Source of the DNA: Parasphingorhabdus cellanae
Lineage (GTDB): Bacteria; Pseudomonadota; Alphaproteobacteria; Sphingomonadales; Sphingomonadaceae
Reading direction: 5' to 3'
Assembly (NCBI RefSeq): GCF_017498565.1
Contig: NZ_CP071794.1
Coordinates: forward strand, 496,001 to 560,000
Length of the DNA: 64,000 nt
In this document: positions 1 to 64,000 of the stretch, piece after piece
How positions within the stretch are numbered: the stretch's first letter is position 1
Layout: each line of letters opens with the position of its first letter
Program-made: the position numbers and the translations under genes
Notes under the pieces: model-generated
Told to the model about the DNA's origin: nothing
The model's database searches: none
What the model saw: the letters and a program-made list of their open reading frames with translations, nothing else

Positions 1-1205
1 ATTGGTGAACGCAGCGCAACCGCAACAGACAGGCGCTTCAATGAACCCACTGCTTGCTTGGTCACCGATACTTCTCGGCCCAACTCAAACTGCCGTGCAA
101 ATTTTTCAGATGTACGGCTGGTTTCTTCAGTTTCTGCAGCATCATCACCTTGAAATTCATCGGTCAGTTCGGGTTCCTCTGGCGGACGGTTGGCCAACGC
201 GCCTGGAATGCCATAACTAGCCCGTTCACCTGGCTCATTGGACCAGCTGCCTTGCTCGGTCCGGACACGTGCATCTTCCGGTGGGAAGCTCTCGCGGGTT
301 GCCTGGTTTTCGGAAAAATCCATTTCGGCCGTCACTTCGGTGGTAAAATTATCTGCACCGATCATCGGCGTGAGCAGTGAAGTGATGGTACGGCGATAGC
401 GGTCTTCGACTTGACCCTGCACCATAAGATGCTGTTCCGCCTGATCTGACGCGCTGCTCGACCCATGGCGAGACATCAGGCGGCCATTTTGATCAACTAC
501 GCTAACGGCGTCAGCTGACAATCCCGGAACGGAGCTAGCGACCAAATATATAATCGATTGAACCTGCGCTTCGCCAAGGCGATTACCGCTCACAAGGGTC
601 AGCATAACGGAAGCAGAAGGCTCAGAACGATCCCGGACAAATATACTGGGTGCTTCAACCGCAAGATGAACGCGGGCCGAGCCAATATTGTCCATCGCCT
701 CAATCGTTCGCGCCAGATCCAATTCGCGGGCTGCACGCAGTTTTTCATTTTCTACGGCTCGGCTCGCGCCCATTGGCATGGAGGAAATTAAGCTGTCGCC
801 ATCTGGCGCTGTCTTGGGCAGGCTTTGACCTGCTAGCGTCAGTCGGGCGCGGTGATAATCATCTTCGGAGACCGTCAATGTACCGGTTGATGCATCAATG
901 TCATAACCAATATTTGACTGCTTTAGTGCTTCAACAACCGCAGCTTTTTCTGTTTCGGGAAGGCCGCGAAACAACTCTCTTTGTGGCGGCTCCCGCAGCG
1001 CCAACCACAAAGTGGCGGCGAGCACTACGACCGCAAGCAGCGCCAACCAAGGCAAAGCACGAGCAACAGCTGGTTGTTTAACCAGAGCCTGCAGGCGATC
1101 ACGCCAATCGGCCGTGCCTGTCGAATTTTTGGTTGACCAAAGTGGTGCTAATTCTTGCGCAGGCTTGTCGACTTGCTGATCTGAGGTGAGACTAAGTTCG
1201 TTCAT
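1..1205 (-). CDS. fliF: FliF, flagellar M-ring protein (partial, 3' end outside window)
   Basis: FliF builds the MS ring in the inner membrane, the base of the flagellar motor and export gate. The reading frame is open from an ATG at 1205 to the left edge, about 401 codons. A cytoplasmic leader of about 50 residues precedes one membrane segment (residues 51-70), followed by the PPQRELFRGLPETEKAAVV stretch that opens the first ring-building domain and, near the edge, the conserved LKRLSVAVAL strand of the later ring domain. The second membrane segment and FliG-binding tail lie outside. fliE ends one base upstream, so the two are co-transcribed leftwards, presumably with fliG onward. Family assignment is secure. 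Confidence 0.93.
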   Translation of the reverse strand, partial: MNELSLTSDQQVDKPAQELAPLWSTKNSTGTADWRDRLQALVKQPAVARALPWLALLAVVVLAATLWLALREPPQRELFRGLPETEKAAVVEALKQSNIGYDIDASTGTLTVSEDDYHRARLTLAGQSLPKTAPDGDSLISSMPMGASRAVENEKLRAARELDLARTIEAMDNIGSARVHLAVEAPSIFVRDRSEPSASVMLTLVSGNRLGEAQVQSIIYLVASSVPGLSADAVSVVDQNGRLMSRHGSSSASDQAEQHLMVQGQVEDRYRRTITSLLTPMIGADNFTTEVTAEMDFSENQATRESFPPEDARVRTEQGSWSNEPGERASYGIPGALANRPPEEPELTDEFQGDDAAETEETSRTSEKFARQFELGREVSVTKQAVGSLKRLSVAVALRSP

Positions 1206-1206
1206 A

Positions 1207-1542
1207 TCACACCGGCATGCTCATGATATCTTGATAGGCTTTGAGCAGTTTGTTGCGGACCTGGAGCGTCAGCTCAAATCCCAATGACGATTTTTGTCGT
1301 GCCATCATTACACCGGCAATATCGTTGGTCTTGCCCATGGTATAATCCTGGGTGAGGTCACCCGCGGTATGTTGTACGTCGTTGATCTGGTTAAATGCTG
1401 CGGTCATTGCTGCGCCAAAGCCCGGTTGAACCGCGGCCGCCTGGCCGGATCCCATTGCTGCAGAGGCTTTTTGCAAAGCATTATTCTGCGCAATAATATC
1501 CTGACGCATAGCCATTAGTCCGGTCGTGTCGATTTTTTGCAT
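1207..1542 (-). CDS. fliE: FliE, MS ring-rod junction protein
   Basis: FliE connects the MS ring to the proximal rod and is among the first rod-type export substrates. The 111-residue product has the family's usual length and ends in the conserved segment LGFELTLQVRNKLLKAYQDIM. The frame is open for 18 more codons upstream, but GGAGG at 1551-1556 sits correctly before the ATG at 1542, so that start is chosen. It is the first gene of a leftward fliE-fliF operon and is divergent from flagellin. A possible degenerate sigma-54 site (perfect TGGCAC at 1695-1700, poor -12) lies upstream. Confidence 0.9.
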   Translation of the reverse strand: MQKIDTTGLMAMRQDIIAQNNALQKASAAMGSGQAAAVQPGFGAAMTAAFNQINDVQHTAGDLTQDYTMGKTNDIAGVMMARQKSSLGFELTLQVRNKLLKAYQDIMSMPV

Positions 1543-2160
1543 TATTAGATACCTCCCGCCAAATCCGCTGCATATTGCTCGGACACCAAGGGGCATTTTG
1601 GCGTCATTGAGACAATATGCAGCGGCGGACCATGGCTCTCCCGGACCAGTTCGGCAGAGCGTTTGTTGGAGAAAGAAGCCAGGTCACGGTGATTGTGCCA
1701 TATTGTCGGTCCGAAAGATCGCGCACCTATGTGGGAACAAGTTTTGTGCGTAGGGACTTCGATCCGGCTTATGGTTCTGCGCAAATTATGACACCAAATT
1801 TGCATTGGCATACTGTCATTTGACGCTCCGTCACTCACGTGCATTCCAGTCATTATCTTTCCCAATAGCTGGTCCTAAAAAACCGCACCTGAAACTGTGA
1901 AATGCGGCTGACAATGACTTCGCAAACGCTATGCCAGTTTTTACGCCCCAATATTTTCTATAATTCTCAAAGCCTTAGCGAAGACTGGTGCGGGCTGAGC
2001 CAAATTTCTGACTCCACTCCGTCAAACTCCTGACAAAGCGGTATTTTTATGACGCGCCATTGCGTCGTTAAATCTATTCCGGTGCGATCCGTTCTTTCTG
2101 CATGAGGCCGCCACTCTTTCAACCATCTGGCGCCCCTCTCGTTCTTGAAAGGAAAATTAT
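1543..2160. promoter_or_regulatory. Divergent regulatory region between fliE and flagellin
   Basis: This gap of about 620 bases separates fliE (leftward) from flagellin (rightward). It holds the fliE ribosome-binding site, and GAAAGGAA just before the flagellin ATG. On the minus strand TGGCAC at 1695-1700 matches a sigma-54 -24 element, but the -12 position reads CCGT instead of TTGC. TGACA recurs at about 1791, 1916 and 2031. I could not find a convincing sigma-28 box for flagellin, although FliA is encoded nearby. Short open frames here look like chance. Confidence 0.5.
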
Positions 2161-2976
2161 ATGACGATTATCGGAACCAACGTCGCGGCTTTGCGCACAA
2201 ACTACGCCGCCAACAGTGCGGAAATGAGTCTCGCCAGATCCATTGAGCGCCTGTCCACAGGCCGCCGCATCAACAGCGCCAGCGACGATGCGGCCGGTCT
2301 TGCGGTGGCGACGCGGATGACAGCAGAAATCCGGGGTCTCAATATGGCAGCACGCAATGCTAAAGATGGTATTTCCCTGACGCAGACCGCAGAAGGCGGC
2401 CTGAACGAAATTAACAGCATGCTGCAGCGTATGCGCGAGCTTGCCGTCCAGTCTGCCAACGGCACATTGGCAAATACCGATCGAGTGAATTTGCAAGTCG
2501 AGGTAGCAGCCCTGATTTTGCAGGTTGAGGATGTTGCCACGCGCACCACCTTCAACAATGTGGCTTTGCTCGACGGCACCAATACGACCGTGGAAATCCA
2601 AACCGGAAACAAAGCTGCTGAAATTGTAGCCATCACTCTTACCGATGTTGACGGGGCAGCTTTGGGTATTGCTGGTTTGGATATCGCTACTGCTGCTGGT
2701 GCGACTGCCGCGCTTGCGGTTCTAACGACTGCTATGGATACAGTCACGACAGCTCAGGCATCGCTGGGTGCATCGCAAAACCGGTTGCAGGCAACAGTAT
2801 CGAACCTGAATGACCGCTTGGCCAATCTTACCGAATCCCGATCGCGCATCGAAGATGTCGACTTTTCCGGTGAAACCACTGCCCTTTCCAAGGCGCAAAT
2901 ATTGAGCCAGGCATCTACTGCGATGCTCGCCCAAGCCAATCAGACACAGCAAGGCGTTCTGAGTTTGATCCGTTAA
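2161..2976 (+). CDS. fliC: Flagellin (short type)
   Basis: Flagellin is the filament subunit, exported through the flagellar apparatus and polymerised at the tip. The 271-residue product has the conserved N-terminal domain ([20 protein letters not shown] near residue 27) and the C-terminal D1/D0 helices ([21 protein letters not shown], then the hydrophobic tail ending LSLIR). The middle is very short, so the surface domains D2/D3 of enterobacterial flagellins are absent; such minimal flagellins are common in alphaproteobacteria. GAAAGGAA precedes the ATG. It is monocistronic, closed by a strong terminator at 3007-3052. FliA dependence is likely because fliA and flgM are nearby, but no clear promoter was seen. 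Confidence 0.95.
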
Positions 2977-3006
2977 GTCACTGGTCTGCTTAACTGATCT
3001 TAAGGT

Positions 3007-3052
3007 CCCCGGCGCCGATTAAACCCCACTATCGGCGTCGGGGGCTATTTTT
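3007..3052 (+). terminator. Rho-independent terminator after flagellin
   Basis: A 13-base stem (CCCCGGCGCCGAT at 3007-3019 against ATCGGCGTCGGGG at 3031-3043, one G-T pair) with an 11-base loop is followed by a T-rich run at 3048-3052. It lies 30 bases after the flagellin stop. Confidence 0.9.
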
Positions 3053-3142
3053 CGTTTAACCGATGAATTATATATGTTGATCTCGAAACGCTCCCTCATG
3101 ATCCGAGCACAAAAAATTATGTCGATATCGTCGCGGAAAAAG

Positions 3143-3874
3143 CTATTCGCTGTGAGCCAGTAGTTTATGCAGTTTTTCCAACGCAGCCTTTTTAATCTGA
3201 CAGACACGGGACGCCCCGATATCAAGCGTTTGTCCAATCTCTTCCAAATTCATCTCTTCGATAAAATAGAGTTGCAAGATCAAGCCTTCCCGTTCGGGAA
3301 GAGAGTCGATTGCATCGGCCAATATTTTTTGCCTTTGATGACGCTCGACCCGATCATCGGCTTTTTCCGTAGCATCAGAAAACCAGATGTTCTGATCGGA
3401 ATAAACTTCGTCCATCGACTGTAGTTCAATCGCTTCTGCATTGTCTTTAGCTGTCTCAAAACTCTGTTGATCCATATTCATGGCGGCGGCCAATTCCACT
3501 TGACTGGGCGTGTGACCTAGCTTCTGTGCCAGATCCTCCTGCGTTTCACGCAGCTGTTTCTGAAATTGCATTGCCGACCGGCTGATACTGCTCTGCTTAC
3601 GCAACTGATCAATCATGGCCCCGCGCACACGCAATTTTGCATAGTTGGTAAAACCCAAACCGCGATCCTCAAAGCCCTGAGCCGCTTCGACCAGCGTCAC
3701 CATTCCGATCTGCAACAAATCCTCGATTTCTATAGCCATAGAAATACGAGAGTGGACGTGCCAAGCCAGTTTCCGAACGAGCGGCAAGTGGCTGTTGATC
3801 AACTGCTCCTGATCAGGCGCGGATGGACTAGGTCCGTAGGTAAATTCTGACAGCTTTGGGTCAAGATATGTCAC
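3143..3874 (-). CDS. fliA: FliA, flagellar sigma-28 factor
   Basis: FliA directs RNA polymerase to late flagellar promoters such as flagellin. The 243-residue product has region 2 (EDLLQIGMVTLVEAAQGFEDRGLGFTNYAKLR, where the RGAMIDQLRK helix is typical of FliA), a region 3 with the TPSQVELAAAM helix, and region 4 (LPEREGLILQLYFIEEMNLEEIGQTL and the DNA-reading helix ASRVCQIKKAA). The start is a GTG at 3874, overlapping the flhA stop by four bases (GTGA), which indicates translational coupling. FlgM, its anti-sigma factor, is encoded at 6472-6759. The flhF and fleN genes that usually separate flhA and fliA are absent here. Confidence 0.94.
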   Translation of the reverse strand: MTYLDPKLSEFTYGPSPSAPDQEQLINSHLPLVRKLAWHVHSRISMAIEIEDLLQIGMVTLVEAAQGFEDRGLGFTNYAKLRVRGAMIDQLRKQSSISRSAMQFQKQLRETQEDLAQKLGHTPSQVELAAAMNMDQQSFETAKDNAEAIELQSMDEVYSDQNIWFSDATEKADDRVERHQRQKILADAIDSLPEREGLILQLYFIEEMNLEEIGQTLDIGASRVCQIKKAALEKLHKLLAHSE

Positions 3875-6024
3875 GCTAGGTCCTTTTTATGATCGACGGT
3901 TTCGGAATTAATTGTTTCGGAAGGTGATGGTTTTGATGATCGACTGCCAACAACAGCGACGACCTCTATAGCCTTGTCATCCGGCAGTTCTTCAAAAGAC
4001 AATACCGGTGTTCCCGGGAAACTGGGCTTGAGAATTTTCAACAGGGTTCTGCGCGCGATTGGTGAGGTCACAACTGCAAAGCGCCGTGCCTCTGCCATTA
4101 TCGGACGGGCTGCCTCTTCGACGGCCGAAACGATTTTTTGCACAAGCCCAGGCTCCACGGGACGAGACGCGCCGCCGCCAGCTTCGATCGCCTGCGCTAG
4201 AAGACTCTCCAGCTCTACATCCAGTGTAATCACGGGTAGCGGCATTTTGACGGGAACCAACGATTGAATGATAAGCGATCCAATGCGCCTTCGAACACCA
4301 TCAACAATATTTTCGAGTGATGGGCTATCGCTGGCGCTATCGTCTGCTGCAGCATGGATCATCGCTTCGCTAAGCCGGCGGAAGTCTTTCAGCGGAATAC
4401 CTTCACTCAGCAAAGAGCGACAAATCGCTGTGACCTGAAATAGGCTGAGTGGTTTTGGCGTTAGTCCTTCGACCAATTGCGGTGCCGTTTCTTTCAGATT
4501 GTCGAGCAAGCCTTGCGCTTCATCCATGCCGAATAATTCAGCCGCATGAAGCCCGACAAGATGATTGAAATGCGTCGCGATAACCGTTGATGCGTCGACC
4601 ACCGTGTAGCCTGAGACAACGGCTTCGCTACGCTTTTCTGGCGCTATCCAAAGAGAGTCCAGGCCAAAGGTTGGATCTTGGCAAGCCTCTCCATCCACGA
4701 TCGAGTCAATATCACCGCTATCGAGCGCCAATAGATCATCCGGCCAAGCCTGATCTTCGCCCAGTGTCACGCCGCTAATCTGGATGCGATAGGCATTTGG
4801 TGGCAGCGCCATATTGTCTTTCACCCGGACCAGCGGAACAACGAAACCCAGCTCTCGTGAAAGTTGTCGCCTAATCCCCGTCAATCTTTGCATCAATGGC
4901 GCGCCTTTGCGGTCGTCGACCAGCGGTACCAATCCATAACCAATTTCTATCGCAAGTACCGCTCCATCAGTGACATCACTCCAACCAATATGGTTTTGTT
5001 GTTCGGGCAGTTGTGGATGTGGCTCCGGAAGATTGGCCTTTTTCTCTTTGTGCGACATACGCCATGCAAGAAACCCTGCCACGGCTGCAATAGGAAGGAT
5101 GATGATATGCGGCATACCGGGCAACAAGCCCATCACCACGAGTATGGCCGCGACCGGAATCCAAGCCTTTGGATTACCAAATTGACTTCCAATCTGTCCC
5201 GGCAAGTCCATTGGTGATGCCACTCTGGTGACAATGGCGGCCGCTGCGATGGACAAAAGCAAGGCTGGGACTTGCGCCACTAACGCATCGCCAACCGCAA
5301 GCAAAACATATGTCTGGGCCGCATCGCCCACCGCCATGTCGTAGCTAAATACGCCCAAAATCATCCCGCCAATGATGTTGATGATGAGGATCAATACACC
5401 AGCAACCGCATCGCCCTTTACGAATTTGGACGCGCCGTCCATCGATCCGTAGAAATCAGACTCCGTCGCCACATCCTGACGCCGCTGCTTGGCTTCCTCT
5501 GGCGACAAAAGACCGGCATTCAAATCTGCATCGATCGCCATTTGTTTGCCGGGCAATGCATCAAGCGTGAAGCGAGCCGTGACTTCGGACACACGGCCTG
5601 CGCCTTTCGTTATGACCACGAGATTGATGATCATCAGGATAGTGAAAACGAATATACCGACGACATAATCGCCGCCAATCAGGAAATTGCCAAACGCCTC
5701 GATGACTTGCCCGGCAGCATGAGGACCGGCGTGCCCCTCCACGAGAACTACTCGCGTCGAAGCTACATTCAAGGCTAGGCGCAACAAAGTGGCAAATAAA
5801 AGAACCGTGGGAAAACTCGAAAAGTCGAGTGGCTTGGCAACGTTTAACGCCACCATTAATACCGCCAGCGCTATCGTGATATTGGCGATGAAGCCGATAT
5901 CAAGAACTGTAGCCGGAACTGGCAACACCATGAAGATGACCAGAAGCAGAGTTGCAACAGGCAGTATGCCTGCCTTGGCCGTATCTCCTAGCCACTTATG
6001 ACGGGAAGACAGAAACGCTAGCAT
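3871..6024 (-). CDS. flhA: FlhA, flagellar export gate protein
   Basis: FlhA forms the nonameric export gate of the flagellar type III secretion system and docks chaperone-substrate complexes. The 717-residue product has the N-terminal membrane domain (hydrophobic segments from about 20 to 310), with the cytoplasmic loop segment RFTLDALPGKQMAIDADLNAG at residues 151-171, which is diagnostic of the FlhA/InvA family. A cytoplasmic domain follows, with the GYTVVDASTVIATHFNHL and later RPIMAEARRFAVVTSP-IARR stretches. It heads a flhA-fliA operon driven by the sigma-54 site at 6101-6117. Length is normal for the family. Confidence 0.96.
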   Translation of the reverse strand: MLAFLSSRHKWLGDTAKAGILPVATLLLVIFMVLPVPATVLDIGFIANITIALAVLMVALNVAKPLDFSSFPTVLLFATLLRLALNVASTRVVLVEGHAGPHAAGQVIEAFGNFLIGGDYVVGIFVFTILMIINLVVITKGAGRVSEVTARFTLDALPGKQMAIDADLNAGLLSPEEAKQRRQDVATESDFYGSMDGASKFVKGDAVAGVLILIINIIGGMILGVFSYDMAVGDAAQTYVLLAVGDALVAQVPALLLSIAAAAIVTRVASPMDLPGQIGSQFGNPKAWIPVAAILVVMGLLPGMPHIIILPIAAVAGFLAWRMSHKEKKANLPEPHPQLPEQQNHIGWSDVTDGAVLAIEIGYGLVPLVDDRKGAPLMQRLTGIRRQLSRELGFVVPLVRVKDNMALPPNAYRIQISGVTLGEDQAWPDDLLALDSGDIDSIVDGEACQDPTFGLDSLWIAPEKRSEAVVSGYTVVDASTVIATHFNHLVGLHAAELFGMDEAQGLLDNLKETAPQLVEGLTPKPLSLFQVTAICRSLLSEGIPLKDFRRLSEAMIHAAADDSASDSPSLENIVDGVRRRIGSLIIQSLVPVKMPLPVITLDVELESLLAQAIEAGGGASRPVEPGLVQKIVSAVEEAARPIMAEARRFAVVTSPIARRTLLKILKPSFPGTPVLSFEELPDDKAIEVVAVVGSRSSKPSPSETINSETVDHKKDLA

Positions 6025-6100
6025 GGTGATGCTTCGCTAGCGATAGATGTTGGCTGGCTTTGCCGCATAAATAATCCCAAATATTGTTCAATTTGGGTTC

Positions 6101-6117
6101 AGCAAAGCCTGTGCCAA
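6101..6117 (-). promoter_or_regulatory. Sigma-54 promoter for flhA-fliA
   Basis: Read on the minus strand this is TTGGCACAGGCTTTGCT, a full match to the -24/-12 consensus (TGGCAC, five bases, TTGC) with the GG and GC exactly ten bases apart. Transcription would start near 6090, about 65 bases before the flhA ATG. It must need an activator ATPase, which is not in the window. Confidence 0.85.
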
Positions 6118-6160
6118 TCGATCAATGAGATTTCATTTAAATCCCAAAACTGGCTGAAAA

Positions 6161-6469
6161 TTAGGTGCTACCATTATTTTTATAGGTTGGTGATATTCCG
6201 GTACCCAACGCATGCGACAAATTAATGGCGCGCTGTTCATTCAAATTCGTCAATTTATTGACGCGAAACCGAGCGGCATCGATATGTTTTGTCAAATCAA
6301 CCAACCGGTCTTTAAGCCCTTCACCATCATGCCAGACACCAGATTTCTCGATCTCGGAAACCAGCGGCCGAATGGCGGCTGCAGCTGCGATGATCAGTTC
6401 CGGGTCTTGTCCATCAAGCGCGCCATTCAAATCCCTAAATCCTTGCTCGAGACGATCCAACAGCAACAT
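6161..6469 (-). CDS. FlgN-like flagellar export chaperone (probable)
   Basis: The 102-residue, mostly helical product starts two bases after the flgM stop, which is the position of flgN in many flagellar loci. FlgN is the cytosolic chaperone for the hook-junction proteins FlgK and FlgL. The sequence is acidic-amphipathic at the N-terminus (LDRLEQGFRDLNGALDGQDPE) and has the LSHALG tract near the C-terminus, compatible with FlgN, but similarity is not strong enough by eye to be certain. It could be a lineage-specific replacement. It is the last gene of the leftward motA-like/motB-like/flgA/flgM operon. Confidence 0.6.
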   Translation of the reverse strand: MLLLDRLEQGFRDLNGALDGQDPELIIAAAAAIRPLVSEIEKSGVWHDGEGLKDRLVDLTKHIDAARFRVNKLTNLNEQRAINLSHALGTGISPTYKNNGST

Positions 6470-6471
6470 AT

Positions 6472-6759
6472 TTATGAAATATCTGCGCCAGATCGATCGA
6501 AAGCGATCATGTTATCCGCGATCTTCATTGGATCTAGCGGATATTGACCACCCGCTATCGCATTCCGGATGGAGCGGATTCGCGGCGTATCAATTGGCGT
6601 TCCTTGCTGCATCATATGCTCAACTGCTCCGACCAGGGAACTATTTGTCTCGGCGATGCTGGCACTTTCCTGGACGACGGCTGCGGGCTGTGACCCAACA
6701 TTATGAACACGCCCCTTTCCAATCGCTAGGCTATATGATGCGTTTGTCTTGTCTATCAT
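6472..6759 (-). CDS. flgM: FlgM, anti-sigma-28 factor
   Basis: FlgM binds and inhibits FliA until it is exported through the completed hook-basal body. The 95-residue product has the C-terminal signature TPRIRSIRNAIAGGQYPLDPMKIADNMIAF, matching the FliA-binding helices of the DUF/FlgM family (split here: TPRIRSIRNAIAGGQYPLDP then MKIADNMIAF). The start is set at 6759 because AGGAG (on the minus strand, just upstream) precedes it; seven further in-frame codons include that ribosome-binding site. It lies between flgA and the flgN-like gene. Confidence 0.9.
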   Translation of the reverse strand: MIDKTNASYSLAIGKGRVHNVGSQPAAVVQESASIAETNSSLVGAVEHMMQQGTPIDTPRIRSIRNAIAGGQYPLDPMKIADNMIAFDRSGADIS

Positions 6760-6815
6760 ATCAGAGACTCCTTTTAGCATGCTTGCGTTCTAATACGGGT
6801 TCCGCACGCTCAGTT

Positions 6816-7334
6816 TTAATTCTGTTGATGAGAGGGTAGCGAAACCCGTCCCTGCCCTGTTATTTCTGCAAGTATTGGCGATGATTTTCGTGACGCCCGT
6901 ACAGGAATGATATCACCAATGCCGCCATTGCGATCAGCCTGCATCTGCCGCGAAATCATGAACCCGTCTTTTTCGATGACCAACAATACCGGTTGTCCGC
7001 GCTTTACCATCAACGGGTTTCGGGAAGAGGGGTCACCATTATTTGGCGACTGTTCAAGAGCCACGGGAACACGCCAATTCGACGGTCCGCAGCTTATGAC
7101 AACCAAGCCCTTTCCTCGCATCTGGAAATCGATGGGCCGGGTACATCTATTCAATCGCAACCTGCGATCAATGTTGCTTCGCGCACCACCAACTTCGCCT
7201 TGTTGCTTACCGAGGAACAACGCGAGTTGCCTTTCGAGCGCAGGAAGAGATTCCATGGCTTTCGCGTGCAAGGGTACACTCACTGTCCCAATCAATGCGC
7301 TGCCGGTTAAGATAATCTGTTTCGCTATCCTCAT
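6816..7334 (-). CDS. flgA: FlgA, P-ring assembly chaperone
   Basis: FlgA is a periplasmic chaperone needed for assembly of the flagellar P ring (FlgI). The 172-residue product has an N-terminal signal peptide (MRIAKQIILTGSALIGTVSV followed by a PLHAKA cleavage region) and the C-terminal SAF/FlgA-type fold (PLMVKRGQPVLLVIEKDGF, then IGDIIPVRASRKSSPILAEI and GQGRV). The ATG at 7334 is preferred over the in-frame GTG at 7340, because GGAGAA is correctly spaced for the ATG. It sits 23 bases downstream of the MotB-like gene, in the same leftward operon. Confidence 0.9.
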   Translation of the reverse strand: MRIAKQIILTGSALIGTVSVPLHAKAMESLPALERQLALFLGKQQGEVGGARSNIDRRLRLNRCTRPIDFQMRGKGLVVISCGPSNWRVPVALEQSPNNGDPSSRNPLMVKRGQPVLLVIEKDGFMISRQMQADRNGGIGDIIPVRASRKSSPILAEITGQGRVSLPSHQQN

Positions 7335-7357
7335 AGTCACTTCTCCATTCTTGGTGA

Positions 7358-7843
7358 CTAACGAGAAGCAAGCCCTGTGCCATCTGCTGCCGCAATATTT
7401 GAATGATTGTGTTGGATAGAAACAATCAGCTGTTGCGGTGTATCATCGTCTGACTGGCCCCTCTCGCCAAATATGATGGCCGACTCCTCAACGCCTTCAG
7501 CCTTTAACGCTCGCGCAAAAGAAGCCATTCGAGCAGCAGACAGTTCCCAGGCATCAAGCCTTGCCGATCCAGCAGCACTTCCGGTGATCGATAATATTAC
7601 CCGACTAGCTCGCTCGTTTGCTGATCCTGCAACCGCTTTCGCTTTTTCTTTTCCAGTAGCCGTGAGCATCGCTTCGCTGGATTCATAAAGCGAAGCAGTT
7701 GGCCATTCGAATTTCTTGGAAGGAGCCTTTATTTCGGCAACGTCAGCAAAATTTTCCGGACGCACAAACGACAAAACTACAAAGCCCAACATCAATAAAC
7801 TGAGGTCAGCAAAAGCAAGTGACCACCGATTGGCCCGCTTCAC
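7358..7843 (-). CDS. Short MotB-like protein with reduced OmpA-type domain
   Basis: The N-terminus has one membrane segment with the MotB pattern RWSLAFADLSLLMLGFVVL, including the aspartate that carries protons in stators. The C-terminal part ends in an OmpA-like helix (WELSAARMASFARALKAEGV), but the domain is too short: about 161 residues in all against roughly 250-320 for MotB, and the first half of the peptidoglycan-binding fold is missing. The GTG at 7843 overlaps the stop of the MotA-like gene by four bases; a TTG at 7849 is the alternative. Function is uncertain: it may be an alternative stator half, or part of a basal-body structure specific to this group. Confidence 0.7.
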   Translation of the reverse strand: MKRANRWSLAFADLSLLMLGFVVLSFVRPENFADVAEIKAPSKKFEWPTASLYESSEAMLTATGKEKAKAVAGSANERASRVILSITGSAAGSARLDAWELSAARMASFARALKAEGVEESAIIFGERGQSDDDTPQQLIVSIQHNHSNIAAADGTGLASR

Positions 7844-8484
7844 GGACAAGATCGCTTTTCGCTATTCTGTGCCATCGCGACGAGTTTATCAATCAACGCG
7901 CGTTGCCATTTCAGTTCCTCCAACGATAGACGTTGGAAACGATGAGATATTGGCGCTGCCACAACATTGGACAGCAGCAAGCCGTATAAGGTCGTCAGCA
8001 GCGCTAATGCCATGGCAGAACCAAGATTTGTCGAGTTATCAAGGTCAGAAAAAAGGCGGACAAGACCAATGATTGTTCCGACCATCCCGATTGCAGGTGC
8101 AACATCGGCAACTGCCATCCAGAAGCGGATCACGCCGTGATGACGTAATTCCCGATCCTCTAGATTCACTTGGGCCCAGTCCGAAAACCGACCAGCATCC
8201 TGGTCGCTTGCGAGCCGTGCTGCGGCATGTGCCACAAAGCTGCTATCGGTCGTGATACGGTCTATACATTGCAACCCCTTCACATTGATGACACCCTCGA
8301 CCCGGCGAAGCGCTTGCCGAGCCAGCTGGGCATCGCGTCCAGGGTTCACATATAAAATGGTTTTCCAAGCCAGAAAGCTGCGCAGCAAACCGTGACGCCC
8401 TTCCTGCAAACTGACCACAGCAAAGGACCCGAGCCAAACCAAAGCCAGAGCGAATGGATCGAAAAGGTCAAGCAGCGGCTGCAA
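7840..8484 (-). CDS. MotA/TolQ/ExbB-family protein next to flgA
   Basis: The 214-residue product is a MotA/TolQ/ExbB-type proton channel subunit. Membrane segments are visible near residues 9-27 (FALALVWLGSFAVVSL), and in the C-terminal pair (VADVAPAIGMVGTIIGLVRLF and LLTTLYGLLLSNVVAAPI), with the family's PAIGMVGTIIGLV signature. The frame stays open upstream, but CAGGAGG just before the TTG at 8484 marks the likely start. It heads the leftward operon with the MotB-like gene, flgA, flgM and the flgN-like gene. A full motAB pair exists at 16872-18610, so this is a second stator-type pair. Confidence 0.8.
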   Translation of the reverse strand: MQPLLDLFDPFALALVWLGSFAVVSLQEGRHGLLRSFLAWKTILYVNPGRDAQLARQALRRVEGVINVKGLQCIDRITTDSSFVAHAAARLASDQDAGRFSDWAQVNLEDRELRHHGVIRFWMAVADVAPAIGMVGTIIGLVRLFSDLDNSTNLGSAMALALLTTLYGLLLSNVVAAPISHRFQRLSLEELKWQRALIDKLVAMAQNSEKRSCP

Positions 8485-8514
8485 AGTGACCTCCTGACCT
8501 GTGAAACTTTGATG

Positions 8515-8553
8515 TGACAAAAAATTGTCGCGAGATGACAAAAAAATGTCGCG
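8515..8553. promoter_or_regulatory. Tandem dyad operator/enhancer in the motA-like/flgB divergent region
   Basis: Two near-identical 18-base units, TGACAAAAAATTGTCGCG (8515-8532) and TGACAAAAAAATGTCGCG (8536-8553), begin 21 bases apart, two helical turns. Each contains a short dyad (GACA...TGTC). They lie about 90-128 bases upstream of the predicted flgB start at 8643, the usual position for sigma-54 activator sites, and about 31 bases from the start of the leftward MotA-like gene. Confidence 0.6.
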
Positions 8554-8615
8554 TAATTTTGACGCCTGGACAGGGCCGCTTTGGCAAAATAGCAGAATTG
8601 CTGGGCATTTGAAGT

Positions 8616-8632
8616 TTGGCACACCCTTTGCT
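8616..8632 (+). promoter_or_regulatory. Sigma-54 promoter for the flgBCDEFGHIJKL operon
   Basis: The sequence TTGGCACACCCTTTGCT matches the -24/-12 consensus fully, with GG at 8618-8619 and GC at 8630-8631 ten bases apart. Transcription would begin near 8643, leaving a leader of about 76 bases before flgB. Confidence 0.87.
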
Positions 8633-8718
8633 GAGGGACAGGGACACGTTCTCTGCCTTTCAAAACGGATGGCACAGGCGCTCGTTTAACCTTGAGCAAG
8701 GGAGCATTGGGTCCGGCT

Positions 8719-9063
8719 ATGGACAAGATATTCGGCATTTACGGCGACGCGCTAGCGCTGCGATCACAGCGCCTAAATATGTTGGCATCCAATATTGCCA
8801 ATGCGGCGACGCCGCATTTCAAAGCCCGCGACTTGGACTTTGACAAGGCAATCGCATCGGTTCTTGATGGAACCCCGCTCAATGACAGCGTGGCTAGCAA
8901 TAGCCGCTACCGAGTACCGCTGCAGCCTGCAATGGATGGCAACACGGTGGAACTTTCCACTGAACAAACGCTCTTTGCTGAAAACGCTGTGCAATATCGC
9001 AGCACATTGTCCTTTCTCGAAGGACGCCTTGGCACGCTTCGCCGGGCGATGAAGGGCGAATAG
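8719..9063 (+). CDS. flgB: FlgB, proximal rod protein
   Basis: FlgB is a proximal rod subunit in the periplasm. The 114-residue product has the rod-family N-terminal motif (ALALRSQRLNMLASNIANAATPHFKARDLDF), with the SNIANAATP core at about residues 25-33. The ATG at 8719 is chosen; an in-frame TTG lies nine codons upstream. It is the first gene of the flg operon, and its stop is immediately followed by flgC with no gap. Length is slightly below the enterobacterial form (about 137), as is usual in alphaproteobacteria. Confidence 0.92.
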   Translation: MDKIFGIYGDALALRSQRLNMLASNIANAATPHFKARDLDFDKAIASVLDGTPLNDSVASNSRYRVPLQPAMDGNTVELSTEQTLFAENAVQYRSTLSFLEGRLGTLRRAMKGE

Positions 9064-9468
9064 ATGGCCAACCCGATCAGCATATTTGAAGTATCCGGGC
9101 GCGCCATGGCCGCACAATTGACGCGTCTGAATACGACGGCTTCAAACATGGCAAATGCCCGATCTGTTGCGCGCAGCGAAGCGGAGGCGTTTCGCGCGCT
9201 GAAACCTGTGTTTCGCACCCACGTCGATAGCCCTGACATGTCCACCGTGGATGTCGAACTTATTATCCAGTCAGACACTCAGCCCAAAAGACGGCATGAC
9301 CCGACAAATCCAATGGCAGATCCGGAAGGCTATGTTTGGGAAGCCGGTGTCGATGAAGCCACGGAAATGATCGAGATGATCGAAGCTGCACGGCAATATC
9401 AGAATAATGTGCAGGTGCTGCAAACTGCGAAATCACTAATCTTGGAAACCATAAGGATGGGTAAGTAA
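9064..9468 (+). CDS. flgC: FlgC, proximal rod protein
   Basis: FlgC is a proximal rod subunit. The 134-residue product has the N-terminal rod motif (SGRAMAAQLTRLNTTASNMANA), the FlgC-type NPMADPEGYVW segment near residue 80, and the C-terminal MIEAARQYQNNVQVLQTAKSL helix that packs the rod. It begins directly after the flgB stop and overlaps flgD by one base at 9468, so these genes are translationally coupled. Confidence 0.95.
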   Translation: MANPISIFEVSGRAMAAQLTRLNTTASNMANARSVARSEAEAFRALKPVFRTHVDSPDMSTVDVELIIQSDTQPKRRHDPTNPMADPEGYVWEAGVDEATEMIEMIEAARQYQNNVQVLQTAKSLILETIRMGK

Positions 9469-10106
9469 TGACTAGTATATCCGACATCGCCTCTTCCAAT
9501 TCCGGAACTGCGGGAACGAGCCCGCTTTCTGGCAGCAACCTAGACCAGGCCGCCTTCCTGCGCTTGATGACCGCACAATTAAAAATGCAGGATCCTTTCA
9601 AGCCGTTGGACAGCAATGACATGGTTGCACAAATGGCTCAATTCTCGACTGTCGCTGGCATCGAGGAAATGAACGGTTCGCTCAAAAAATTATATGAAAA
9701 CAATCGTATCGGCGACGCATCAAGCTGGTTGGGAAGAAATGTTCTGGTTCCTGGAAATATGGCTGTGCCTAATGAAGCGGGTCAATATGCTGGCGAATTT
9801 TATCTAACGGCACCAGCCGAGGATTTATCGATCGATTTCCTGAATGATCGCGGCGAAATAGTTCAAGCCATAGAACTGGGCGAACAGAAAGCCGGACCGA
9901 TTGTATTCGAATGGGATGCTCTGGACGGCAATGGCAAGCCGCTGGAACATGGTCCACTCAAAGTCAGGGTGAATGGCGGCGTCATCGCCGGGCTGTCTTC
10001 ATGGACAATAGTGGAAGCGGTTCAGTCGCCAACTGATGGAGCCAACGCCCGTCTGATAACCTCGCGCGGAGAGTTCTGGCTCTCTGACGCCATTCGCCTC
10101 CGCTAA
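9468..10106 (+). CDS. flgD: FlgD, hook capping protein
   Basis: FlgD forms the temporary cap that guides hook subunit assembly. The 212-residue product has the N-terminal family motif (LDQAAFLRLMTAQLKMQDPFKPLDSNDMVAQMAQFSTVAGIEEMN, at about residues 24-68, with the QMQDP-like segment KMQDPF), and a C-terminal FlgD Ig/tudor region (FEWDALDGNGKPLEHG). Length is normal. The gene overlaps flgC by one base and precedes flgE by 28 bases with a clear AAGGAG site. Confidence 0.93.
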   Translation: MTSISDIASSNSGTAGTSPLSGSNLDQAAFLRLMTAQLKMQDPFKPLDSNDMVAQMAQFSTVAGIEEMNGSLKKLYENNRIGDASSWLGRNVLVPGNMAVPNEAGQYAGEFYLTAPAEDLSIDFLNDRGEIVQAIELGEQKAGPIVFEWDALDGNGKPLEHGPLKVRVNGGVIAGLSSWTIVEAVQSPTDGANARLITSRGEFWLSDAIRLR

Positions 10107-10134
10107 ATCGCACCATAAACAAAGGAGAAAACGC

Positions 10135-10965
10135 ATGTCTTTCTATACATCTTTATCCGGACTCAAAGCCTCGCAAACCGATCTGTCCACCATTTCCAAC
10201 AATGTCTCCAACGCCGGATCAGTTGGTTTTAAGCGAAGCCGTGCGGTCTTTGGTGATCTGTTCGCAGCAGCACCGACACAGTCAACAAAAACTGTTGCCG
10301 GTCAGGGCGTCAGGTTGAATGGAATTACACAACAATTCTCGCAAGGTACTTTGGAATCAACCGGCAAAACCCTGGATGTCGCGATTGCTGGCGAAGGTTT
10401 TTTTGTCGTACGCGGCCAGCCCCCTCGTTCAGACGTAAGCTTCACGCGTAATGGTGTCTTTGGGATCAATGCCAACCGCGAAGTCATAGATACACTCGGT
10501 AGCAAGGTTCAGCTATTGCCTGTCGACGCGAACGGCAATGTAACTTCGACCGCAATTGGTAGCATGTTCGATTTTGAAGTTCCGGAGTTTGATCCTGCGG
10601 ACCCGACTGCCGTACTTGCCAATGTCTCCATTGCAAAAAGTGGGCTTGTGACCGCAACCTTTGCCAATGGTAACACGCTGAATTTGGGTTCGATGGCGAT
10701 GTCCTCTTTCACCAATGCAGAAGGCCTGCGTCCGATTGGCGATGCCCATTGGCAAGCCACTGGCGATAGCGGTGATCCGCAAATTAACGCCGCTGGTCAA
10801 GGACCGATGGGCGAAGTTCGGTCTGGTGTACTAGAACGCGCAAATATCGATCTTACAGAGGAGCTTGTCTCTCTTATCGGCGCACAGCGCAATTTCCAAG
10901 CCAATGCTCAAGCAATTGAAACAGCCAATACACTGACCCAAACCATCATCAACCTTCAGATCTGA
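10135..10965 (+). CDS. flgE: FlgE, hook protein (short form)
   Basis: FlgE is the hook subunit. The 276-residue product has the N-terminal motif SFYTSLSGLKASQTDLSTIS and SNNVSNAGSVGFKRSRAVF, the GEGFFVVRG strand of the D1 core, and the C-terminal SLIGAQRNFQANAQAIETAN helix. At 276 residues it is much shorter than typical hook proteins (about 400 or more), so the outer D2 region is largely missing. Its place straight after flgD and the GVGFKRS-type leader support hook protein rather than a distal rod protein. AAGGAG precedes the ATG. Confidence 0.88.
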   Translation: MSFYTSLSGLKASQTDLSTISNNVSNAGSVGFKRSRAVFGDLFAAAPTQSTKTVAGQGVRLNGITQQFSQGTLESTGKTLDVAIAGEGFFVVRGQPPRSDVSFTRNGVFGINANREVIDTLGSKVQLLPVDANGNVTSTAIGSMFDFEVPEFDPADPTAVLANVSIAKSGLVTATFANGNTLNLGSMAMSSFTNAEGLRPIGDAHWQATGDSGDPQINAAGQGPMGEVRSGVLERANIDLTEELVSLIGAQRNFQANAQAIETANTLTQTIINLQI

Positions 10966-10986
10966 TAACGTCCAGGGAATTTGAGA

Positions 10987-11733
10987 ATGGATAAAATGAT
11001 CCATAATAGCCTGTCTGCAATGCAGGGCATAATGGCTCGGCAAACGGCTATTGCCAATAACATGGCTAATGCCGCGACGACTGGTTTTCGTGCCGAGATC
11101 GTCAACGCCAAGGCCAAACATATCAGCAGCGCGGAATTTAGAAGTCGGGCCCTCGCCTATGAACGCGTATTTACGGCTGATCTTAATTCGGCAGCGGTTA
11201 CCAAAACCGGTCGCCCGCTTGATATCGCACTGGACGCAGATGCAATGTTGTCCGTCCAGAGCCGAGATGGAGAAGCCGCCTACACAAGACGTGGCGATCT
11301 ACAACTGAGTGAAACCGGATTGGTCACAACCGGTGCCGGAGATCCGGTTCTGGGTGAAGCGGGGCCGCTTATTATTCCTCCTTCTGACAAAATCAGCATT
11401 GCGAAAGACGGTGGTGTCTGGGTTTTACCGCAGGGTGATATTGGTGGCGAGATGCAGCAAATCGACCGGTTAGCTCTGGTTTCCTTCAGTGGGAGCGATA
11501 TCGTCAAAGGCCACGATAATCTGTTTCGGGTTCGAGATGGCGGTATCCTGCCCCAAGATGTCGACGCCAGTCTGACCACCGGATCGCTCGAAGGTTCAAA
11601 CGTCAATATGACGGCTTCCCTGGTCGATATGATCGAAGCGAGCCGGGCGTGGGAAACGCAGGTCAAGCTGCTTTCTACCGCCAAGGACATCGACAGCAGC
11701 GGCGCCAGCCTGATGCAACTGCCCAATAATTAG
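10987..11733 (+). CDS. flgF: FlgF, proximal rod protein
   Basis: FlgF is a rod subunit. The 248-residue product carries the rod leader (NSLSAMQGIMARQTAIANNMANAATTGFRAEI), the core DIALDADAMLSVQSRDGEAAYTRRGDLQLSETG, and the C-terminal LVDMIEASRAWETQVKLLSTAKD. The ATG at 10987 is preferred to a TTG two codons earlier. It is 13 bases from flgG and is paired with it, as in other flg operons. Confidence 0.93.
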   Translation: MDKMIHNSLSAMQGIMARQTAIANNMANAATTGFRAEIVNAKAKHISSAEFRSRALAYERVFTADLNSAAVTKTGRPLDIALDADAMLSVQSRDGEAAYTRRGDLQLSETGLVTTGAGDPVLGEAGPLIIPPSDKISIAKDGGVWVLPQGDIGGEMQQIDRLALVSFSGSDIVKGHDNLFRVRDGGILPQDVDASLTTGSLEGSNVNMTASLVDMIEASRAWETQVKLLSTAKDIDSSGASLMQLPNN

Positions 11734-11746
11734 AAAGGAACGGAAC

Positions 11747-12535
11747 ATGAGTAACGGAGCCCTGCAAGTCGCGCGTACCGGACTGGACGCGCAAAATGTA
11801 AAAATGCGCGTGATCGCCAACAATCTGGCAAACGTGAACACCAGCGGTTTCAAGCGGCAACGCGCCAGCTTTGAGACATTGGCTTATCAGCACAATATTA
11901 CACCCGGCGCGCCTGTAGATGAGCAGAACCGATATGCCATTGGACTATCGCTTGGCACGGGTGTCGCAGTGCAAGGAACTGCACGGATCGAAACGCAAGG
12001 CACTTTGCAAACCACAGGCAATACGCTTGATATAGCTATCGAAGGCCCCGGATATTTTCAGGTGGAAATGCCGGACGGAGAAATTGGTTATACCAGAGCT
12101 GGTAATTTCAGCCGGACATCCGAAGGTATTATTGTAACCGCAGGCGGCCTTCCACTAATTCCCGAAATTCAGATTCCGGAAGATACGACAGGGATTACTA
12201 TCGGAAGTAACGGGACTGTTTCTGGTGCCCTGCCCGGCGATACCGCAATTACTGAACTTGGTCAGATCGAAACAGTATCCTTCGTAAATCCGGCAGGCCT
12301 CAAACCCATTGGAGACAACCTGCTCATAGAAAGTGAAGCCAGCGGTGAACCTCAGGAAGGACCTGCTGGCGAAGAAGGTCGCGGAGGGCTGCGGGCGGGG
12401 TTTCTGGAGCAATCCAATGTCAATATCGTCGAAGAGCTCGTCGACATGATCGAAACGCAACGCGCTTATGAAGTGAACAGCAAAATGATCTCTGCCACCG
12501 ACGAGATGCTGCAATTTGTGAACCAGCAATTATGA
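11747..12535 (+). CDS. flgG: FlgG, distal rod protein
   Basis: FlgG forms the distal rod, the drive shaft across the outer membrane. The 262-residue product matches the family closely: ALQVARTGLDAQNVKMRVIANNLANVNTSGFKRQRASFETL at the N-terminus, IEGPGYFQVEMPDGEIGYTRAGNF in the core, and EQSNVNIVEELVDMIETQRAYEVNSKMISATDEM at the C-terminus. Its length is the standard one. The stop overlaps the flgH ATG by four bases. Confidence 0.97.
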   Translation: MSNGALQVARTGLDAQNVKMRVIANNLANVNTSGFKRQRASFETLAYQHNITPGAPVDEQNRYAIGLSLGTGVAVQGTARIETQGTLQTTGNTLDIAIEGPGYFQVEMPDGEIGYTRAGNFSRTSEGIIVTAGGLPLIPEIQIPEDTTGITIGSNGTVSGALPGDTAITELGQIETVSFVNPAGLKPIGDNLLIESEASGEPQEGPAGEEGRGGLRAGFLEQSNVNIVEELVDMIETQRAYEVNSKMISATDEMLQFVNQQL

Positions 12536-13206
12536 GCCCGTCTAAAATGAGAGGCTTTTCCATCATATTAGCCACCGCGGCGTTATCGGGTTGCTTTGCG
12601 ACAACCGACGATGGGCCACGACCAGGCTTTTCACCAACCATTGCACCGTTGATGGCGACCACAACGCCAGGCAATGGTGCAATATTTCAGGCGGCAAATG
12701 GATATGCTGCATTGACTAGCGGTGCCCGCGCTTCACGAATTGGTGATGTGTTGACGATCCAGCTTGTGGAAAGGACATCGGCTATAAAAAGCAATAGCGC
12801 AGCAATGGATAGAGGCGGTGAATTTGGCCTTACCCCGCCAACAACCGGTCCGTTGTCATTCTTTGAATCGAGTGATGTAAATATGGGCGCGGATCAGTCG
12901 TTCTCTGGATCGGGACGGGCGGCACAAGCCAACAGCCTGTCCGGCGAAATCAGTGTCACAATTGCGGAAATCTATCCCAATGGCACCATGAAAGTGAAAG
13001 GCGAGAAATTGTTAAACCTGAATCGCGGCGAAGAATATATTCAGATGACGGGTATCGTTCGCGCGGCGGACATCAGCGCGGACAATCGCATATTATCTTC
13101 CCGGGTCGCCGATGCCAGAATTGCTTATTCCGGTTCGGGCGAAATCGCACGCGCGAGTAAACAAGGATGGTTGCAGAAATTCTTCTCCGCAATCTCACCT
13201 TTTTAG
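12532..13206 (+). CDS. flgH: FlgH, L-ring lipoprotein
   Basis: FlgH is the outer-membrane L ring around the rod. The 224-residue product has a lipoprotein signal (hydrophobic stretch then ALSGC, lipidated Cys at residue 21) and the conserved FlgH body: RASRIGDVLTIQLVERTSA, LSGEISVTIAEIYPNGTMKVKGEK and the NRGEEYIQMTGIVRAADIS segment. The ATG overlaps the flgG stop by four bases. It is followed eight bases later by flgI. Confidence 0.95.
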   Translation: MSPSKMRGFSIILATAALSGCFATTDDGPRPGFSPTIAPLMATTTPGNGAIFQAANGYAALTSGARASRIGDVLTIQLVERTSAIKSNSAAMDRGGEFGLTPPTTGPLSFFESSDVNMGADQSFSGSGRAAQANSLSGEISVTIAEIYPNGTMKVKGEKLLNLNRGEEYIQMTGIVRAADISADNRILSSRVADARIAYSGSGEIARASKQGWLQKFFSAISPF

Positions 13207-13214
13207 GCCGATAT

Positions 13215-14345
13215 ATGACCGTGAAATTTTCCCTCCTTTTCTCGTATGCACAATTGGTTTTCGGCATATTGATGGGCGCAGCTTTGTTATCGAGCGCACC
13301 GGCTAGTGCAACACGCATCAAAGACATTGGCGGTTTTGAAGGCCTGAGAACCAACCAATTAACGGGCTATGGCATTGTGGTCGGATTGGCCGGAACAGGT
13401 GATAACAGCTTGGAATATGCCACCCAAGGGATCAAAGGAACAGTTTCGAGATTTGGGCTCACACTACCGCCGGCGATCAATCCATCTTTAAAAAATGCGG
13501 CCGCTGTCATTGTCACGGCAGAGCTACCGCCGTTCGCGAAGCCAGGACAGAGAATCGATGTCACGGTTTCGGCACTAGGAAAAGCAAAGTCGCTGCGTGG
13601 TGGCACCCTTATCATGATGCCCTTACTTGGCGCTGATGGCCAAATCTATGCGATGGCTCAAGGAAATTTGGTGATTGGCGGATTAGGCGTTGATGCCAAT
13701 GATGGTTCACGGACTTTAGTGAATACTCCAAGCGCCGGACGCATCCCGGGCGGCGCAACAGTTGAGCGTAGTGTGGCAACGGATTTCGCCGATGCTCCTT
13801 ATCTGACGTTTAACTTGGCCGAGCCCGATCTCACAACGGCGCTGCGTGTTGCGGACGCCATTAATCGAAAAACGGCCGGTCAAATGGCCGAGGCGATCGA
13901 CGCCGTCTCGATACAAATTCGCACCGAACCGGGCGCAGCACAGCGCATCATGCAAATGGGCCTGATCGAGAATATAGAGGTGCAACCGGCAAAAACGGCC
14001 GCACGCGTCATCGTCAATGCGCGTACCGGAACCGTGGTCATCAATGACATGGTACGTATCACTCCAGCAGCGGTCAGTCATGGAAAGCTGACGGTCAAAG
14101 TTCAGGAAAGCCCACTGGTCGTACAACCCGCACCATTTAGCCGCGGCGAAACCACCATAGAACCCGATAGTGAAATTGACGTCGAAGAAAAAGCCGCGCC
14201 CATGTTTACATTTGATCGCGGCGCTTCCCTTGCGGAAATTGTTGAAACCATAAACGCAGTCGGTGCGACGCCAGGAGATTTGGTGGCAATCCTGGAAGCC
14301 CTGAAACAGGCTGGTGCAATGAAGGCGGAGCTACTCATCCAATGA
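13215..14345 (+). CDS. flgI: FlgI, P-ring protein
   Basis: FlgI forms the periplasmic P ring; its assembly needs FlgA, encoded at 6816-7334. The 376-residue product has a signal peptide (ending SSAPASA), followed by the family opening TRIKDIGGFEGLRTNQLTGYGIVVGLAGTGD, and later MMPLLGADGQIYAMAQGNLV and NARTGTVVINDMVRITPAAVSHG. An open frame continues into flgH, but the ATG at 13215 just after the flgH stop gives a proper signal peptide. The last bases overlap flgJ by four. Confidence 0.96.
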   Translation: MTVKFSLLFSYAQLVFGILMGAALLSSAPASATRIKDIGGFEGLRTNQLTGYGIVVGLAGTGDNSLEYATQGIKGTVSRFGLTLPPAINPSLKNAAAVIVTAELPPFAKPGQRIDVTVSALGKAKSLRGGTLIMMPLLGADGQIYAMAQGNLVIGGLGVDANDGSRTLVNTPSAGRIPGGATVERSVATDFADAPYLTFNLAEPDLTTALRVADAINRKTAGQMAEAIDAVSIQIRTEPGAAQRIMQMGLIENIEVQPAKTAARVIVNARTGTVVINDMVRITPAAVSHGKLTVKVQESPLVVQPAPFSRGETTIEPDSEIDVEEKAAPMFTFDRGASLAEIVETINAVGATPGDLVAILEALKQAGAMKAELLIQ

Positions 14346-14620
14346 CACAGATAACATCCTCTAACCGAATTAACTCTCGTCCCGATATCGCGATGGATCA
14401 GCAAAAGTTGAAACAGGCTGCTCAAGCGTTCGAAGCCATTTTTGTCCGCAACATGATCGGGGCCATGCGCTCGGCCAACCTTGGCGAGGATCTGATGGGT
14501 AATAATGGTTCTGATCAATTTCGCACGATGATGGACGATCGGATTGCCGACCAGATGGCAGAGCATGATGGTCTCGGGATAGCAGATATTCTGATCGCAC
14601 AATGGAAGGATAAGATATGA
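14342..14620 (+). CDS. flgJ: FlgJ-type rod-binding protein without muramidase
   Basis: The 92-residue product corresponds to the N-terminal rod-binding domain of FlgJ (LKQAAQAFEAIFVRNMIGAMRSA at residues 23-45, then a FRTMMDDRIADQMA helix), which caps the growing rod. The peptidoglycan hydrolase domain of enterobacterial FlgJ is absent, as is normal for alphaproteobacteria, where a separate enzyme clears the cell wall. It overlaps both flgI (four bases) and flgK (four bases). Confidence 0.9.
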   Translation: MTQITSSNRINSRPDIAMDQQKLKQAAQAFEAIFVRNMIGAMRSANLGEDLMGNNGSDQFRTMMDDRIADQMAEHDGLGIADILIAQWKDKI

Positions 14621-15948
14621 CGGATATGTACTCAATCGGCACTTCGGGCATTCGCGCTTACCAACGCGCCCTGTCCACGATTTCGGTCAATATCAGCAAC
14701 GCCGAAAATCCCAATTATGTCCGCCGCAATTTGCGACTAGCTGAATTGACTTCCTCGGCTGGCATCAATCCCTATTTCATCCATCAAACCGGTTTTGGCG
14801 GTGTAGAAATTGGAGGTATATCGAGATCGACAGACCCGTTTCTGGAAGCCAATGTAAGGCTAACGGGTGCAGCCTTATATGGAGCCGAAACGCGTTTCCG
14901 GTGGATGAAGAACGCCGAGACCGCGCTTGGTGATACCGAACATGGCGTAGGCGCAAAATTCAATAAACTATTCGCCATCGCCGAAGAACTCGCCAGCGCA
15001 CCGTTCAACAGTGTTTTGCGCAATCAGTTCATTAGCGAAATTGATGCCTCCGTCACAGCGATTAATCGCACCGCGAATGTTCTTGCAACATTGTCCGGTC
15101 AAATCAGCGGCGCGGCGGAACAGGAAGTTATCACGTTCAATGAAGCGATCGAAAATTTAGCAAAAACCAATCTGGCATTACGTATTGCAACCAACGGTTC
15201 GTCAAAACAGGCAGCTTTGTTGGACCAACGCGATGCGGCTCTCGCTGTGCTCAGCGAACGTGCGGATGTTACGATCAGTTTTGCAGACAAGGGTGTTGCC
15301 AATATCAGCTATGACGGCCAGTCATTAGTTGACGTCGGCCAAACCAACACGCTGTCAGTGATAAGCGGAGCCAGCGGCAATATCAGTTTGGCAGTTAACG
15401 GCATTTCGGTGACAGCACCATCGCGCGGTTCGCTCTCCGCGCTGCTATCGAGTGCGACGACAACAGTTCAGCGTCGCACTGAATTGGACAATCTGGCCAA
15501 TCAATTTGCAGTCGACATTAACGCTTGGCAGGCGGCTGGAGAAACCAACGCAGGCGTAGCCGGTCCGCCGCTATTAAACGCGGCTGGCGGAGCCACCGCT
15601 TTGACGATGATAACGCGCGATCCTGCCGACCTTGCTCTAGCGACGGCGGGCGGCGCAACCAATGGCAATATCGCTAATTTTTCTGCTTTGCGCGGTTCGA
15701 CCGGTGTTGAGCAGATTTGGACAAATATCGTCGGAGCGCAAGCCATAGTGACGGCTTCCGCGCAGAGCGAAAATGCTGCAGCAAAAGCACAATATGAAGC
15801 CGCCCGTGAAGCGCGCGACAGTCTTTCTTCGGTTGATCTCGACAGAGAAGCCGCTGATCTGCTGCGCTATCAGGAAGCGTATAACGCCTCTGCTCGCGTC
15901 ATCCAGGTTGCCCGCGAAAACATGCAAAACATCCTCGCCCTATTCTAG
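14617..15948 (+). CDS. flgK: FlgK, hook-filament junction protein
   Basis: FlgK (HAP1) is the first of the two junction proteins between hook and filament. The 443-residue product has the N-terminal motif (SIGTSGIRAYQRALSTISVNISNAENPNYVRRNL), the family's NKLFAIAEELASAPFNSVLRNQFI and LLDQRDAALAVLSE segments, and a C-terminal NLDREAADLLRYQEAYNASARVIQVARENMQNIL-type helix (here SVDLDREAADLLRYQEAYNAS). It is co-transcribed with flgL, 15 bases downstream with AAGGAA. Confidence 0.94.
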   Translation: MTDMYSIGTSGIRAYQRALSTISVNISNAENPNYVRRNLRLAELTSSAGINPYFIHQTGFGGVEIGGISRSTDPFLEANVRLTGAALYGAETRFRWMKNAETALGDTEHGVGAKFNKLFAIAEELASAPFNSVLRNQFISEIDASVTAINRTANVLATLSGQISGAAEQEVITFNEAIENLAKTNLALRIATNGSSKQAALLDQRDAALAVLSERADVTISFADKGVANISYDGQSLVDVGQTNTLSVISGASGNISLAVNGISVTAPSRGSLSALLSSATTTVQRRTELDNLANQFAVDINAWQAAGETNAGVAGPPLLNAAGGATALTMITRDPADLALATAGGATNGNIANFSALRGSTGVEQIWTNIVGAQAIVTASAQSENAAAKAQYEAAREARDSLSSVDLDREAADLLRYQEAYNASARVIQVARENMQNILALF

Positions 15949-15963
15949 ATCCGGAAGGAATTT

Positions 15964-16782
15964 ATGATGCAATCCGTAAATCGTAACCGCGCGCCCAGCG
16001 CAATCGTCCTGCAAAATGACCTGGCGCAGCTTATCGCCGATCGCCAACAACAAATCGCGACCAGACGCCGGTTAGAACGCGCTTCCGAAGATCCGGCAGC
16101 TTGGTCGCAAATTTCGAACGTTGCCAAGGTTCAATCTAGCATGGATGCGTGGTTGCGAAATATCGATCGAGGACTGTCAATCGCCGCGCAAGCTGATGGT
16201 GCCATGAAAGATATTAGCTCTCGACTCATCAGAGCCAAAGAGCTGCTGGTGCAGGCAAGCAGCGAGACGATTTCGCAAGCCGATCGCGACACCATAGCAG
16301 AAGAAATTGAAGGTATCGGTGACACAATTTCAGACCTATTGGGACAGGATAATGCCTTTGGGCGACCCTTGTTCAGCAATGGCATTCCAATCGAAATTCC
16401 CATTGATGACACTGCAGTGGTAACGGCCGCGCCATCCCAAACGGACTTTAATACACTGGCTCCGTTAGTGACCATCATAGCGGCTACAATCCGAACCGGC
16501 ACAGCCGCTCAGCGCAGTGCATTGCTAACGCCGCTTGATACCGAAATATCTACCTTGGCCAATGTGATGGGTAAGCATGGCATACAGGGTGATAAACTCA
16601 AACAAGGCGCGGCACGCCTGGAAGATCGGAAAATTGATGTCAGCGAATATAGGACCACTCTTGAGGAAACTGATCTGACCCTGGCAATTACGGAAGTGCA
16701 AAAAATGCTGATTAGTCTGGAGGCTGCGCAGGCGGCCTATGCTCGGATTGAACAGTCAAGCCTGTTCGATCAGCTCCGCTAA
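15964..16782 (+). CDS. flgL: FlgL, hook-filament junction protein
   Basis: FlgL (HAP3) is the second junction protein and is a flagellin homologue. The 272-residue product has a flagellin-type N-terminal helix (LERASEDPAAWSQISNVAKVQSSMDAWLRNIDRGLS, residues 38-72), an LLVQASSETISQADRDTIAEEIEGI segment and a C-terminal helix ending QAAYARIEQSSLFDQL. It closes the flg operon. A short inverted repeat (CATCCGTT 16797-16804 against 16816-16823) follows but has no T tract. Confidence 0.88.
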   Translation: MMQSVNRNRAPSAIVLQNDLAQLIADRQQQIATRRRLERASEDPAAWSQISNVAKVQSSMDAWLRNIDRGLSIAAQADGAMKDISSRLIRAKELLVQASSETISQADRDTIAEEIEGIGDTISDLLGQDNAFGRPLFSNGIPIEIPIDDTAVVTAAPSQTDFNTLAPLVTIIAATIRTGTAAQRSALLTPLDTEISTLANVMGKHGIQGDKLKQGAARLEDRKIDVSEYRTTLEETDLTLAITEVQKMLISLEAAQAAYARIEQSSLFDQLR

Positions 16783-16871
16783 AAGCTAAACAGACCCATC
16801 CGTTTTATGGACAGGAACGGATGACCCCGAAAGTGTAAATTCGCTCCAAATTTAAATGGCAGGAAACATCT

Positions 16872-17735
16872 ATGTTCGCAGCGATTGGTATCGTCATCCT
16901 ATTGGTCATGGTTTTCGGCATATTCACGCTTTCTGGCGGGAATATCAGCGCTGTGCTATATGCTCTTCCCATCGAAATGGGCATTATCGGCGGTGCTGCA
17001 ATTGGCGGGTTGATTGTGGGTAACAACGCAGCCGGATTAAGGGATCTGTTCGGCGGAGTTACCAGCGTTTTCAAGGGGCCCAAATATTGCAAGGCCGACT
17101 TTCTCGATTGTATTTTTCTGATCTCGAAACTGATGAAAATATTGCGATCTGAAAGTCCGCTGGTCCTGGAGAAACATATTGAAGACCCCCATGGCTCGCT
17201 TATTTTCGCTGAATACCCAAAACTGCTCGCCGATGAAAAGCTGATCTCTTTGATCTGTGACACGCTCAGGCTGGTGGTGGTTTCTTCGGGTATAGTCGAC
17301 CCTTATGCGGTCGAGGACATCATGGATAACAGCTTGAAAACCGTGCATAACGAGACAATCGCTCCGGCAGACAAACTCCAAAATCTTGCAGATACTTTGC
17401 CTGCATTAGGGATTGTCGCCGCCGTCTTGGGTGTTGTCAAAACCATGGGAGCGATTGACCAACCTCCCGAAATTTTAGGTACGATGATAGGGTCCGCATT
17501 GGTCGGCACGTTTCTGGGTGTGTTATTGTCTTATGGTTTCGTCGGTCCGATGGCAGGGCGCGCACGGCAGGTCGTCGAGAGCGACAACGCCATTTATCAT
17601 ATTGTCAAACAGGTGATCGTCGCGTCTCTGCATGGTCATCCGCAACCCATGGTTATCGAAGCGGCCAGATCTGGCCTGACACGCACAAACCAACCCGCCT
17701 TTGCCGATGTTTTTGATGGCATCCGCGGGAGTTAA
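16872..17735 (+). CDS. motA: MotA, flagellar stator subunit
   Basis: MotA and MotB form the ion-driven stator that turns the rotor. The 287-residue product has four membrane segments: near residues 2-25, 31-52 (LPIEMGIIGGAAIGGLIVGN), and the C-terminal pair (TLPALGIVAAVLGVVKTMGAID and MIGSALVGTFLGVLLSYGFV). The cytoplasmic loop between them carries the charged region that meets FliG. Length fits MotA of the proton-driven type. It is two bases from motB and presumably co-transcribed with it, from a promoter I could not identify in the 89-base gap after flgL. Confidence 0.95.
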   Translation: MFAAIGIVILLVMVFGIFTLSGGNISAVLYALPIEMGIIGGAAIGGLIVGNNAAGLRDLFGGVTSVFKGPKYCKADFLDCIFLISKLMKILRSESPLVLEKHIEDPHGSLIFAEYPKLLADEKLISLICDTLRLVVVSSGIVDPYAVEDIMDNSLKTVHNETIAPADKLQNLADTLPALGIVAAVLGVVKTMGAIDQPPEILGTMIGSALVGTFLGVLLSYGFVGPMAGRARQVVESDNAIYHIVKQVIVASLHGHPQPMVIEAARSGLTRTNQPAFADVFDGIRGS

Positions 17736-17737
17736 TC

Positions 17738-18610
17738 ATGGCCCGTGGCAAAAATCTTGAAAAACCACGGCCCATCATAGTCAGAAAGGTGGTCGCGGAA
17801 ACACCGCATCAGCGCTCTGCGGGAACTTGGAAAGTTGCCTATGCGGATTTCGTAACCGCCATGATGGCCTTCTTTCTTTTAATGTGGTTGCTCGCGGCAA
17901 CCGATGACGAAGAGCGAAAAGCTTTGGCAGAATATTTTACGCCGACTTTGGTTCAAATGCGGGATCATAGTGCCGGTGCAGAAGGCCTGTTCGGTGGAGA
18001 ATCGATTATATCTGACGAGAATTACCACAACCGCGCGATGCAAATGGGCGAGCGCTCTCTAAGCATCCCAAGACAGAGCAGCAAAGAGAATGAGGTCGGC
18101 TTCGGCATCACAAGACAACAGGATCGAGCCCAGTTTGCGGAAATAAAAGCTCGGATTGAGCAACAACTCAGAGAAAGTGATAATCTCAAAGAGTTGCATA
18201 CAAATATCCGCTTCACCGAAACGCGAGAGGGGTTGCGCATCGAACTGATTGATGAAGCTGACTTTTCAATGTTTGACTTGGCAACGGACACTCTACGGCC
18301 CCGCGCCCGCCAACTGCTGAAAGAAGTCGCTGAGGCCATTAAACCGGCGCCGAACCCATTGATGATAAGAGGCCATACTGATGCCCTTCCCTTTTCCTCG
18401 GGGCGCACCATGAATAACTGGATGCTATCGACAGCGCGTGCAGAAGCCACCCGGAAGGAATTACAGCGAAACCAAATAGGCTCTGCCGCGTTTTTCAAAA
18501 TAGAGGGCGTGGCCGATCGTGAGCCCTATACCCCTCATGATATTTATGATCCTCGCAACCGCAGAATTTCCATTACTTTGGGTTGGCAGACAGAAGTTAA
18601 TCCAAATTGA
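17738..18610 (+). CDS. motB: MotB, flagellar stator subunit
   Basis: MotB anchors the stator to peptidoglycan. The 290-residue product has the single membrane segment WKVAYADFVTAMMAFFLLMWLL (residues 31-52) with the proton-carrying Asp37, a plug/linker region, and a complete OmpA-like domain (LMIRGHTDALPF at about residue 208, then NNWMLSTARAEATRKEL and the DPRNRRISI strand). It follows motA by two bases. Its 3' end overlaps the convergent histidine kinase gene by 14 bases. Confidence 0.95.
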   Translation: MARGKNLEKPRPIIVRKVVAETPHQRSAGTWKVAYADFVTAMMAFFLLMWLLAATDDEERKALAEYFTPTLVQMRDHSAGAEGLFGGESIISDENYHNRAMQMGERSLSIPRQSSKENEVGFGITRQQDRAQFAEIKARIEQQLRESDNLKELHTNIRFTETREGLRIELIDEADFSMFDLATDTLRPRARQLLKEVAEAIKPAPNPLMIRGHTDALPFSSGRTMNNWMLSTARAEATRKELQRNQIGSAAFFKIEGVADREPYTPHDIYDPRNRRISITLGWQTEVNPN

Positions 18611-20000
18611 GCATCAGCGACGCTCGCAATCCGCCTTCCTTCCGGTTTTCAAGTATCACATCACCGCCATGATCGCGAACGATCGCGCGTGCTAAGGTTA
18701 GCCCCAGACCCGATCCGCCCGTTGCTCGGTTGCGGGATATCTCTGCGCGGGCAAAGGGCTCAAACATGGCATCAATCTGCTCAACGGGGATCCCAGGGCC
18801 TTCATCATCAACATGAATTACCAGCTTATCACCGCTTTTATCCACAGTGATGGCGGCTTGCTTTCCATATTTTACGGCATTGCCGATCAGGTTTCGTAAA
18901 GCACGGCGGATCAAAGTCGCGCGAATGTTGGCCGTTATCCGGCCACTACGGGTAAAGGACACTTCCTCGCCCATATCAGTATATTCGTCGGCCACTGTTT
19001 CGATCAACGCGCTGATATCGGTTGGTTCCGTTCGCTCATCCGACCGTCCCAAACGCGCCAGCGACAAGATGTCATCCAGCGTCCGATCCATGTCATCAAT
19101 GCCCGCGATCATCCGTTCGCGCTCATTGTCATCCTCAACACTTTCCACACGCACACGCAGCGCAGCTAGTGGCGTCCGCAGATCATGTCCAATCGCTCCG
19201 AGCATCACATCCTTTTCATCGAGCATCGAACCGACGCGGCCATTCATGGCATTAAAGGCTGCCATGAGTTGCCGGGTATCGGGAGGACCGCTCTCCACAA
19301 CCGGCTCGCTTACGCCCGGTTTGAAATCCTGAGCTGCTTTGGTCAAAGCCTGCAACGGACGCGATATATGGCGCCCTAACCAGATTAAAGGGATCAACAA
19401 AATCAGATATATCACAGCAGTCTGAAACAATAATGTCCGCATCAGTCGCGGATTACGGTCGCGAATAGCCGAGGCAATGTTCAACCATTGGCCATCCGCT
19501 ATTTGCGCTGACATTATGATATATCCATCGATAACGTTCGGTAGATTGCGATACCCCACAGCGCGCAATGTCTGCTGTCGTCCTCTGCCCCGCCCGATAA
19601 CATTGTTGATCATATTGGAAGGTAGCTCATCCACCCGCGCGACCTCTACCGCCAAAACATTCACACCCATGTTTTCGAAGGCCAGCGCCGCGCGCCCTTC
19701 TAAGACAGGAAGTCGCTGTTGCGTCGAGCCAATCATAGTTTCTGCGGTGACGCTAGGACGGTTCCTGCGCCCCCGCCGGCTGCCATCACGCCGGGGCCGA
19801 GGCTCACGAAAGCCGCGTTCGTTTATCCGCTCAATTTCACCGGTAATGCGGCCGACAGCAGATACCGAAGATTCAATTATTTTCTGATTCTGAACACCAC
19901 GATATAGCAATACCGTATTGATTCCCTGTGCGATAAGCAGAGTGACCGCAACCAGCATCAAAAGCTGGCCGATCAGGCTTTTAGGAAGCAATCGCGTCAT
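18597..20000 (-). CDS. Sensor histidine kinase, EnvZ-like, with Arg-rich periplasmic region
   Basis: The 467-residue membrane kinase has segments at about 11-33 and 190-208 enclosing a periplasmic sensor, then a HAMP domain (GRHISRPLQALTKAAQDF), a phosphoacceptor box GHDLRTPLAAL with His272, an N box (LRNLIGNAVKYG), a DEGPGIP G1 box and GGSGLGLTLARAIV. The periplasmic region has an unusual Arg/Pro-rich patch at residues 63-81 (FREPRPRRDGSRRGRRN) and a second GRGRGR patch, which could contact anionic ligands; this is inference. Its ATG overlaps the response regulator stop by four bases, so the two form an operon. The stimulus is unknown. Confidence 0.92.
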   Translation of the reverse strand: MTRLLPKSLIGQLLMLVAVTLLIAQGINTVLLYRGVQNQKIIESSVSAVGRITGEIERINERGFREPRPRRDGSRRGRRNRPSVTAETMIGSTQQRLPVLEGRAALAFENMGVNVLAVEVARVDELPSNMINNVIGRGRGRQQTLRAVGYRNLPNVIDGYIIMSAQIADGQWLNIASAIRDRNPRLMRTLLFQTAVIYLILLIPLIWLGRHISRPLQALTKAAQDFKPGVSEPVVESGPPDTRQLMAAFNAMNGRVGSMLDEKDVMLGAIGHDLRTPLAALRVRVESVEDDNERERMIAGIDDMDRTLDDILSLARLGRSDERTEPTDISALIETVADEYTDMGEEVSFTRSGRITANIRATLIRRALRNLIGNAVKYGKQAAITVDKSGDKLVIHVDDEGPGIPVEQIDAMFEPFARAEISRNRATGGSGLGLTLARAIVRDHGGDVILENRKEGGLRASLMLNLD

Positions 20001-20713
20001 AGCGTTTTGACGTCTCCCGCAAGAACATATCCGCCACCCCAGACAGTTTTGATGATTTCGGGATTTTTAGGGTCCGCCTCAATCTTGCGCCTCAAACGGC
20101 TGATCTGATTATCGACGGCGCGGTCAAAAGCATGCGCCTCTCGCCCCTGCGTTATGTCGAGCAATTGGTCGCGGTTGAGCACTTGTCCAGCACGCGAGAG
20201 CAAAGCCAGCAGCATCTGATATTCGCCGCTGGAAAGGGGAACGGCGACACCTTCACTATCCAGCAAGTTTCGCTGATCGGTTTTTAGCGTCCAGCCAGAA
20301 AACTGGTAGATTGAGCCGCTACCCGGCTTCACGCCATTACCGTTGTTAGTCCGACGCAAAACAACCTTGATCCGTGCGACCAATTCTCTTGGGCTAAACG
20401 GCTTGGTAACATAATCGTCCGCCCCGAGCTCCAGGCCAACGATCCGTTCCAGTTCCTCGCCTTTGGCACTGATGAAGATCACCGGTATTTCGGTCTTTTC
20501 GCGAACGTGCCGGCAAAAGCTTAAGCCATCCTCACCGGGCATCATGATATCCAATAATATGATATCAAAATTAAACGCGTTCATCACCGAACGCGCTTGG
20601 CTGGCATCACTTGCCTGTTGGACACGATAGCCCTGTTTGGTAAGATATTCGGCCAATGGCTCGCGCAAGGACGCCTCGTCATCGACCAAAAGGATATGCG
20701 ATTGTCCTGACAT
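19997..20713 (-). CDS. OmpR-family response regulator
   Basis: The 238-residue regulator has a receiver domain (LLVDDEASL with acidic residues at 11-12, phosphoacceptor Asp55 in IILLDIMMPGEDG, and the FISAKG lysine) and a C-terminal winged helix (LSSGEYQMLLALLSRAGQVLNRDQLLDITQGREAHAFDRAVDNQISRLRRKIE, here split for length). It is the partner of the downstream kinase. The family resembles OmpR/PmrA/TctD. The neighbouring EF-hand gene at 20815-21432 lies just upstream in the same orientation, separated by a terminator-like hairpin, and may be a target. Confidence 0.93.
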   Translation of the reverse strand: MSGQSHILLVDDEASLREPLAEYLTKQGYRVQQASDASQARSVMNAFNFDIILLDIMMPGEDGLSFCRHVREKTEIPVIFISAKGEELERIVGLELGADDYVTKPFSPRELVARIKVVLRRTNNGNGVKPGSGSIYQFSGWTLKTDQRNLLDSEGVAVPLSSGEYQMLLALLSRAGQVLNRDQLLDITQGREAHAFDRAVDNQISRLRRKIEADPKNPEIIKTVWGGGYVLAGDVKTL

Positions 20714-20738
20714 TTGGCTTACCTAGCATGGGTTTAGC

Positions 20739-20786
20739 AAAAAGGAACGGATCACCGGGCTGTTACGGGAGGGAGATTGCCGGTGA
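20739..20786 (-). terminator. Terminator-like hairpin between the EF-hand gene and the response regulator
   Basis: On the minus strand a seven-base stem (CCGGTGA 20780-20786 and TCACCGG 20752-20758) is followed by CCTTTTTG. The loop is long (21 bases), so termination may be partial. Confidence 0.45.
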
Positions 20787-20814
20787 CCCGTTCACAAAAA
20801 GAGTGGTTCAGGGA

Positions 20815-21432
20815 TTAACCGCCTCTTTTATTCCGTTCACCGCGGCGCTCTTCACGGGCGGCTTTCCGTTCTTCTGCGGTCACTGTGCCATCTCCATTGG
20901 CATCGGCTTTTTCAAAGCGGGCCATTGCTGCGGTCTCAAATTCAGCTTTGCTGATCATTTGATCACCATTGGTATCGGCGCGTTTCATCATGCCGCCGCG
21001 CTTGCCTTTGCCGCCGCGTTTGCCCATGCCTTTACCACCACGCTTGCCGCGCATGCTCTGCATTTCTTCCTGGCTCAAATTGCCGTCGCCATTGACGTCG
21101 GCTTTGGCAAAGCGTTCGGCTTTACGGTTAGCGCGATATGCTTCCATCTCGGCTTGCGACACGCCGCCATCGCCATTGGTATCCATTTCGGAAAAACGCT
21201 GTGTTTTGCGGGCTTCACGATCCGCTTGCGAAATCTGTCCGTCCTGATTGACGTCCATTTTTGTCCAGCGCTCTTCCATCGCAGCCGTCATTTCAGCGCG
21301 AGTGATCTGATTGTCATTATTGGCATCAGCTCGCATCCAGCCTTTTCCGCCACCACCACCGGGGGCTGCAATGGCAACACCGCCTGCAATCAGAAGGGCC
21401 GCTGCACTCGAAAATAAAATTGTCTTTTTCAT
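20815..21432 (-). CDS. Exported six-EF-hand calcium-binding protein
   Basis: The 205-residue product has a signal peptide (MKKTILFSSAAALLIAGGVA) and six EF-hand-type calcium loops of the DxNxDG form: DANNDNQITRAE, DVNQDGQISQAD, DTNGDGGVSQAE, DVNGDGNLSQEE, DTNGDQMISKAE and DANGDGTVTAEE. A basic Gly/Lys/Arg-rich spacer (GKRGGKGMGKRGGKGKRGG) divides the fourth and fifth, and the C-terminus is also basic. The second of two nearby ATGs is chosen because AAGG is spaced for it. It probably binds calcium in the periplasm or on the surface. Its place beside a two-component system suggests a role in metal or envelope sensing, which is inference. Confidence 0.85.
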   Translation of the reverse strand: MKKTILFSSAAALLIAGGVAIAAPGGGGGKGWMRADANNDNQITRAEMTAAMEERWTKMDVNQDGQISQADREARKTQRFSEMDTNGDGGVSQAEMEAYRANRKAERFAKADVNGDGNLSQEEMQSMRGKRGGKGMGKRGGKGKRGGMMKRADTNGDQMISKAEFETAAMARFEKADANGDGTVTAEERKAAREERRGERNKRGG

Positions 21433-21838
21433 AATATTCATCCTTATCTACTCATTCAGGGAGGCGGCTTTTTGTTCCCGCCATGAATATGTTTCTAAGG
21501 GTGATATGTCCCCCAAGTTTGTCAGAACAGGATAAAATTGTCGCAAATTGTATCAGTTGCAGCAAACCGTTCATTTGATTGACAGTTTGCCGGGATGGCT
21601 CGACCATCATGACCTTTTCTTGCTTCCGCTTTTGACGCTTTCCTACAAGCTTGCCGCTATGATATTATATGGCTCGCTCTTTTTCTCCCTTGAATATCAA
21701 AAGGCTTTCGCCTGCAACAAATGGTGCATTTTTTGGTCGATTCTGTGTATAAGCTGTATAATCTCGTTTAGATTCAGAGCCCAATATCTGAATAATTTAC
21801 ACCAAAACTATTATATTCTGATGCCTTTCAAATAATTT
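21433..21838. other. AT-rich intergenic gap
   Basis: About 400 bases without a supported gene. An open frame at 21548-21835 (95 codons, TTG start) has no ribosome-binding site and an odd composition, so I leave it out. The part next to 21433 must hold the promoter of the EF-hand gene; no clear operator was seen. Confidence 0.5.
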
Positions 21839-22906
21839 CTAATTCAAAATCGTATCTGTGCTGATCAGTTCGATATCGTGCATCATGTCGAGATAGGCTT
21901 CGAAATAAGGTTTGTGCGAAGCACCGACTACCGAGAGAACGCGGCCCCCCGGAACTGTAGCTCCTGCCGCGACGACATTCGACACCATCCTAAGGTTTCT
22001 AACCTGATACCAGCTGTTGTAAGCGCGCCCAAATTGCGCGCCTTCGCTGTCGTTCATGGCCTTGCGAAAGTCGTTATTAATCGCTTGGCGTTGGGTCTCC
22101 GGGCTGTTGTAAAAGCGATAGGCTGCCAGAATGTCGCCAGCGACAATATCATTCTCCGCTTGTACGTAGCCATCCTTAGATGACGGATCGTTTGTGTCCC
22201 AAATCTCGCGCATACGTGCCCATAACGCTAGGCCATGCGGTTTCAGTACCAGATCCGAACTGTGATCGTCGGCGGTGAACACTCTCTCCAGACCTAATCG
22301 TGCGGCAAGTCGCGCCGCGATCTGCGTGCTCTCGTTCATTGATGTCGCTCGATTTTCAAGATATGCGACCGACGCCATTCCAAGACCGTCTCCGGAACGC
22401 CGCTCAGCCTGGTCAAGCTGCCACCACTGGACTAACGCAGAGTAAGGCTCACCTGCGGCGAGGAAGGCAGCCGCCAAACTTCTCCGTTCGGCAGGTGCAG
22501 GTGTGCTGGGCCAGTCTCCCAAAAGCGCGCGAACGCGTGCTGCTGCTTCAGCTGCATTCATAGCAGATTCGGCGCGAAATGGAGCGACATCTGTACAGTA
22601 GCTGTCCAGAGCAGCGGCATATTCGGACGGGTATGCCCTCATCATTTCGCAAGTCTCGCCTGGGACGCCCTCGATAGTAATGGCTTGTGGATTGTACACG
22701 GCTAGGCGGTCGAGCAGCGAATCAATATGTCGCGGTTCGACGTTGTCAAAGGCGGCAAGATGTGCAGTTCCAAGCACCATCACCTGTGTTGGTTCCACAA
22801 TGAGCGCCTCATCAACGCCGCGCAGATTGATAGCGGGCATTTGCGCATATATTGGGACTGCCCAAGCCGTCGCGATCAACGAAATCACTAACGCCAAATA
22901 TTTCAC
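21839..22906 (-). CDS. Secreted TraB/GumN-like protein (DUF5694 type)
   Basis: The 355-residue product has a signal peptide (MKYLALVISLIATAWAVPIYAQ) and the two sequence ends typical of the TraB/GumN/PrgY-like fold: a VMVLGTAHL strand near residue 43 and a RVLSVVGASHKPYFEAYLD segment near the C-terminus, where the GxxH residues could bind metal. Between them is a long helical region. It most resembles the DUF5694 group; a hydrolase role is proposed for the superfamily but not proven here. GTG at 22906 is used, with AAGAGG upstream. It is monocistronic. Confidence 0.7.
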   Translation of the reverse strand: MKYLALVISLIATAWAVPIYAQMPAINLRGVDEALIVEPTQVMVLGTAHLAAFDNVEPRHIDSLLDRLAVYNPQAITIEGVPGETCEMMRAYPSEYAAALDSYCTDVAPFRAESAMNAAEAAARVRALLGDWPSTPAPAERRSLAAAFLAAGEPYSALVQWWQLDQAERRSGDGLGMASVAYLENRATSMNESTQIAARLAARLGLERVFTADDHSSDLVLKPHGLALWARMREIWDTNDPSSKDGYVQAENDIVAGDILAAYRFYNSPETQRQAINNDFRKAMNDSEGAQFGRAYNSWYQVRNLRMVSNVVAAGATVPGGRVLSVVGASHKPYFEAYLDMMHDIELISTDTILN

Positions 22907-23239
22907 AGATTAAGTCCTCTTGCTATAAGCATGATTGATGGCTGAACTTACCGAGCGAAAACGCGGCTGTAAATGACCGCAATTGGGGTCGGAAAGAGAC
23001 AGACGGCTTTTGTATCGTTGATGTCAGCCATAGCGGCCATCGGCATAGCAAAAAATGCCTCGCCAAATTGCTCCCGCGATACACCGGAATGCGTTACTGG
23101 CGATTACCGATGGCCAGACGCTTCACGGCAGCGCCTTGTTCAAAGCTCATGACTGGTCCAATGTCTATTTTACCTAGGCTGTAACCAATCGGGCTTGCGG
23201 ATCGAATAGACTTGACACCCTGGAGACCAAGGAGACATC
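22907..23239. other. Intergenic region with promoters for both flanking genes
   Basis: These 333 bases separate divergent genes. A TTGACA at 23213-23218 and an AAGGAG site before 23240 belong to the rightward gene; the TTGACA is too close to the start codon to be its -35. The rest resembles decayed coding sequence in places, but I found no match to a known gene. Confidence 0.4.
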
Positions 23240-23863
23240 ATGCCACAAACGACGCGTCCTATCGCAATCTTTGTATCAACCCTGCTGATACTCACCGTTA
23301 TTTCACAGCTGGTTTACACCGCGACCCTGAGCGGTGTGGGGATTATCGAAGGCTGGCCGCTGCGATCGACGATCTGGACCGCCGAAATTCTGCTATTTAG
23401 CGCCATTGCGATCACTTCTCTTGTTGGCCTGGTCCGCTCCTCTGATATGCAGCTGGGCTGGTCTGCACTGATGGTGGCGGGGTTGATGAATATGGTCCAG
23501 TCGGGCATCGGACTGTCCATGTTTCTGCCGGCTACCAACGCTGGTGAAGAATTTGCACCCCTCATGGGCACCGTGCTCGCCGGATCGTTTCTGTTCTATT
23601 ATCTGGCCAAGGTCGTGCTTGGACTGACCGCCGTCTTTTTCGGGCTGGCGCTGTTTCGGGGTATAGACACCATTGGCCGCGCCCTCGGCCTCGTCAGTTT
23701 GATTACCGGACTGATCGCGATTGTCCTGAATATTGCTGCGGTACGTTCGGGACTGGGCGCCGTACCGCTGGCCGGAGCAAGCGGAGCCATTGCGACGTTT
23801 TTTGCCGGCTGTGCGGTCTGGTATGCCCGCGAAAATCCGGCCACCTTGTCAAACGACAGTTAG
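23240..23863 (+). CDS. Small multi-pass membrane protein, unknown function
   Basis: The 207-residue product is almost entirely hydrophobic, with about six predicted membrane segments (for example residues 8-28, 46-66, 75-95, 108-132, 148-168 and 172-193). I do not recognise a characterised family by eye. AAGGAG precedes the ATG. Its 3' end overlaps the convergent ohr gene by 15 bases. Composition and codon use resemble neighbours, so it appears to be a resident gene. Confidence 0.7.
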   Translation: MPQTTRPIAIFVSTLLILTVISQLVYTATLSGVGIIEGWPLRSTIWTAEILLFSAIAITSLVGLVRSSDMQLGWSALMVAGLMNMVQSGIGLSMFLPATNAGEEFAPLMGTVLAGSFLFYYLAKVVLGLTAVFFGLALFRGIDTIGRALGLVSLITGLIAIVLNIAAVRSGLGAVPLAGASGAIATFFAGCAVWYARENPATLSNDS

Positions 23864-24274
23864 TCCGACGTCGACATTGCCGCGCGTAGCGTTTGAGTAG
23901 GGGCAAACCTCATGCGCCGCGTGAACCAGTCGCTCGGCATCGGCCCGGTCCACGCCCGGCATTGCGATCTGCAGATCAGCCGTAATGCCGTAACCGCCTG
24001 CATCACGCGGGCCAAAGCCAATGGTTGCTGTTACCGTCGCATCGTCCGGGACTTTGACCGATTCCTTGCCCGAGACAGCTTTCATTGCGCCAAGAAAGCA
24101 GGCCGAATAACCGGCGGCGAAAAGCTTTTCCGGATTGGCGCCGACACCGCCCGGCCCACCCATTTCTTTCGGCACGACCAGTTTGACATCGACAGACCCG
24201 TCATCGGACTTTGCCGACCCATCTCGTCCGCCCGTGGCGGTAGCGCTGGTTTTGTAGATCACATTCACAGACAT
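23849..24274 (-). CDS. ohr: Organic hydroperoxide resistance protein (Ohr)
   Basis: Ohr is a thiol peroxidase that reduces organic hydroperoxides with lipoyl reductants. The 141-residue product has the two catalytic cysteines in their contexts: AGYSACFLGAM near residue 60 and HEVCPYSNATRGN near 124. The GGPGGVGANPEKLFAAG segment is also typical of Ohr and separates it from OsmC. AAAGGAAAAG precedes the ATG. Its usual repressor OhrR is not adjacent. Confidence 0.93.
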   Translation of the reverse strand: MSVNVIYKTSATATGGRDGSAKSDDGSVDVKLVVPKEMGGPGGVGANPEKLFAAGYSACFLGAMKAVSGKESVKVPDDATVTATIGFGPRDAGGYGITADLQIAMPGVDRADAERLVHAAHEVCPYSNATRGNVDVGLTVV

Positions 24275-24398
24275 CAGCTTTTCCTTTCAGGCAATAATGA
24301 TGGTGGGCATCTTAACTGCTGCGCCATCCGAGTCCACCCGGGTGTCTTGCCTGGTTACGTTCAGCCGACCGTTTTGTCATCCCAAGCGATCTGTCACA

Positions 24399-26012
24399 CT
24401 AGCTCAACAGATCAAACTCCCCCGCTTCAAACGCTTCGGCCAATTTGAACTTCTGAATCTTTCCGGAGCCGGTGAGCGGCCATTCCGAGACACTGATCCA
24501 GTAGGCTGGCGTTTTCTGCGGCGATAAACGTTCTCGGATGAAGGCTTTGAGATCATCAGCCTGCAATATCTGGCCGGAACCGTTACGGAAAAAGCAGGCA
24601 ACCTGCTCGCCCCATTTGTCATCGGGGATGCCTACAACTGCGACCTCGTCAATTGCGTCATGCTCCAGCATGACGTTTTCAATCTCGGCCGGGAACAAAT
24701 TTTCGCCGCCACGAATGATCATCTCTTTAACACGTCCGGTGATCTTCACGTAGCCGCGTGCATCCATGCGTCCCAGGTCGCCGGTATGCAGCCAGCCTTC
24801 GCTGTCAATGGCAGCAGCGGTAGCCTCGGGATTATCGTTATAGCCCAGCATCACGCTATATGCTCGCGCGCAAATCTCACCTTGCTCCCCAACCGGGAGA
24901 ACGCCGTTGGTTTGCGAGTCGCGGATGGAAATCTCGGTATGGGCCGCCGGCTGGCCGATAGTCTGGGTCAGGTCCTCGTCTGAATCCTCATACCAGGCCT
25001 GCGTCAGCACCGGCGATGTCTCTGTCTGTCCATAAACGATCTGGATCGGTGCGCCGAACACGTCCTTGGCATCGCGGCACAGCTGGGGCGCGACCATAGC
25101 TCCCCCAGACATGATCCGCCGCGTCGATGATACGTCCTGACCGGATCGGCGGACTTCGTCGATTAGGGCAACCAGCATTGTGGGTACGCCCAAGATGAAC
25201 TTGGCGCGTTCGCTTTCGATGACATTCGCAATCATGACTGGATCAAACATCGGGGCGAGCAACATGGTGCCACATCGACCAAAGCCGCCCAGCACCAGAA
25301 TTGCGCAGCCCGTCGTATGAAAAAGCGGCATGGTGTGAATGAAAATATCACCTTGCTCCATTCCGCCCCGGGCCATCGTATCAACACCGTTGCGGACCAG
25401 GCCATTGTGATGAAGCACCGCGCCTTTCGGGAAGCCGGTCGTGCCGGACGTATATTGCAGCTGCACCGCGTCCTGAGGCTTGGGATTGCGCAACGCGCCT
25501 TCCTCTTCACCGGCGTAAAGCGCGTCATGGTCGCTTAGCAATATGCGGTGCTTGATAGCAGGAATTTCATCGCATACGGCATCTGCAATATCCTGCATCG
25601 GGTTACCCCGAAAATCGGCAACATAGTAAATCGCTTCGGATCGCGACTGTTCCAGAACATATTTGAGTTCGCGTTTCTGATAAGCTGGATCGACCGTCAC
25701 CAGAGTGATTCCCGCCAGACCGCAAGCCAGCTCCAGCAGTACCCACTCCGGCACGTTATTGGCATAGACTGCGACCCGGGTCCCCTCAGCATGGCGACTG
25801 GCCAGCGCACGGGCGAGCCGCTCTGAATCGGCCAGCAGCTCCGCGTAAGTCCAACAGCGGGCAATAGCGCCATCATAGGTCAATTCTTTAAGGGCAGCTT
25901 GGTCCGGCGCAATTTTGGCCGATTGGCGCAGCATATCGCCAATTGTTATCGGCGAAGGTTCAGGCCCGCCCTGCGCTGGAAAATAGGATTCGGTTAGCGC
26001 GACGTCATACAT
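24399..26012 (-). CDS. Acyl-CoA synthetase, AMP-binding family
   Basis: The 537-residue enzyme would activate a carboxylic acid to its acyl-CoA through an acyl-adenylate. It has the AMP-binding motif YTSGTTGFPKGAVL (near residue 180), the YGQTETSPV motif, the GWLHTGDLGRMDARGYVKITGR segment and the catalytic lysine region near the C-terminus (LTGSGKIQKFKL). It resembles the FadD3/medium- or long-chain acyl-CoA ligase group; the substrate cannot be read from the sequence. CAGGAGG precedes the ATG. No beta-oxidation partner lies next to it. It stands directly upstream of the tRNA-Gly-associated island region. Confidence 0.88.
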   Translation of the reverse strand: MYDVALTESYFPAQGGPEPSPITIGDMLRQSAKIAPDQAALKELTYDGAIARCWTYAELLADSERLARALASRHAEGTRVAVYANNVPEWVLLELACGLAGITLVTVDPAYQKRELKYVLEQSRSEAIYYVADFRGNPMQDIADAVCDEIPAIKHRILLSDHDALYAGEEEGALRNPKPQDAVQLQYTSGTTGFPKGAVLHHNGLVRNGVDTMARGGMEQGDIFIHTMPLFHTTGCAILVLGGFGRCGTMLLAPMFDPVMIANVIESERAKFILGVPTMLVALIDEVRRSGQDVSSTRRIMSGGAMVAPQLCRDAKDVFGAPIQIVYGQTETSPVLTQAWYEDSDEDLTQTIGQPAAHTEISIRDSQTNGVLPVGEQGEICARAYSVMLGYNDNPEATAAAIDSEGWLHTGDLGRMDARGYVKITGRVKEMIIRGGENLFPAEIENVMLEHDAIDEVAVVGIPDDKWGEQVACFFRNGSGQILQADDLKAFIRERLSPQKTPAYWISVSEWPLTGSGKIQKFKLAEAFEAGEFDLLS

Positions 26013-26122
26013 AGGCTGCCTCCTGATTATACTTCAGGCTAACTGCTGTGGAGAAGCATGTCTAGCGCAAGCCCGAGACTTGTTCTTGACGACCATCATG
26101 ACATTTTGGGCTATTGGTAAAG

Positions 26123-26139
26123 TGGAGCGGGTGAAGGGA
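26123..26139. repeat. Attachment-site copy A (tRNA-Gly 3' end duplicate)
   Basis: TGGAGCGGGTGAAGGGA is an exact copy of the 3' end of the tRNA-Gly gene (CCA, acceptor and part of the T stem) at 28420-28436. It marks the outer end of the two tandem modules. It is followed by about 70 bases also found after copy B. Confidence 0.85.
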
Positions 26140-26274
26140 TTTGGTTATTATAGTCCTTTTAGAAGGCAGTGGTTTAGCAAGATATCTCACATATTTTCCA
26201 ATGTCCGCTTTTGCGCGGTGGTTTCAACTGATCGTCGCAACACTTTAATCTTTAGATTTGAATGCTGACCAGTC

Positions 26275-27051
26275 TCAGCGGATAAAGTACCCAACTGCCT
26301 TCCAAGTGCTTCCTTCTTGTATGAGCACAAGTGTCTCTATAGCCCCACGTTTATTCGCAAAGTCCGACTGAAATTCGATTAGTTCGTACTCACCATCAGG
26401 AGCGCCCGGCAGCGAGGTCGCTTTTGTGACCTTGAGGATCGAACGAGATAGCAGGGTTCCCAAAGGATCACGAACTGACAATATCTTCGAGGACCAATCT
26501 TTTTCCGAGATCTTTGAGCGGAAAAAAGAACCTGCGGTGTGCCAGCTTTCTCCCCACTTTTGATCGTCAACTAGCATCAACCATTCCTTGCCGGATGCAA
26601 TGCTAGCGGCTTGGGATACATCAATGTTTGTCATAGTTTTTTGATCTGTGGAATCTACAGACGTTTCGCCACTAGACATAAAAATGGCAGCTGCAACAAT
26701 TACTGACAACACGGGCATTCCTCCTCCAAGCCAAGCTAGAATAAAGACCAGTTTGCGGTTTTTGGCGGGCTTTTCATTTCTATGAGCATCAGTTCCGGTA
26801 TCAGATACCCCCATTTTCTTGGCCACAAAAATATTGGGGTCTGCATACTCTGCGAGAGCCAAGATACGGGCAGCCTCTCGGCTGCTTGTAACACTCAATT
26901 TCCTTCGAGCATCACGTAATCGATCATTAATGGTGTACACCGAAAGATTAAACTCACGAGCGATGGACTTTGCGTCATGGCCAACAAGAAGAAGCCGCAA
27001 CGTCTCTTTCTCCTTTTCTGTCAGTGCACCAATATCGTTTCGCATTCTCAT
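26275..27051 (-). CDS. HTH (LuxR-type)-transmembrane-DUF4019 protein
   Basis: The protein couples an N-terminal LuxR/GerE-type DNA-binding domain (LTEKEKETLRLLLVGHDAKSIAREFNLSVYTINDRLRDARRKL) to one membrane segment (LVFILAWLGGGMPVLSVIVAAAIF) and a C-terminal DUF4019 domain outside the cytoplasm (SGKEWLMLVDDQKWGESWHTAGSFF and the closing WKAVGYFIR). Membrane-tethered one-component sensing is the likely role; ligand and targets are unknown. The frame is open 87 codons further upstream, but the extra residues resemble no domain; ATG 27051 or 27045 is preferred. It is the only gene of mini-island 1. Confidence 0.75.
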   Translation of the reverse strand: MRMRNDIGALTEKEKETLRLLLVGHDAKSIAREFNLSVYTINDRLRDARRKLSVTSSREAARILALAEYADPNIFVAKKMGVSDTGTDAHRNEKPAKNRKLVFILAWLGGGMPVLSVIVAAAIFMSSGETSVDSTDQKTMTNIDVSQAASIASGKEWLMLVDDQKWGESWHTAGSFFRSKISEKDWSSKILSVRDPLGTLLSRSILKVTKATSLPGAPDGEYELIEFQSDFANKRGAIETLVLIQEGSTWKAVGYFIR

Positions 27052-27332
27052 GATTCCCAATTCACAGAGCTTTTTTATTCTAGGTAAGGATGAATATCCA
27101 CCTTGCTTTTGTTTTACGAAATGACTGTGGTTTGTGGCATTCGTTAGTATCGTCGCGGACCAACTAAAATCTAGTATCCGTTTACTCCTGCGACGATCAA
27201 TTGAAATCGCAGGATAAAGCGGATATCGGTGGACTGATTCACCGGGCTTTTTCGCGAGATTATAACGCACTTTTGTCATCTCGCTAACCTCAATAGGCGC
27301 AAGACTAAACAATATGCTTTGTTTTAATAACT

Positions 27333-27349
27333 TGGAGCGGGTGAAGGGA
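27333..27349. repeat. Attachment-site copy B (tRNA-Gly 3' end duplicate)
   Basis: TGGAGCGGGTGAAGGGA again, identical to copies A and C. It lies at the junction of the two modules. Confidence 0.85.
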
Positions 27350-27410
27350 AGTGGTTACTATAGTCCGTTGCAGAAAACATTGGTTTAATGCAGCCTTTAA
27401 CATATTTGCC

Positions 27411-27441
27411 AATGTCCGCCCTAGGCGCAAAAGCGGACATT
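27411..27441. repeat. Inverted repeat at the end of mini-island 2
   Basis: AATGTCCGC (27411-27419) and GCGGACATT (27433-27441) are perfect nine-base arms around 13 bases. The right arm with its loop, read backwards, matches the sequence after the left arm at 26200 (AATGTCCGCTTTTGCGC). A related GTCCGCTTTCG lies at 28264. Confidence 0.7.
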
Positions 27442-27455
27442 AGAAATCGGGCTAG

Positions 27456-28217
27456 TTAAGAAACAGTCTCCGTAATCTGCTTAATTTGATAGTGTTTGGG
27501 GATACGTAGACCTCCCTCAGCGATCTCAGCCTGCAATTCATCTGAAAAACAGATTAGCCACTCGCGAAATGCTCGTTCCCGCCACAGGTGGGCACTGCCA
27601 AATGTAGCCTTGGCAAGAGCTAATCCGGTGACGCCCTTTTTTGATTGCTCAAGACTGTAATAATTGGGGTAACTTGGACCGTGATTACGAATTGACTCTC
27701 GTTTGCTTTTCTCCGGCAAAAAGCTGTCAAAATATTGCCCGATAAACAGAGTATAATAAGAACTAGGGTAAACTTTGTTCCTTGGCATTCTAACTTCTAT
27801 GGAAGAAAACTCATGCTCGCCCGGTTCCAGCCGTTCAATTATCGTCTTTAGCGCCTCATCCACCGCCAAAATGCGACCATTTAACATGATAAGGGATCCG
27901 AGTGATTTATAGCCTTTTTCGGTCACAAAAGACCGTGGCGGTTCATGAGCCTCGATCGGACAAAAAGGTGGCTTACCAACGCCCGATACCATCCCACGCT
28001 CGCTTATGAATTTTTGTGCAACATAGTATGAGTATGCTCCTGGTCCATTTCCCATACCGTCATCGAACAGCGCCTTCTGCTCCTCAGACATTTTCTCCTT
28101 GTAATAGGCCTTCAGGCGATCGCCCCACTCATCGTCGTCAGAATCGATATGCGCCTCGAAGTTGCCCATCGGAAAAAACTCACCAAAACCCGAAGGTAAA
28201 CTCATTCCCCAAACCAT
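27456..28217 (-). CDS. Imm11-family-like (DUF1629) protein, orphan immunity candidate
   Basis: The 253-residue product looks like the Imm11/DUF1629 group of contact-dependent toxin immunity proteins: an N-terminal region of variable length, the middle VDEALKTIIERLEPGEHEFSSIEVRM segment where Imm11 proteins have an LEPGxHxF-type motif, and a C-terminal FSDELQAEIAEGGLRIPKHYQI. The match is by pattern only. No polymorphic toxin lies beside it, so it would be an orphan immunity gene. ATG 28217 is chosen with GGGAG upstream; a GTG precedes it by one codon. Base composition is more AT-rich than the neighbours, in line with transfer. Confidence 0.55.
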   Translation of the reverse strand: MVWGMSLPSGFGEFFPMGNFEAHIDSDDDEWGDRLKAYYKEKMSEEQKALFDDGMGNGPGAYSYYVAQKFISERGMVSGVGKPPFCPIEAHEPPRSFVTEKGYKSLGSLIMLNGRILAVDEALKTIIERLEPGEHEFSSIEVRMPRNKVYPSSYYTLFIGQYFDSFLPEKSKRESIRNHGPSYPNYYSLEQSKKGVTGLALAKATFGSAHLWRERAFREWLICFSDELQAEIAEGGLRIPKHYQIKQITETVS

Positions 28218-28365
28218 CACCCAATCTCCCGCATCTCTGAGTTATAAGCCTGCCCAATCCTAACGTCCGCTTTCGTGATAAAACAAGTATTCGTTAAAAG
28301 ATGCTATTTTATAACGATACAAACTCGTGCTACCAAGCATAGGGAAAAGTTACTTTTTTTCACAA

Positions 28366-28382
28366 AGGGAATCGAACCCTCA
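28366..28382. repeat. Partial tRNA-Gly T-arm duplicate
   Basis: AAGGGAATCGAACCCTC is identical to 28431-28447 within the tRNA. It covers the T stem and loop but not the acceptor end, so it differs from att copies A and B. Confidence 0.75.
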
Positions 28383-28419
28383 TATTTTATCTTTTTATTT
28401 GAATGGATTAAGGATTTCG

Positions 28420-28493
28420 TGGAGCGGGTGAAGGGAATCGAACCCTCGTCGTAAGCTTGGAAGGCTTCTGCTCTACCATTGAGCTACACCCGC
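28420..28493 (-). tRNA. tRNA-Gly (anticodon TCC)
   Basis: The minus strand folds as a cloverleaf: acceptor GCGGGTG with CACCCGC, D arm GCTC...GAGC, anticodon loop CTTCCAA giving TCC, T arm GAGGG-TTCGATT-CCCTT. The discriminator is T and CCA is encoded (28420-28422). It reads GGA and, by wobble, other Gly codons. Its 3' end is att copy C for the mini-islands. Confidence 0.95.
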
Positions 28494-28538
28494 CTATTTC
28501 CAAGCGCCGCTATTGCCATCGTGATCGCGGCGCGTCAA

Positions 28539-30047
28539 TCAGGAAACGGTGCTAGATGCTTTTGTTTTTACGGCCGGAGCGGCAAACCATTCTGCAACCG
28601 ATGTTTTCTCGGCCTCGGTCATATGCAGGCCAAGCTTGGACCGGCGCCACAGGACATCTTCTGCTGTCGTCGCAAATTCATGAGCCATCAGCCAGTGGAG
28701 TTCAATCTCGTAAAGACCCGCCCCGAAATGACGGCCTAAAGCGGCGGCATCGCTGACCTCGTCAAGCATCTTAGCGACATCAGTGCCATAGGCTCGTACT
28801 AACCGGGCCATCACCTCTTTATCGATAAAAGTCCAGCGCTTGCAATATTCCGCGACCAAATCGTCAAAACCGTCTGCCGAAAAATCACCGCCGGGCAAAA
28901 CCGTGTCCTTGGTCCAGTCGTCCGTCTCTACATGCAAAGCCGCCTTGAGTGTCTTCATCGCCTGTCGCGCAAGAACTCGATAGGTGGTTATCTTCCCGCC
29001 AAAAACCGACAACACTGGCGCGCCATCGTCATCATTATAGTCGAATACATAATCCCGCGTTACGGTTGAGGCGGATTGGCTCTGGTCGTCAAATAGCGGC
29101 CGTACGCCGGAATAGGTCCATTGAACATCGTCTCGGCTCACGGGATCGGCAAAATATTCGCTCGCCGCGGCGCAGAGATAATCGATTTCGCTATCGCTGA
29201 TCTTTGCAGGACCTTCATCATAGCTCCACGGTTGATCAGTGGTGCCAATCAACGTGTGGTTGCCTTCGTAAGGAATGGCAAAGATGATCCGGCCATCCTT
29301 GTTCTGGAAAATATAGCTGTGGTCGCCTTTAAATTTGCGGGCGATGACAATGTGGCTACCTTTGACAAGGCGCAGTTTCGCCGCGTTGCTGCTCTGATCA
29401 TAAAGCGCTGTTACCGGGTCGACCCAAGGGCCAGCTGCATTGATCAGAACTTTGGCTTTCTCTTTCACTTCGCCGTATTGCCCATGTAATTGCAAGGACC
29501 AATGGTCGGCGCTTCGCTCAATCCCAACACATTCCGTTTGTATCCGGATATCTGCACCACGTTCCTTGGCATCGCGCGCGGTCAGCGACACAAGCCGTGC
29601 ATCCTCGACCCAGCAATCGGAGTAAGCAAAGCCTTTTTTCAAACGCTTTTGAAGAGGTTCCCCACGCGAATCCTCAAGTAAGTTAAGGCTCTTCGTACCT
29701 GGCAATAACGATCGCGATCCCAGATGATCATAGAGAAACAGCCCAAGCCTCAAGAACCAAGCCGGGCGCATCCCTTTATCCACAGGCAAAACAAAGCGCA
29801 TCGGCCAGATGATATGCGGCGCATTGCGCAGCAGCACTTCGCGCTCCTGCAATGCTTTGCGAACCAGACTAAACTCATAATGTTCGAGATAGCGCAGCCC
29901 GCCATGGACTAACTTGGTGCTGGCTGATGAAGTATGGGCCGCAAGGTCGTCGCGCTCCACCAGTAAGACTTTCAGTCCCCTGCCCACTGCATCCCTTGCG
30001 ATACCGACGCCATTTATGCCGCCACCAATGATTGCCAGATCATACAT
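28539..30047 (-). CDS. glpD: Glycerol-3-phosphate dehydrogenase (aerobic, FAD)
   Basis: GlpD oxidises glycerol 3-phosphate to dihydroxyacetone phosphate at the inner membrane and passes electrons to quinone. The 502-residue product has the FAD-binding motif (DLAIIGGGINGVGIARDAVGRGL) and the SSASTKLVHGGLRYLE segment of the family. ATG 30047 is preferred to upstream ATGs because GAGG lies correctly before it and the protein then starts at MYDLAIIGGG. glpK is at 32980-34452 in the opposite orientation. No glpF or repressor is adjacent. Confidence 0.95.
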   Translation of the reverse strand: MYDLAIIGGGINGVGIARDAVGRGLKVLLVERDDLAAHTSSASTKLVHGGLRYLEHYEFSLVRKALQEREVLLRNAPHIIWPMRFVLPVDKGMRPAWFLRLGLFLYDHLGSRSLLPGTKSLNLLEDSRGEPLQKRLKKGFAYSDCWVEDARLVSLTARDAKERGADIRIQTECVGIERSADHWSLQLHGQYGEVKEKAKVLINAAGPWVDPVTALYDQSSNAAKLRLVKGSHIVIARKFKGDHSYIFQNKDGRIIFAIPYEGNHTLIGTTDQPWSYDEGPAKISDSEIDYLCAAASEYFADPVSRDDVQWTYSGVRPLFDDQSQSASTVTRDYVFDYNDDDGAPVLSVFGGKITTYRVLARQAMKTLKAALHVETDDWTKDTVLPGGDFSADGFDDLVAEYCKRWTFIDKEVMARLVRAYGTDVAKMLDEVSDAAALGRHFGAGLYEIELHWLMAHEFATTAEDVLWRRSKLGLHMTEAEKTSVAEWFAAPAVKTKASSTVS

Positions 30048-30275
30048 CAGCCGCCTCATATAGCTTCTAGCCAGATGTTCAATGTTGCAGTGCAATATAT
30101 TTTGTAAACATTGGTTTATCCTGGGGATAATTTAGCGATTAGAATCGAATAAAGTGGAAGAAACACTGAATGACAGCGGATGGTTACCGTTAACTATTAC
30201 AGCCCGCGATAACAGCGTCTTCTTGCTTAAATCTGACGGCAAATAGTGCAAAAAATCAAATGTAGGGGCTTAAGA

Positions 30276-32882
30276 ATGGAAACCCAACAGGGTCAAGCAA
30301 GCGAACGGGTAAGGCTCGATATTTTGCATCGATTCGATATTCTGGACAGCGCGCCTGAGAAAGCTTTCGACAATATTGTGGAATTGGCTGCAGACCTTTT
30401 TAGCGTTCCTACAGTACTCATCTCTCTCGTGGCAGAGGAAAGGCAATGGTTTAAAGCAAAAGTTGGCCTTGATGTTTGCGAAACTGACCGATCAATTTCC
30501 TTTTGCACCTTGACGATCAAAGAGCCAGATATCTTGGAAGTCTGCGATACCTATCTTGATTCAAGATTTGCAAATAATCCCTTAGTTACGAAAGCCCCAC
30601 ATATCCGCTATTATGCGGGCGCGCCATTGATCGTCGAAGGAGGTCATGCAATTGGGACGCTTTGCCTTATAGACCAAAAACCAAGACGCCCGTTGAGCAA
30701 AGCTAAACGGAAACTTCTGCAGCGGCTTGCAGATCAAATAATGCAACAGATAGAGTTACGAGCCTTACGCGCGGCTGGACATATTGCGAAGCTGGTATCT
30801 GCGACGACATCCGATGCTATGATCCTCGCCAACACTGAAAACGTGATCACCGAGTGGAACATGGCTGCGGAAAAAATGTTTGGATGGTCACAAGCGGAAG
30901 CTGTTGGAAAACCTTTAAGTATCATTATGCCAAAGCGGTTAGCGGCCAAGCATGAGAACGGATTGCGCGGCGTTGTAGCTGGAAAGCGAGCTAAACTTTT
31001 CCAACAGACAATTGAATTGCCTGCCCTGCACCGCAACGGTCAGGAATTTCCGATCGAACTGTCGTTGACGCGATGGGATAATCCCGAAACTGGCGTGCTC
31101 GACGGCTTCGCCTCAATTATCCGGGATATCTCCGAACGCAAAGCGCTGGAAGAAGAACGATCGCAAGCTCGTCAGTTTCTGGATGAAGTGATAGAAAATC
31201 TGCCAGCGATGGTTTGGGCAAAGGATGTCAAGTCGCGCAAATATAAGATACTCAACCGAGCTGGCGAAAAATTGATCGGTCGCAAACGAGAAGACATCAT
31301 CGGAAGGGGCGATGACGAATTATTCCCAGAGGCTTCTGATGCCTATCGTTCCCGAGATGAAAAAGTTCTGAAAAACGGCAGTGCCTCGATTTATGAGGGG
31401 GAGTTCACTCGCCCCAATGGAGCAATCCGTCGCATGCGAACGAAACGGGCTCTAGTCGGAGCAGAGAGCGATGCACCTTATATTCTTGGTATCTCGGAGG
31501 ACATTACGGAACGCTATCTTGCTGAACAGAAAATCGCCCACATGGCTATGCACGATCCGCTGACAGGGCTTAGAAACAGAGCGGGAATAGCCAAGGAATA
31601 TGAGTTGTTGAAAGCTAGCCCTGATAAAAAGGACATTGCCATCCTTTGTATCGACCTCGATCAGTTTAAAGCGGTTAATGACTTGCATGGTCATACTATA
31701 GGCGACCAGCTTTTGAGTGAATTTGGTTCCAGATTCACTCAAATACTGCCAGATAATGCGACAGCAGGTCGTATGGGTGGCGATGAATTTATCGCGATTT
31801 TACCAGCCCGGAATGTCGAGGCACGAGCAGCCTATGTCGCAGAGCAGGTCCTCAGTCAGCTATCGAAAAATTATCATATAGGAGGCAAATCTATTCATGC
31901 GGGCCTAAGTATTGGCATCGCAGTTAGCATGGATGACAAAACTGATTTTGAGGCGCTTTGTCAAAGCGCGGATCGCGCGCTTTATCGAGCCAAAACACAA
32001 GGTCGTGGCCAGTTTTGTTTCTTTGACGAAGCGATGGATCGGCAAGCAACCGAACGACGACAATTGGAACTGGAATTGCGTCAAACCATAGAAGATCGTG
32101 CTTTACAGGTGCAATATCAACCACTCGCCTGCCTGGAGACTGGTCAAGTTAACGGCTTCGAAGCGCTGGTTCGTTGGAATCACCCAGAGCAAGGGTATAT
32201 CGGCCCCGATGTGTTCATACCGATTGCAGAGGAAAGCGGCCTGATAAACGAATTGGGAGATTTTGTTTTAGAAACCGTTATTCGTGAAGCCGCTTCATGG
32301 GTTCCTCCCCTTCGCGTGGCTATCAATTTGTCACCAGTTCAATTCCGGAACAAAAACCTGATTACCAAGATAAATAAGTTGCTCGAAGAAACGAAACTGG
32401 ATCCTGGCCGACTGGAACTAGAAATCACGGAAGGCGTTTTGATACATGACACCAAAACAGCTTTATCCACTTTAGAAAGCCTAAGGAATTTAGGTATTCG
32501 AATTGCCATGGACGACTTTGGAACCGGCTATTCTTCCTTGAGCTATTTTCGAATGTTCCCATTTGACAAGGTGAAAATCGATCAGTCTTTTGTTCGGGAT
32601 ATGATCCAAAACCCGCAATCATTGGCTATTGTGCAGGCTGTTATTGGACTCGGTAAAGGGCTTGGACTCAGCGTCGTTGGCGAAGGCGTGGAAACGGAAG
32701 AGCAGCTTGCGGCACTGCGCGACGAAGGATGCTCGATGGTTCAAGGTTTTCATATCAGTCGTCCGCAACCCATCGAATATTTTGCGAGTGTTATTAAAAG
32801 GTCAAAAGTTTTTACCGAAAATCAGTCAGGCAATGACAGCCAAAACTCGACGTCGGAGAAAATGGCAGCGAATCTAGGGTAG
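30276..32882 (+). CDS. GAF-PAS-PAS-GGDEF-EAL cyclic-di-GMP protein
   Basis: The 868-residue cytoplasmic protein has, in order, a GAF domain (about 15-165), two PAS domains (about 170-290 and 300-415), a GGDEF domain with intact GGDEF near residue 500, and an EAL domain with EALVRW near 628 and DDFGTGYSSLSYF and KIDQSFV motifs. It can be both diguanylate cyclase and phosphodiesterase by motif; which dominates is unknown. The start at 30276 has TAGGGGC upstream; an earlier GTG lacks a site. It lies between glpD and glpK, and a PilZ receptor gene is nearby, so the area may link c-di-GMP and glycerol use (inference). Confidence 0.93.
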   Translation: METQQGQASERVRLDILHRFDILDSAPEKAFDNIVELAADLFSVPTVLISLVAEERQWFKAKVGLDVCETDRSISFCTLTIKEPDILEVCDTYLDSRFANNPLVTKAPHIRYYAGAPLIVEGGHAIGTLCLIDQKPRRPLSKAKRKLLQRLADQIMQQIELRALRAAGHIAKLVSATTSDAMILANTENVITEWNMAAEKMFGWSQAEAVGKPLSIIMPKRLAAKHENGLRGVVAGKRAKLFQQTIELPALHRNGQEFPIELSLTRWDNPETGVLDGFASIIRDISERKALEEERSQARQFLDEVIENLPAMVWAKDVKSRKYKILNRAGEKLIGRKREDIIGRGDDELFPEASDAYRSRDEKVLKNGSASIYEGEFTRPNGAIRRMRTKRALVGAESDAPYILGISEDITERYLAEQKIAHMAMHDPLTGLRNRAGIAKEYELLKASPDKKDIAILCIDLDQFKAVNDLHGHTIGDQLLSEFGSRFTQILPDNATAGRMGGDEFIAILPARNVEARAAYVAEQVLSQLSKNYHIGGKSIHAGLSIGIAVSMDDKTDFEALCQSADRALYRAKTQGRGQFCFFDEAMDRQATERRQLELELRQTIEDRALQVQYQPLACLETGQVNGFEALVRWNHPEQGYIGPDVFIPIAEESGLINELGDFVLETVIREAASWVPPLRVAINLSPVQFRNKNLITKINKLLEETKLDPGRLELEITEGVLIHDTKTALSTLESLRNLGIRIAMDDFGTGYSSLSYFRMFPFDKVKIDQSFVRDMIQNPQSLAIVQAVIGLGKGLGLSVVGEGVETEEQLAALRDEGCSMVQGFHISRPQPIEYFASVIKRSKVFTENQSGNDSQNSTSEKMAANLG

Positions 32883-32979
32883 CAAGCAATTGGAACGACG
32901 GACAGATTCAAGGCCACTTTTACTTGCGTTTTGACTGTGGCAAATTAGCGTGATCGCCACATGACGGGAGCAAGGTCTG

Positions 32980-34452
32980 ATGGCAGCAAAACAAATATTG
33001 GTGATTGACGAAGGGACAACGTCGACGCGAGCCATGTTGTTCGGCGCGAACGGAAAGCTTCACGGGTCACAACAGGAAGAGCTACAGCAATATCATCCCG
33101 CCGCTGGACTGGTAGAACACGATCCAGTGGAGATTTGGGACAAAACGCTGCGCTGTTGCCAGAAGATTGTCGAGCAAGCAGGCGGTGCGGAAAAAATTGC
33201 TGCTATAGGGATAACCAACCAGCGCGAAACCATTGTTGCATGGGATAAACGAACCGGCGAACCTCTATGCAATGCTATTGTCTGGCAGGATCGCCGCACA
33301 GCCGATATGTGCAATAGCTTGAAAGCTAAAAATCTAGAGCCGATGGTTCAGTCCAAAACCGGATTACTGCTCGACCCCTATTTTTCCGGCAGCAAGATCA
33401 ATTGGATGCTACAAAATTGGCCCAAGGTCGCTGCGGCTGGGGACAATTTGGCATTTGGAACCATTGATTCCTATCTAATCGTTCGCCTGACTGAAGGCGA
33501 TCATATAACCGACGCCAGCAATGCTAGTCGCACGATGTTGATGTCCCTTGATGGGCGGGATTGGGATGACGAATTGTTGAAACTTTTCAGCATTCCGCGA
33601 GAGACATTGCCCAAAATTGTCGATTGTGCAGGAAACTTAGGTAAGACATCAGCACGATTATTCGGTGCACCCATTGCCATATGCGGATCAGCCGGAGACC
33701 AACAGGCAGCAACTATCGGGCAAGGCTGCCTAAAAAAGGGGCAAACCAAAGCCACTTTTGGCACTGGCGCGTTCATCTTGACGAATAATGGCGGCAAACC
33801 TCCTCGGTCGACGCACCGCTTGTTGTCCACCGTACTCTATCAGTTGGATGGCAAACGCACCTATGCATTGGAAGGGTCCGTCTTTGTAGCTGGCAGTTTA
33901 ATGCAATGGCTGCGCGACGACGTCGGTTTGATTAGCTATGCGGGGGAAAGCGAGGAGCTCGCTAGATCAATTCAAGATAATGGGGGAGTTTATCTGGTTC
34001 CTGCCCTTTCTGGCCTTGGCGCGCCCTATTGGAAAGCCGATGCCACTGCAACAATTACCGGACTTAGTTTCTCCACAACAAAAGCGCATATCGTGCGTGC
34101 GGCGCTTGAAGCCATGGCCCATCAATGTAGCGATTTGAAAATCGCGTTTTCTGCTGATGGCACCGACTGGCAGAGTCTGCGAATCGATGGCGGTATGGTG
34201 GCCAATGACTGGATGGTTCAAGATTTGGCTGACATGTTGAATCTAACAGTCGAGCGTCCAGAGTTTTTTGAGACCACTGCCCTCGGCGCAGCGATGCTTG
34301 CAGCAATGGGCGCCGGTATTTATAAATCACTTGAAGATGCTTCTGTAATGATATCTGGATTGGAGACCTATGAAGCCACGATTCAGCCGGAGCAGCGCAA
34401 TGTAAGAATGGCGGGCTGGAAGAAAGCAATCGACGGAACGTTGAGCAATTAA
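32980..34452 (+). CDS. glpK: Glycerol kinase
   Basis: GlpK phosphorylates glycerol to glycerol 3-phosphate, the substrate for GlpD. The 490-residue product has the FGGY kinase motifs: DEGTTSTRAMLFG at the N-terminus, the IGITNQRETIVAWDK substrate loop, GDQQAATIGQGCLKKGQTKATFGTGAFIL (here split), and the C-terminal SLRIDGGMVANDWMVQDLADMLN. Full family length. It ends 11 bases before the convergent PilZ gene; no terminator was seen between them. Confidence 0.96.
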   Translation: MAAKQILVIDEGTTSTRAMLFGANGKLHGSQQEELQQYHPAAGLVEHDPVEIWDKTLRCCQKIVEQAGGAEKIAAIGITNQRETIVAWDKRTGEPLCNAIVWQDRRTADMCNSLKAKNLEPMVQSKTGLLLDPYFSGSKINWMLQNWPKVAAAGDNLAFGTIDSYLIVRLTEGDHITDASNASRTMLMSLDGRDWDDELLKLFSIPRETLPKIVDCAGNLGKTSARLFGAPIAICGSAGDQQAATIGQGCLKKGQTKATFGTGAFILTNNGGKPPRSTHRLLSTVLYQLDGKRTYALEGSVFVAGSLMQWLRDDVGLISYAGESEELARSIQDNGGVYLVPALSGLGAPYWKADATATITGLSFSTTKAHIVRAALEAMAHQCSDLKIAFSADGTDWQSLRIDGGMVANDWMVQDLADMLNLTVERPEFFETTALGAAMLAAMGAGIYKSLEDASVMISGLETYEATIQPEQRNVRMAGWKKAIDGTLSN

Positions 34453-34462
34453 GCTAACCTTT

Positions 34463-34876
34463 TCATTTCTTGCGAAATCCCGGCCTCTTATGTGAATCGG
34501 CGGTTTGGAAACCGTTCCATACATGTCCATTATCGATCTTTTTTAAGAAATGCCCTCTGTCATTATCACGGCCGAAATTGAACTGATCAATATTGATCGG
34601 CTCATCAAATTGCATTCCGAATTCTCGTCCACTAACCCAACGTACCGTTCCAGACACGCTGCCGAAGCCCGCCTTTTTAATTTCGACTAATTGTCCAGGT
34701 TGCAGAGTAACCGGCGAAGTGGCCCGAACGCCAAATGTGGAGAGGTTACGAACAATAGAATCATGCGGCCCTGAATCATCCGCAAACAGCTCTATTTTGA
34801 CGAGCTTTCGTATCCGGGGTTCACGAGAAACGGCTTCTTTCTCGTTAATCCTTTTGTTTTCAAGTGCTTTAATCAT
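34463..34876 (-). CDS. PilZ-domain protein
   Basis: PilZ domains bind cyclic-di-GMP. The 137-residue product has the RxxxR-like REPRIRKLVK segment and the NLSTFGVR strand (the D/NxSxxG motif), followed by the GQLVEIKKAGFGSVSGTVRWVSGREFGMQF beta core. The first arginine motif is looser than the canonical RxxxR, so binding should be tested. A longer start at 34906 (TTG) is possible. It lies near the GGDEF-EAL gene. Confidence 0.8.
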   Translation of the reverse strand: MIKALENKRINEKEAVSREPRIRKLVKIELFADDSGPHDSIVRNLSTFGVRATSPVTLQPGQLVEIKKAGFGSVSGTVRWVSGREFGMQFDEPINIDQFNFGRDNDRGHFLKKIDNGHVWNGFQTADSHKRPGFRKK

Positions 34877-35171
34877 CTTAGCGATCCGATACTCCGGGTT
34901 CGCCAATATTTACGGCAATTTGCATCGAATCTTAAGCTTTTGAAGGTTCGAATCGCCTGAATGAAGCGTCGAAAACTGGCATTATGGAGTTGATGATTCG
35001 GTCTAAACTCTCATTATTAGTGCGCCTTCGTCTGTAACGTTTACATATTCGTACAGCCATTAGATCTGCGTTCGCCATTTGATTTCATTTTTCGATCGCG
35101 GCTTGTGGACTCTCCCTACATTTTCCGTCACTATGTCATTGGGCAGCGTTTACACGCTTGGGTAGGTTATT

Positions 35172-35375
35172 GTGACCAGAATGATTAGGGGTGGCTTCGG
35201 CCAACTGGGAAAAATTGCTTTAACGGCTGGCGTTGTCGCTGCTATTTGGGCATGCCTTTGGTTCGTGGCAACCAATCAAATATCTGATCAAGAGCAATCA
35301 GCAATCATATCTGCAACTTCCGGCAATGGAGCTCCCGCTGCGACGGGCCTGACTACTGGTAATAAACGGGAATAA
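35172..35375 (+). CDS. Small single-span membrane protein, unknown
   Basis: This 67-codon frame (GTG start, or ATG at 35181) encodes one membrane segment (KIALTAGVVAAIWACLWFV) and a short polar tail. A strong inverted repeat at 35428-35455 follows it. The ribosome-binding site is weak (TAGGT). It may be a real small protein, but evidence is limited. Confidence 0.4.
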   Translation: MTRMIRGGFGQLGKIALTAGVVAAIWACLWFVATNQISDQEQSAIISATSGNGAPAATGLTTGNKRE

Positions 35376-35427
35376 GTTTCAACGCAGCATTCTCGAAAGC
35401 TACGCTCCCTTAGAAAAAATCTACCAA

Positions 35428-35455
35428 AAAAGGCCCACCAACCGGCAGGCCTTTT
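35428..35455. terminator. Bidirectional terminator
   Basis: AAAAGGCC (35428-35435) pairs perfectly with GGCCTTTT (35448-35455). It can end the leftward pet operon and the rightward small gene. Confidence 0.8.
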
Positions 35456-35480
35456 CAAAATATCTAAAAAAGAGGTTCGT

Positions 35481-36335
35481 TCAGGCGTCTTTTTTCTTTT
35501 TCTCAGCTTTTACGTCTGCCCAAATTGACTTGTAGGACAGGAAAGCAAGGATCGTTGCAATCAGCAGAAACGCAATCACAGCCCAACCTGTTTGTTTCTG
35601 TTTGATCAACGACGGCTCTGCCGTCCAGATTAGGAAGGCCGAAACGTCTTGCGCCATCTGAGACATTGTCGCCTTTGTACCATCGGAATAAGCAACTTGA
35701 TCATCAAGCACAATTGGCTGCGCCATTGCGATGTTAAGGTTCGCAAAATATGGATTATAATGCAAACCAGGCCCAGGACGGTTAGCTTCTGGCAGTTCTG
35801 CCGGTGGTTCAGTATAGCCCGTCAACAATGAATAGATATATGGCGCTCCACCTCCACGCGCTTTTGTAATGAGCGAGAGGTCTGGTGGAATGGCATTATT
35901 ATTGGCTGCCGCCGCTGCGACATCATTTGCGAAAGGTTCAGGAAAGGTATCAGCCGGAACAGAAGGACGCGACGATGCCTCACCAGTATTCGGGTCAATA
36001 TCAGGCGTTTCAATTGGCCAGTTTGCCGCAATGGCCTTTACTTCATCTTCGCTGTAGCCGAGCTCTGTGAGGTTCCGAAAAGCAACCAGGCGGATACCGT
36101 GGCAAGCGGCGCAGACCTCTTTATAAACTTGAAACCCGCGTTGAAGCTGCTGATTATCGAACTTCCCAAACGGACCATCACTCGTGAACGAAACGTCTTT
36201 CGGTTCCTCATGAAATGCATAATATACCGGTTTCTCTGGAGGATTGGTGGCATATTCCACCGCACCGCGTCCAAATGAGTAGACCAGCAATCCAGCAAAG
36301 AACAAGCCAATCAATATCCCGAAAAATCTTACCAT
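35481..36335 (-). CDS. petC: Cytochrome c1 of the bc1 complex
   Basis: Cytochrome c1 passes electrons from the Rieske protein to soluble or membrane cytochrome c. The 284-residue product has the haem site CAACHG near residue 75, in the context YKEVCAACHGIRLVAFRNL, and a C-terminal anchor (TGWAVIAFLLIATILAFLSY) with a lysine-rich tail. A short N-terminal hydrophobic segment can export it. The gene is last in the petA-petB-petC operon and is followed by the terminator at 35428-35455. Confidence 0.95.
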   Translation of the reverse strand: MVRFFGILIGLFFAGLLVYSFGRGAVEYATNPPEKPVYYAFHEEPKDVSFTSDGPFGKFDNQQLQRGFQVYKEVCAACHGIRLVAFRNLTELGYSEDEVKAIAANWPIETPDIDPNTGEASSRPSVPADTFPEPFANDVAAAAANNNAIPPDLSLITKARGGGAPYIYSLLTGYTEPPAELPEANRPGPGLHYNPYFANLNIAMAQPIVLDDQVAYSDGTKATMSQMAQDVSAFLIWTAEPSLIKQKQTGWAVIAFLLIATILAFLSYKSIWADVKAEKKKKDA

Positions 36336-36354
36336 TACTTCAAATCCCTATTTC

Positions 36355-37626
36355 TTAGCTGGCTTCAGGTAGTGGTTTGCCGGTCACTGCCTCGGTAATC
36401 GAATTTGGCAGTGGCTCTGGTTTCTCGATCCGAGAAAGTAGCGGCAAAACTATCAGGAAGTGCGCGAAATAATATGCACTCGCAAGCTGACTCAGCATCA
36501 CATAAGGCTCTTCCGCTGGCGCTCCACCACATATACCGAGTACGACAATACAAGGGAGCAGACCGAACCAGAAAAACTTCTTGAACCGCGGACGGTAGTC
36601 GCCTGACCTTACGGGTGATTTGTCCAACCAAGGCAGGAAGAACCAAACCAATATCGCGGAGAACATTGCCAACACACCTAGTAGCTTCGCTGGAACGAAA
36701 AAGAAGTCGAAGGTGAAAGCCCGCAAAATGGCATACCATGGCCAGAAATACCATTCCGGAACAATATGCGCTGGAGTCGATAACGGGTTTGCCGGGATAT
36801 AATTGTCGGCGTGACCCAAGGCGTTTGGCATGAAAAACAGCATAGCCGTGAAGAAGATAAGCGCGAGACCCAAGAACCAACCATCTTTCGCCGTATAAAA
36901 CGGATGGAAAGGAACAGTGTCCTGTTTACCCTTTACGCTAACGCCCGTCGGGTTGTTGGAACCGGGAATATGCAAGGCCCAAATGTGCATGATGATTACA
37001 CCTGCAATGACAAACGGCAATAGATAGTGCAATGAGAAGAATCGGTTAAGAGCCGCATTATCCGGCGCAAATCCGCCCAACAGTAGTTCCTGAATTGGCT
37101 TACCAACAAGTGGAATGGCTTCAAACAAACCGGTAATCACTTTAGCACCCCAGAAGCTCATTTGACCCCAAGGCAGAACATAGCCCATGAACGCTGTTGC
37201 CATAGCGAGCAGATAAATAACCACGCCCAGCAGCCAGATCATCTCCCGAGGCGCTTTATAAGAACCGTAGTAAAGGCCGCGACCGATATGCAGGTAGATT
37301 GCAATAAAGAAGAAGCTTGCACCATTGGCATGCGCGTAGCGGATCATCCATCCACTGTTGACGTTGCGCATGATATGCTCAACCGAATCAAAAGCAATGT
37401 CCGCATTGGCAGCATAGTGCATTGCCAAAATAATGCCCGTAACAATCTGAACCACCAAGAAAACCCCAGCGAGCGAACCGAAGTTCCACATATAGTTCAA
37501 GTTGCGCGGAGTCGGATAACCAGCACCAAGGCTGTTATAAATCATTCGACCGACTGGTAGTCTGTCGTCCATCCACTGACCGAATTCAGTAGCTGGCTTA
37601 TATTGCTGTGCCCAAGGAAAACTCAT
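36355..37626 (-). CDS. petB: Cytochrome b of the bc1 complex
   Basis: This is the quinone-handling core of complex III. The 423-residue product has eight or more membrane segments, the haem ligands in [23 protein letters not shown] and [20 protein letters not shown], and the Qo-site PEWY motif ([14 protein letters not shown]). Full length for the family (c1 not fused). It lies 11 bases after petA and 19 bases before petC. Confidence 0.97.
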
Positions 37627-37637
37627 ATTTCTTGCCT

Positions 37638-38219
37638 CTAGCCGATTTTCACGACGGTATCTGTCAGGAAACTATATTCCGGTACTTCCAAATTAGTTGG
37701 CGCAGGACCTTTGCGGGTCCGGCCTGCTGTATCATAATGCGAACCATGACATGGGCAGAAATACCCTTCATATTCGCCTTTGATTTCGCCCTGCGCAGCG
37801 CCAAGTGGCACGCAGCCAAGGTGAGTACAAACGCCTAATGTAATTAGCCAGTTCTCTTTGCCTGGCTGTGTCCGATCCGCCAATGTCTCAGGATCGCGGA
37901 GAGCTGATAGATCAACTTTGTTCGCAGCTTCAATTTCTGGAGCGGTCAGATTACGGATAAAAATTGGTTGTTTGCGCCAACTGGATTTAATGGCTTGGCC
38001 CGGTTCAATGGCAGATATGTCGACTTCGATTGACGACAGAGCAAGAACGTCCGCGCTGGGGTTCATCTGATTCACCAATGGAAAGACGGTTGCAACAACA
38101 CCAACGCCGGCAAAACTCACTGCCGCAATATTAATGAAGTCGCGGCGGCGAACACCACCAATTTCTGGTTCCGACGCAGACGAATCGCTGGGTTCAACCG
38201 CGGTATCAACACTAGCCAT
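37638..38219 (-). CDS. petA: Rieske iron-sulfur protein of the bc1 complex
   Basis: The 193-residue product has a Tat-type N-terminus ([23 protein letters not shown]), which also serves as the membrane anchor, and the [2Fe-2S] ligands CTHLGC and CPCHGSHYD. It is the first gene of the leftward pet operon. Its promoter must lie in 38220-38391, shared with trmL. Confidence 0.96.
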
Positions 38220-38391
38220 GCAAACATGCCCTTACGTTTGTTATAATCCCGTTCTGCCAGATTGAGGCCGAACCCTCAATACGTTTCAATAGGCAGGTAT
38301 TGGCGCGCCTGATAGCCGCGATGACTATGGTTTGCCAACAGTCAATTTTTGATTGACCGAACATTATAAACAACCCCATGTTAAACGCCTG

Positions 38392-38850
38392 ATGAGAATA
38401 GCTCTGTACCAACCCGATATCGCCGGAAATTTAGGAACGATTTTAAGGACATGCGCTTGCCTGGATGTGCCTGTTGATATCATCGAGCCGTGCGGTTTTC
38501 CGTTTAGTGATCGAAGCCTGAAGCGCGCAGGAATGGACTATTTTGACCATGTTGATTTCACCCGCCATACGGATTGGGATGCGTTTCTTAAATATGTCGA
38601 TTCACAATTTGCGCGCATCGTCTTGCTTACTAGCAAAGTTGACACGGCCTATCATCGGTTTGCCTTTCGTTCCGATGACATATTATTGTTCGGGTCCGAA
38701 AGTGCAGGCGTGCCGATTGATGTCAATCAACGCGCAGATGAACGAATCACCATAAAAATGAAAAACGGTATGCGCTCATTAAACCTTGCTGTTTCTGCAG
38801 GCATGGCATTAGGCGAGGCACTTAAACAAACGGGACAATTTTCTAAATGA
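38392..38850 (+). CDS. trmL: tRNA (cytidine(34)-2'-O)-methyltransferase TrmL
   Basis: TrmL is a SPOUT enzyme that methylates the wobble nucleotide of tRNA-Leu. The 152-residue product has the NLGTILRTCACLDV motif near residue 13, the LFGSESAGVP segment and the knot region MRSLNLAVSAGMALGEAL. ATG 38392 is preferred to an upstream TTG, since the protein then starts at MRIALYQPDIAGN as in homologues. It overlaps hemF by four bases. Confidence 0.92.
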   Translation: MRIALYQPDIAGNLGTILRTCACLDVPVDIIEPCGFPFSDRSLKRAGMDYFDHVDFTRHTDWDAFLKYVDSQFARIVLLTSKVDTAYHRFAFRSDDILLFGSESAGVPIDVNQRADERITIKMKNGMRSLNLAVSAGMALGEALKQTGQFSK

Positions 38851-39731
38851 CAGTACAGCCCCCCATTCGAAAAAATGAAAAACCATTGGATGACCAACAG
38901 TCACGGGCGCAAACTTGGTTTGGCGAACTGCGCGATCAAATATGCGCCGAATTTGAAGCTATCGAAGTCGAAGCGGATAGCGATGCGCGTTTTGAATATC
39001 TACCTTGGGATCGCAAAAATCCGGATGGCAGCCCTGGCGGCGGCGGCGTTCGCGGCGTTATCAAGGGCAAGGTTTTTGAAAAAGCTGGCGTCAATATTTC
39101 GACTGTTGATGGCACTTTTAGCGAGGAATTTGCCAAATCAATTCATGGAGCAGCAGAAAATCCACATTTCTTCGCTACCGGGATCAGTCTCGTCGCGCAT
39201 ATGGCCAATCCGCATGTGCCTGCCGTTCACATGAATACGCGATTTCTTTGCACGACAAAACGCTGGTTTGGTGGAGGCGCCGACCTTAATCCGCCAATTC
39301 CCTATGAAAAGGATACGGCTGATTTTCACACCCGCATGAAACAGGCATGTGATGCCCATGACCCAGCCTATCATGAGAAATATAAGAAATGGGCGGACGA
39401 TTATTTCTATATTCCGCACCGACAAGTTCACCGCGGTGTCGGCGGTATATTTTATGATCATTTAGAGCTCGAATCTGACGATGACTTCGACAAACATTTT
39501 GCCCTGACCCAAGATGTTGGCCGCGCTTTTCTGGATATTTTCCCCAAACTGGTGCGGCGGCGCATGGGATTGCCTTGGAACCATGAGGAGAAAGAACAGC
39601 AGCTGGCTTGGCGCGGTCGCTATGCAGAGTTTAACCTCGTATACGACCGAGGCACGACTTTTGGACTGAAAACCGGCGGCAATGTTGATGCCATTTTGAT
39701 GAGCCTGCCCCCCGAGGCAAAGTGGAGTTGA
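38847..39731 (+). CDS. hemF: Coproporphyrinogen III oxidase, oxygen-dependent
   Basis: HemF converts coproporphyrinogen III to protoporphyrinogen IX with oxygen, in haem biosynthesis. The 294-residue product has the family motifs: the GGGGVRGVIKGKVFEKAGVN-type glycine stretch, NPHVPAVHMNTRF, WFGGGADLNPP, RGVGGIFYDHLE and RGTTFGLKTGGNVDAILMSLPP. It is co-transcribed with trmL (overlap ATGA) and followed by a GNAT gene. Confidence 0.97.
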   Translation: MTVQPPIRKNEKPLDDQQSRAQTWFGELRDQICAEFEAIEVEADSDARFEYLPWDRKNPDGSPGGGGVRGVIKGKVFEKAGVNISTVDGTFSEEFAKSIHGAAENPHFFATGISLVAHMANPHVPAVHMNTRFLCTTKRWFGGGADLNPPIPYEKDTADFHTRMKQACDAHDPAYHEKYKKWADDYFYIPHRQVHRGVGGIFYDHLELESDDDFDKHFALTQDVGRAFLDIFPKLVRRRMGLPWNHEEKEQQLAWRGRYAEFNLVYDRGTTFGLKTGGNVDAILMSLPPEAKWS

Positions 39732-39750
39732 TGAAAGGAACAGTTTGATC

Positions 39751-40323
39751 ATGGATGTACCAAAAGGCCATGTTCCGACCATAACAACCTATTTTGAGAT
39801 GACGGAGCGTTCCTTGCTCCTAAAGCAGGATGCGGTGCCCCTTGAACTAACTCGTTGGCAAGCGCCAAGACCTTCTGAATATTTACGGCTATTCCGTGAA
39901 GTAGGTGAACCTTGGATGTGGACCTCACGTGTTTTGATGGACGAAGACGAGCTGCGTGCTATCATTCATGACAATGCAGTTGAAATATGGAAGATTGAAA
40001 ACGAAGGTGTTACCGTCGGTCTGCTTGAATTAGACTTTCGTACACCAAAGCAGTGCGAGATTGGTTTTTTTGGACTGGTTCCTAGCATGAATGGCAAGGG
40101 ATATGGTCGCTGGCTTATGACGGAAGCATTAGAACATGCTTGGCGCTCTGGTATTTTAAGAGTTTGGCTTCATACCTGTACCGAAGACTCTCCGAGCGCG
40201 ATTCCGTTCTACATCAAATCAGGTTTTACCGCTTATAAACGCGCGATTGAAATTCACCCCGATCCGCGCTTGTCTGGTCACCTGCCAATGACTGCTGGGC
40301 CTCATATTCCGATTATCAACTGA
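39751..40323 (+). CDS. GNAT-family N-acetyltransferase
   Basis: The 190-residue product has the GNAT acetyl-CoA loop (LVPSMNGKGYGRWLMTEALEHAW, residues about 110-132) and the later VWLHTCTEDSPSAIPFYIKSGF strand-helix typical of the fold. The substrate is unknown. AAAGGAA precedes it, 20 bases after the hemF stop, so it is likely in the trmL-hemF operon. Its 3' end overlaps the convergent membrane-protein gene by eight bases. Confidence 0.85.
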   Translation: MDVPKGHVPTITTYFEMTERSLLLKQDAVPLELTRWQAPRPSEYLRLFREVGEPWMWTSRVLMDEDELRAIIHDNAVEIWKIENEGVTVGLLELDFRTPKQCEIGFFGLVPSMNGKGYGRWLMTEALEHAWRSGILRVWLHTCTEDSPSAIPFYIKSGFTAYKRAIEIHPDPRLSGHLPMTAGPHIPIIN

Positions 40324-41068
40324 ATACCTCACTCACGTCCGAATTTGCGCCGGTCAATTGATAGTATATTGATCCAATCACGACCGTAAACAAAACTTGC
40401 AGAGCGGCACCACCAAGCGCCGATACTAGATTTTCGATCAAAGGCCAACCTGCCCCGCCTGTAGCGAGACCGGTGATAACACCAATCAACATCTGAACAA
40501 CACCAACCGTAATTGCGCCGATAATTGCGATCATAAGAATCAGTAAAAGAATGGAGAAACCATTGTCCTTTGTGTGATCCCAGCTTTTTTTCAGGGCTTC
40601 AAGGGGATTTTTCTCTCTATGGTCTGCGATAATGATCGGCACCAATATCAAGCGGCAGGCCACATAAAGCCCTGGAATGATCAGCAACAAAAATCCAGCA
40701 AATGTTGCCAGCCCTGAAAGGATATTCGCGAGCAAGAATATCAAGAATAACCGTAACGCTTTACTCAGATCATCTGCTACTGTGCCACTGTGCGAGGGAG
40801 CAATGGTAAAAAAGATCACGAACCCGCCAAAACTGATCAAGAGGTTTGATACGATGACTGACACTGCATTTTCGCTAAAGAACGTTGAATAAGCAGCAGT
40901 AATCGCGTTTAGATCTTCGGTACCTTCTAGAGCGGGCTGACCTACAAATTGGGCCATCAACAGAGTGGGAAGAAATACAAAAACGCCGGCTATCGCAAGA
41001 ATAGCTTCTTTATGATCACGCAACAATGCCATCGCACCGTTCCAACATTGCATATAATTGAGCTTCAT
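40316..41068 (-). CDS. Multi-pass membrane protein, YciC/GlpQ-membrane-domain type
   Basis: The 250-residue product has about six membrane segments and a cytoplasmic [25 protein letters not shown] stretch, the pattern seen in YciC-like and glycerophosphodiesterase membrane-domain proteins. Its role is unknown. It is divergent from lipB, with 74 bases between them. Confidence 0.65.
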
Positions 41069-41142
41069 TGGCTAACCTTCAGGTTTCGAATTTCGTCAAC
41101 CGCACCCTTGCCACCAGCGCGCCAATTGTGCACGGAAATTTT

Positions 41143-41793
41143 ATGACTAACTTGTCTGACATTGAATGGCGTATTAGCGATGAGCAAATCTCCTACCCCG
41201 ACGCATTATCGGAAATGGAGCAGCGCTACGCTGCAATATATGCGGGCGAGAAATCAGAACTTATCTGGTTACTGGAACATCCTCCGCTTTATACAGCCGG
41301 CACAAGCTCAGATCCCTCCGAATTGTTGAGCCAAGATTTCCCCATCTATAAAACTGGCCGAGGCGGACGGCACACTTATCATGGCCCGGGCCAGAGGGTC
41401 GGCTATATCATGCTAAACCTGAAAAAACGGCAGACGGACGTTCGCAACTACGTACATGCGTTAGAGGATTGGGTGATTGAAGCGCTAGCGGAATTCGGTG
41501 TCAAAGCCCGAGCGGTTGAAGGCCGTGTTGGAATATGGTGCGATACTCCAAAGGGTCAGGAAGCAAAAATTGGTGCGATTGGCATTCGCATTCGCAAGTG
41601 GGTAACAATGCACGGTTTTTCGGTGAATATCGATCCCGACCTTACACATTTTGGTGGCATTGTCCCTTGCGGTATCAGCGAATATCCCGTGACTAGCCTT
41701 AAACAGCTTGGGATAGACGCTACCATTGGCGATTTTGATGCCGCATTGAAAAAAAAAGCCCCTGCCTTTCTATCAGCGATTGATAAACCATGA
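41143..41793 (+). CDS. lipB: Lipoyl(octanoyl) transferase LipB
   Basis: LipB transfers octanoyl groups from acyl-carrier protein to lipoyl domains. The 216-residue product has the motifs [43 protein letters not shown] with the catalytic lysine, and GGIVPCGI with the catalytic cysteine. The frame is open 25 codons upstream, but the ATG at 41143 gives homologous length and has ACGGAA before it. A lipoprotein gene follows 41 bases later. Confidence 0.95.
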
Positions 41794-41834
41794 TGAAGCG
41801 ATATGCTTCTGGCTAAATCAGATTAGGAAAAATA

Positions 41835-42101
41835 ATGAAGAGACCTGCAAAAGCAATATCCGTGATCCTTGCGACATTGTCGGTTGTGGCATGTTCTGAT
41901 GAGCCTGATGCTCCAGAGGCTGGCACTGTTACCGAGACACGCATGGATGAAGTCGATGTAATTGATGGAACGATTAGCGACGATATGGTTGATGTCGATG
42001 CACAGAAAGTTGGCGACGAACTGGTCAACGAAGAAAGCACTAATGAAGAAAGCAACGATACCGCAAGCGAGAGCGAAGATTCATCCGAAGCTGAACAATA
42101 A
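41835..42101 (+). CDS. Small acidic lipoprotein, unknown
   Basis: The 88-residue product has a lipoprotein signal (ISVILATLSVVAC, Cys near residue 20) followed by a very acidic tail rich in Glu, Asp, Ser and Asn. It has no recognisable domain. It follows lipB and ends three bases before the convergent queE stop. Confidence 0.65.
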   Translation: MKRPAKAISVILATLSVVACSDEPDAPEAGTVTETRMDEVDVIDGTISDDMVDVDAQKVGDELVNEESTNEESNDTASESEDSSEAEQ

Positions 42102-42104
42102 GTT

Positions 42105-42749
42105 CTAGGCTAAACCCAAAATCTTGTGTGTTTGCAGAGACAACCGCCATTTCGGATGAGTCTGCACGAACGATATGGCTTCGGCCAAATTCGCTTTATT
42201 GGCGGCTTCATCGGCACGGGCATCCATTGGTTGCAGCAGGTGATTAGCGAAATCCCAATCTTGCATAGCCTCCCAATTACTGCCTGATTGCGGCCATACC
42301 AGTTTCAGCTCATCGCCAGAGCGTTGTATGGTCTTACTGCCTGCTTTCGGGCTGATACAAATCCAGTCAATTGAGCGAGGCACTGCCAAAGTGCCATTGG
42401 ATTCAATCGCAATTTCAAATCCAACCGCATGGAGCGCGTCAATCAGCGCGTCATCCACCTGCAACATTGGTTCACCGCCAGTGAGTACGACAAAACGAGC
42501 GTCCTCGCCTGCACCCCATTGCGCGGCAACCGCTTTGGCAAAAGCTTTGGCATCCTGAAAACGTCCGCCGCCCTCGCCGTCCATTCCGACAAAATCAGTG
42601 TCGCAAAACTGGCAGACAGCGGTTATGCGATCTTTTTCGAGGCCCGACCAGAGATTACAACCAGCAAAACGCGCAAAAACGGCCCGGCGCCCAGCCTGCA
42701 CGCCCTCTCCTTGCAACGTCAGGAACATTTCCTTGACTGCGTAGGTCAT
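42105..42749 (-). CDS. queE: 7-carboxy-7-deazaguanine synthase QueE
   Basis: QueE is a radical-SAM enzyme making 7-carboxy-7-deazaguanine, on the way to queuosine in tRNA. The 214-residue product has the modified cluster motif C-x14-C-x2-C (GCNLWSGLEKDRITAVCQFC, with the cysteines in this stretch), typical of many alphaproteobacterial QueE, and LTGGEPMLQ. It overlaps queC by four bases. Confidence 0.93.
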   Translation of the reverse strand: MTYAVKEMFLTLQGEGVQAGRRAVFARFAGCNLWSGLEKDRITAVCQFCDTDFVGMDGEGGGRFQDAKAFAKAVAAQWGAGEDARFVVLTGGEPMLQVDDALIDALHAVGFEIAIESNGTLAVPRSIDWICISPKAGSKTIQRSGDELKLVWPQSGSNWEAMQDWDFANHLLQPMDARADEAANKANLAEAISFVQTHPKWRLSLQTHKILGLA

Positions 42750-43435
42750 GGTATCAACGCATAGCGGGTAGGATCCGCGATCCCTGCTTCCTCGAAGCCT
42801 TTTTGCCGCAGTCGGCAGCTATCGCAGAAACCGCAATGCAAATTACCTTCTGCCGGATCATAACAAGACCAACTCAACGCCGGATCGATATCCAACCGAC
42901 GCGCTTCTTTTGCGATGTCCGCTTTGGTCATATATTGGAGCGGCGTCTGTATTGTAAAACCGCTGCCCTGATCGCCTGCTTTTGTGGCAAGGTCAGCGAG
43001 CTTCTCGAACCCCTCGATAAACTCGGGGCGACAATCGGGATAACCGGAATAATCCAGGGCGTTGACACCAATGAAAATATCACGAGCATCGCGCGCTTCA
43101 GCCAAACCGAGAGTGAGCGATAGAAAAATCAAGTTCCGCGCGGGAACATAGGTTACAGGAATATCGTTGGTCACACCAGATTTGGGTACATCAATATCAT
43201 CAGTCAAAGCCGACCCGCCAAACCGGCTAAGATCTAATGGCAGAACAATATGCTCTTGGACTTCCAGTTTCGCGGCGATTTGCACAGCGGACTGAAGCTC
43301 AATTTTATGCCGCTGGTTATAGTCAATCGTTAACGCAACAATATCATAGCCCTGCTCCCGTGCCATTGCGGCAGATACCATAGAGTCAAGCCCACCGGAC
43401 AGCAGGACAATCGCCTTTTTTTGATCTTGATTCAT
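42746..43435 (-). CDS. queC: 7-cyano-7-deazaguanine synthase QueC
   Basis: QueC converts 7-carboxy-7-deazaguanine to preQ0 with ATP and ammonia. The 229-residue product has the PP-loop LLSGGLDSMVSAAMA (residues 11-25) and the zinc-site cysteines near the C-terminus (SWSCYDPAEGNLHCGFCDSCRLR). ATG 43435 is preferred; the frame is open 16 codons further upstream. It leads the leftward queC-queE operon. Confidence 0.95.
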   Translation of the reverse strand: MNQDQKKAIVLLSGGLDSMVSAAMAREQGYDIVALTIDYNQRHKIELQSAVQIAAKLEVQEHIVLPLDLSRFGGSALTDDIDVPKSGVTNDIPVTYVPARNLIFLSLTLGLAEARDARDIFIGVNALDYSGYPDCRPEFIEGFEKLADLATKAGDQGSGFTIQTPLQYMTKADIAKEARRLDIDPALSWSCYDPAEGNLHCGFCDSCRLRQKGFEEAGIADPTRYALIP

Positions 43436-43514
43436 GCTCGCCCCGCTAATCCTCTTCGCTGTGACAATCAAGTGCGCAGGCAAGCATCAAAAAAAGACCA
43501 CTGATCGCAAATGT

Positions 43515-43549
43515 CAAAAAATAGGCCGCTATTCCGATGGAATGCGGCC
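43515..43549 (-). terminator. Terminator between the DUF3617-type gene and queC
   Basis: On the minus strand a stem of GGCCGC plus ATTCC paired with GGAAT plus GCGGCC (43524-43549, one bulged base) is followed by TATTTTTTG. It would end the gene at 43666-44073. Confidence 0.75.
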
Positions 43550-43665
43550 CAGTAGGGGTTCTAGTCAAACCCGAAGGGAGAAAGTCATGCCGAAGCATGA
43601 TGATTTCTCTACTAGACAAACATGGTAAATATCTGGTTAACGCTGTACATCCACACCACTTCTAC

Positions 43666-44073
43666 TCAACAGGATCCGGTTCTACGACCTTCTACATTGA
43701 AAGAGAACGGCGCGTTGTTTTGGATGCCTTGTGATTGGATCTGCACCAATCCGCTGGATTCGCGCTTGATCGTGGTCACGCCATGATCTGAACTACCGCA
43801 TTTATAGCTGACTCGAACACTATTCGGCGTATCCTGAATGATATATCGGGAACAAGCTGCCCCGCCATGCTTGATTTGCAGCAATATTCCAGGGTCTCCA
43901 AGGCAAACCTTCTGGCCATCACTGGCGGAACTACGAGTTTTCAGAGTCCATTCGCCTTTTTGCAGACCATTTAGCAGTTCTAATTCAGGGGCCTGCGCTG
44001 GCACCGAAACAGAAAATGCCAGAAACGCAACGGTCGATGCGCTGATAACCTTTATCAGTGTTATGCCCTTCAT
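43666..44073 (-). CDS. Exported protein, DUF3617-like
   Basis: The 135-residue product has a signal peptide (KVISASTVAFLAFSVSVPAQA) and a body like DUF3617 proteins: GLQKGEWTLKTR near the start, paired cysteines (CLGDP, then AACSRY, YKCGS and the terminal Cys), and a repeated beta pattern. The function of the family is unknown. AAAGGA precedes ATG 44073; an in-frame ATG lies eight codons upstream. Confidence 0.6.
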   Translation of the reverse strand: MKGITLIKVISASTVAFLAFSVSVPAQAPELELLNGLQKGEWTLKTRSSASDGQKVCLGDPGILLQIKHGGAACSRYIIQDTPNSVRVSYKCGSSDHGVTTIKRESSGLVQIQSQGIQNNAPFSFNVEGRRTGSC

Positions 44074-44224
44074 TCCCTGATTTCCTTTATTGTCCATGAT
44101 AGGTGATCAATTCACTTTATTGATCGTTTAGTAGAAGATTATGGCCAATATCGCGCTCAATTGCGGCGATTAATTGTATGATTTCGACAAAATTTAAAAG
44201 ATATCGGTCTATTTACCTAGAATT

Positions 44225-45139
44225 TCAGTTATTTAAGCTTGCACTCGTAATAGTGAATTTCTTACTGCAAAATGCGCAATCGATAGCGATTGTTCCGTCC
44301 TCACTGACCATATCCTCCTTATCCTCTTTCGGGAATCGTGCGATCACGTCCCGGATATGATCTTCATTACAACGACAACCCTTAACGAGCGGTTTACCGC
44401 TCATAACCCTCACTTCGTCGCTCTCGCTAAACAGGCGCCAAAGTAGATCTTCCAAAGGTAGTGCGGTATTTACAAGCTCTTCCGCTTGAACACTGCTGCC
44501 CATAATCGCAACATGTTCCCATTCGGGATGATTCATTCGGACATGAAGTCGTTCTTTACCTTCCTCTCCATCAGGAAGGTGCTGCACGAGTAAGCCTCCT
44601 GCAATCGTTTGCTCGCCTTCAATATCAAGCGCGACACGGATTACCGTTGGTATCTGCTCCGACTGCATAAAATAATTTTGCACGGCTTCTGCGAGGCTCG
44701 CACCTTCCAACGGCACGATGCCCTGAGATCGTCCGCGTGGTTCGGGATGATCGAAGGTGATGGCCAAATAGCCCTTACCGAACAAGGCCATCAGACTGGG
44801 TTCCAGAGGCTGACTAACAAGCCGTTCCGTATCAAACTGAATATATCCACGGACATCGCCATCTTTATAGTCGCAGGCAAGCAAGCTGATGACACCGTTT
44901 TCGGTCTGCGCCTGCAATGTTAGCTGTGCCTCTTCCTCTTTCAGTAGAGCGCCGAGCAAAGACGTTAGACACATGGCTTCAGCCAACAAAGCTTTTATCT
45001 GCGAAGGATAATTATGAGCTGAGAGGATATCATCGAGAACTGGACCAAGTCTTACGGCTCTGCCCCGGCAATGCTTTGCGGGAATCGAAAAGGACAGGTT
45101 TTTGTCGATAAGAGTCTGAGTGTCTGGATTTTCCGCCAT
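44225..45139 (-). CDS. hslO: Hsp33 redox-regulated chaperone
   Basis: Hsp33 is activated by oxidation and unfolding stress to hold denatured proteins. The 304-residue product has the C-terminal zinc cysteines GCRCNEDH and DCAFCSKKF. The stop codon of argF and this ATG share a base (TAATG), so translation is coupled. An in-frame ATG 21 bases upstream is less likely. It is the last gene of argD-argF-hslO, an order seen in other alphaproteobacteria. Confidence 0.95.
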   Translation of the reverse strand: MAENPDTQTLIDKNLSFSIPAKHCRGRAVRLGPVLDDILSAHNYPSQIKALLAEAMCLTSLLGALLKEEEAQLTLQAQTENGVISLLACDYKDGDVRGYIQFDTERLVSQPLEPSLMALFGKGYLAITFDHPEPRGRSQGIVPLEGASLAEAVQNYFMQSEQIPTVIRVALDIEGEQTIAGGLLVQHLPDGEEGKERLHVRMNHPEWEHVAIMGSSVQAEELVNTALPLEDLLWRLFSESDEVRVMSGKPLVKGCRCNEDHIRDVIARFPKEDKEDMVSEDGTIAIDCAFCSKKFTITSASLNN

Positions 45140-46065
45140 TAGATTTGACCAAAAGCCCAACGCAGAATGGATTTCTGTGCATGAATACGATTTTCCGCTT
45201 CATCCCAAACCAAGGATTGCGGACCATCGATAACGGATGGCATCACCTCTTCCCCGCGATGAGCAGGAAGACAGTGCAGAAACACCGCATCGGCTTTGGC
45301 TGTTTCCATAATCACGTCATTGACCTGAAACGGCATCATTGCATCCATCTTGGCATCAGCGTGCGCCTGCCCCATCGATACCCATGTATCGGCGACTATG
45401 ACATCAGCGCCTGCAGCAGCCTCCATTGCATCGCGATAAATGGTGACATTGGCGCCTGCAGACTTTGCAGATATTATAAAGCTCTGGTCGGGATCATATC
45501 CTTCCGGGCAACCGATCCTTACGTTGAACTTCATTAAACCTGCAGCCTCAACGATAGAGTTAAGGACGTTATTGGAATCTCCCAACCATGCGACTTCCAA
45601 CCCCGGCAATGCCTTACCATTCTCGATCAAAGTTAGCAGATCGGCAACTATCTGACAGGGGTGCGATAAATCCGTCAGACCGTTAATCACTGGCACAGTA
45701 GCATTGGCCGCCAGCTCTTCGATTTTGGCATGATCATCCGTCCGGATCATGATCGCGTCGCACATCCGGGACAAGACTTTAGCCGTATCAGCAACAGTTT
45801 CGCCGCGACCGAGCTGCATCGAGCCGCTGTCCATCACTATACTGGACCCGCCCAATTGGCGGATCGCTATGTCAAACGATACACGCGTTCTGGTGCTGCT
45901 CTTTTCAAAGATCATCGCCAATACATGTTCGGCCAGCGGTGCGTCTGCATCCACTTGGCCTTTAGGCCAATTTTTGCGCGCTTCTTTGCGGTCGATCGCG
46001 TCGTTGGTCATCGCGGCGATTGCGTCGCCACCAGCATCGGCCAGATTCAGGAAATGCCGGGTCAT
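45139..46065 (-). CDS. argF: Ornithine carbamoyltransferase
   Basis: ArgF makes citrulline from ornithine and carbamoyl phosphate, the sixth step of arginine synthesis. The 308-residue product has the carbamoyl-phosphate motif [12 protein letters not shown], the LSHPCQ motif and the ornithine-site [11 protein letters not shown]. Full length. Its ATG overlaps the argD stop by four bases. Confidence 0.97.
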
Positions 46066-47246
46066 GATTCAGGCACTTGATAATCAGCTGCACCTGCCGA
46101 CAGTTTTTCGATAAACGTCGCAATATGGCTTTCGTCTATATTCAGTGGTGGCAATATCCGCAGGGTGTTGTCCCCCGCAGCAACTGTCAGCAGCCCATGA
46201 TTATCGCGCAAATGCGCTACAAAAGAGCGTGTTTCCTGAGTCATCGTAATACCGAGCATGAGGCCGTGTCCCCGAACGCCCTTAAACAAAGCAGGATAAT
46301 TACCGATAAACTGCTCAATTGCCGCGCGCAATTTTGCACCTATGTCTCGAACATGTCCGAGAAACTCATCATTCGCAACGATATCCCAGACCGCGTTGCC
46401 CGCAGCCATAGCCATAGGATTACCACCATAGGTTGAGCCATGGGTGCCCGGCACCATGCCGCGTGCTGCTTCTTCGGTCGCCAAACAAGCGCCAAAGGGA
46501 AAACCGCCACCAATACCCTTGGCACTCGCCATGATGTCGGGCGTAATGCCATAAAGCTCATGTGCATAAAGCGCACCGGTCCGTGCGACGCCGCATTGCA
46601 CTTCGTCGAGTATCAGTAATATGCCATGCTTATCGGCCAAGGCACGAAGGCCTTTCATAAAGGCTTCAGATGCCGGACGCACCCCACCTTCGCCTTGCAC
46701 AGGCTCAACCAAGAAAGCAGCCGTTTTTGGCCCTATCGCGGCTTCTGCGCCTTCCAGATCATCAAAATCTACGTATTTGAAACCATTAAGAAGTGGAGAA
46801 AAGCCATGATGCATCTTCTCTTGATTAGAAGCTGAGATAGTCGCCATTGTACGACCATGAAAGGCGTTTTTAAAAGTAATAATTTCAAACCGATCACTAC
46901 CGTGTGACTGGTGGTAGACTCGAGCCGCTTTAATTGCACATTCGACCGCCTCGGCACCGCTGTTGGTAAAAAATACCGTGTCTGCAAAAGTCGTATCAAC
47001 CATCCTCTGAGCCAGTTTTTCACCTTGCGGACTGCCATACAGGTTTGACACATGCATAAGCGTCGCTGCCTGTTCTTGTATCGCCTTGGTCAAATGCGGG
47101 TGGCCATGACCCAACAGATTCACCGCGATACCGGTAGCAAAATCGAGAGCGCGACTGCCGTCTTCAGAAATCAGCCAAGCACCCTCGCCTCGCACGGGAC
47201 GAAAACCACACCGAGGATATACGGGCATGAGCGGCGTAATCGTCAT
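46062..47246 (-). CDS. argD: Acetylornithine aminotransferase
   Basis: ArgD is a PLP enzyme that forms N-acetylornithine. The 394-residue product has the class III aminotransferase motifs: [44 protein letters not shown] and the PLP lysine region [17 protein letters not shown]. It is the first gene of the argD-argF-hslO operon; its promoter lies in the 268-base gap shared with katG. Confidence 0.96.
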
Positions 47247-47502
47247 CTTACTTTACCTTCCAAAAATGGTCGAAGAAAAACAGAAAAGGCGACCCGATTG
47301 GCCGCCTCTGTCAAGTGGTCGTTCTTATATGCTTGAATAGGATGACGGTCAATCACCGCAGCACATGGCTAGCAATCAGTGATCACTCGCGAGTTTAATC
47401 GACTTAGGCAATCAAACAGAATGTTTTAATTGATTTAGCAGGCTGGCAATTTTGTATTATAAGCACACATCATTCAATGAAATGTGCCCCCTATAAGAAT
47501 AA

Positions 47503-49713
<2,211 letters not shown>

Positions 49714-49740
49714 TTCGACCTAAAGGTTACAAATGAGAAG

Positions 49741-49776
49741 ACGGCTCGCTGGGAAACTTGCGAGCCGTTTTATTTT
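49741..49776 (+). terminator. Terminator after katG
   Basis: ACGGCTCGC (49741-49749) pairs with GCGAGCCGT (49760-49768), followed by TTTTATTTT. It overlaps the end of the convergent GFA gene. Confidence 0.88.
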
Positions 49777-50144
49777 CAAAGCTTTGCTTTGGATGCTTCC
49801 CAATTTTGCCCATCAAATTTCGTAATATTGGGCTGCAAACCGTGCCCCGCGTCCAGACAGTTATAATTGACGCTCCAGCTATCTGGATGGGATCGCGGCT
49901 GATAGAAGCTTTTGATGCCGCAATGCCGACAAAATAAATGGTCCGCCTGCCCGCTACCAAATCTATAGCTGGTCAAGTCATCCTCACCTTTCTGCAGATT
50001 GAATTGCTCATGCGGTATGAACAGGTGAAGAAAGCCCGTCCGCGCACAAATCGAGCAATTGCAATCCAGCATTTCCGGCTGTGCATCCGCTTGAGCGGTG
50101 AAACGGACTGCGCCGCAATGACAACCGCCAGCAACGTCCATCAT
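49776..50144 (-). CDS. GFA-family (CENP-V/Gfa) zinc protein
   Basis: The 122-residue product has the zinc cysteines of the GFA family: GGCHCGAVRF, DCNCSICART and LFCRHCGIKSF. Members include glutathione-dependent formaldehyde-activating enzymes; substrate here is unknown. ATG 50144 overlaps the stop of the OsmC gene (ATGA). Frame is open further upstream, inside that gene. Confidence 0.88.
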   Translation of the reverse strand: MMDVAGGCHCGAVRFTAQADAQPEMLDCNCSICARTGFLHLFIPHEQFNLQKGEDDLTSYRFGSGQADHLFCRHCGIKSFYQPRSHPDSWSVNYNCLDAGHGLQPNITKFDGQNWEASKAKL

Positions 50145-50581
50145 GACCGCACTTCGGTAGAATGAATGTCGATACGATTTTCCAGTGTCCGATGGACCGG
50201 ACATTTCTCTGCAATTTCTAGCAGCTTCTGACGCTGCTCATCCGTCAAGTCCCCGCTTATGGTAATCGCGCGATCAATGACGTCGATCCGGTTGTCATCA
50301 TTGTTACAGGTGTTACAATCATCAACATGGTCGCGGCTATGCTCCAGCTCGATATGTACGCCTTCTAAAGGGATACCTTTACGATCCGCATACATTTTCA
50401 TGGTCATTGAGGTGCACGTCCCTAACGCCGCGAGCAACAGATCATATGGCGATGGCCCGCTATTTTCTCCACCGAACGATACCGGTTCGTCGGCAAGGAA
50501 AACATGTTTGCCGACACGGACGGTTTGTTGAAACTTGCCGCTGGCAGTTTCGACCGAAACGAGGGAAGGATTTGTAGCCAT
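50141..50581 (-). CDS. OsmC-family protein
   Basis: The 146-residue product has the OsmC fold with the two cysteines: LGTCTSMTMKMYADRKG near residue 48 and AEKCPVHRTLENR near 124. It probably reduces hydroperoxides, although the GGENSGPSPYDLLLAALG start and CxTCN-like EHSRDHVDDCNTCNNDD insertion mark the YhfA-like branch, whose substrate is unknown. It lies between glmS (three bases upstream) and the GFA gene and is in the same operon. Confidence 0.88.
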   Translation of the reverse strand: MATNPSLVSVETASGKFQQTVRVGKHVFLADEPVSFGGENSGPSPYDLLLAALGTCTSMTMKMYADRKGIPLEGVHIELEHSRDHVDDCNTCNNDDNRIDVIDRAITISGDLTDEQRQKLLEIAEKCPVHRTLENRIDIHSTEVRS

Positions 50582-50584
50582 ATT

Positions 50585-52408
50585 CTATTCCACAGTAACC
50601 GATTTCGCGAGATTGCGCGGCTGATCAACGTCAGTGCCTTTTGCAACGGCTACATGATAGGCGAGCAACTGCACAGGCACGGCATATACAAGCGGCGCAA
50701 TCAGTGGATGAACCTTGGGCATCTCGATGGTCGCCATGCAGCCTTCACCCGCTTCGACCAGACCTTCAGCATCCGAGATCAGCACCACCTTGCCGCCCCG
50801 CGCGCGCACTTCTTGCATATTGGATACTGTTTTTTCGAATAATGGACCAGATGGAGCCAGCACAATTACTGGTACGGCCTCGTCAATCAAAGCAATCGGG
50901 CCATGTTTCATCTCGCCGGATGCATAGCCTTCGGCGTGAATATAGCTTATTTCTTTGAGCTTTAGAGCGCCTTCCAGTGCCAATGGATAATCAGGACCGC
51001 GCCCTAGATAAAGCACATCGCGCGCGGGAGCAATCAGATGCGCCATATCTGCTATATCGTCATCATGGGCGAGCGCGGCATTTAGCGCCGCGGGCGCCTC
51101 GGTCAGATGTTCAACAACTTCGCGTTCTTCGTCCCGCGTCATCTGGCCCTTTACGACAGCGAGATGTGCCGCAAGCGCCGCCAAGACGGCAAGCTGACAG
51201 GAAAAGGCTTTGGTCGATGCAACGCCAATTTCCGGACCGGCATGGGTTGGCAATAGCAAGTCAGCCTCTCGCGCCATTGAACTGGTTGGAACATTGACCA
51301 CAACTGCAATTTTTTGGCCATTTTCCTTGGAGTGACGAAGCGCAGCAAGCGTATCTGCTGTCTCGCCAGACTGCGAGATAAACAGCGCCAGGCCACCAGG
51401 CTCAAATACCGGGTCACGATACCGAAATTCCGACGCAAAATCCAGGTCTACCGGCACCCGGGCAAAGGTCTCAAACCAATATTTCGCGACCATCCCGGCA
51501 TAATAGCTGGTGCCACAAGCCACGATGGTGATCCGTTTGATATCGCGCAAATCGAAATCCATTTGCGGTAGCGCCACTTGCTGCTCCAGCGGGCGAATAT
51601 AGCTCCGTAGGGTTTGCGCGACTACCGTGGGCTGCTCAAAAATTTCTTTCTGCATGAAATGGCGGTAATTGCCCTTTTCAATAGTCGCAGCGGATACGCC
51701 AGAAGTCGTAACTTCTCGCCCTACAGCATTGTTATCCTTGTCGTAAATTGCAGCGCCTTCACGATTGATAACGACCCAATCGCCCTCTTCGAGATATGCT
51801 ATTTTCTGGGTCAGCGGTGCCAGCGCCAAGGCATCAGAGCCCAGATATGTCTCGCCATCACCGTAGCCAACCACCAAAGGTGACCCCAAGCGCGCACCGA
51901 TTAACAAATCCGGCTGCGAACGAAAGACAATCGCCAGGGCAAAAGCGCCGCGCAGGGACGGCAAAACCGCTTTAACCGCCTCTTCCGGTGATTTTCCGTT
52001 TTCAACTTGCTCGCTCACCAGATGCGCAACTACTTCGGTATCAGTTTCACTTTCAAACAACCGTCCGCGCGCGCTGAGCTCTTCGCGCAGGGCCTTGAAA
52101 TTCTCGATAATACCGTTGTGGACCAATGCCACTTCGCTGGTCGCATGGGGATGGGCGTTGCTAGTAGTTGGCGCGCCATGCGTCGCCCAACGGGTATGCG
52201 CAATGCCGATATTACCGGCTGCGTCGTCGGTCTTCAGCACCGATACCAGATTGGCAAGCTTGCCCTCTGCGCGGCGGCGGATCAGTTGGCCGTCTTCAAC
52301 CGTGCAAACACCAGCGCTGTCATAACCGCGATATTCCATACGTTTCAGGCCATCGACGAGACGATCCGAGACAGATTCCTTGCCAACAATTCCAATAATT
52401 CCGCACAT
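50585..52408 (-). CDS. glmS: Glucosamine-6-phosphate synthase GlmS
   Basis: GlmS makes glucosamine 6-phosphate from fructose 6-phosphate and glutamine, the first step to UDP-GlcNAc. The 607-residue product has the N-terminal nucleophile Cys2 (MCGIIGIVG), the glutaminase domain, two SIS domains (ACGTSYYAGM and the FISQSGETADTLAAL segment) and the C-terminal KSVTVE. Standard length. glmU, a later enzyme, lies at 53964-55313, with a desaturase and a toxin-antitoxin pair between. Confidence 0.97.
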   Translation of the reverse strand: MCGIIGIVGKESVSDRLVDGLKRMEYRGYDSAGVCTVEDGQLIRRRAEGKLANLVSVLKTDDAAGNIGIAHTRWATHGAPTTSNAHPHATSEVALVHNGIIENFKALREELSARGRLFESETDTEVVAHLVSEQVENGKSPEEAVKAVLPSLRGAFALAIVFRSQPDLLIGARLGSPLVVGYGDGETYLGSDALALAPLTQKIAYLEEGDWVVINREGAAIYDKDNNAVGREVTTSGVSAATIEKGNYRHFMQKEIFEQPTVVAQTLRSYIRPLEQQVALPQMDFDLRDIKRITIVACGTSYYAGMVAKYWFETFARVPVDLDFASEFRYRDPVFEPGGLALFISQSGETADTLAALRHSKENGQKIAVVVNVPTSSMAREADLLLPTHAGPEIGVASTKAFSCQLAVLAALAAHLAVVKGQMTRDEEREVVEHLTEAPAALNAALAHDDDIADMAHLIAPARDVLYLGRGPDYPLALEGALKLKEISYIHAEGYASGEMKHGPIALIDEAVPVIVLAPSGPLFEKTVSNMQEVRARGGKVVLISDAEGLVEAGEGCMATIEMPKVHPLIAPLVYAVPVQLLAYHVAVAKGTDVDQPRNLAKSVTVE

Positions 52409-52426
52409 CGTATTTTGGGCTTTCTT

Positions 52427-52795
52427 CTAAAGGGTATAAGGAATTCGGATACCCGGCATCTCTGACGGAAAATCCTTTATATTGCGCGTGACGAGAATGC
52501 GACCAGATACTTGAGCCGAGGCCCAGATAATCGCATGGGGAGAACTGAGAGATGGGCGCTGTTGCCGCATCAGCGCCGCGCGGCGGGATATTTCTTCGTC
52601 CAGCTCGCTAATCGCGAATAGCCTCAGGAAAGCTTCGGTTTCCGCCAAAACCAGCTCCGGCGCGCAGGCCATGATTTCGATCCAGCTGATCCGGCTAATC
52701 CACGGGCGGCTTGTACGCTGTAATTCAACGCCAGCCCGTGGTTCGTTCTGAAGGGCATCCAGAACGATGCCAGTATCAAAAAACGCTTCGATCAT
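52427..52795 (-). CDS. PIN-domain toxin, VapC family
   Basis: VapC toxins are PIN-fold ribonucleases. The 122-residue product has the first acidic residue (Asp7, MIEAFFDTG), Glu40 in the second position (SWIEIMAC), and the C-terminal LVTRNIKDF. At the third acidic position (usually Asp in a PDAIIA-like context) it reads SSPHAIIWASA, with His87. It overlaps the antitoxin gene by four bases. Confidence 0.85.
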   Translation of the reverse strand: MIEAFFDTGIVLDALQNEPRAGVELQRTSRPWISRISWIEIMACAPELVLAETEAFLRLFAISELDEEISRRAALMRQQRPSLSSPHAIIWASAQVSGRILVTRNIKDFPSEMPGIRIPYTL

Positions 52796-53031
52796 TCCCG
52801 CACACCATCCCAGTCGCTGCGGACCTTGCCGTCATAGTCTAGACCATCAACGTGCGAACCATGGCGCGCCCAAAGACCGAAATATTTGGCAATCCCATCC
52901 TGACTTTCCCGCGCCCTGAAAGCCTCTACCGCCTCGCGCAGCAAGGCCGCACGCGACTTGCCCTGCTCTGACGCAAGAGCATCAAGCCATTCAACATCTT
53001 CTTCGGGCAAGTCGGCAAGGATACGAGTCAT
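52792..53031 (-). CDS. Ribbon-helix-helix antitoxin (VapB-type)
   Basis: The 79-residue product has an RHH DNA-binding start (TRILADLPEEDVEWLDALASEQGKSRAALLREAVEAF) and a C-terminal tail (residues about 45-79) that would block the PIN toxin. A large operator precedes it. It is the first gene of the pair and autoregulation is likely. Confidence 0.85.
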   Translation of the reverse strand: MTRILADLPEEDVEWLDALASEQGKSRAALLREAVEAFRARESQDGIAKYFGLWARHGSHVDGLDYDGKVRSDWDGVRE

Positions 53032-53036
53032 GATAT

Positions 53037-53066
53037 ATTGATATCATATCGCGATATCATATCAAT
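53037..53066. promoter_or_regulatory. Operator of the toxin-antitoxin pair
   Basis: A 30-base near-perfect palindrome starts ATTGATATCATATCGCG and ends CGATATCATATCAAT, with two mismatched positions. It lies 6-35 bases before the antitoxin start and overlaps the last codons of the desaturase gene. Confidence 0.8.
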
Positions 53067-53953
53067 CGTTTTGTTAGATCTTCACGACTGCTCTTTGCAC
53101 GTGGCAAGCCGATGTTATGAGCGAGGCCGACCTCCCCAAGCCACTTAATTACCCACCATGCAGGATCATGCTGGTCATCCTCTAAGCCAATTCGCGCAGA
53201 CTCTGGAAACGCATGATGGTTGTTGTGCCAGCACTCACCATAAGTCAGCAGACCCAAACCCGGCAAATTTGATGCTTGTACTGATGCACCCTTTACATCC
53301 CAATCCCCTTGTCCAGGACGGTGACAGAAATGGGTGATTGTCCAATGCCCGGCAGCGCTGACTATTACTCGCATACATATTCCCCAGATCACCCACGGAA
53401 TTCCGCCAATTGCATATAAGAGGATGGCTAATAGAATTTGATGCCAGCGCCATGTTTTCTCCAGAAAGATATAGAACCGATCACTTGCAACATTAGCTTC
53501 AATGAAAAACTCTGGCGGCTTTTCAAACTCAAACCGGTAGAAAAGCTGCCAGCGTAAGTCTTTTAGTAGCGAGCGACGATGGGAGAAAAAATCGTGGCAC
53601 CTTGGCTGTCGCTGGGCCCAATCGCGGATGTCATGAACGCGCAATATTCCATGAGGGCCCGCTACACCCACCAATGTCCCGATATAGATTAGAAAACGCT
53701 CGACAGGCTTCGAACATATGAAAGTGCGGTGAATCAACATCCGGTGCATACCCACGCTATGGCCCAAAAGCAGCGTTGCATATGTGAGGCAAAAAAACAT
53801 CAATAGGGCGCTGAACGTGAAATAGGGAATCGCAAATATGATTGCGAAGACCAACATCGAACCGTTCCACACAAGTTTTGGCGCATCCAGTACCGGCTGA
53901 CCCAAATCCGCAGACGCCGATGAACCATCAATTCGTATGACCGGTTCCATCAT
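53057..53953 (-). CDS. Fatty acid (acyl-CoA-type) desaturase
   Basis: The 298-residue membrane enzyme inserts a double bond in a fatty acyl chain. It has the histidine boxes HSVGMH, HDFFSH (an altered second box in the CHDFFSHRRS context) and HNNHH (ECWHNNHHAFP), and four membrane segments. It matches the delta-9-type desaturase family. The second box is less canonical (HRxHH expected). It follows glmU by ten bases. Confidence 0.85.
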   Translation of the reverse strand: MMEPVIRIDGSSASADLGQPVLDAPKLVWNGSMLVFAIIFAIPYFTFSALLMFFCLTYATLLLGHSVGMHRMLIHRTFICSKPVERFLIYIGTLVGVAGPHGILRVHDIRDWAQRQPRCHDFFSHRRSLLKDLRWQLFYRFEFEKPPEFFIEANVASDRFYIFLEKTWRWHQILLAILLYAIGGIPWVIWGICMRVIVSAAGHWTITHFCHRPGQGDWDVKGASVQASNLPGLGLLTYGECWHNNHHAFPESARIGLEDDQHDPAWWVIKWLGEVGLAHNIGLPRAKSSREDLTKRLI

Positions 53954-53963
53954 GGTAGTTAAG

Positions 53964-55313
53964 CTACTTCCCCGCCTTCTTCATTGTCATCGTCTCACGA
54001 AATTTCTTCGCCCAACCGGCTTTTCCAGATTGTTCAGCCCGCACCAATGCCAAATCATCCGCAGCCACATCCTTGGTCAACGCCGCACCAGCCCCAACAA
54101 TAGCGCCATCACCAATGGTCACCGGAGCAACCAATGCGCTGTTGCTGCCGATGAAAGCGCCTTTGCCGATCTTCGTTCTATATTTAAAAAAACCGTCATA
54201 ATTGCAGGTAATCGTGCCCGCGCCGATATTGGCGCCCTCGCCCACTTCAGCGTCACCGAGATAGGTCAGGTGATTGGCCTTGGCGCCTTTGCCGAGTGTA
54301 GTTTTCTTCATTTCGACAAAATTGCCGACCTTGGAGCCTTCTTCCAACACTGCACCCGGCCGCAATCGGGCGAACGGACCAACATTGGTATCGGGGCCGA
54401 TTGCCGCGCCTTCAATATGGCTGTGGCCATAAATCTTTGCACCGCTGGCGATCGAAACACCAGGACCGAAAATCACATTCGGTTCTATTACCACATCTGA
54501 AGAAACATCGGTATCATAGCAGAAAAAAACGGTTTCTGGTGCAATCAAGCTAACGCCATCAGCCATTGCTTTTGCGCGGCGGCGGAACTGCCATTCGCTT
54601 TCGACCGCAGCCAGTTCCGACCGACTGTTTACACCGGCAACCTCCGCTGGATCATCCACTTCGATCACAGCGCTATTCTGCCCCGGCAGCATCACGATAT
54701 CCGGCAGATAATATTCGCCCGCAGCATTATCATTGCTGATCTGGTCAAGCAAAATGAACAAATCCGTCGAGCGTACCGCCATCAGGCCGCTATTGCACAG
54801 GTTGACCGCCCGTTCCGCTTCATTGGCGTCTTTAAACTCGACCATTTTCTCGATTTCGCCCTGATCATCAGCGATAATCCGGCCATAGGAGCCGGCATCA
54901 TCTGGGCGAAAGCCCAACACAACCGCACGCGGATCTGACCCGTTATTCAGGCGAAAAATCATCTCCTGCATTGTCGCGGCGCTAACCATCGGAACATCAC
55001 CGTAAAGGATCAGAACATCACCAGCGAAACCTTTAAGCGCATCATGAGCCTGCGCGACCGCATGGCCGGTGCCCAATTGATCGTCCTGTATAGCAATTGC
55101 GACATTGCGCCCTTCAACGCTCGCCTCAATCTGCTCGCGCCGCGCACCGACGACCACAACCGTGCGCTCGACACCGATAGAATCAACCGTATCGAGCAAA
55201 TGATGAAGCATGGGCTTACCGGCAATCGGGTGCAGCACCTTGTGCGTCTCCGATTTCATCCGCGTGCCTTGTCCGGCGGCTAATATAATGGCTGCTAAAG
55301 GACGGTCACTCAT
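53964..55313 (-). CDS. glmU: Bifunctional GlmU (UDP-GlcNAc pyrophosphorylase/acetyltransferase)
   Basis: GlmU acetylates glucosamine 1-phosphate and joins it to UTP, making UDP-GlcNAc for cell wall and LPS. The 449-residue product has the uridyltransferase motif LAAGQGTRMKS, and a left-handed beta-helix (repeating hexapeptides such as VGEGANIGAGTITCNYDG). ATG 55313 is preferred to an ATG at 55361; GGAG lies upstream. It is the first gene of a leftward run toward the desaturase. Confidence 0.95.
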   Translation of the reverse strand: MSDRPLAAIILAAGQGTRMKSETHKVLHPIAGKPMLHHLLDTVDSIGVERTVVVVGARREQIEASVEGRNVAIAIQDDQLGTGHAVAQAHDALKGFAGDVLILYGDVPMVSAATMQEMIFRLNNGSDPRAVVLGFRPDDAGSYGRIIADDQGEIEKMVEFKDANEAERAVNLCNSGLMAVRSTDLFILLDQISNDNAAGEYYLPDIVMLPGQNSAVIEVDDPAEVAGVNSRSELAAVESEWQFRRRAKAMADGVSLIAPETVFFCYDTDVSSDVVIEPNVIFGPGVSIASGAKIYGHSHIEGAAIGPDTNVGPFARLRPGAVLEEGSKVGNFVEMKKTTLGKGAKANHLTYLGDAEVGEGANIGAGTITCNYDGFFKYRTKIGKGAFIGSNSALVAPVTIGDGAIVGAGAALTKDVAADDLALVRAEQSGKAGWAKKFRETMTMKKAGK

Positions 55314-55410
55314 GCCAAAAACTCCGAATATCCTGTTCCAAACGCTGAATTTGCGCCCCATGCCATGATGCGGTTGCTTATGCCAGCAAGATCGGTTCTA
55401 TGCAGAGGCT

Positions 55411-56097
55411 ATGACAGAAATTTCTTTCGATATCATTGGCTTTGATCTGGACGGCACTCTGCTCGACACCAGCATGGAGCTGGCCGCCTCTCTCAATCAC
55501 GCGCTGGACAGCGCTGGCCGGCCGCAAGTGGACGAACAATCCATCCGGTCCTTGGTGGGCATGGGCGCGAGGCATATGTTGGAAATGGCACTGGAACAGT
55601 CCGGCGGCAGCGACAAGGATCTGGTCAAAAGCCTGATGCCTGTCCTGATCGACCATTATGAGGCCAATCTAGGTCAAAATGCACCGGCTTTTGCGGGACT
55701 GGTCGAAGCCATGGATGCGTTGCAAGACCAAGGCATCAAACTGGCGGTGGTCACCAATAAATTTGAAAGCCTGGCGGTGAAGCTGCTCACCACCGTTGGT
55801 ATGATTGACCGGTTTGTCACGGTTATCGGTGGCGACACCATGGGCAAAGGACGCAGCAAGCCCAAGCGCGATCCGATCGATGAGATGATCCGGCGCTGTG
55901 GCGGCATGGTGGATCAAACGCCCGCTGCCTTTATTGGCGACAGTATTTTCGACATTAAGGCCGCACAAAATGCTGGGATTGCCAATGTTGCGGTGAGCTT
56001 TGGCTTTCTGTATCAGCCAGTGGAAGAACTGGGTGCTGATGCGATTATTGATCATTATGATGAGCTTGTTCCCACGTTGGTCAAGCTGGGGTCTTAA
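55411..56097 (+). CDS. gph: HAD hydrolase, phosphoglycolate phosphatase-type
   Basis: The 228-residue product has the HAD motifs DLDGTLLDTS (motif I, nucleophile Asp), VVTNKF (motif II), a lysine in SKPKRDP (motif III) and GDSIFDIKAA (motif IV). The closest type is phosphoglycolate phosphatase; other small phosphoesters are possible. It is divergent from glmU, with about 97 bases between. Confidence 0.88.
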   Translation: MTEISFDIIGFDLDGTLLDTSMELAASLNHALDSAGRPQVDEQSIRSLVGMGARHMLEMALEQSGGSDKDLVKSLMPVLIDHYEANLGQNAPAFAGLVEAMDALQDQGIKLAVVTNKFESLAVKLLTTVGMIDRFVTVIGGDTMGKGRSKPKRDPIDEMIRRCGGMVDQTPAAFIGDSIFDIKAAQNAGIANVAVSFGFLYQPVEELGADAIIDHYDELVPTLVKLGS

Positions 56098-56098
56098 A

Positions 56099-57118
56099 CT
56101 AAGCCTTACGCCACTTCGTCCACAAATGCTGCATTAACATAAGCGGTGGCATTCTCAGCCAGTGGGACCGGATATAGAAGGCTTGCCGTGTGAACTTTCG
56201 GGTTTCACGCCCCCACCCGTCTCTCGCCAACAGACGTCGAATATAGAGATAATCGGTAAACTTCGTCTGGCCCGCGCGATATTTATAGACAGGCGTTCCA
56301 TATAACCGGACCGCCAATCGCAGAGCGCGCGCCAAATGCGGCACCAGTTGATGCAATTTTGCGCGGGTGCCTAATTCCGCCCAGAATTCCTCACCCGATT
56401 CGGAAAATCGCCGGACCAGCCGGTCAATATCCCACAGATTTCGTAGCCCTCCCGCCAGATCGCCATCAGCGAACAGATGGGCGACCGAATGGAGCAGCAT
56501 ATCAGCAGGGGCCATCACATAAAGGCCAGAGTCCAGCCTTACCGAAGCATCCAGCATCGCCTGCGCATTGGGTGTCGGTCCTGCGGTCAGCGGTAAGGTC
56601 GTATGGTGAACGTCAATCATCCGGTCGCGCTCGCGGTGGATTAGCGGGGGCAGTTCGTGCATGTGATCGCGATAATATTGATCGTCATAGGCGTCAGGCT
56701 TCACCCATTCCCAACCTGCGTCCAACAATGCTTCTTCGGCAGCGGGTAACTGATCGCGCGCAACCATTATGTCAAGGTCACCAATGCTCCGCCCGATACC
56801 GGCATCAAGATCCGCGGCGACATAGGCTGTGCCTTTCATCAGCACCGTCTTGCAGTTTAGTGGCACAAGGGCTCGTTGTGCACTGTCCGCCTCCCAAAGA
56901 GCCTGTAATCGCGCTAAGTCAGTGGTTTGAATCGCATCTTTCAGAACCGGTTTGACCTGCTCTGGCACTTCGATATTCGTCAGACGATGAGCCAAGCTGC
57001 CGATTAGCGACTCTGCCCGGGCGATACTAATAAGCTCAGTCCAGCCTCTCCTGTCGAGCGAAAGGACTGTCTCAGGCTTACGCAACGCATCGACCAGAGG
57101 TTGAGCATTGCGCATCAT
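56099..57118 (-). CDS. Nucleotidyltransferase-family protein (PF14907 type), HPr-rel-A cassette
   Basis: The 339-residue product has the NTP-transferase-5 signature: the SIGDLDIMVARDQLPAAEEALLDAGW acidic stretch (about residues 128-153), a VLMKGTAYVAADLD segment before it, and the DVHHTTLPLTAG segment after it. It resembles nucleotidyltransferases that accompany peptide-modification cassettes. ATG 57118 overlaps the kinase stop by four bases; a GTG at 57133 is also in frame. Its reaction here is unknown. Confidence 0.8.
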   Translation of the reverse strand: MMRNAQPLVDALRKPETVLSLDRRGWTELISIARAESLIGSLAHRLTNIEVPEQVKPVLKDAIQTTDLARLQALWEADSAQRALVPLNCKTVLMKGTAYVAADLDAGIGRSIGDLDIMVARDQLPAAEEALLDAGWEWVKPDAYDDQYYRDHMHELPPLIHRERDRMIDVHHTTLPLTAGPTPNAQAMLDASVRLDSGLYVMAPADMLLHSVAHLFADGDLAGGLRNLWDIDRLVRRFSESGEEFWAELGTRAKLHQLVPHLARALRLAVRLYGTPVYKYRAGQTKFTDYLYIRRLLARDGWGRETRKFTRQAFYIRSHWLRMPPLMLMQHLWTKWRKA

Positions 57119-57984
57119 GGTAGCTGGCTCCACAAGCTGTCGATCAGTTCTTCGGCCTGCTCGCCAGATTGATAGTCCATCGCTTTGGTCGGAACCGTAT
57201 CGACAAATTTGGTCAGCGCCCGAAAACCAGACTCGCCCAGAGCCACATAATTGGTCGAAGCTTGTGTCAAGCGGACAAAAATCTCGCTCTTACCCATATC
57301 TCGCAATGCAGGATCATAACCGAAGCGCGGAAACAGCAGCAAAGCAGGCTTCGCCGTGTCCGCCATTTTTCGTACGGCCTCCAACGGCGGGACAATATGA
57401 CGAATGTCACCTTTCGGCGTACCCCTCATCAAGGGACCGAAACGACCCTCGGATACTATCGACTGCATCGCTGCAATCGCTTCGTTTTTTAGGCTGATCA
57501 GGCGGGGAAAGCTGTGCGCCATATCAGTGTCTGGATTGAGCAAGGCAAATTCGTCTCCCATGAAACGCCAGCCTTTTTCGGCAAGCATTGCAGACAGCGT
57601 GGATTTTCCGGAACCCGACAAGCCCGTCATTAACAAAGCCTTGCCGTCTTTTTCCACGCTACTGGCATGCAACAAAAGGTGCCGCCGCCAGCCCAGTGCC
57701 ATTTGTAGATTCATACCCATTTCAGCTGCCAAGAGGCTCTGGCTCAATGGCAACGGTGCTGCATCCGGGAGCCAATAGTCACCTGAAATATTCACTGATG
57801 GCCGGATATACCGCCGCCACGGCTTTTCCGGTTCCAATCGAACCGTAAAATCCGCATAACCATCTGACGATGCCGGATAATCTTTATACAACGCCGCCAA
57901 TTGATCCAGAGGTTGCCGCCAAGTGGACGCTACCCGAAATCGCGCCGGTCCCACTGTCAGGTAAAGATGATGAAGACCTGCCAA
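57115..57984 (-). CDS. HprK-related kinase A
   Basis: The 289-residue product has a P-loop (LMTGLSGSGKSTLSAML, near residue 117) and the FMGDEFALLN segment of HPr kinase-related proteins. It lacks the HPr-kinase N-terminal domain. In known examples this protein stands with a PqqD-like chaperone and a nucleotidyltransferase, as here. The TTG at 57984 follows AGGG; a GTG/ATG further in is possible. The target of phosphorylation is unknown. Confidence 0.8.
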   Translation of the reverse strand: MAGLHHLYLTVGPARFRVASTWRQPLDQLAALYKDYPASSDGYADFTVRLEPEKPWRRYIRPSVNISGDYWLPDAAPLPLSQSLLAAEMGMNLQMALGWRRHLLLHASSVEKDGKALLMTGLSGSGKSTLSAMLAEKGWRFMGDEFALLNPDTDMAHSFPRLISLKNEAIAAMQSIVSEGRFGPLMRGTPKGDIRHIVPPLEAVRKMADTAKPALLLFPRFGYDPALRDMGKSEIFVRLTQASTNYVALGESGFRALTKFVDTVPTKAMDYQSGEQAEELIDSLWSQLP

Positions 57985-57989
57985 TGGCC

Positions 57990-58268
57990 CTAAACCTGTT
58001 CCACCAGACCGAGCAAGTGCAATTCGGCCAGCCTTGCCATTACGATATCGGCTACATGGGTGCTATCTTCCAAATCATAGCTTAACGAGAGCCTCTGTGC
58101 GATATCGTCGGCGGTTAGAGCCTCCTCAGCCATAACCTCTAATATTGCGGGTATAGGATCGGCCACCATATGCGTAATCCCCGATGACTTCTGAAAAATT
58201 AGCGTCATACTGTCCAGCGGATGCTGGATAAGCCCTTCAGAGGCTGTGGCGCGATAAAGCTGGCTCAT
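57990..58268 (-). CDS. PqqD-like peptide chaperone, HPr-rel-A type
   Basis: The 92-residue product resembles PqqD-family peptide-binding chaperones (about 90 residues with a winged-helix fold): the HPLDSMTLIFQKSSGITHMV strand and LHLLGLVEQV C-terminus fit. It is five bases before the kinase gene. In other systems such proteins hold a precursor peptide for modification. Confidence 0.78.
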   Translation of the reverse strand: MSQLYRATASEGLIQHPLDSMTLIFQKSSGITHMVADPIPAILEVMAEEALTADDIAQRLSLSYDLEDSTHVADIVMARLAELHLLGLVEQV

Positions 58269-58369
58269 GGGCGGTTACACTATTCCTGACCACGGTAAAT
58301 CATTCGAAAAAGCTATTAGCATGAATATGTTAATAAGCATTGGCGTTGAAGCCAAAAATCAGCGCAAAA

Positions 58370-58798
58370 CTATCGCGGCATTTGCAGAGATGCGTAGCAG
58401 GTAAAGCCGCTTTGCCCGGACTGCAGGCGCCGGATATAGTTCACATAGGCTTTGGACTGATCATAGGATGTTCCCGGCAAAGATCGTCCATTCATCGCGC
58501 GCTTCACTTCTTCACCAGTAAAATTGCGACCCGCTGGCGGAAATGACCCTGGTGTATCAGGAGAAACAATTTTACCGTCAGGACCAATATAACCGCCTGC
58601 AGCATGATTACCTGGCACCGGAATTTCGCAGTGCAACACGGAACCTGCGGCTTGCGCCAAAGCCGGCTTTATACTGACAACCGCCGAAGCTGTTACAGCG
58701 CCCATCATCAACGCACGGCGACGCGTTACAATAGCAGAATTCCCAGAATTACCTGTAGATTCTGATGGTCTGTCATTCTGGTTCGAGCTGTCCGTCAT
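58370..58798 (-). CDS. Tat-exported small protein upstream of the HPr-rel-A genes
   Basis: The 142-residue product has a Tat signal (TRRRALMMGAVTASAVVSIKPALA, residues 25-48) and a mature region with a Gly/Pro-rich strand (PGNHAAGGYIGPDGKI), a GEEVKRAMNGRSLPG helix, and Cys residues at the start and end of the mature part. It matches no family I know. It lies 101 bases upstream of the PqqD-like gene in the same direction, so it may be the substrate or a linked component (inference). Confidence 0.65.
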   Translation of the reverse strand: MTDSSNQNDRPSESTGNSGNSAIVTRRRALMMGAVTASAVVSIKPALAQAAGSVLHCEIPVPGNHAAGGYIGPDGKIVSPDTPGSFPPAGRNFTGEEVKRAMNGRSLPGTSYDQSKAYVNYIRRLQSGQSGFTCYASLQMPR

Positions 58799-59033
58799 GG
58801 CGTAAAAAATTTCCTCTGAATTTCGCCTTTAGAGAGTAAAACGATTAAATGCGAGTAAACACTCGACCCCGTAAGTCGCCGTCCTTAAACGGGACAAATT
58901 GGCGGAAATGCTTAATAAAGCTTATGAAAAAAATTCAAAACCAAGACGGTTCGCCACTATTTTGATATAGCCATTGCTGTTTTTGCGAAAACCCGCCTAA
59001 ACATAACCCACAAATTTTATTGCAACGGCAAAT

Positions 59034-60310
59034 ATGAACACAATTTCTCCATTTCGCCTGATTTTTGCGATCCTTCTTATCATTGGAGGATCAGTTCTGG
59101 CCGCACAAACCTCAGCAGCAATGATGAAAATTGTCATTATGTCTGCTTTTGGTATCGTGGCATTGGCAACTATCGCGTTGGAAGACCATGCTCCGCCGAC
59201 GCCGGATTTCAGTGCCTTGGAGCGACAAAAGAAACGGATCTTATATCAAGGACGAGCCGAAGCTTATCAAGACGTCATTGACCCGATAACAGACCCGATT
59301 CTGCTTATTCGGAATGCCAAGGTGGCCGCAGCCAATCCAGCAGCGAAAAACTTTCTCGGTAATCATATTATCGGAGAGGATGTGCGGGTTGCCATTCGCC
59401 ACCCGGCGGCGGCCGACAGACTTGCCAATCCCAACGCCGAACATAGCGGGGAGCCGATTTTACTCGTCGGGGTCGGTAGTGCTAATCAGCGTTGGGAGTT
59501 ACGTATTCATGCGCTCGACGACGGATTGAAGCTGGTTCAGCTATCCGATCAAAGCAGCCGCTATGCCGCTGAACGGATGCGAACCGATTTTGTTGCCAAT
59601 GCAAGCCATGAACTAAGGACCCCTCTGGCTGCCATAAAGGGTTTTATCGAAACGCTGGAAAACCCCGAAGCTGGTAAAGATGAAGATACTCGCGCACGAT
59701 TTCTGCAGATCATGTATCAAGAAGCGGACCGTATGCAGCGTTTGGTCGAAGACCTCATGTCATTATCTCGCATCGAGGCGGAAAAATACCAACTCCCTAC
59801 CGAGCCAGTTGATCTTGCTAAACTGGTGGCTGAGACAAAAGCGGTATTTCTTAATGGGCGTAACAAGAAAGACGATAATTTTTTTGTTTCGCTGCCAGAT
59901 AATTTGCCAATGATCCAAGGAGACTATGCCCAGCTGTCCCAATTACTCCATAATCTCGTCAGCAACGCTTATAAATACGGGCGGCGAGGTAGTCCTGTAT
60001 CGGTGATGGTTGAGCCCAATAGAAGCGGATCCATGCTCCGATTAACCGTTACCGATCAAGGTGACGGTATCGCAGCAGAACATATACCGCGACTAACCGA
60101 ACGCTTTTATCGCGTTGACAAAGGGCGCAGTAAATCCATCGGTGGAACCGGACTAGGACTTGCGATAGTCAAACACATCACGGAACGTCATGGGGCCGGA
60201 TGGAAGTCACAAGCGAGGAGAACGTAGGTACTACCGTCGCGATATTCCTACCGGTTATCAAACCGCAGGGCGATAATGCCAATGCACCGCCTGTAACATA
60301 TTTGTCATAA
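59034..60310 (+). pseudogene. phoR: PhoR phosphate-sensor kinase gene with a one-base frameshift near the 3' end
   Basis: The gene encodes a PhoR-type kinase: two hydrophobic N-terminal segments, a PAS-like domain (about 80-170), the box ANASHELRTPLAAIKG with His192, an N box (LLHNLVSNAYKYG), VTDQGDGI and GGTGLGLAIVKHI. After His386 the frame runs into unrelated residues and stops at 60227. In the next frame the normal end continues (GRMEVTSEENVGTTVAIFLP) to a stop at 60308-60310. A single base is missing in the G run 60192-60195. Without it the product is 397 residues, lacking the last strand of the ATPase domain; with it, about 425. It may be a sequencing error, a real lesion or a variable tract; the gene may still work partly. 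Confidence 0.8.
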
Positions 60311-60319
60311 ATATGTAAT
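60291..60319 (+). promoter_or_regulatory. Pho box (three repeats) upstream of pstS
   Basis: Three PhoB half-sites, CTGTAAC (60291-60297), TTGTCAT (60302-60308) and ATGTAAT (60313-60319), are spaced exactly 11 bases apart with AT-rich four-base gaps. They overlap the phoR 3' end and lie 103-131 bases before pstS. Confidence 0.85.
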
Positions 60320-60421
60320 CATTAGGACACTGGCGACTTTTAAACCGCGCTCAACCAGTCGAAAATCATGATCGATTCTTGGCCGATATTTTAACACTCC
60401 ATAGAAAACGGGGACAGCATA

Positions 60422-61465
60422 ATGTTTAAGAAAATCGCTCTTTTGGCGGTATCCACTCTCGCCTTGGCAGCATGTCAGGATCAGGCTTCTGGCGGACAAG
60501 GCGGCACACGTAGTGAAGTTCGGATCGTTGGTTCATCAACTGTCTTCCCATTTGCCAAAGCCGTCGCCGAACAATTTAGCGCCAGTGGTGCGAATACATC
60601 CCCCATTTTAGAGTCAACCGGTACGGGCGGCGGAATGAAGCTGTTCTGTGCAGGTGTTGGTGCCAACACTCCTGATATTGTTAATGCCTCAAGAAGGATG
60701 AAGGGCACCGAATTTGAAATGTGTAAAGAAAATGGCGTTACGGATGTAGTCGAAATTCAGGTCGGCATTGATGGTATCGCTGTTGCGCAAGCCAACGAAG
60801 GCCCGGCCATCAAACTGACGCCTACTCAAATTTACGAAGCAATTGCAGAACGGCCGTTTGGTAAAAAGAACGAAACCAAAAACTGGTCAGACATTGACTC
60901 TTCACTGCCTGATATCGCGATCAGCGTCTATGGTCCCCCATCAACCTCGGGAACGCGCGACGCTCTTACAGAGCTAATCATGGAAGTAGGCTGCAAGACT
61001 GACGCTGCCACAAAAGCGCTAAAAGAAACCGATGAGGACGAATATGACGCCATTTGTCATGATGTTCGAGCCGATGGTGCCTATATTGATGCAGGTGAGA
61101 ACGATAACCTGATCGTTCAGAAACTGAAAGCCAATCCAAACAGCCTCGGCATTTTCGGCTATAGCTTCCTTGAAGAAAATACAGACTCCGTCCGCGGCGT
61201 TTCTGTTTCCGATGTCCAGCCTGAATATGATGCCATAGCATCAGGCGAATATCCAGGTGCACGTCCACTCTACATCTATGCCAAAAAACAGCATGTTGGC
61301 GTTATTCCTGGTCTTCAAGAATATCTGACGGAATTCGTAAATGCAGGCGGAGCGGACGGCTATCTTGTGAAAGCCGGCCTCATTGCTTCGCCTGATGATG
61401 TTCGTACGCAAATGACTGAGACTGTTAAGAATCTACCAGTCTTGACGGGTACTGAACTGAAATAA
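60422..61465 (+). CDS. pstS: PstS, phosphate-binding lipoprotein
   Basis: PstS binds phosphate in the periplasm and delivers it to the PstCAB transporter. The 347-residue product has a lipoprotein signal (LALAAC, Cys18), then the binding-protein core: VGSSTVFPFAKAVAE, the phosphate-site ESTGTGGGMKLF segment, and the PPSTSGTRDALTELI loop. PhoB control is expected from the Pho box. A strong stem-loop follows it (61476-61508). Confidence 0.95.
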   Translation: MFKKIALLAVSTLALAACQDQASGGQGGTRSEVRIVGSSTVFPFAKAVAEQFSASGANTSPILESTGTGGGMKLFCAGVGANTPDIVNASRRMKGTEFEMCKENGVTDVVEIQVGIDGIAVAQANEGPAIKLTPTQIYEAIAERPFGKKNETKNWSDIDSSLPDIAISVYGPPSTSGTRDALTELIMEVGCKTDAATKALKETDEDEYDAICHDVRADGAYIDAGENDNLIVQKLKANPNSLGIFGYSFLEENTDSVRGVSVSDVQPEYDAIASGEYPGARPLYIYAKKQHVGVIPGLQEYLTEFVNAGGADGYLVKAGLIASPDDVRTQMTETVKNLPVLTGTELK

Positions 61466-61475
61466 ATTTCCATAG

Positions 61476-61508
61476 GCATGCGGGCTGTTATTCAAACAGC
61501 CCGCATGC
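61476..61508 (+). other. Stable intercistronic stem-loop between pstS and pstC
   Basis: A perfect 14-base inverted repeat, GCATGCGGGCTGTT (61476-61489) with its complement 61495-61508, leaves a five-base loop. There is no T tract, so it is more likely to stabilise the pstS message or partly attenuate than to stop transcription. Confidence 0.75.
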
Positions 61509-61547
61509 TGTCATATCTATCCCCAATCGAGGATCAGTTATTTTATC

Positions 61548-62930
61548 GTGACAGGCTCTATTCTTTTCCTGCTGATCATTATCCTCGGAGGCATATCGTG
61601 GTTTTTTGGCCGCGTTAAGGCGAGGCGCTTTGTTACAGGTAGCGCTGCAAGGGGAGCGGTACATTCACTCCCGAATTATCATGGCTGGTACGTCGCGCTG
61701 TGGGCCGTCGGCCCTGCCCTGTTGTTTCTTATGATCTGGAACATCGCGAGCCCAGCTTTGGTTACCGATGCCGCACTTGCTAGCCCGGCCGCTGAACAAT
61801 TGCCGCAAGACCCATTTGCACGTGGCTCAATACTAGCGGAGGCCCGTTCAATTGCATCGGACCAACAGGTCAAAGCGTTTAATCCGCTCTCCCAGACTAT
61901 GGTAGAACCCTACAAGACGGCAATATCCTATTATCAAACACTAGGAGCAATTGCTGCGCTGTTACTGGTATTTGCAGGCGGTGCTTATTCCTGGCTGAGA
62001 TTAAAGCCAGAGCTGCGAGCACGGACCAAGATCGAACGCATCACTATGATGGCATTGCTTTTGGCATCGCTGATCGCAACTATCACCACCATAGGCATAT
62101 TCGCATCGCTCATCTTCGAATCCGCTCGCTTCTTTTCGATGGTGTCCCCGATAGACTTTTTGTTTGGAACGGAATGGAATCCAAAGGCCGTAGCTGGCCC
62201 ACGTGGAGAAACCGGATTTGGTGCCATTCCATTATTTTGGGGCACGGTATTTATCGGCGCAATCATTGCGATGATTGTCGCTATCCCCCTAGGTCTGATG
62301 AGCGCAATTTATCTTACACAATATGCTCCGCTCAACTTCCGCGCTTGGATGAAGCCGATTCTGGAAGTCCTGGCTGGCGTTCCAACGGTTGTCTATGGAT
62401 ATTTTGCAGCACTAACTGTTGCTCCTGCCTTGCGGGACTTTGCCGTTTCAATCGGTATTTCCGGTGCTTCGTCGGAATCGGCTTTGGCGGCAGGCGTCGT
62501 TATGGGCATCATGATTATCCCATTCGTGTCCTCGATGGCTGATGACAGTATTGCCGCAGTTCCGAGCGCTATGCGTGATGGGTCGCTCGCTATGGGCGCT
62601 ACCAAAAGCGAAACCATAAAAAAGGTTTTGATCCCCGCGGCGCTACCGGGTGTAGTTGGTGGCGTGCTGCTGGCTGTTAGCCGCGCTATAGGAGAAACCA
62701 TGATCGTTGTAATGGCCGCAGGCCTGGCAGCGAATATGACAGCCAATCCGTTTTCCAGCGTTACGACCGTAACCACCCAAATTGTCCAACTGCTGACCGG
62801 CGATCAGGAATTTGATAGTCCCAAAACCCTTGCGGCATTTGCATTGGGTCTGGTGCTATTTATCGTAACCTTGTTGCTCAATCTCATCGCCCTGAGAGTC
62901 GTCAAGAAATATCGGGAAGCTTATGAATAG
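61548..62930 (+). CDS. pstC: PstC, phosphate ABC transporter permease
   Basis: PstC is one of the two membrane subunits of the phosphate transporter. The 460-residue product has an alphaproteobacterial N-terminal extension with extra membrane segments, then the permease core with AVPSAMRDGSLAMGATKSETIKKVLIPAALPGVVGG (the ABC-docking loop). A GTG start is used, with GAGGA upstream. It overlaps pstA by eight bases. Confidence 0.94.
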   Translation: MTGSILFLLIIILGGISWFFGRVKARRFVTGSAARGAVHSLPNYHGWYVALWAVGPALLFLMIWNIASPALVTDAALASPAAEQLPQDPFARGSILAEARSIASDQQVKAFNPLSQTMVEPYKTAISYYQTLGAIAALLLVFAGGAYSWLRLKPELRARTKIERITMMALLLASLIATITTIGIFASLIFESARFFSMVSPIDFLFGTEWNPKAVAGPRGETGFGAIPLFWGTVFIGAIIAMIVAIPLGLMSAIYLTQYAPLNFRAWMKPILEVLAGVPTVVYGYFAALTVAPALRDFAVSIGISGASSESALAAGVVMGIMIIPFVSSMADDSIAAVPSAMRDGSLAMGATKSETIKKVLIPAALPGVVGGVLLAVSRAIGETMIVVMAAGLAANMTANPFSSVTTVTTQIVQLLTGDQEFDSPKTLAAFALGLVLFIVTLLLNLIALRVVKKYREAYE

Positions 62931-64000
62931 CGCCGCCACCTTTATTGATGAGCGCAATCCGACGGATTGGCAAAGCGACCAGATGCAGAAACGCATCCGC
63001 AAGCGCTATGCTGCCGAACGTCGCTTCAAGGCTTTAGGTCTAGGTGCGATTATATTGTCAGCCAGTTTTTTGGCGTTCTTGCTCGTGGTTATGGTTGGCA
63101 ATGGATTGCGGGGATTTACTCAAACCGAACTTCCGGTTGCAATAGATTTTCCAGCCATGACAGGCGGCGCTTCGGCGAGCCAGTTTGAAGGTACAAATGC
63201 TGAGGCTAACCTTCGAACATTGGGTGTGCAGGATATAGTCAACACCAGCATAGAAATTCAATATGGAGAACTAGGCGGCGAGCTGTTTTCAGCCGGCGGC
63301 TGGCAAGCAGTCAGTGCTGCAATTTTGGACAATCCCGACATCATAGAGACGGAAACTACACTCTATCTGCCTGTAGAATCAGAGATCGATGTGGCTTACA
63401 AGGGCAGTGGCAGCGCCTCCGCAGAACAGAAAATCACAGAACTAAAAGATCAATTCAGTACAGGGTTTAATTGGAATTTCCTGAGCAATTCCGACGCAAC
63501 CGATCCGATGCAAGTCGGGATATGGGGAGCCTTGAAGGGCTCGCTGATAACGATGTTCATAACATTGATGATCGCCTTTCCGATTGGTGTGCTTTCTGCG
63601 CTCTATCTCGAAGAATACGCGCCTAAGAATCGCTTCACAGATTTGATTGAAGTGTCGATCAACAATCTTGCCGCAGTTCCGTCCATCATCTTCGGTTTGC
63701 TTGGCTTGGCTGTGTTTCTCAACCTCTTCGGCCTGCCGCGATCTGCCGCCTTGGTTGGCGGCCTGACGCTGGCCTTAATGACAATGCCTGTGATCGTTAT
63801 TTCGGGACGCAACGCTGTGAAAGCTGTCCCCCCCTCTATTCGCGAGGCCGCATTCGGTATAGGTGCGAGCCAGATGCAGGTTGTATTCCATCACGTGCTG
63901 CCGCTTGCACTACCCGGTATCCTTACCGGAACCATTATTGGTATGGCCCGTGCCCTCGGCGAAACTGCACCTCTGCTGATGATCGGCATGCGCGCCTTTA
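62923..64000 (+). CDS. pstA: PstA, phosphate ABC transporter permease (partial)
   Basis: PstA pairs with PstC in the membrane. About 359 codons are present before the right edge. The protein starts with a cytoplasmic helix (QMQKRIRKRYAAERRF), a membrane segment, a long periplasmic insertion (residues about 60-190, typical of alphaproteobacterial PstA) and the permease core with INNLAAVPSIIFGLLGLAVF and PPSIREAAFGIGASQMQVVFHHVLP. The ATG at 62923 overlaps the end of pstC. pstB, phoU and phoB are expected beyond the edge. Confidence 0.93.
   Translation, partial: MNSAATFIDERNPTDWQSDQMQKRIRKRYAAERRFKALGLGAIILSASFLAFLLVVMVGNGLRGFTQTELPVAIDFPAMTGGASASQFEGTNAEANLRTLGVQDIVNTSIEIQYGELGGELFSAGGWQAVSAAILDNPDIIETETTLYLPVESEIDVAYKGSGSASAEQKITELKDQFSTGFNWNFLSNSDATDPMQVGIWGALKGSLITMFITLMIAFPIGVLSALYLEEYAPKNRFTDLIEVSINNLAAVPSIIFGLLGLAVFLNLFGLPRSAALVGGLTLALMTMPVIVISGRNAVKAVPPSIREAAFGIGASQMQVVFHHVLPLALPGILTGTIIGMARALGETAPLLMIGMRAF

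Follow-up and report, generated by a model that had tools for sequence, protein, structure and literature searches.

Two units at the tRNA-Gly(TCC) gene

The window, by which we mean the whole 64-kb stretch of DNA analysed here, belongs to a 3.78-Mb genome assembled as one contig and contains a tRNA-Gly(TCC) gene whose 17-base 3′ end (TGGAGCGGGTGAAGGGA, positions 28420-28436) recurs exactly as a middle and a distal core, delimiting a tRNA-proximal unit A and a distal unit B (Table 1). The original prediction had reported these three copies, at 26123, 27333 and 28420, together with one gene per interval and no integrase, and all three statements stand. No further copy of TGGAGCGGGTGAAGGGA was found in the 64 kb with up to three mismatches, and shuffled controls (n = 100) gave a mean of 0.12 and a maximum of one match, so the count is beyond chance. 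Each interval holds one main gene, encoding an Imm11-family protein in unit A and a LuxR-type HTH protein with a DUF4019 domain in unit B; the start of the latter was picked from homologues of 256 aa, the longest open reading frame extending to 27312. Within or near the window there is no integrase, and the nearest of nine PF00589 matches genome-wide lies ~290 kb past it. The 19-mer around the T-arm copy of the tRNA gene has no second genomic copy at up to one mismatch, and we kept no explanation for this copy.

Table 1 Features of units A and B and of their tRNA target, in window positions
Feature	Position	Strand	Basis
Distal 17-bp core, copy of tRNA-Gly(TCC) 3′ end	26123-26139		Exact match
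RE (right end) of unit B	26140-26198		Alignment to unit A, G270 and G243 REs
Type1 palindrome half, decayed, unit B	26199-26216	+	Palindrome/repeat analysis
18-nt inverted repeat in unit B, left arm	26222-26239		94% complementary to 27189-27206
Cargo gene B, LuxR-type HTH + DUF4019, 256 aa	26275-27045	-	Pfam PF00196, PF13211
18-nt inverted repeat in unit B, right arm	27189-27206		Pairs with 26222-26239
Type2 palindrome half, decayed, unit B	27212-27225	+	G270 left-end homology starts here
LE (left end) of unit B, short inverted repeat GCGAGAT/ATCTCGC	27226-27332		Alignment to G270 and G243 LEs, weak to G269
Middle 17-bp core	27333-27349		Exact match
RE of unit A	27350-27411		Aligned with other REs
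Type1 palindrome of cassette A	27413-27439	+	Near homology boundary with G268 copy
Cargo gene A, Imm11 (DUF1629) family, 254 aa	27456-28220	-	Pfam PF07791; 77% homologue in G268 type1-type2 cassette
Type2 palindrome of cassette A, decayed	28264-28289	+	Site comparison, G268 alignment
tRNA-proximal end of unit A	28290-28419		Not recognisably homologous to other LEs
tRNA-Gly T-arm copy, exact 17 nt	28365-28381		Repeat search
tRNA-Gly(TCC), target site	28420-28493	-	ARAGORN

An alignment of the unit starts that begins with, and counts, the first two repeats spans 89 positions at 79% identity. A related end of about 70 bases after the repeat had been predicted, with a dispersed repeat named as what would undermine it; the right ends are indeed alike and their core-adjacent sequence was found just at tRNA-Gly in the genomes searched, but the inner ~30 nt proved to be a separate dispersed palindrome, which we call type1. 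The tRNA-proximal ends of units A and B are unlike each other.

The locus was compared in a genus sample of 32 genomes, each species being represented by one genome. The stretch from the tRNA to glpD was matched in all 32 and a close copy of the AMP-ligase gene in 13, the two matches lying within 7 kb of each other in nine of the 13. The proposed comparison of empty and occupied sites could thus be made in these nine, and it bore out the existence of both: five are empty, with ~80-160 nt between matches (G272, G273, G263, G251 and G274), and four are occupied, namely the window genome (G000, 2.4 kb), G270 (3.7 kb), G243 (2.6 kb) and G153 (6.5 kb). The two flanks lie 111-137 kb apart in G268, G269 and G275 and on separate contigs in G257. 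As empty and occupied sites coexist in the genus, the units are real insertions, and the flank of occupied G270 is identical to that of empty G272 at 95 of 99 positions up to the core, so insertion or loss was exact there. The tRNA side was examined in 28 other genomes (without G258, G260 and G266), in some of which the contig stops near the tRNA, and no integrase was found at tRNA-Gly(TCC) in the loci examined.

The outer shell and its history

An LE of ~107 nt and an RE of ~60 nt are common to three species and form, with the core, what we term the shell. A model of LE-core-RE (R1) matched at both ends strongly in G000, G270 and G243 and marginally in G153; the match in G269 was weak (LE E 1.2e-7, RE E 1.3e-5), and the other R1 matches at these loci were to the tRNA end or its repeat, or, in G275, to a palindrome at E 0.15. 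The left end of unit A gave no convincing alignment with other left ends and fits no model. Ends are truncated in G269 and G153, and units having both ends measure 1.1-3.7 kb. The distal core carries three mismatches in G270 and two in G243; TGGAGCGG is constant in all copies compared, and we infer a crossover inside it, in the 8 terminal bases of that gene for tRNA-Gly.

Searches for the shell elsewhere gave little. With R1, no shell ends away from tRNA-Gly were found in 391 genomes (strict filters, five candidates scored per genome in the rows listed) or in the 32 genus genomes (67 candidates scored per genome), and neither the R1 searches nor exact-pattern scans of genome and viral contigs revealed an integrase-bearing element with matching ends. 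An ungapped 36-base RE pattern was tried on 397 genomes of the family, 10 of which belong to the genus, and matched one, the window's own, a weak negative in that the pattern misses unit B through a one-base indel; an exact LE pattern occurred in two records of the genome collection, G270 itself and one Omnitrophica contig. Weak R1 matches in G569, G003 and G428 were discarded as the tRNA end plus little else, G250 being the exception. Carriage of the units by phages or plasmids was likewise rejected: there was no phage match, no viral contig had the exact end patterns, and plasmid matches, in five records, lay solely within the LuxR/DUF4019 coding region.

The age of the shell bears on the original prediction, according to which two related integrase-less satellites arrived successively at tRNA-Gly, mobilised in trans, their genes being mere cargo. 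Such a scenario would account for the related right ends, the att repeats, the empty sites and the lack of a nearby integrase, and an integrase acting in trans on these units is possible. At an identity of 0.78, the RE of unit A is moreover as far from that of unit B as REs are between species (0.68-0.80), so a recent duplication did not produce the pair. When gaps are counted, the LE of window unit B is closer to that of G270 than is the flank (0.87 vs 0.68), which could mean later transfer, although other pairs are not clearly closer than the flank. Over aligned bases, however, the identities of the shell (LE 0.78-0.89, RE 0.68-0.80) are close to those measured for the intergenic flank in the same species pairs (0.80-0.81). 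We also estimated a tree from AMP-ligase and glpD pieces of 12 genomes, rooted at the midpoint, in which G270 is sister to empty G263 (support 99), the likewise empty G272 and G273 branch beside them, and the occupied G243/G153, G269 and G000 fall outside this group; on this topology four gains would be needed, against about two losses. Because divergence is like that of the flank and fewer events are required on the tree, we read the shell as an old insertion that was sometimes lost, a history that these data favour over repeated arrivals, with deeper nodes of 35-68 making for a weak backbone. Given in addition that the left ends are unlike and that the genes change exactly at inner palindromes (see below), which successive arrival does not predict, we regard stacking by successive integration as unlikely; what survives of the prediction is that units with att flanks and related right ends occupy tRNA-Gly(TCC) in some genomes and are absent from others.

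The units may instead be what decay has left of larger, formerly integrase-bearing islands at tRNA-Gly, their palindromes having come through later rearrangements. The mismatched distal cores and truncated ends described above would be expected of such remnants, and there is a precedent in Dehalococcoides, where PMC3146451 describes integrase-less, att-flanked islands arranged in tandem at the 3′ end of ssrA, which encodes an RNA. We nevertheless consider this origin somewhat doubtful: tblastn with seven window-genome integrases and two short recombinases recovered no integrase remnant in the occupied units, no PF00589 domain lies at this tRNA among the matches listed for the 32 genomes (to ~E 1e-16), and units with both ends are as small as stated above. 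As regards the outer layer it is compatible with the reading we prefer, an integrase-less shell enclosing exchangeable genes. On its sequence, the outer layer resembles a cis-mobilizable element or else an att-flanked relic of some age, and it can be lost exactly.

Palindromes, exchanged genes and a short recombinase

In the occupied shells compared (window, G270, G243, G269 and G153), whose sites are intact or decayed, the RE terminates in the type1 palindrome, CTARTGTCCGCTWTGGGCGCAAAAGCGGACAYTAG, and the LE starts with a second one, type2, CTAATGTCCGCTTTCGGGATAWWGCRGMCA, with constant polarity; unit B retains palindrome halves only, and the G153 shell has extra internal sites. Type1 is predicted to fold into a strong hairpin, and in 78 kb no Rfam family fell on the palindromes, the only matches being two tRNAs. 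Homology between G270 and G243 runs from glpD through the tRNA into the LE, stops 2 nt from type2, and resumes at type1 (0 nt) to continue through the RE into the AMP-ligase gene. Between the palindromes the genes differ, a LysR regulator and an isochorismatase-domain protein being encoded in one and an M1 peptidase in the other; the G269 shell holds a GFA-family gene, and at the tRNA-Gly of G275, where the shell is of another kind and includes a 45-nt repeat, type1 and type2 enclose a DUF2971 gene. On these alignments, one platform holds different genes in different species.

The converse, one cassette in two contexts, is seen with the Imm11 gene of unit A, which has a homologue in G268 (77% protein identity, 82% for DNA). 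Homology begins 6 nt outside type1 and ends inside type2, and in the 100 nt beyond either end similarity is at the level of shuffled sequence; the G268 copy, at C1:306.5 kb, has no shell, and the tRNA-Gly of that genome is on C2. Homologues of the LuxR/DUF4019 protein occur elsewhere in G203 (70%) and G153 (65%), with homology limited to the gene and nearby DNA, and a cargo protein homologue at 76% exists in Parasphingorhabdus. Type1 is also found in genomes lacking the shell, exact or nearly so at three loci of G203, and with one mismatch in G151, of another genus. Few in number but strong, these comparisons support well, at the sequence level, a two-layer anatomy with exchange at the palindromes.

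We took a census of sites in 41 loci (679 kb) of five genomes, stretches mostly picked for having hits, and counted 101 type1 and 92 type2 sites, 193 in all, against none in the reversed sequence. At the same stringency, 145 kb covering 13 tRNA-Gly loci from other species contained none, nor did 68 kb at nine further loci whose sites are empty or rearranged, and the window contained one. Among 37 pairs of sites less than 40 nt apart, 34 have the order type2, a 9-nt linker, type1 (consensus CAACGCTAG), and polarity is identical in 36. Neighbours of the same polarity 40-2500 nt apart (n = 81) comprise 46 type1-type2, 17 type1-type1, 14 type2-type2 and four type2-type1 pairs. Thirty of the 37 type1-to-type2 intervals are shorter than 2.5 kb, and exactly one ORF of at least 60 aa is present in 25 of the 30; gene orientation within cassettes is mixed. 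Of 41 ends of cross-genome homology, 20 lay no more than 12 nt from a site in each member of the pair, and none did so in any of 15 shifted controls. Counting R1 matches at E ≤ 0.1 to any part of the model, among the best 67 candidates per genome, we found 12-20 in the four genomes with the recombinase gene described next and 19 in G269; among the other 27 genomes, G270 had five, G272 and G273 four each, the rest at most three, and 13 none.

Matches to the palindromic part of R1 adjoin some short tyrosine recombinase genes in the genus. Five of these encode a 208-aa protein (G153 has two; G275, G268 and G243 have one apiece), the genes around them being separated by type1 and type2 sites, and in these four relatives the arrays extend on both sides of the recombinase gene. 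All five copies lie within a pair of inverted type1 sites with a spacing of 697-699 nt, one site of the pair abutting the stop codon, and homology of the recombinase unit ended 0-9 nt from the framing sites in nine of nine between-locus comparisons. Residues R59, H156, R159, H182 and Y191 align with XerD and K87 was assigned by eye; we take these six to be catalytic. The 208-aa recombinase is not among the nine integrase matches of the window genome, of which just two, both Xer-like, resemble it (32 and 28%). G269 has many sites, but a relative of the recombinase was not found in the stretches examined there.

Relatives of the protein are numerous, with at least 8000 proteins at E ≤ 1e-3, and at E ≤ 1e-30 they occur in 384 of 72,556 plasmid records, mostly at less than 65% identity. 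Four of the 384 were inspected: a Pseudoalteromonas spongiae plasmid has four intergenic repeats of ~116 nt, related short copies of which flank the recombinase on both sides, and the other three had no clear array. A classification of tyrosine recombinases distinguishes 14 subgroups termed 'simple', with Xer, integron-like and Rit groups among them; we could not place the 208-aa family in it.

The palindromes might also be ordinary dispersed repeats, REP- or terminator-like, between which RecA exchanges DNA, the recombinase being an IS-like passenger with type1 ends. The strong hairpin of type1 and the scattering of sites in some genomes are in keeping with this, RecA exchange could likewise break at repeats, and 18 of the 20 coincident homology ends come from the recombinase unit alone, two being others. 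Ordinary repeats would not readily explain, however, two site types of nearly uniform polarity with a conserved linker, nor a single-gene cassette found in two contexts, and we think this account improbable.

Interpretation and relation to known systems

The anatomy of the locus, the empty sites, the breaks at palindromes, the cassette in two contexts and the recombinase genes in arrays were observed directly, and we consider it rather probable that they reflect two nested layers, an integrase-less shell anchored at tRNA-Gly and, within it, palindrome-bounded cassettes served by a recombinase. The outer layer would consist of core, RE and LE, without an integrase and anchored at the very 3′ end of tRNA-Gly(TCC), and the inner layer of one gene or a few between type1 and type2, which would constitute a cassette. 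The 208-aa recombinase, which from its position, the form of the sites and its own type1 framing would be what moves the cassettes, may join type1 with type1, such that a cassette exits as a circle of gene, type2, linker and type1; the circle could then enter another type1 site, including one inside a tRNA-Gly shell. That the recombinase acts on these sites, that circles form and in which direction events ran are all inferred. Several observations speak against the reading in two layers: a strict site order is absent, gene orientation is mixed, all but two of the 20 coincident homology ends belong to the recombinase unit, G269 has sites but no recombinase relative in the stretches examined, the left end of unit A fits no model, our searches turned up no recombinase for the tRNA step, and the shell is without the 9-nt linker, which leaves cassette entry into it unexplained. 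Both window units are probably fixed relics, since the genome has no such recombinase and the palindromes are partly decayed; continued activity of either layer there is doubtful.

One may tentatively go further and regard the window units as outposts of an undescribed cassette system, distinct from integrons and dif modules, in which a short (~208-aa) tyrosine recombinase from a very large family would collect mostly single genes and swap them at paired palindromes, extend arrays both ways from its own gene and fill other sites, the tRNA-Gly shell being a landing platform. We hold this extension to be plausible but less secure than the two-layer reading itself, and the plasmid and other relatives of the recombinase are only putative cassette movers. 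If it were true, there would be a second cassette-stockpiling system, with unrelated sites and a short, abundant recombinase; many unexplained single-gene strain differences would have a testable mechanism; and dispersed GTCCGC palindromes would become markers of the cassette system. Searches of open-access literature, judged by titles and abstract starts, brought up no account of a system of this kind.

Integrons are the textbook case of single genes being stored by bacteria as interchangeable cassettes, and the arrays described here resemble them in having a tyrosine recombinase beside mostly single-gene cassettes with imperfect palindromes. Two copies of the 208-aa protein, of the five, nevertheless scored 19.2 and 23.6 bits with TIGR02249 against a cut-off of 265, and the R boxes of attC sites, RYYYAAC...GTTRRRY, were present in none of 10 composite sites (of 34) on either strand with 30-nt flanks. 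Unlike in integrons, there are two palindrome types, a 9-nt linker, arrays on both sides and a recombinase gene within inverted sites. The cassette system would work like an integron, but the IntI and attC tests made do not class it as one. FimB and FimE are short tyrosine DNA invertases, with which the recombinase shares a length of ~200 aa, little N-terminal domain and sites with inverted arms; its scores of 23-25 bits fall below the cut-off of 221 for PRK09870, however, and it is found here among gene arrays.

The dif (pdif) modules of Acinetobacter plasmids are similar in that their small gene modules are bounded by short sites, which consist of arms and a brief spacer. According to PMC13141974, the orientation of their sites is inverted in alternation and XerC/XerD are used, whereas here close pairs (type2, then type1) almost always keep the same polarity and another, short recombinase resides in the arrays; by that definition, the cassette system is not a dif-module system. 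The outer layer shares with CIMEs, and with the ssrA islands of Dehalococcoides described above, the att flanks, the tandem arrangement, the lack of an integrase and a position at an RNA gene's 3′ end. It differs from them in its size of ~1-4 kb, with one to few genes, in the inner palindromes at which genes are exchanged, and in that no integrase-bearing relative with the same ends was found in the searched genomes. With 17-bp repeats as attL/attR flanks, no integrase and an exact empty site in the G270/G272 comparison, the outer layer conforms, as far as sequence can tell, to the structural definition of a CIME.

Repeats within the window units

In unit B, the tRNA-distal of the two single-gene insertions, an 18-nt inverted repeat with one mismatch between its arms lies just inward of the half-palindromes. 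No such repeat was found in the homologue loci of G203 and G153 when up to four mismatches were allowed; its arms could represent the two termini of a small, older element. Unit A, the tRNA-proximal insertion, carries within its end a 17-nt sequence identical to the T-arm of tRNA-Gly, at a distance of 38 nt from that gene; the surrounding 19-mer had no second copy genome-wide with up to one mismatch allowed.

Coordinates of the features described
Feature	Locus	Position
Unit B inverted repeat, arms	Window	26222-26239; 27189-27206
T-arm copy	Window	28365-28381
Split tRNA-Gly region	L100 (G269)	2340-8545
DUF2971 gene with palindromes	L102 (G275)	about 1727-3461
Stretch common to G275 and G268	L187	1-3059
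Stretch common to G275 and G268	L224	1584-4665
Plasmid region	L218 (Pseudoalteromonas spongiae)	1071-8800

Other arrangements in related genomes

In G275, the same tRNA-Gly carries a second type of shell, the outer layer of a unit, in which one gene (DUF2971) is flanked by type1 and type2 palindromes; here there is a 45-nt repeat, and the ends are unlike those of the window shell. In G269, glpD is adjoined by a leftover 5′ half of tRNA-Gly and a complete copy lies 6 kb away, as if the tRNA gene had been split by a further insertion. Elsewhere, a chromosomal stretch common to G275 and G268 (91%) ends at a distance of 5 nt from a type2 site in both genomes, possibly marking a shared array site.

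Relatives of the array recombinase

A sister family of recombinases of about 210 aa shares 52-56% identity with the 208-aa recombinase of the palindrome-bounded arrays, and GTCCGC-type sequences occur near its members in G263, G275, G243 and G089 (L191, L192, L193 and L195). A Pseudoalteromonas spongiae plasmid encodes a recombinase relative (61%); there, four repeats of ~116 nt separate genes, and short copies related to these repeats adjoin the recombinase gene.
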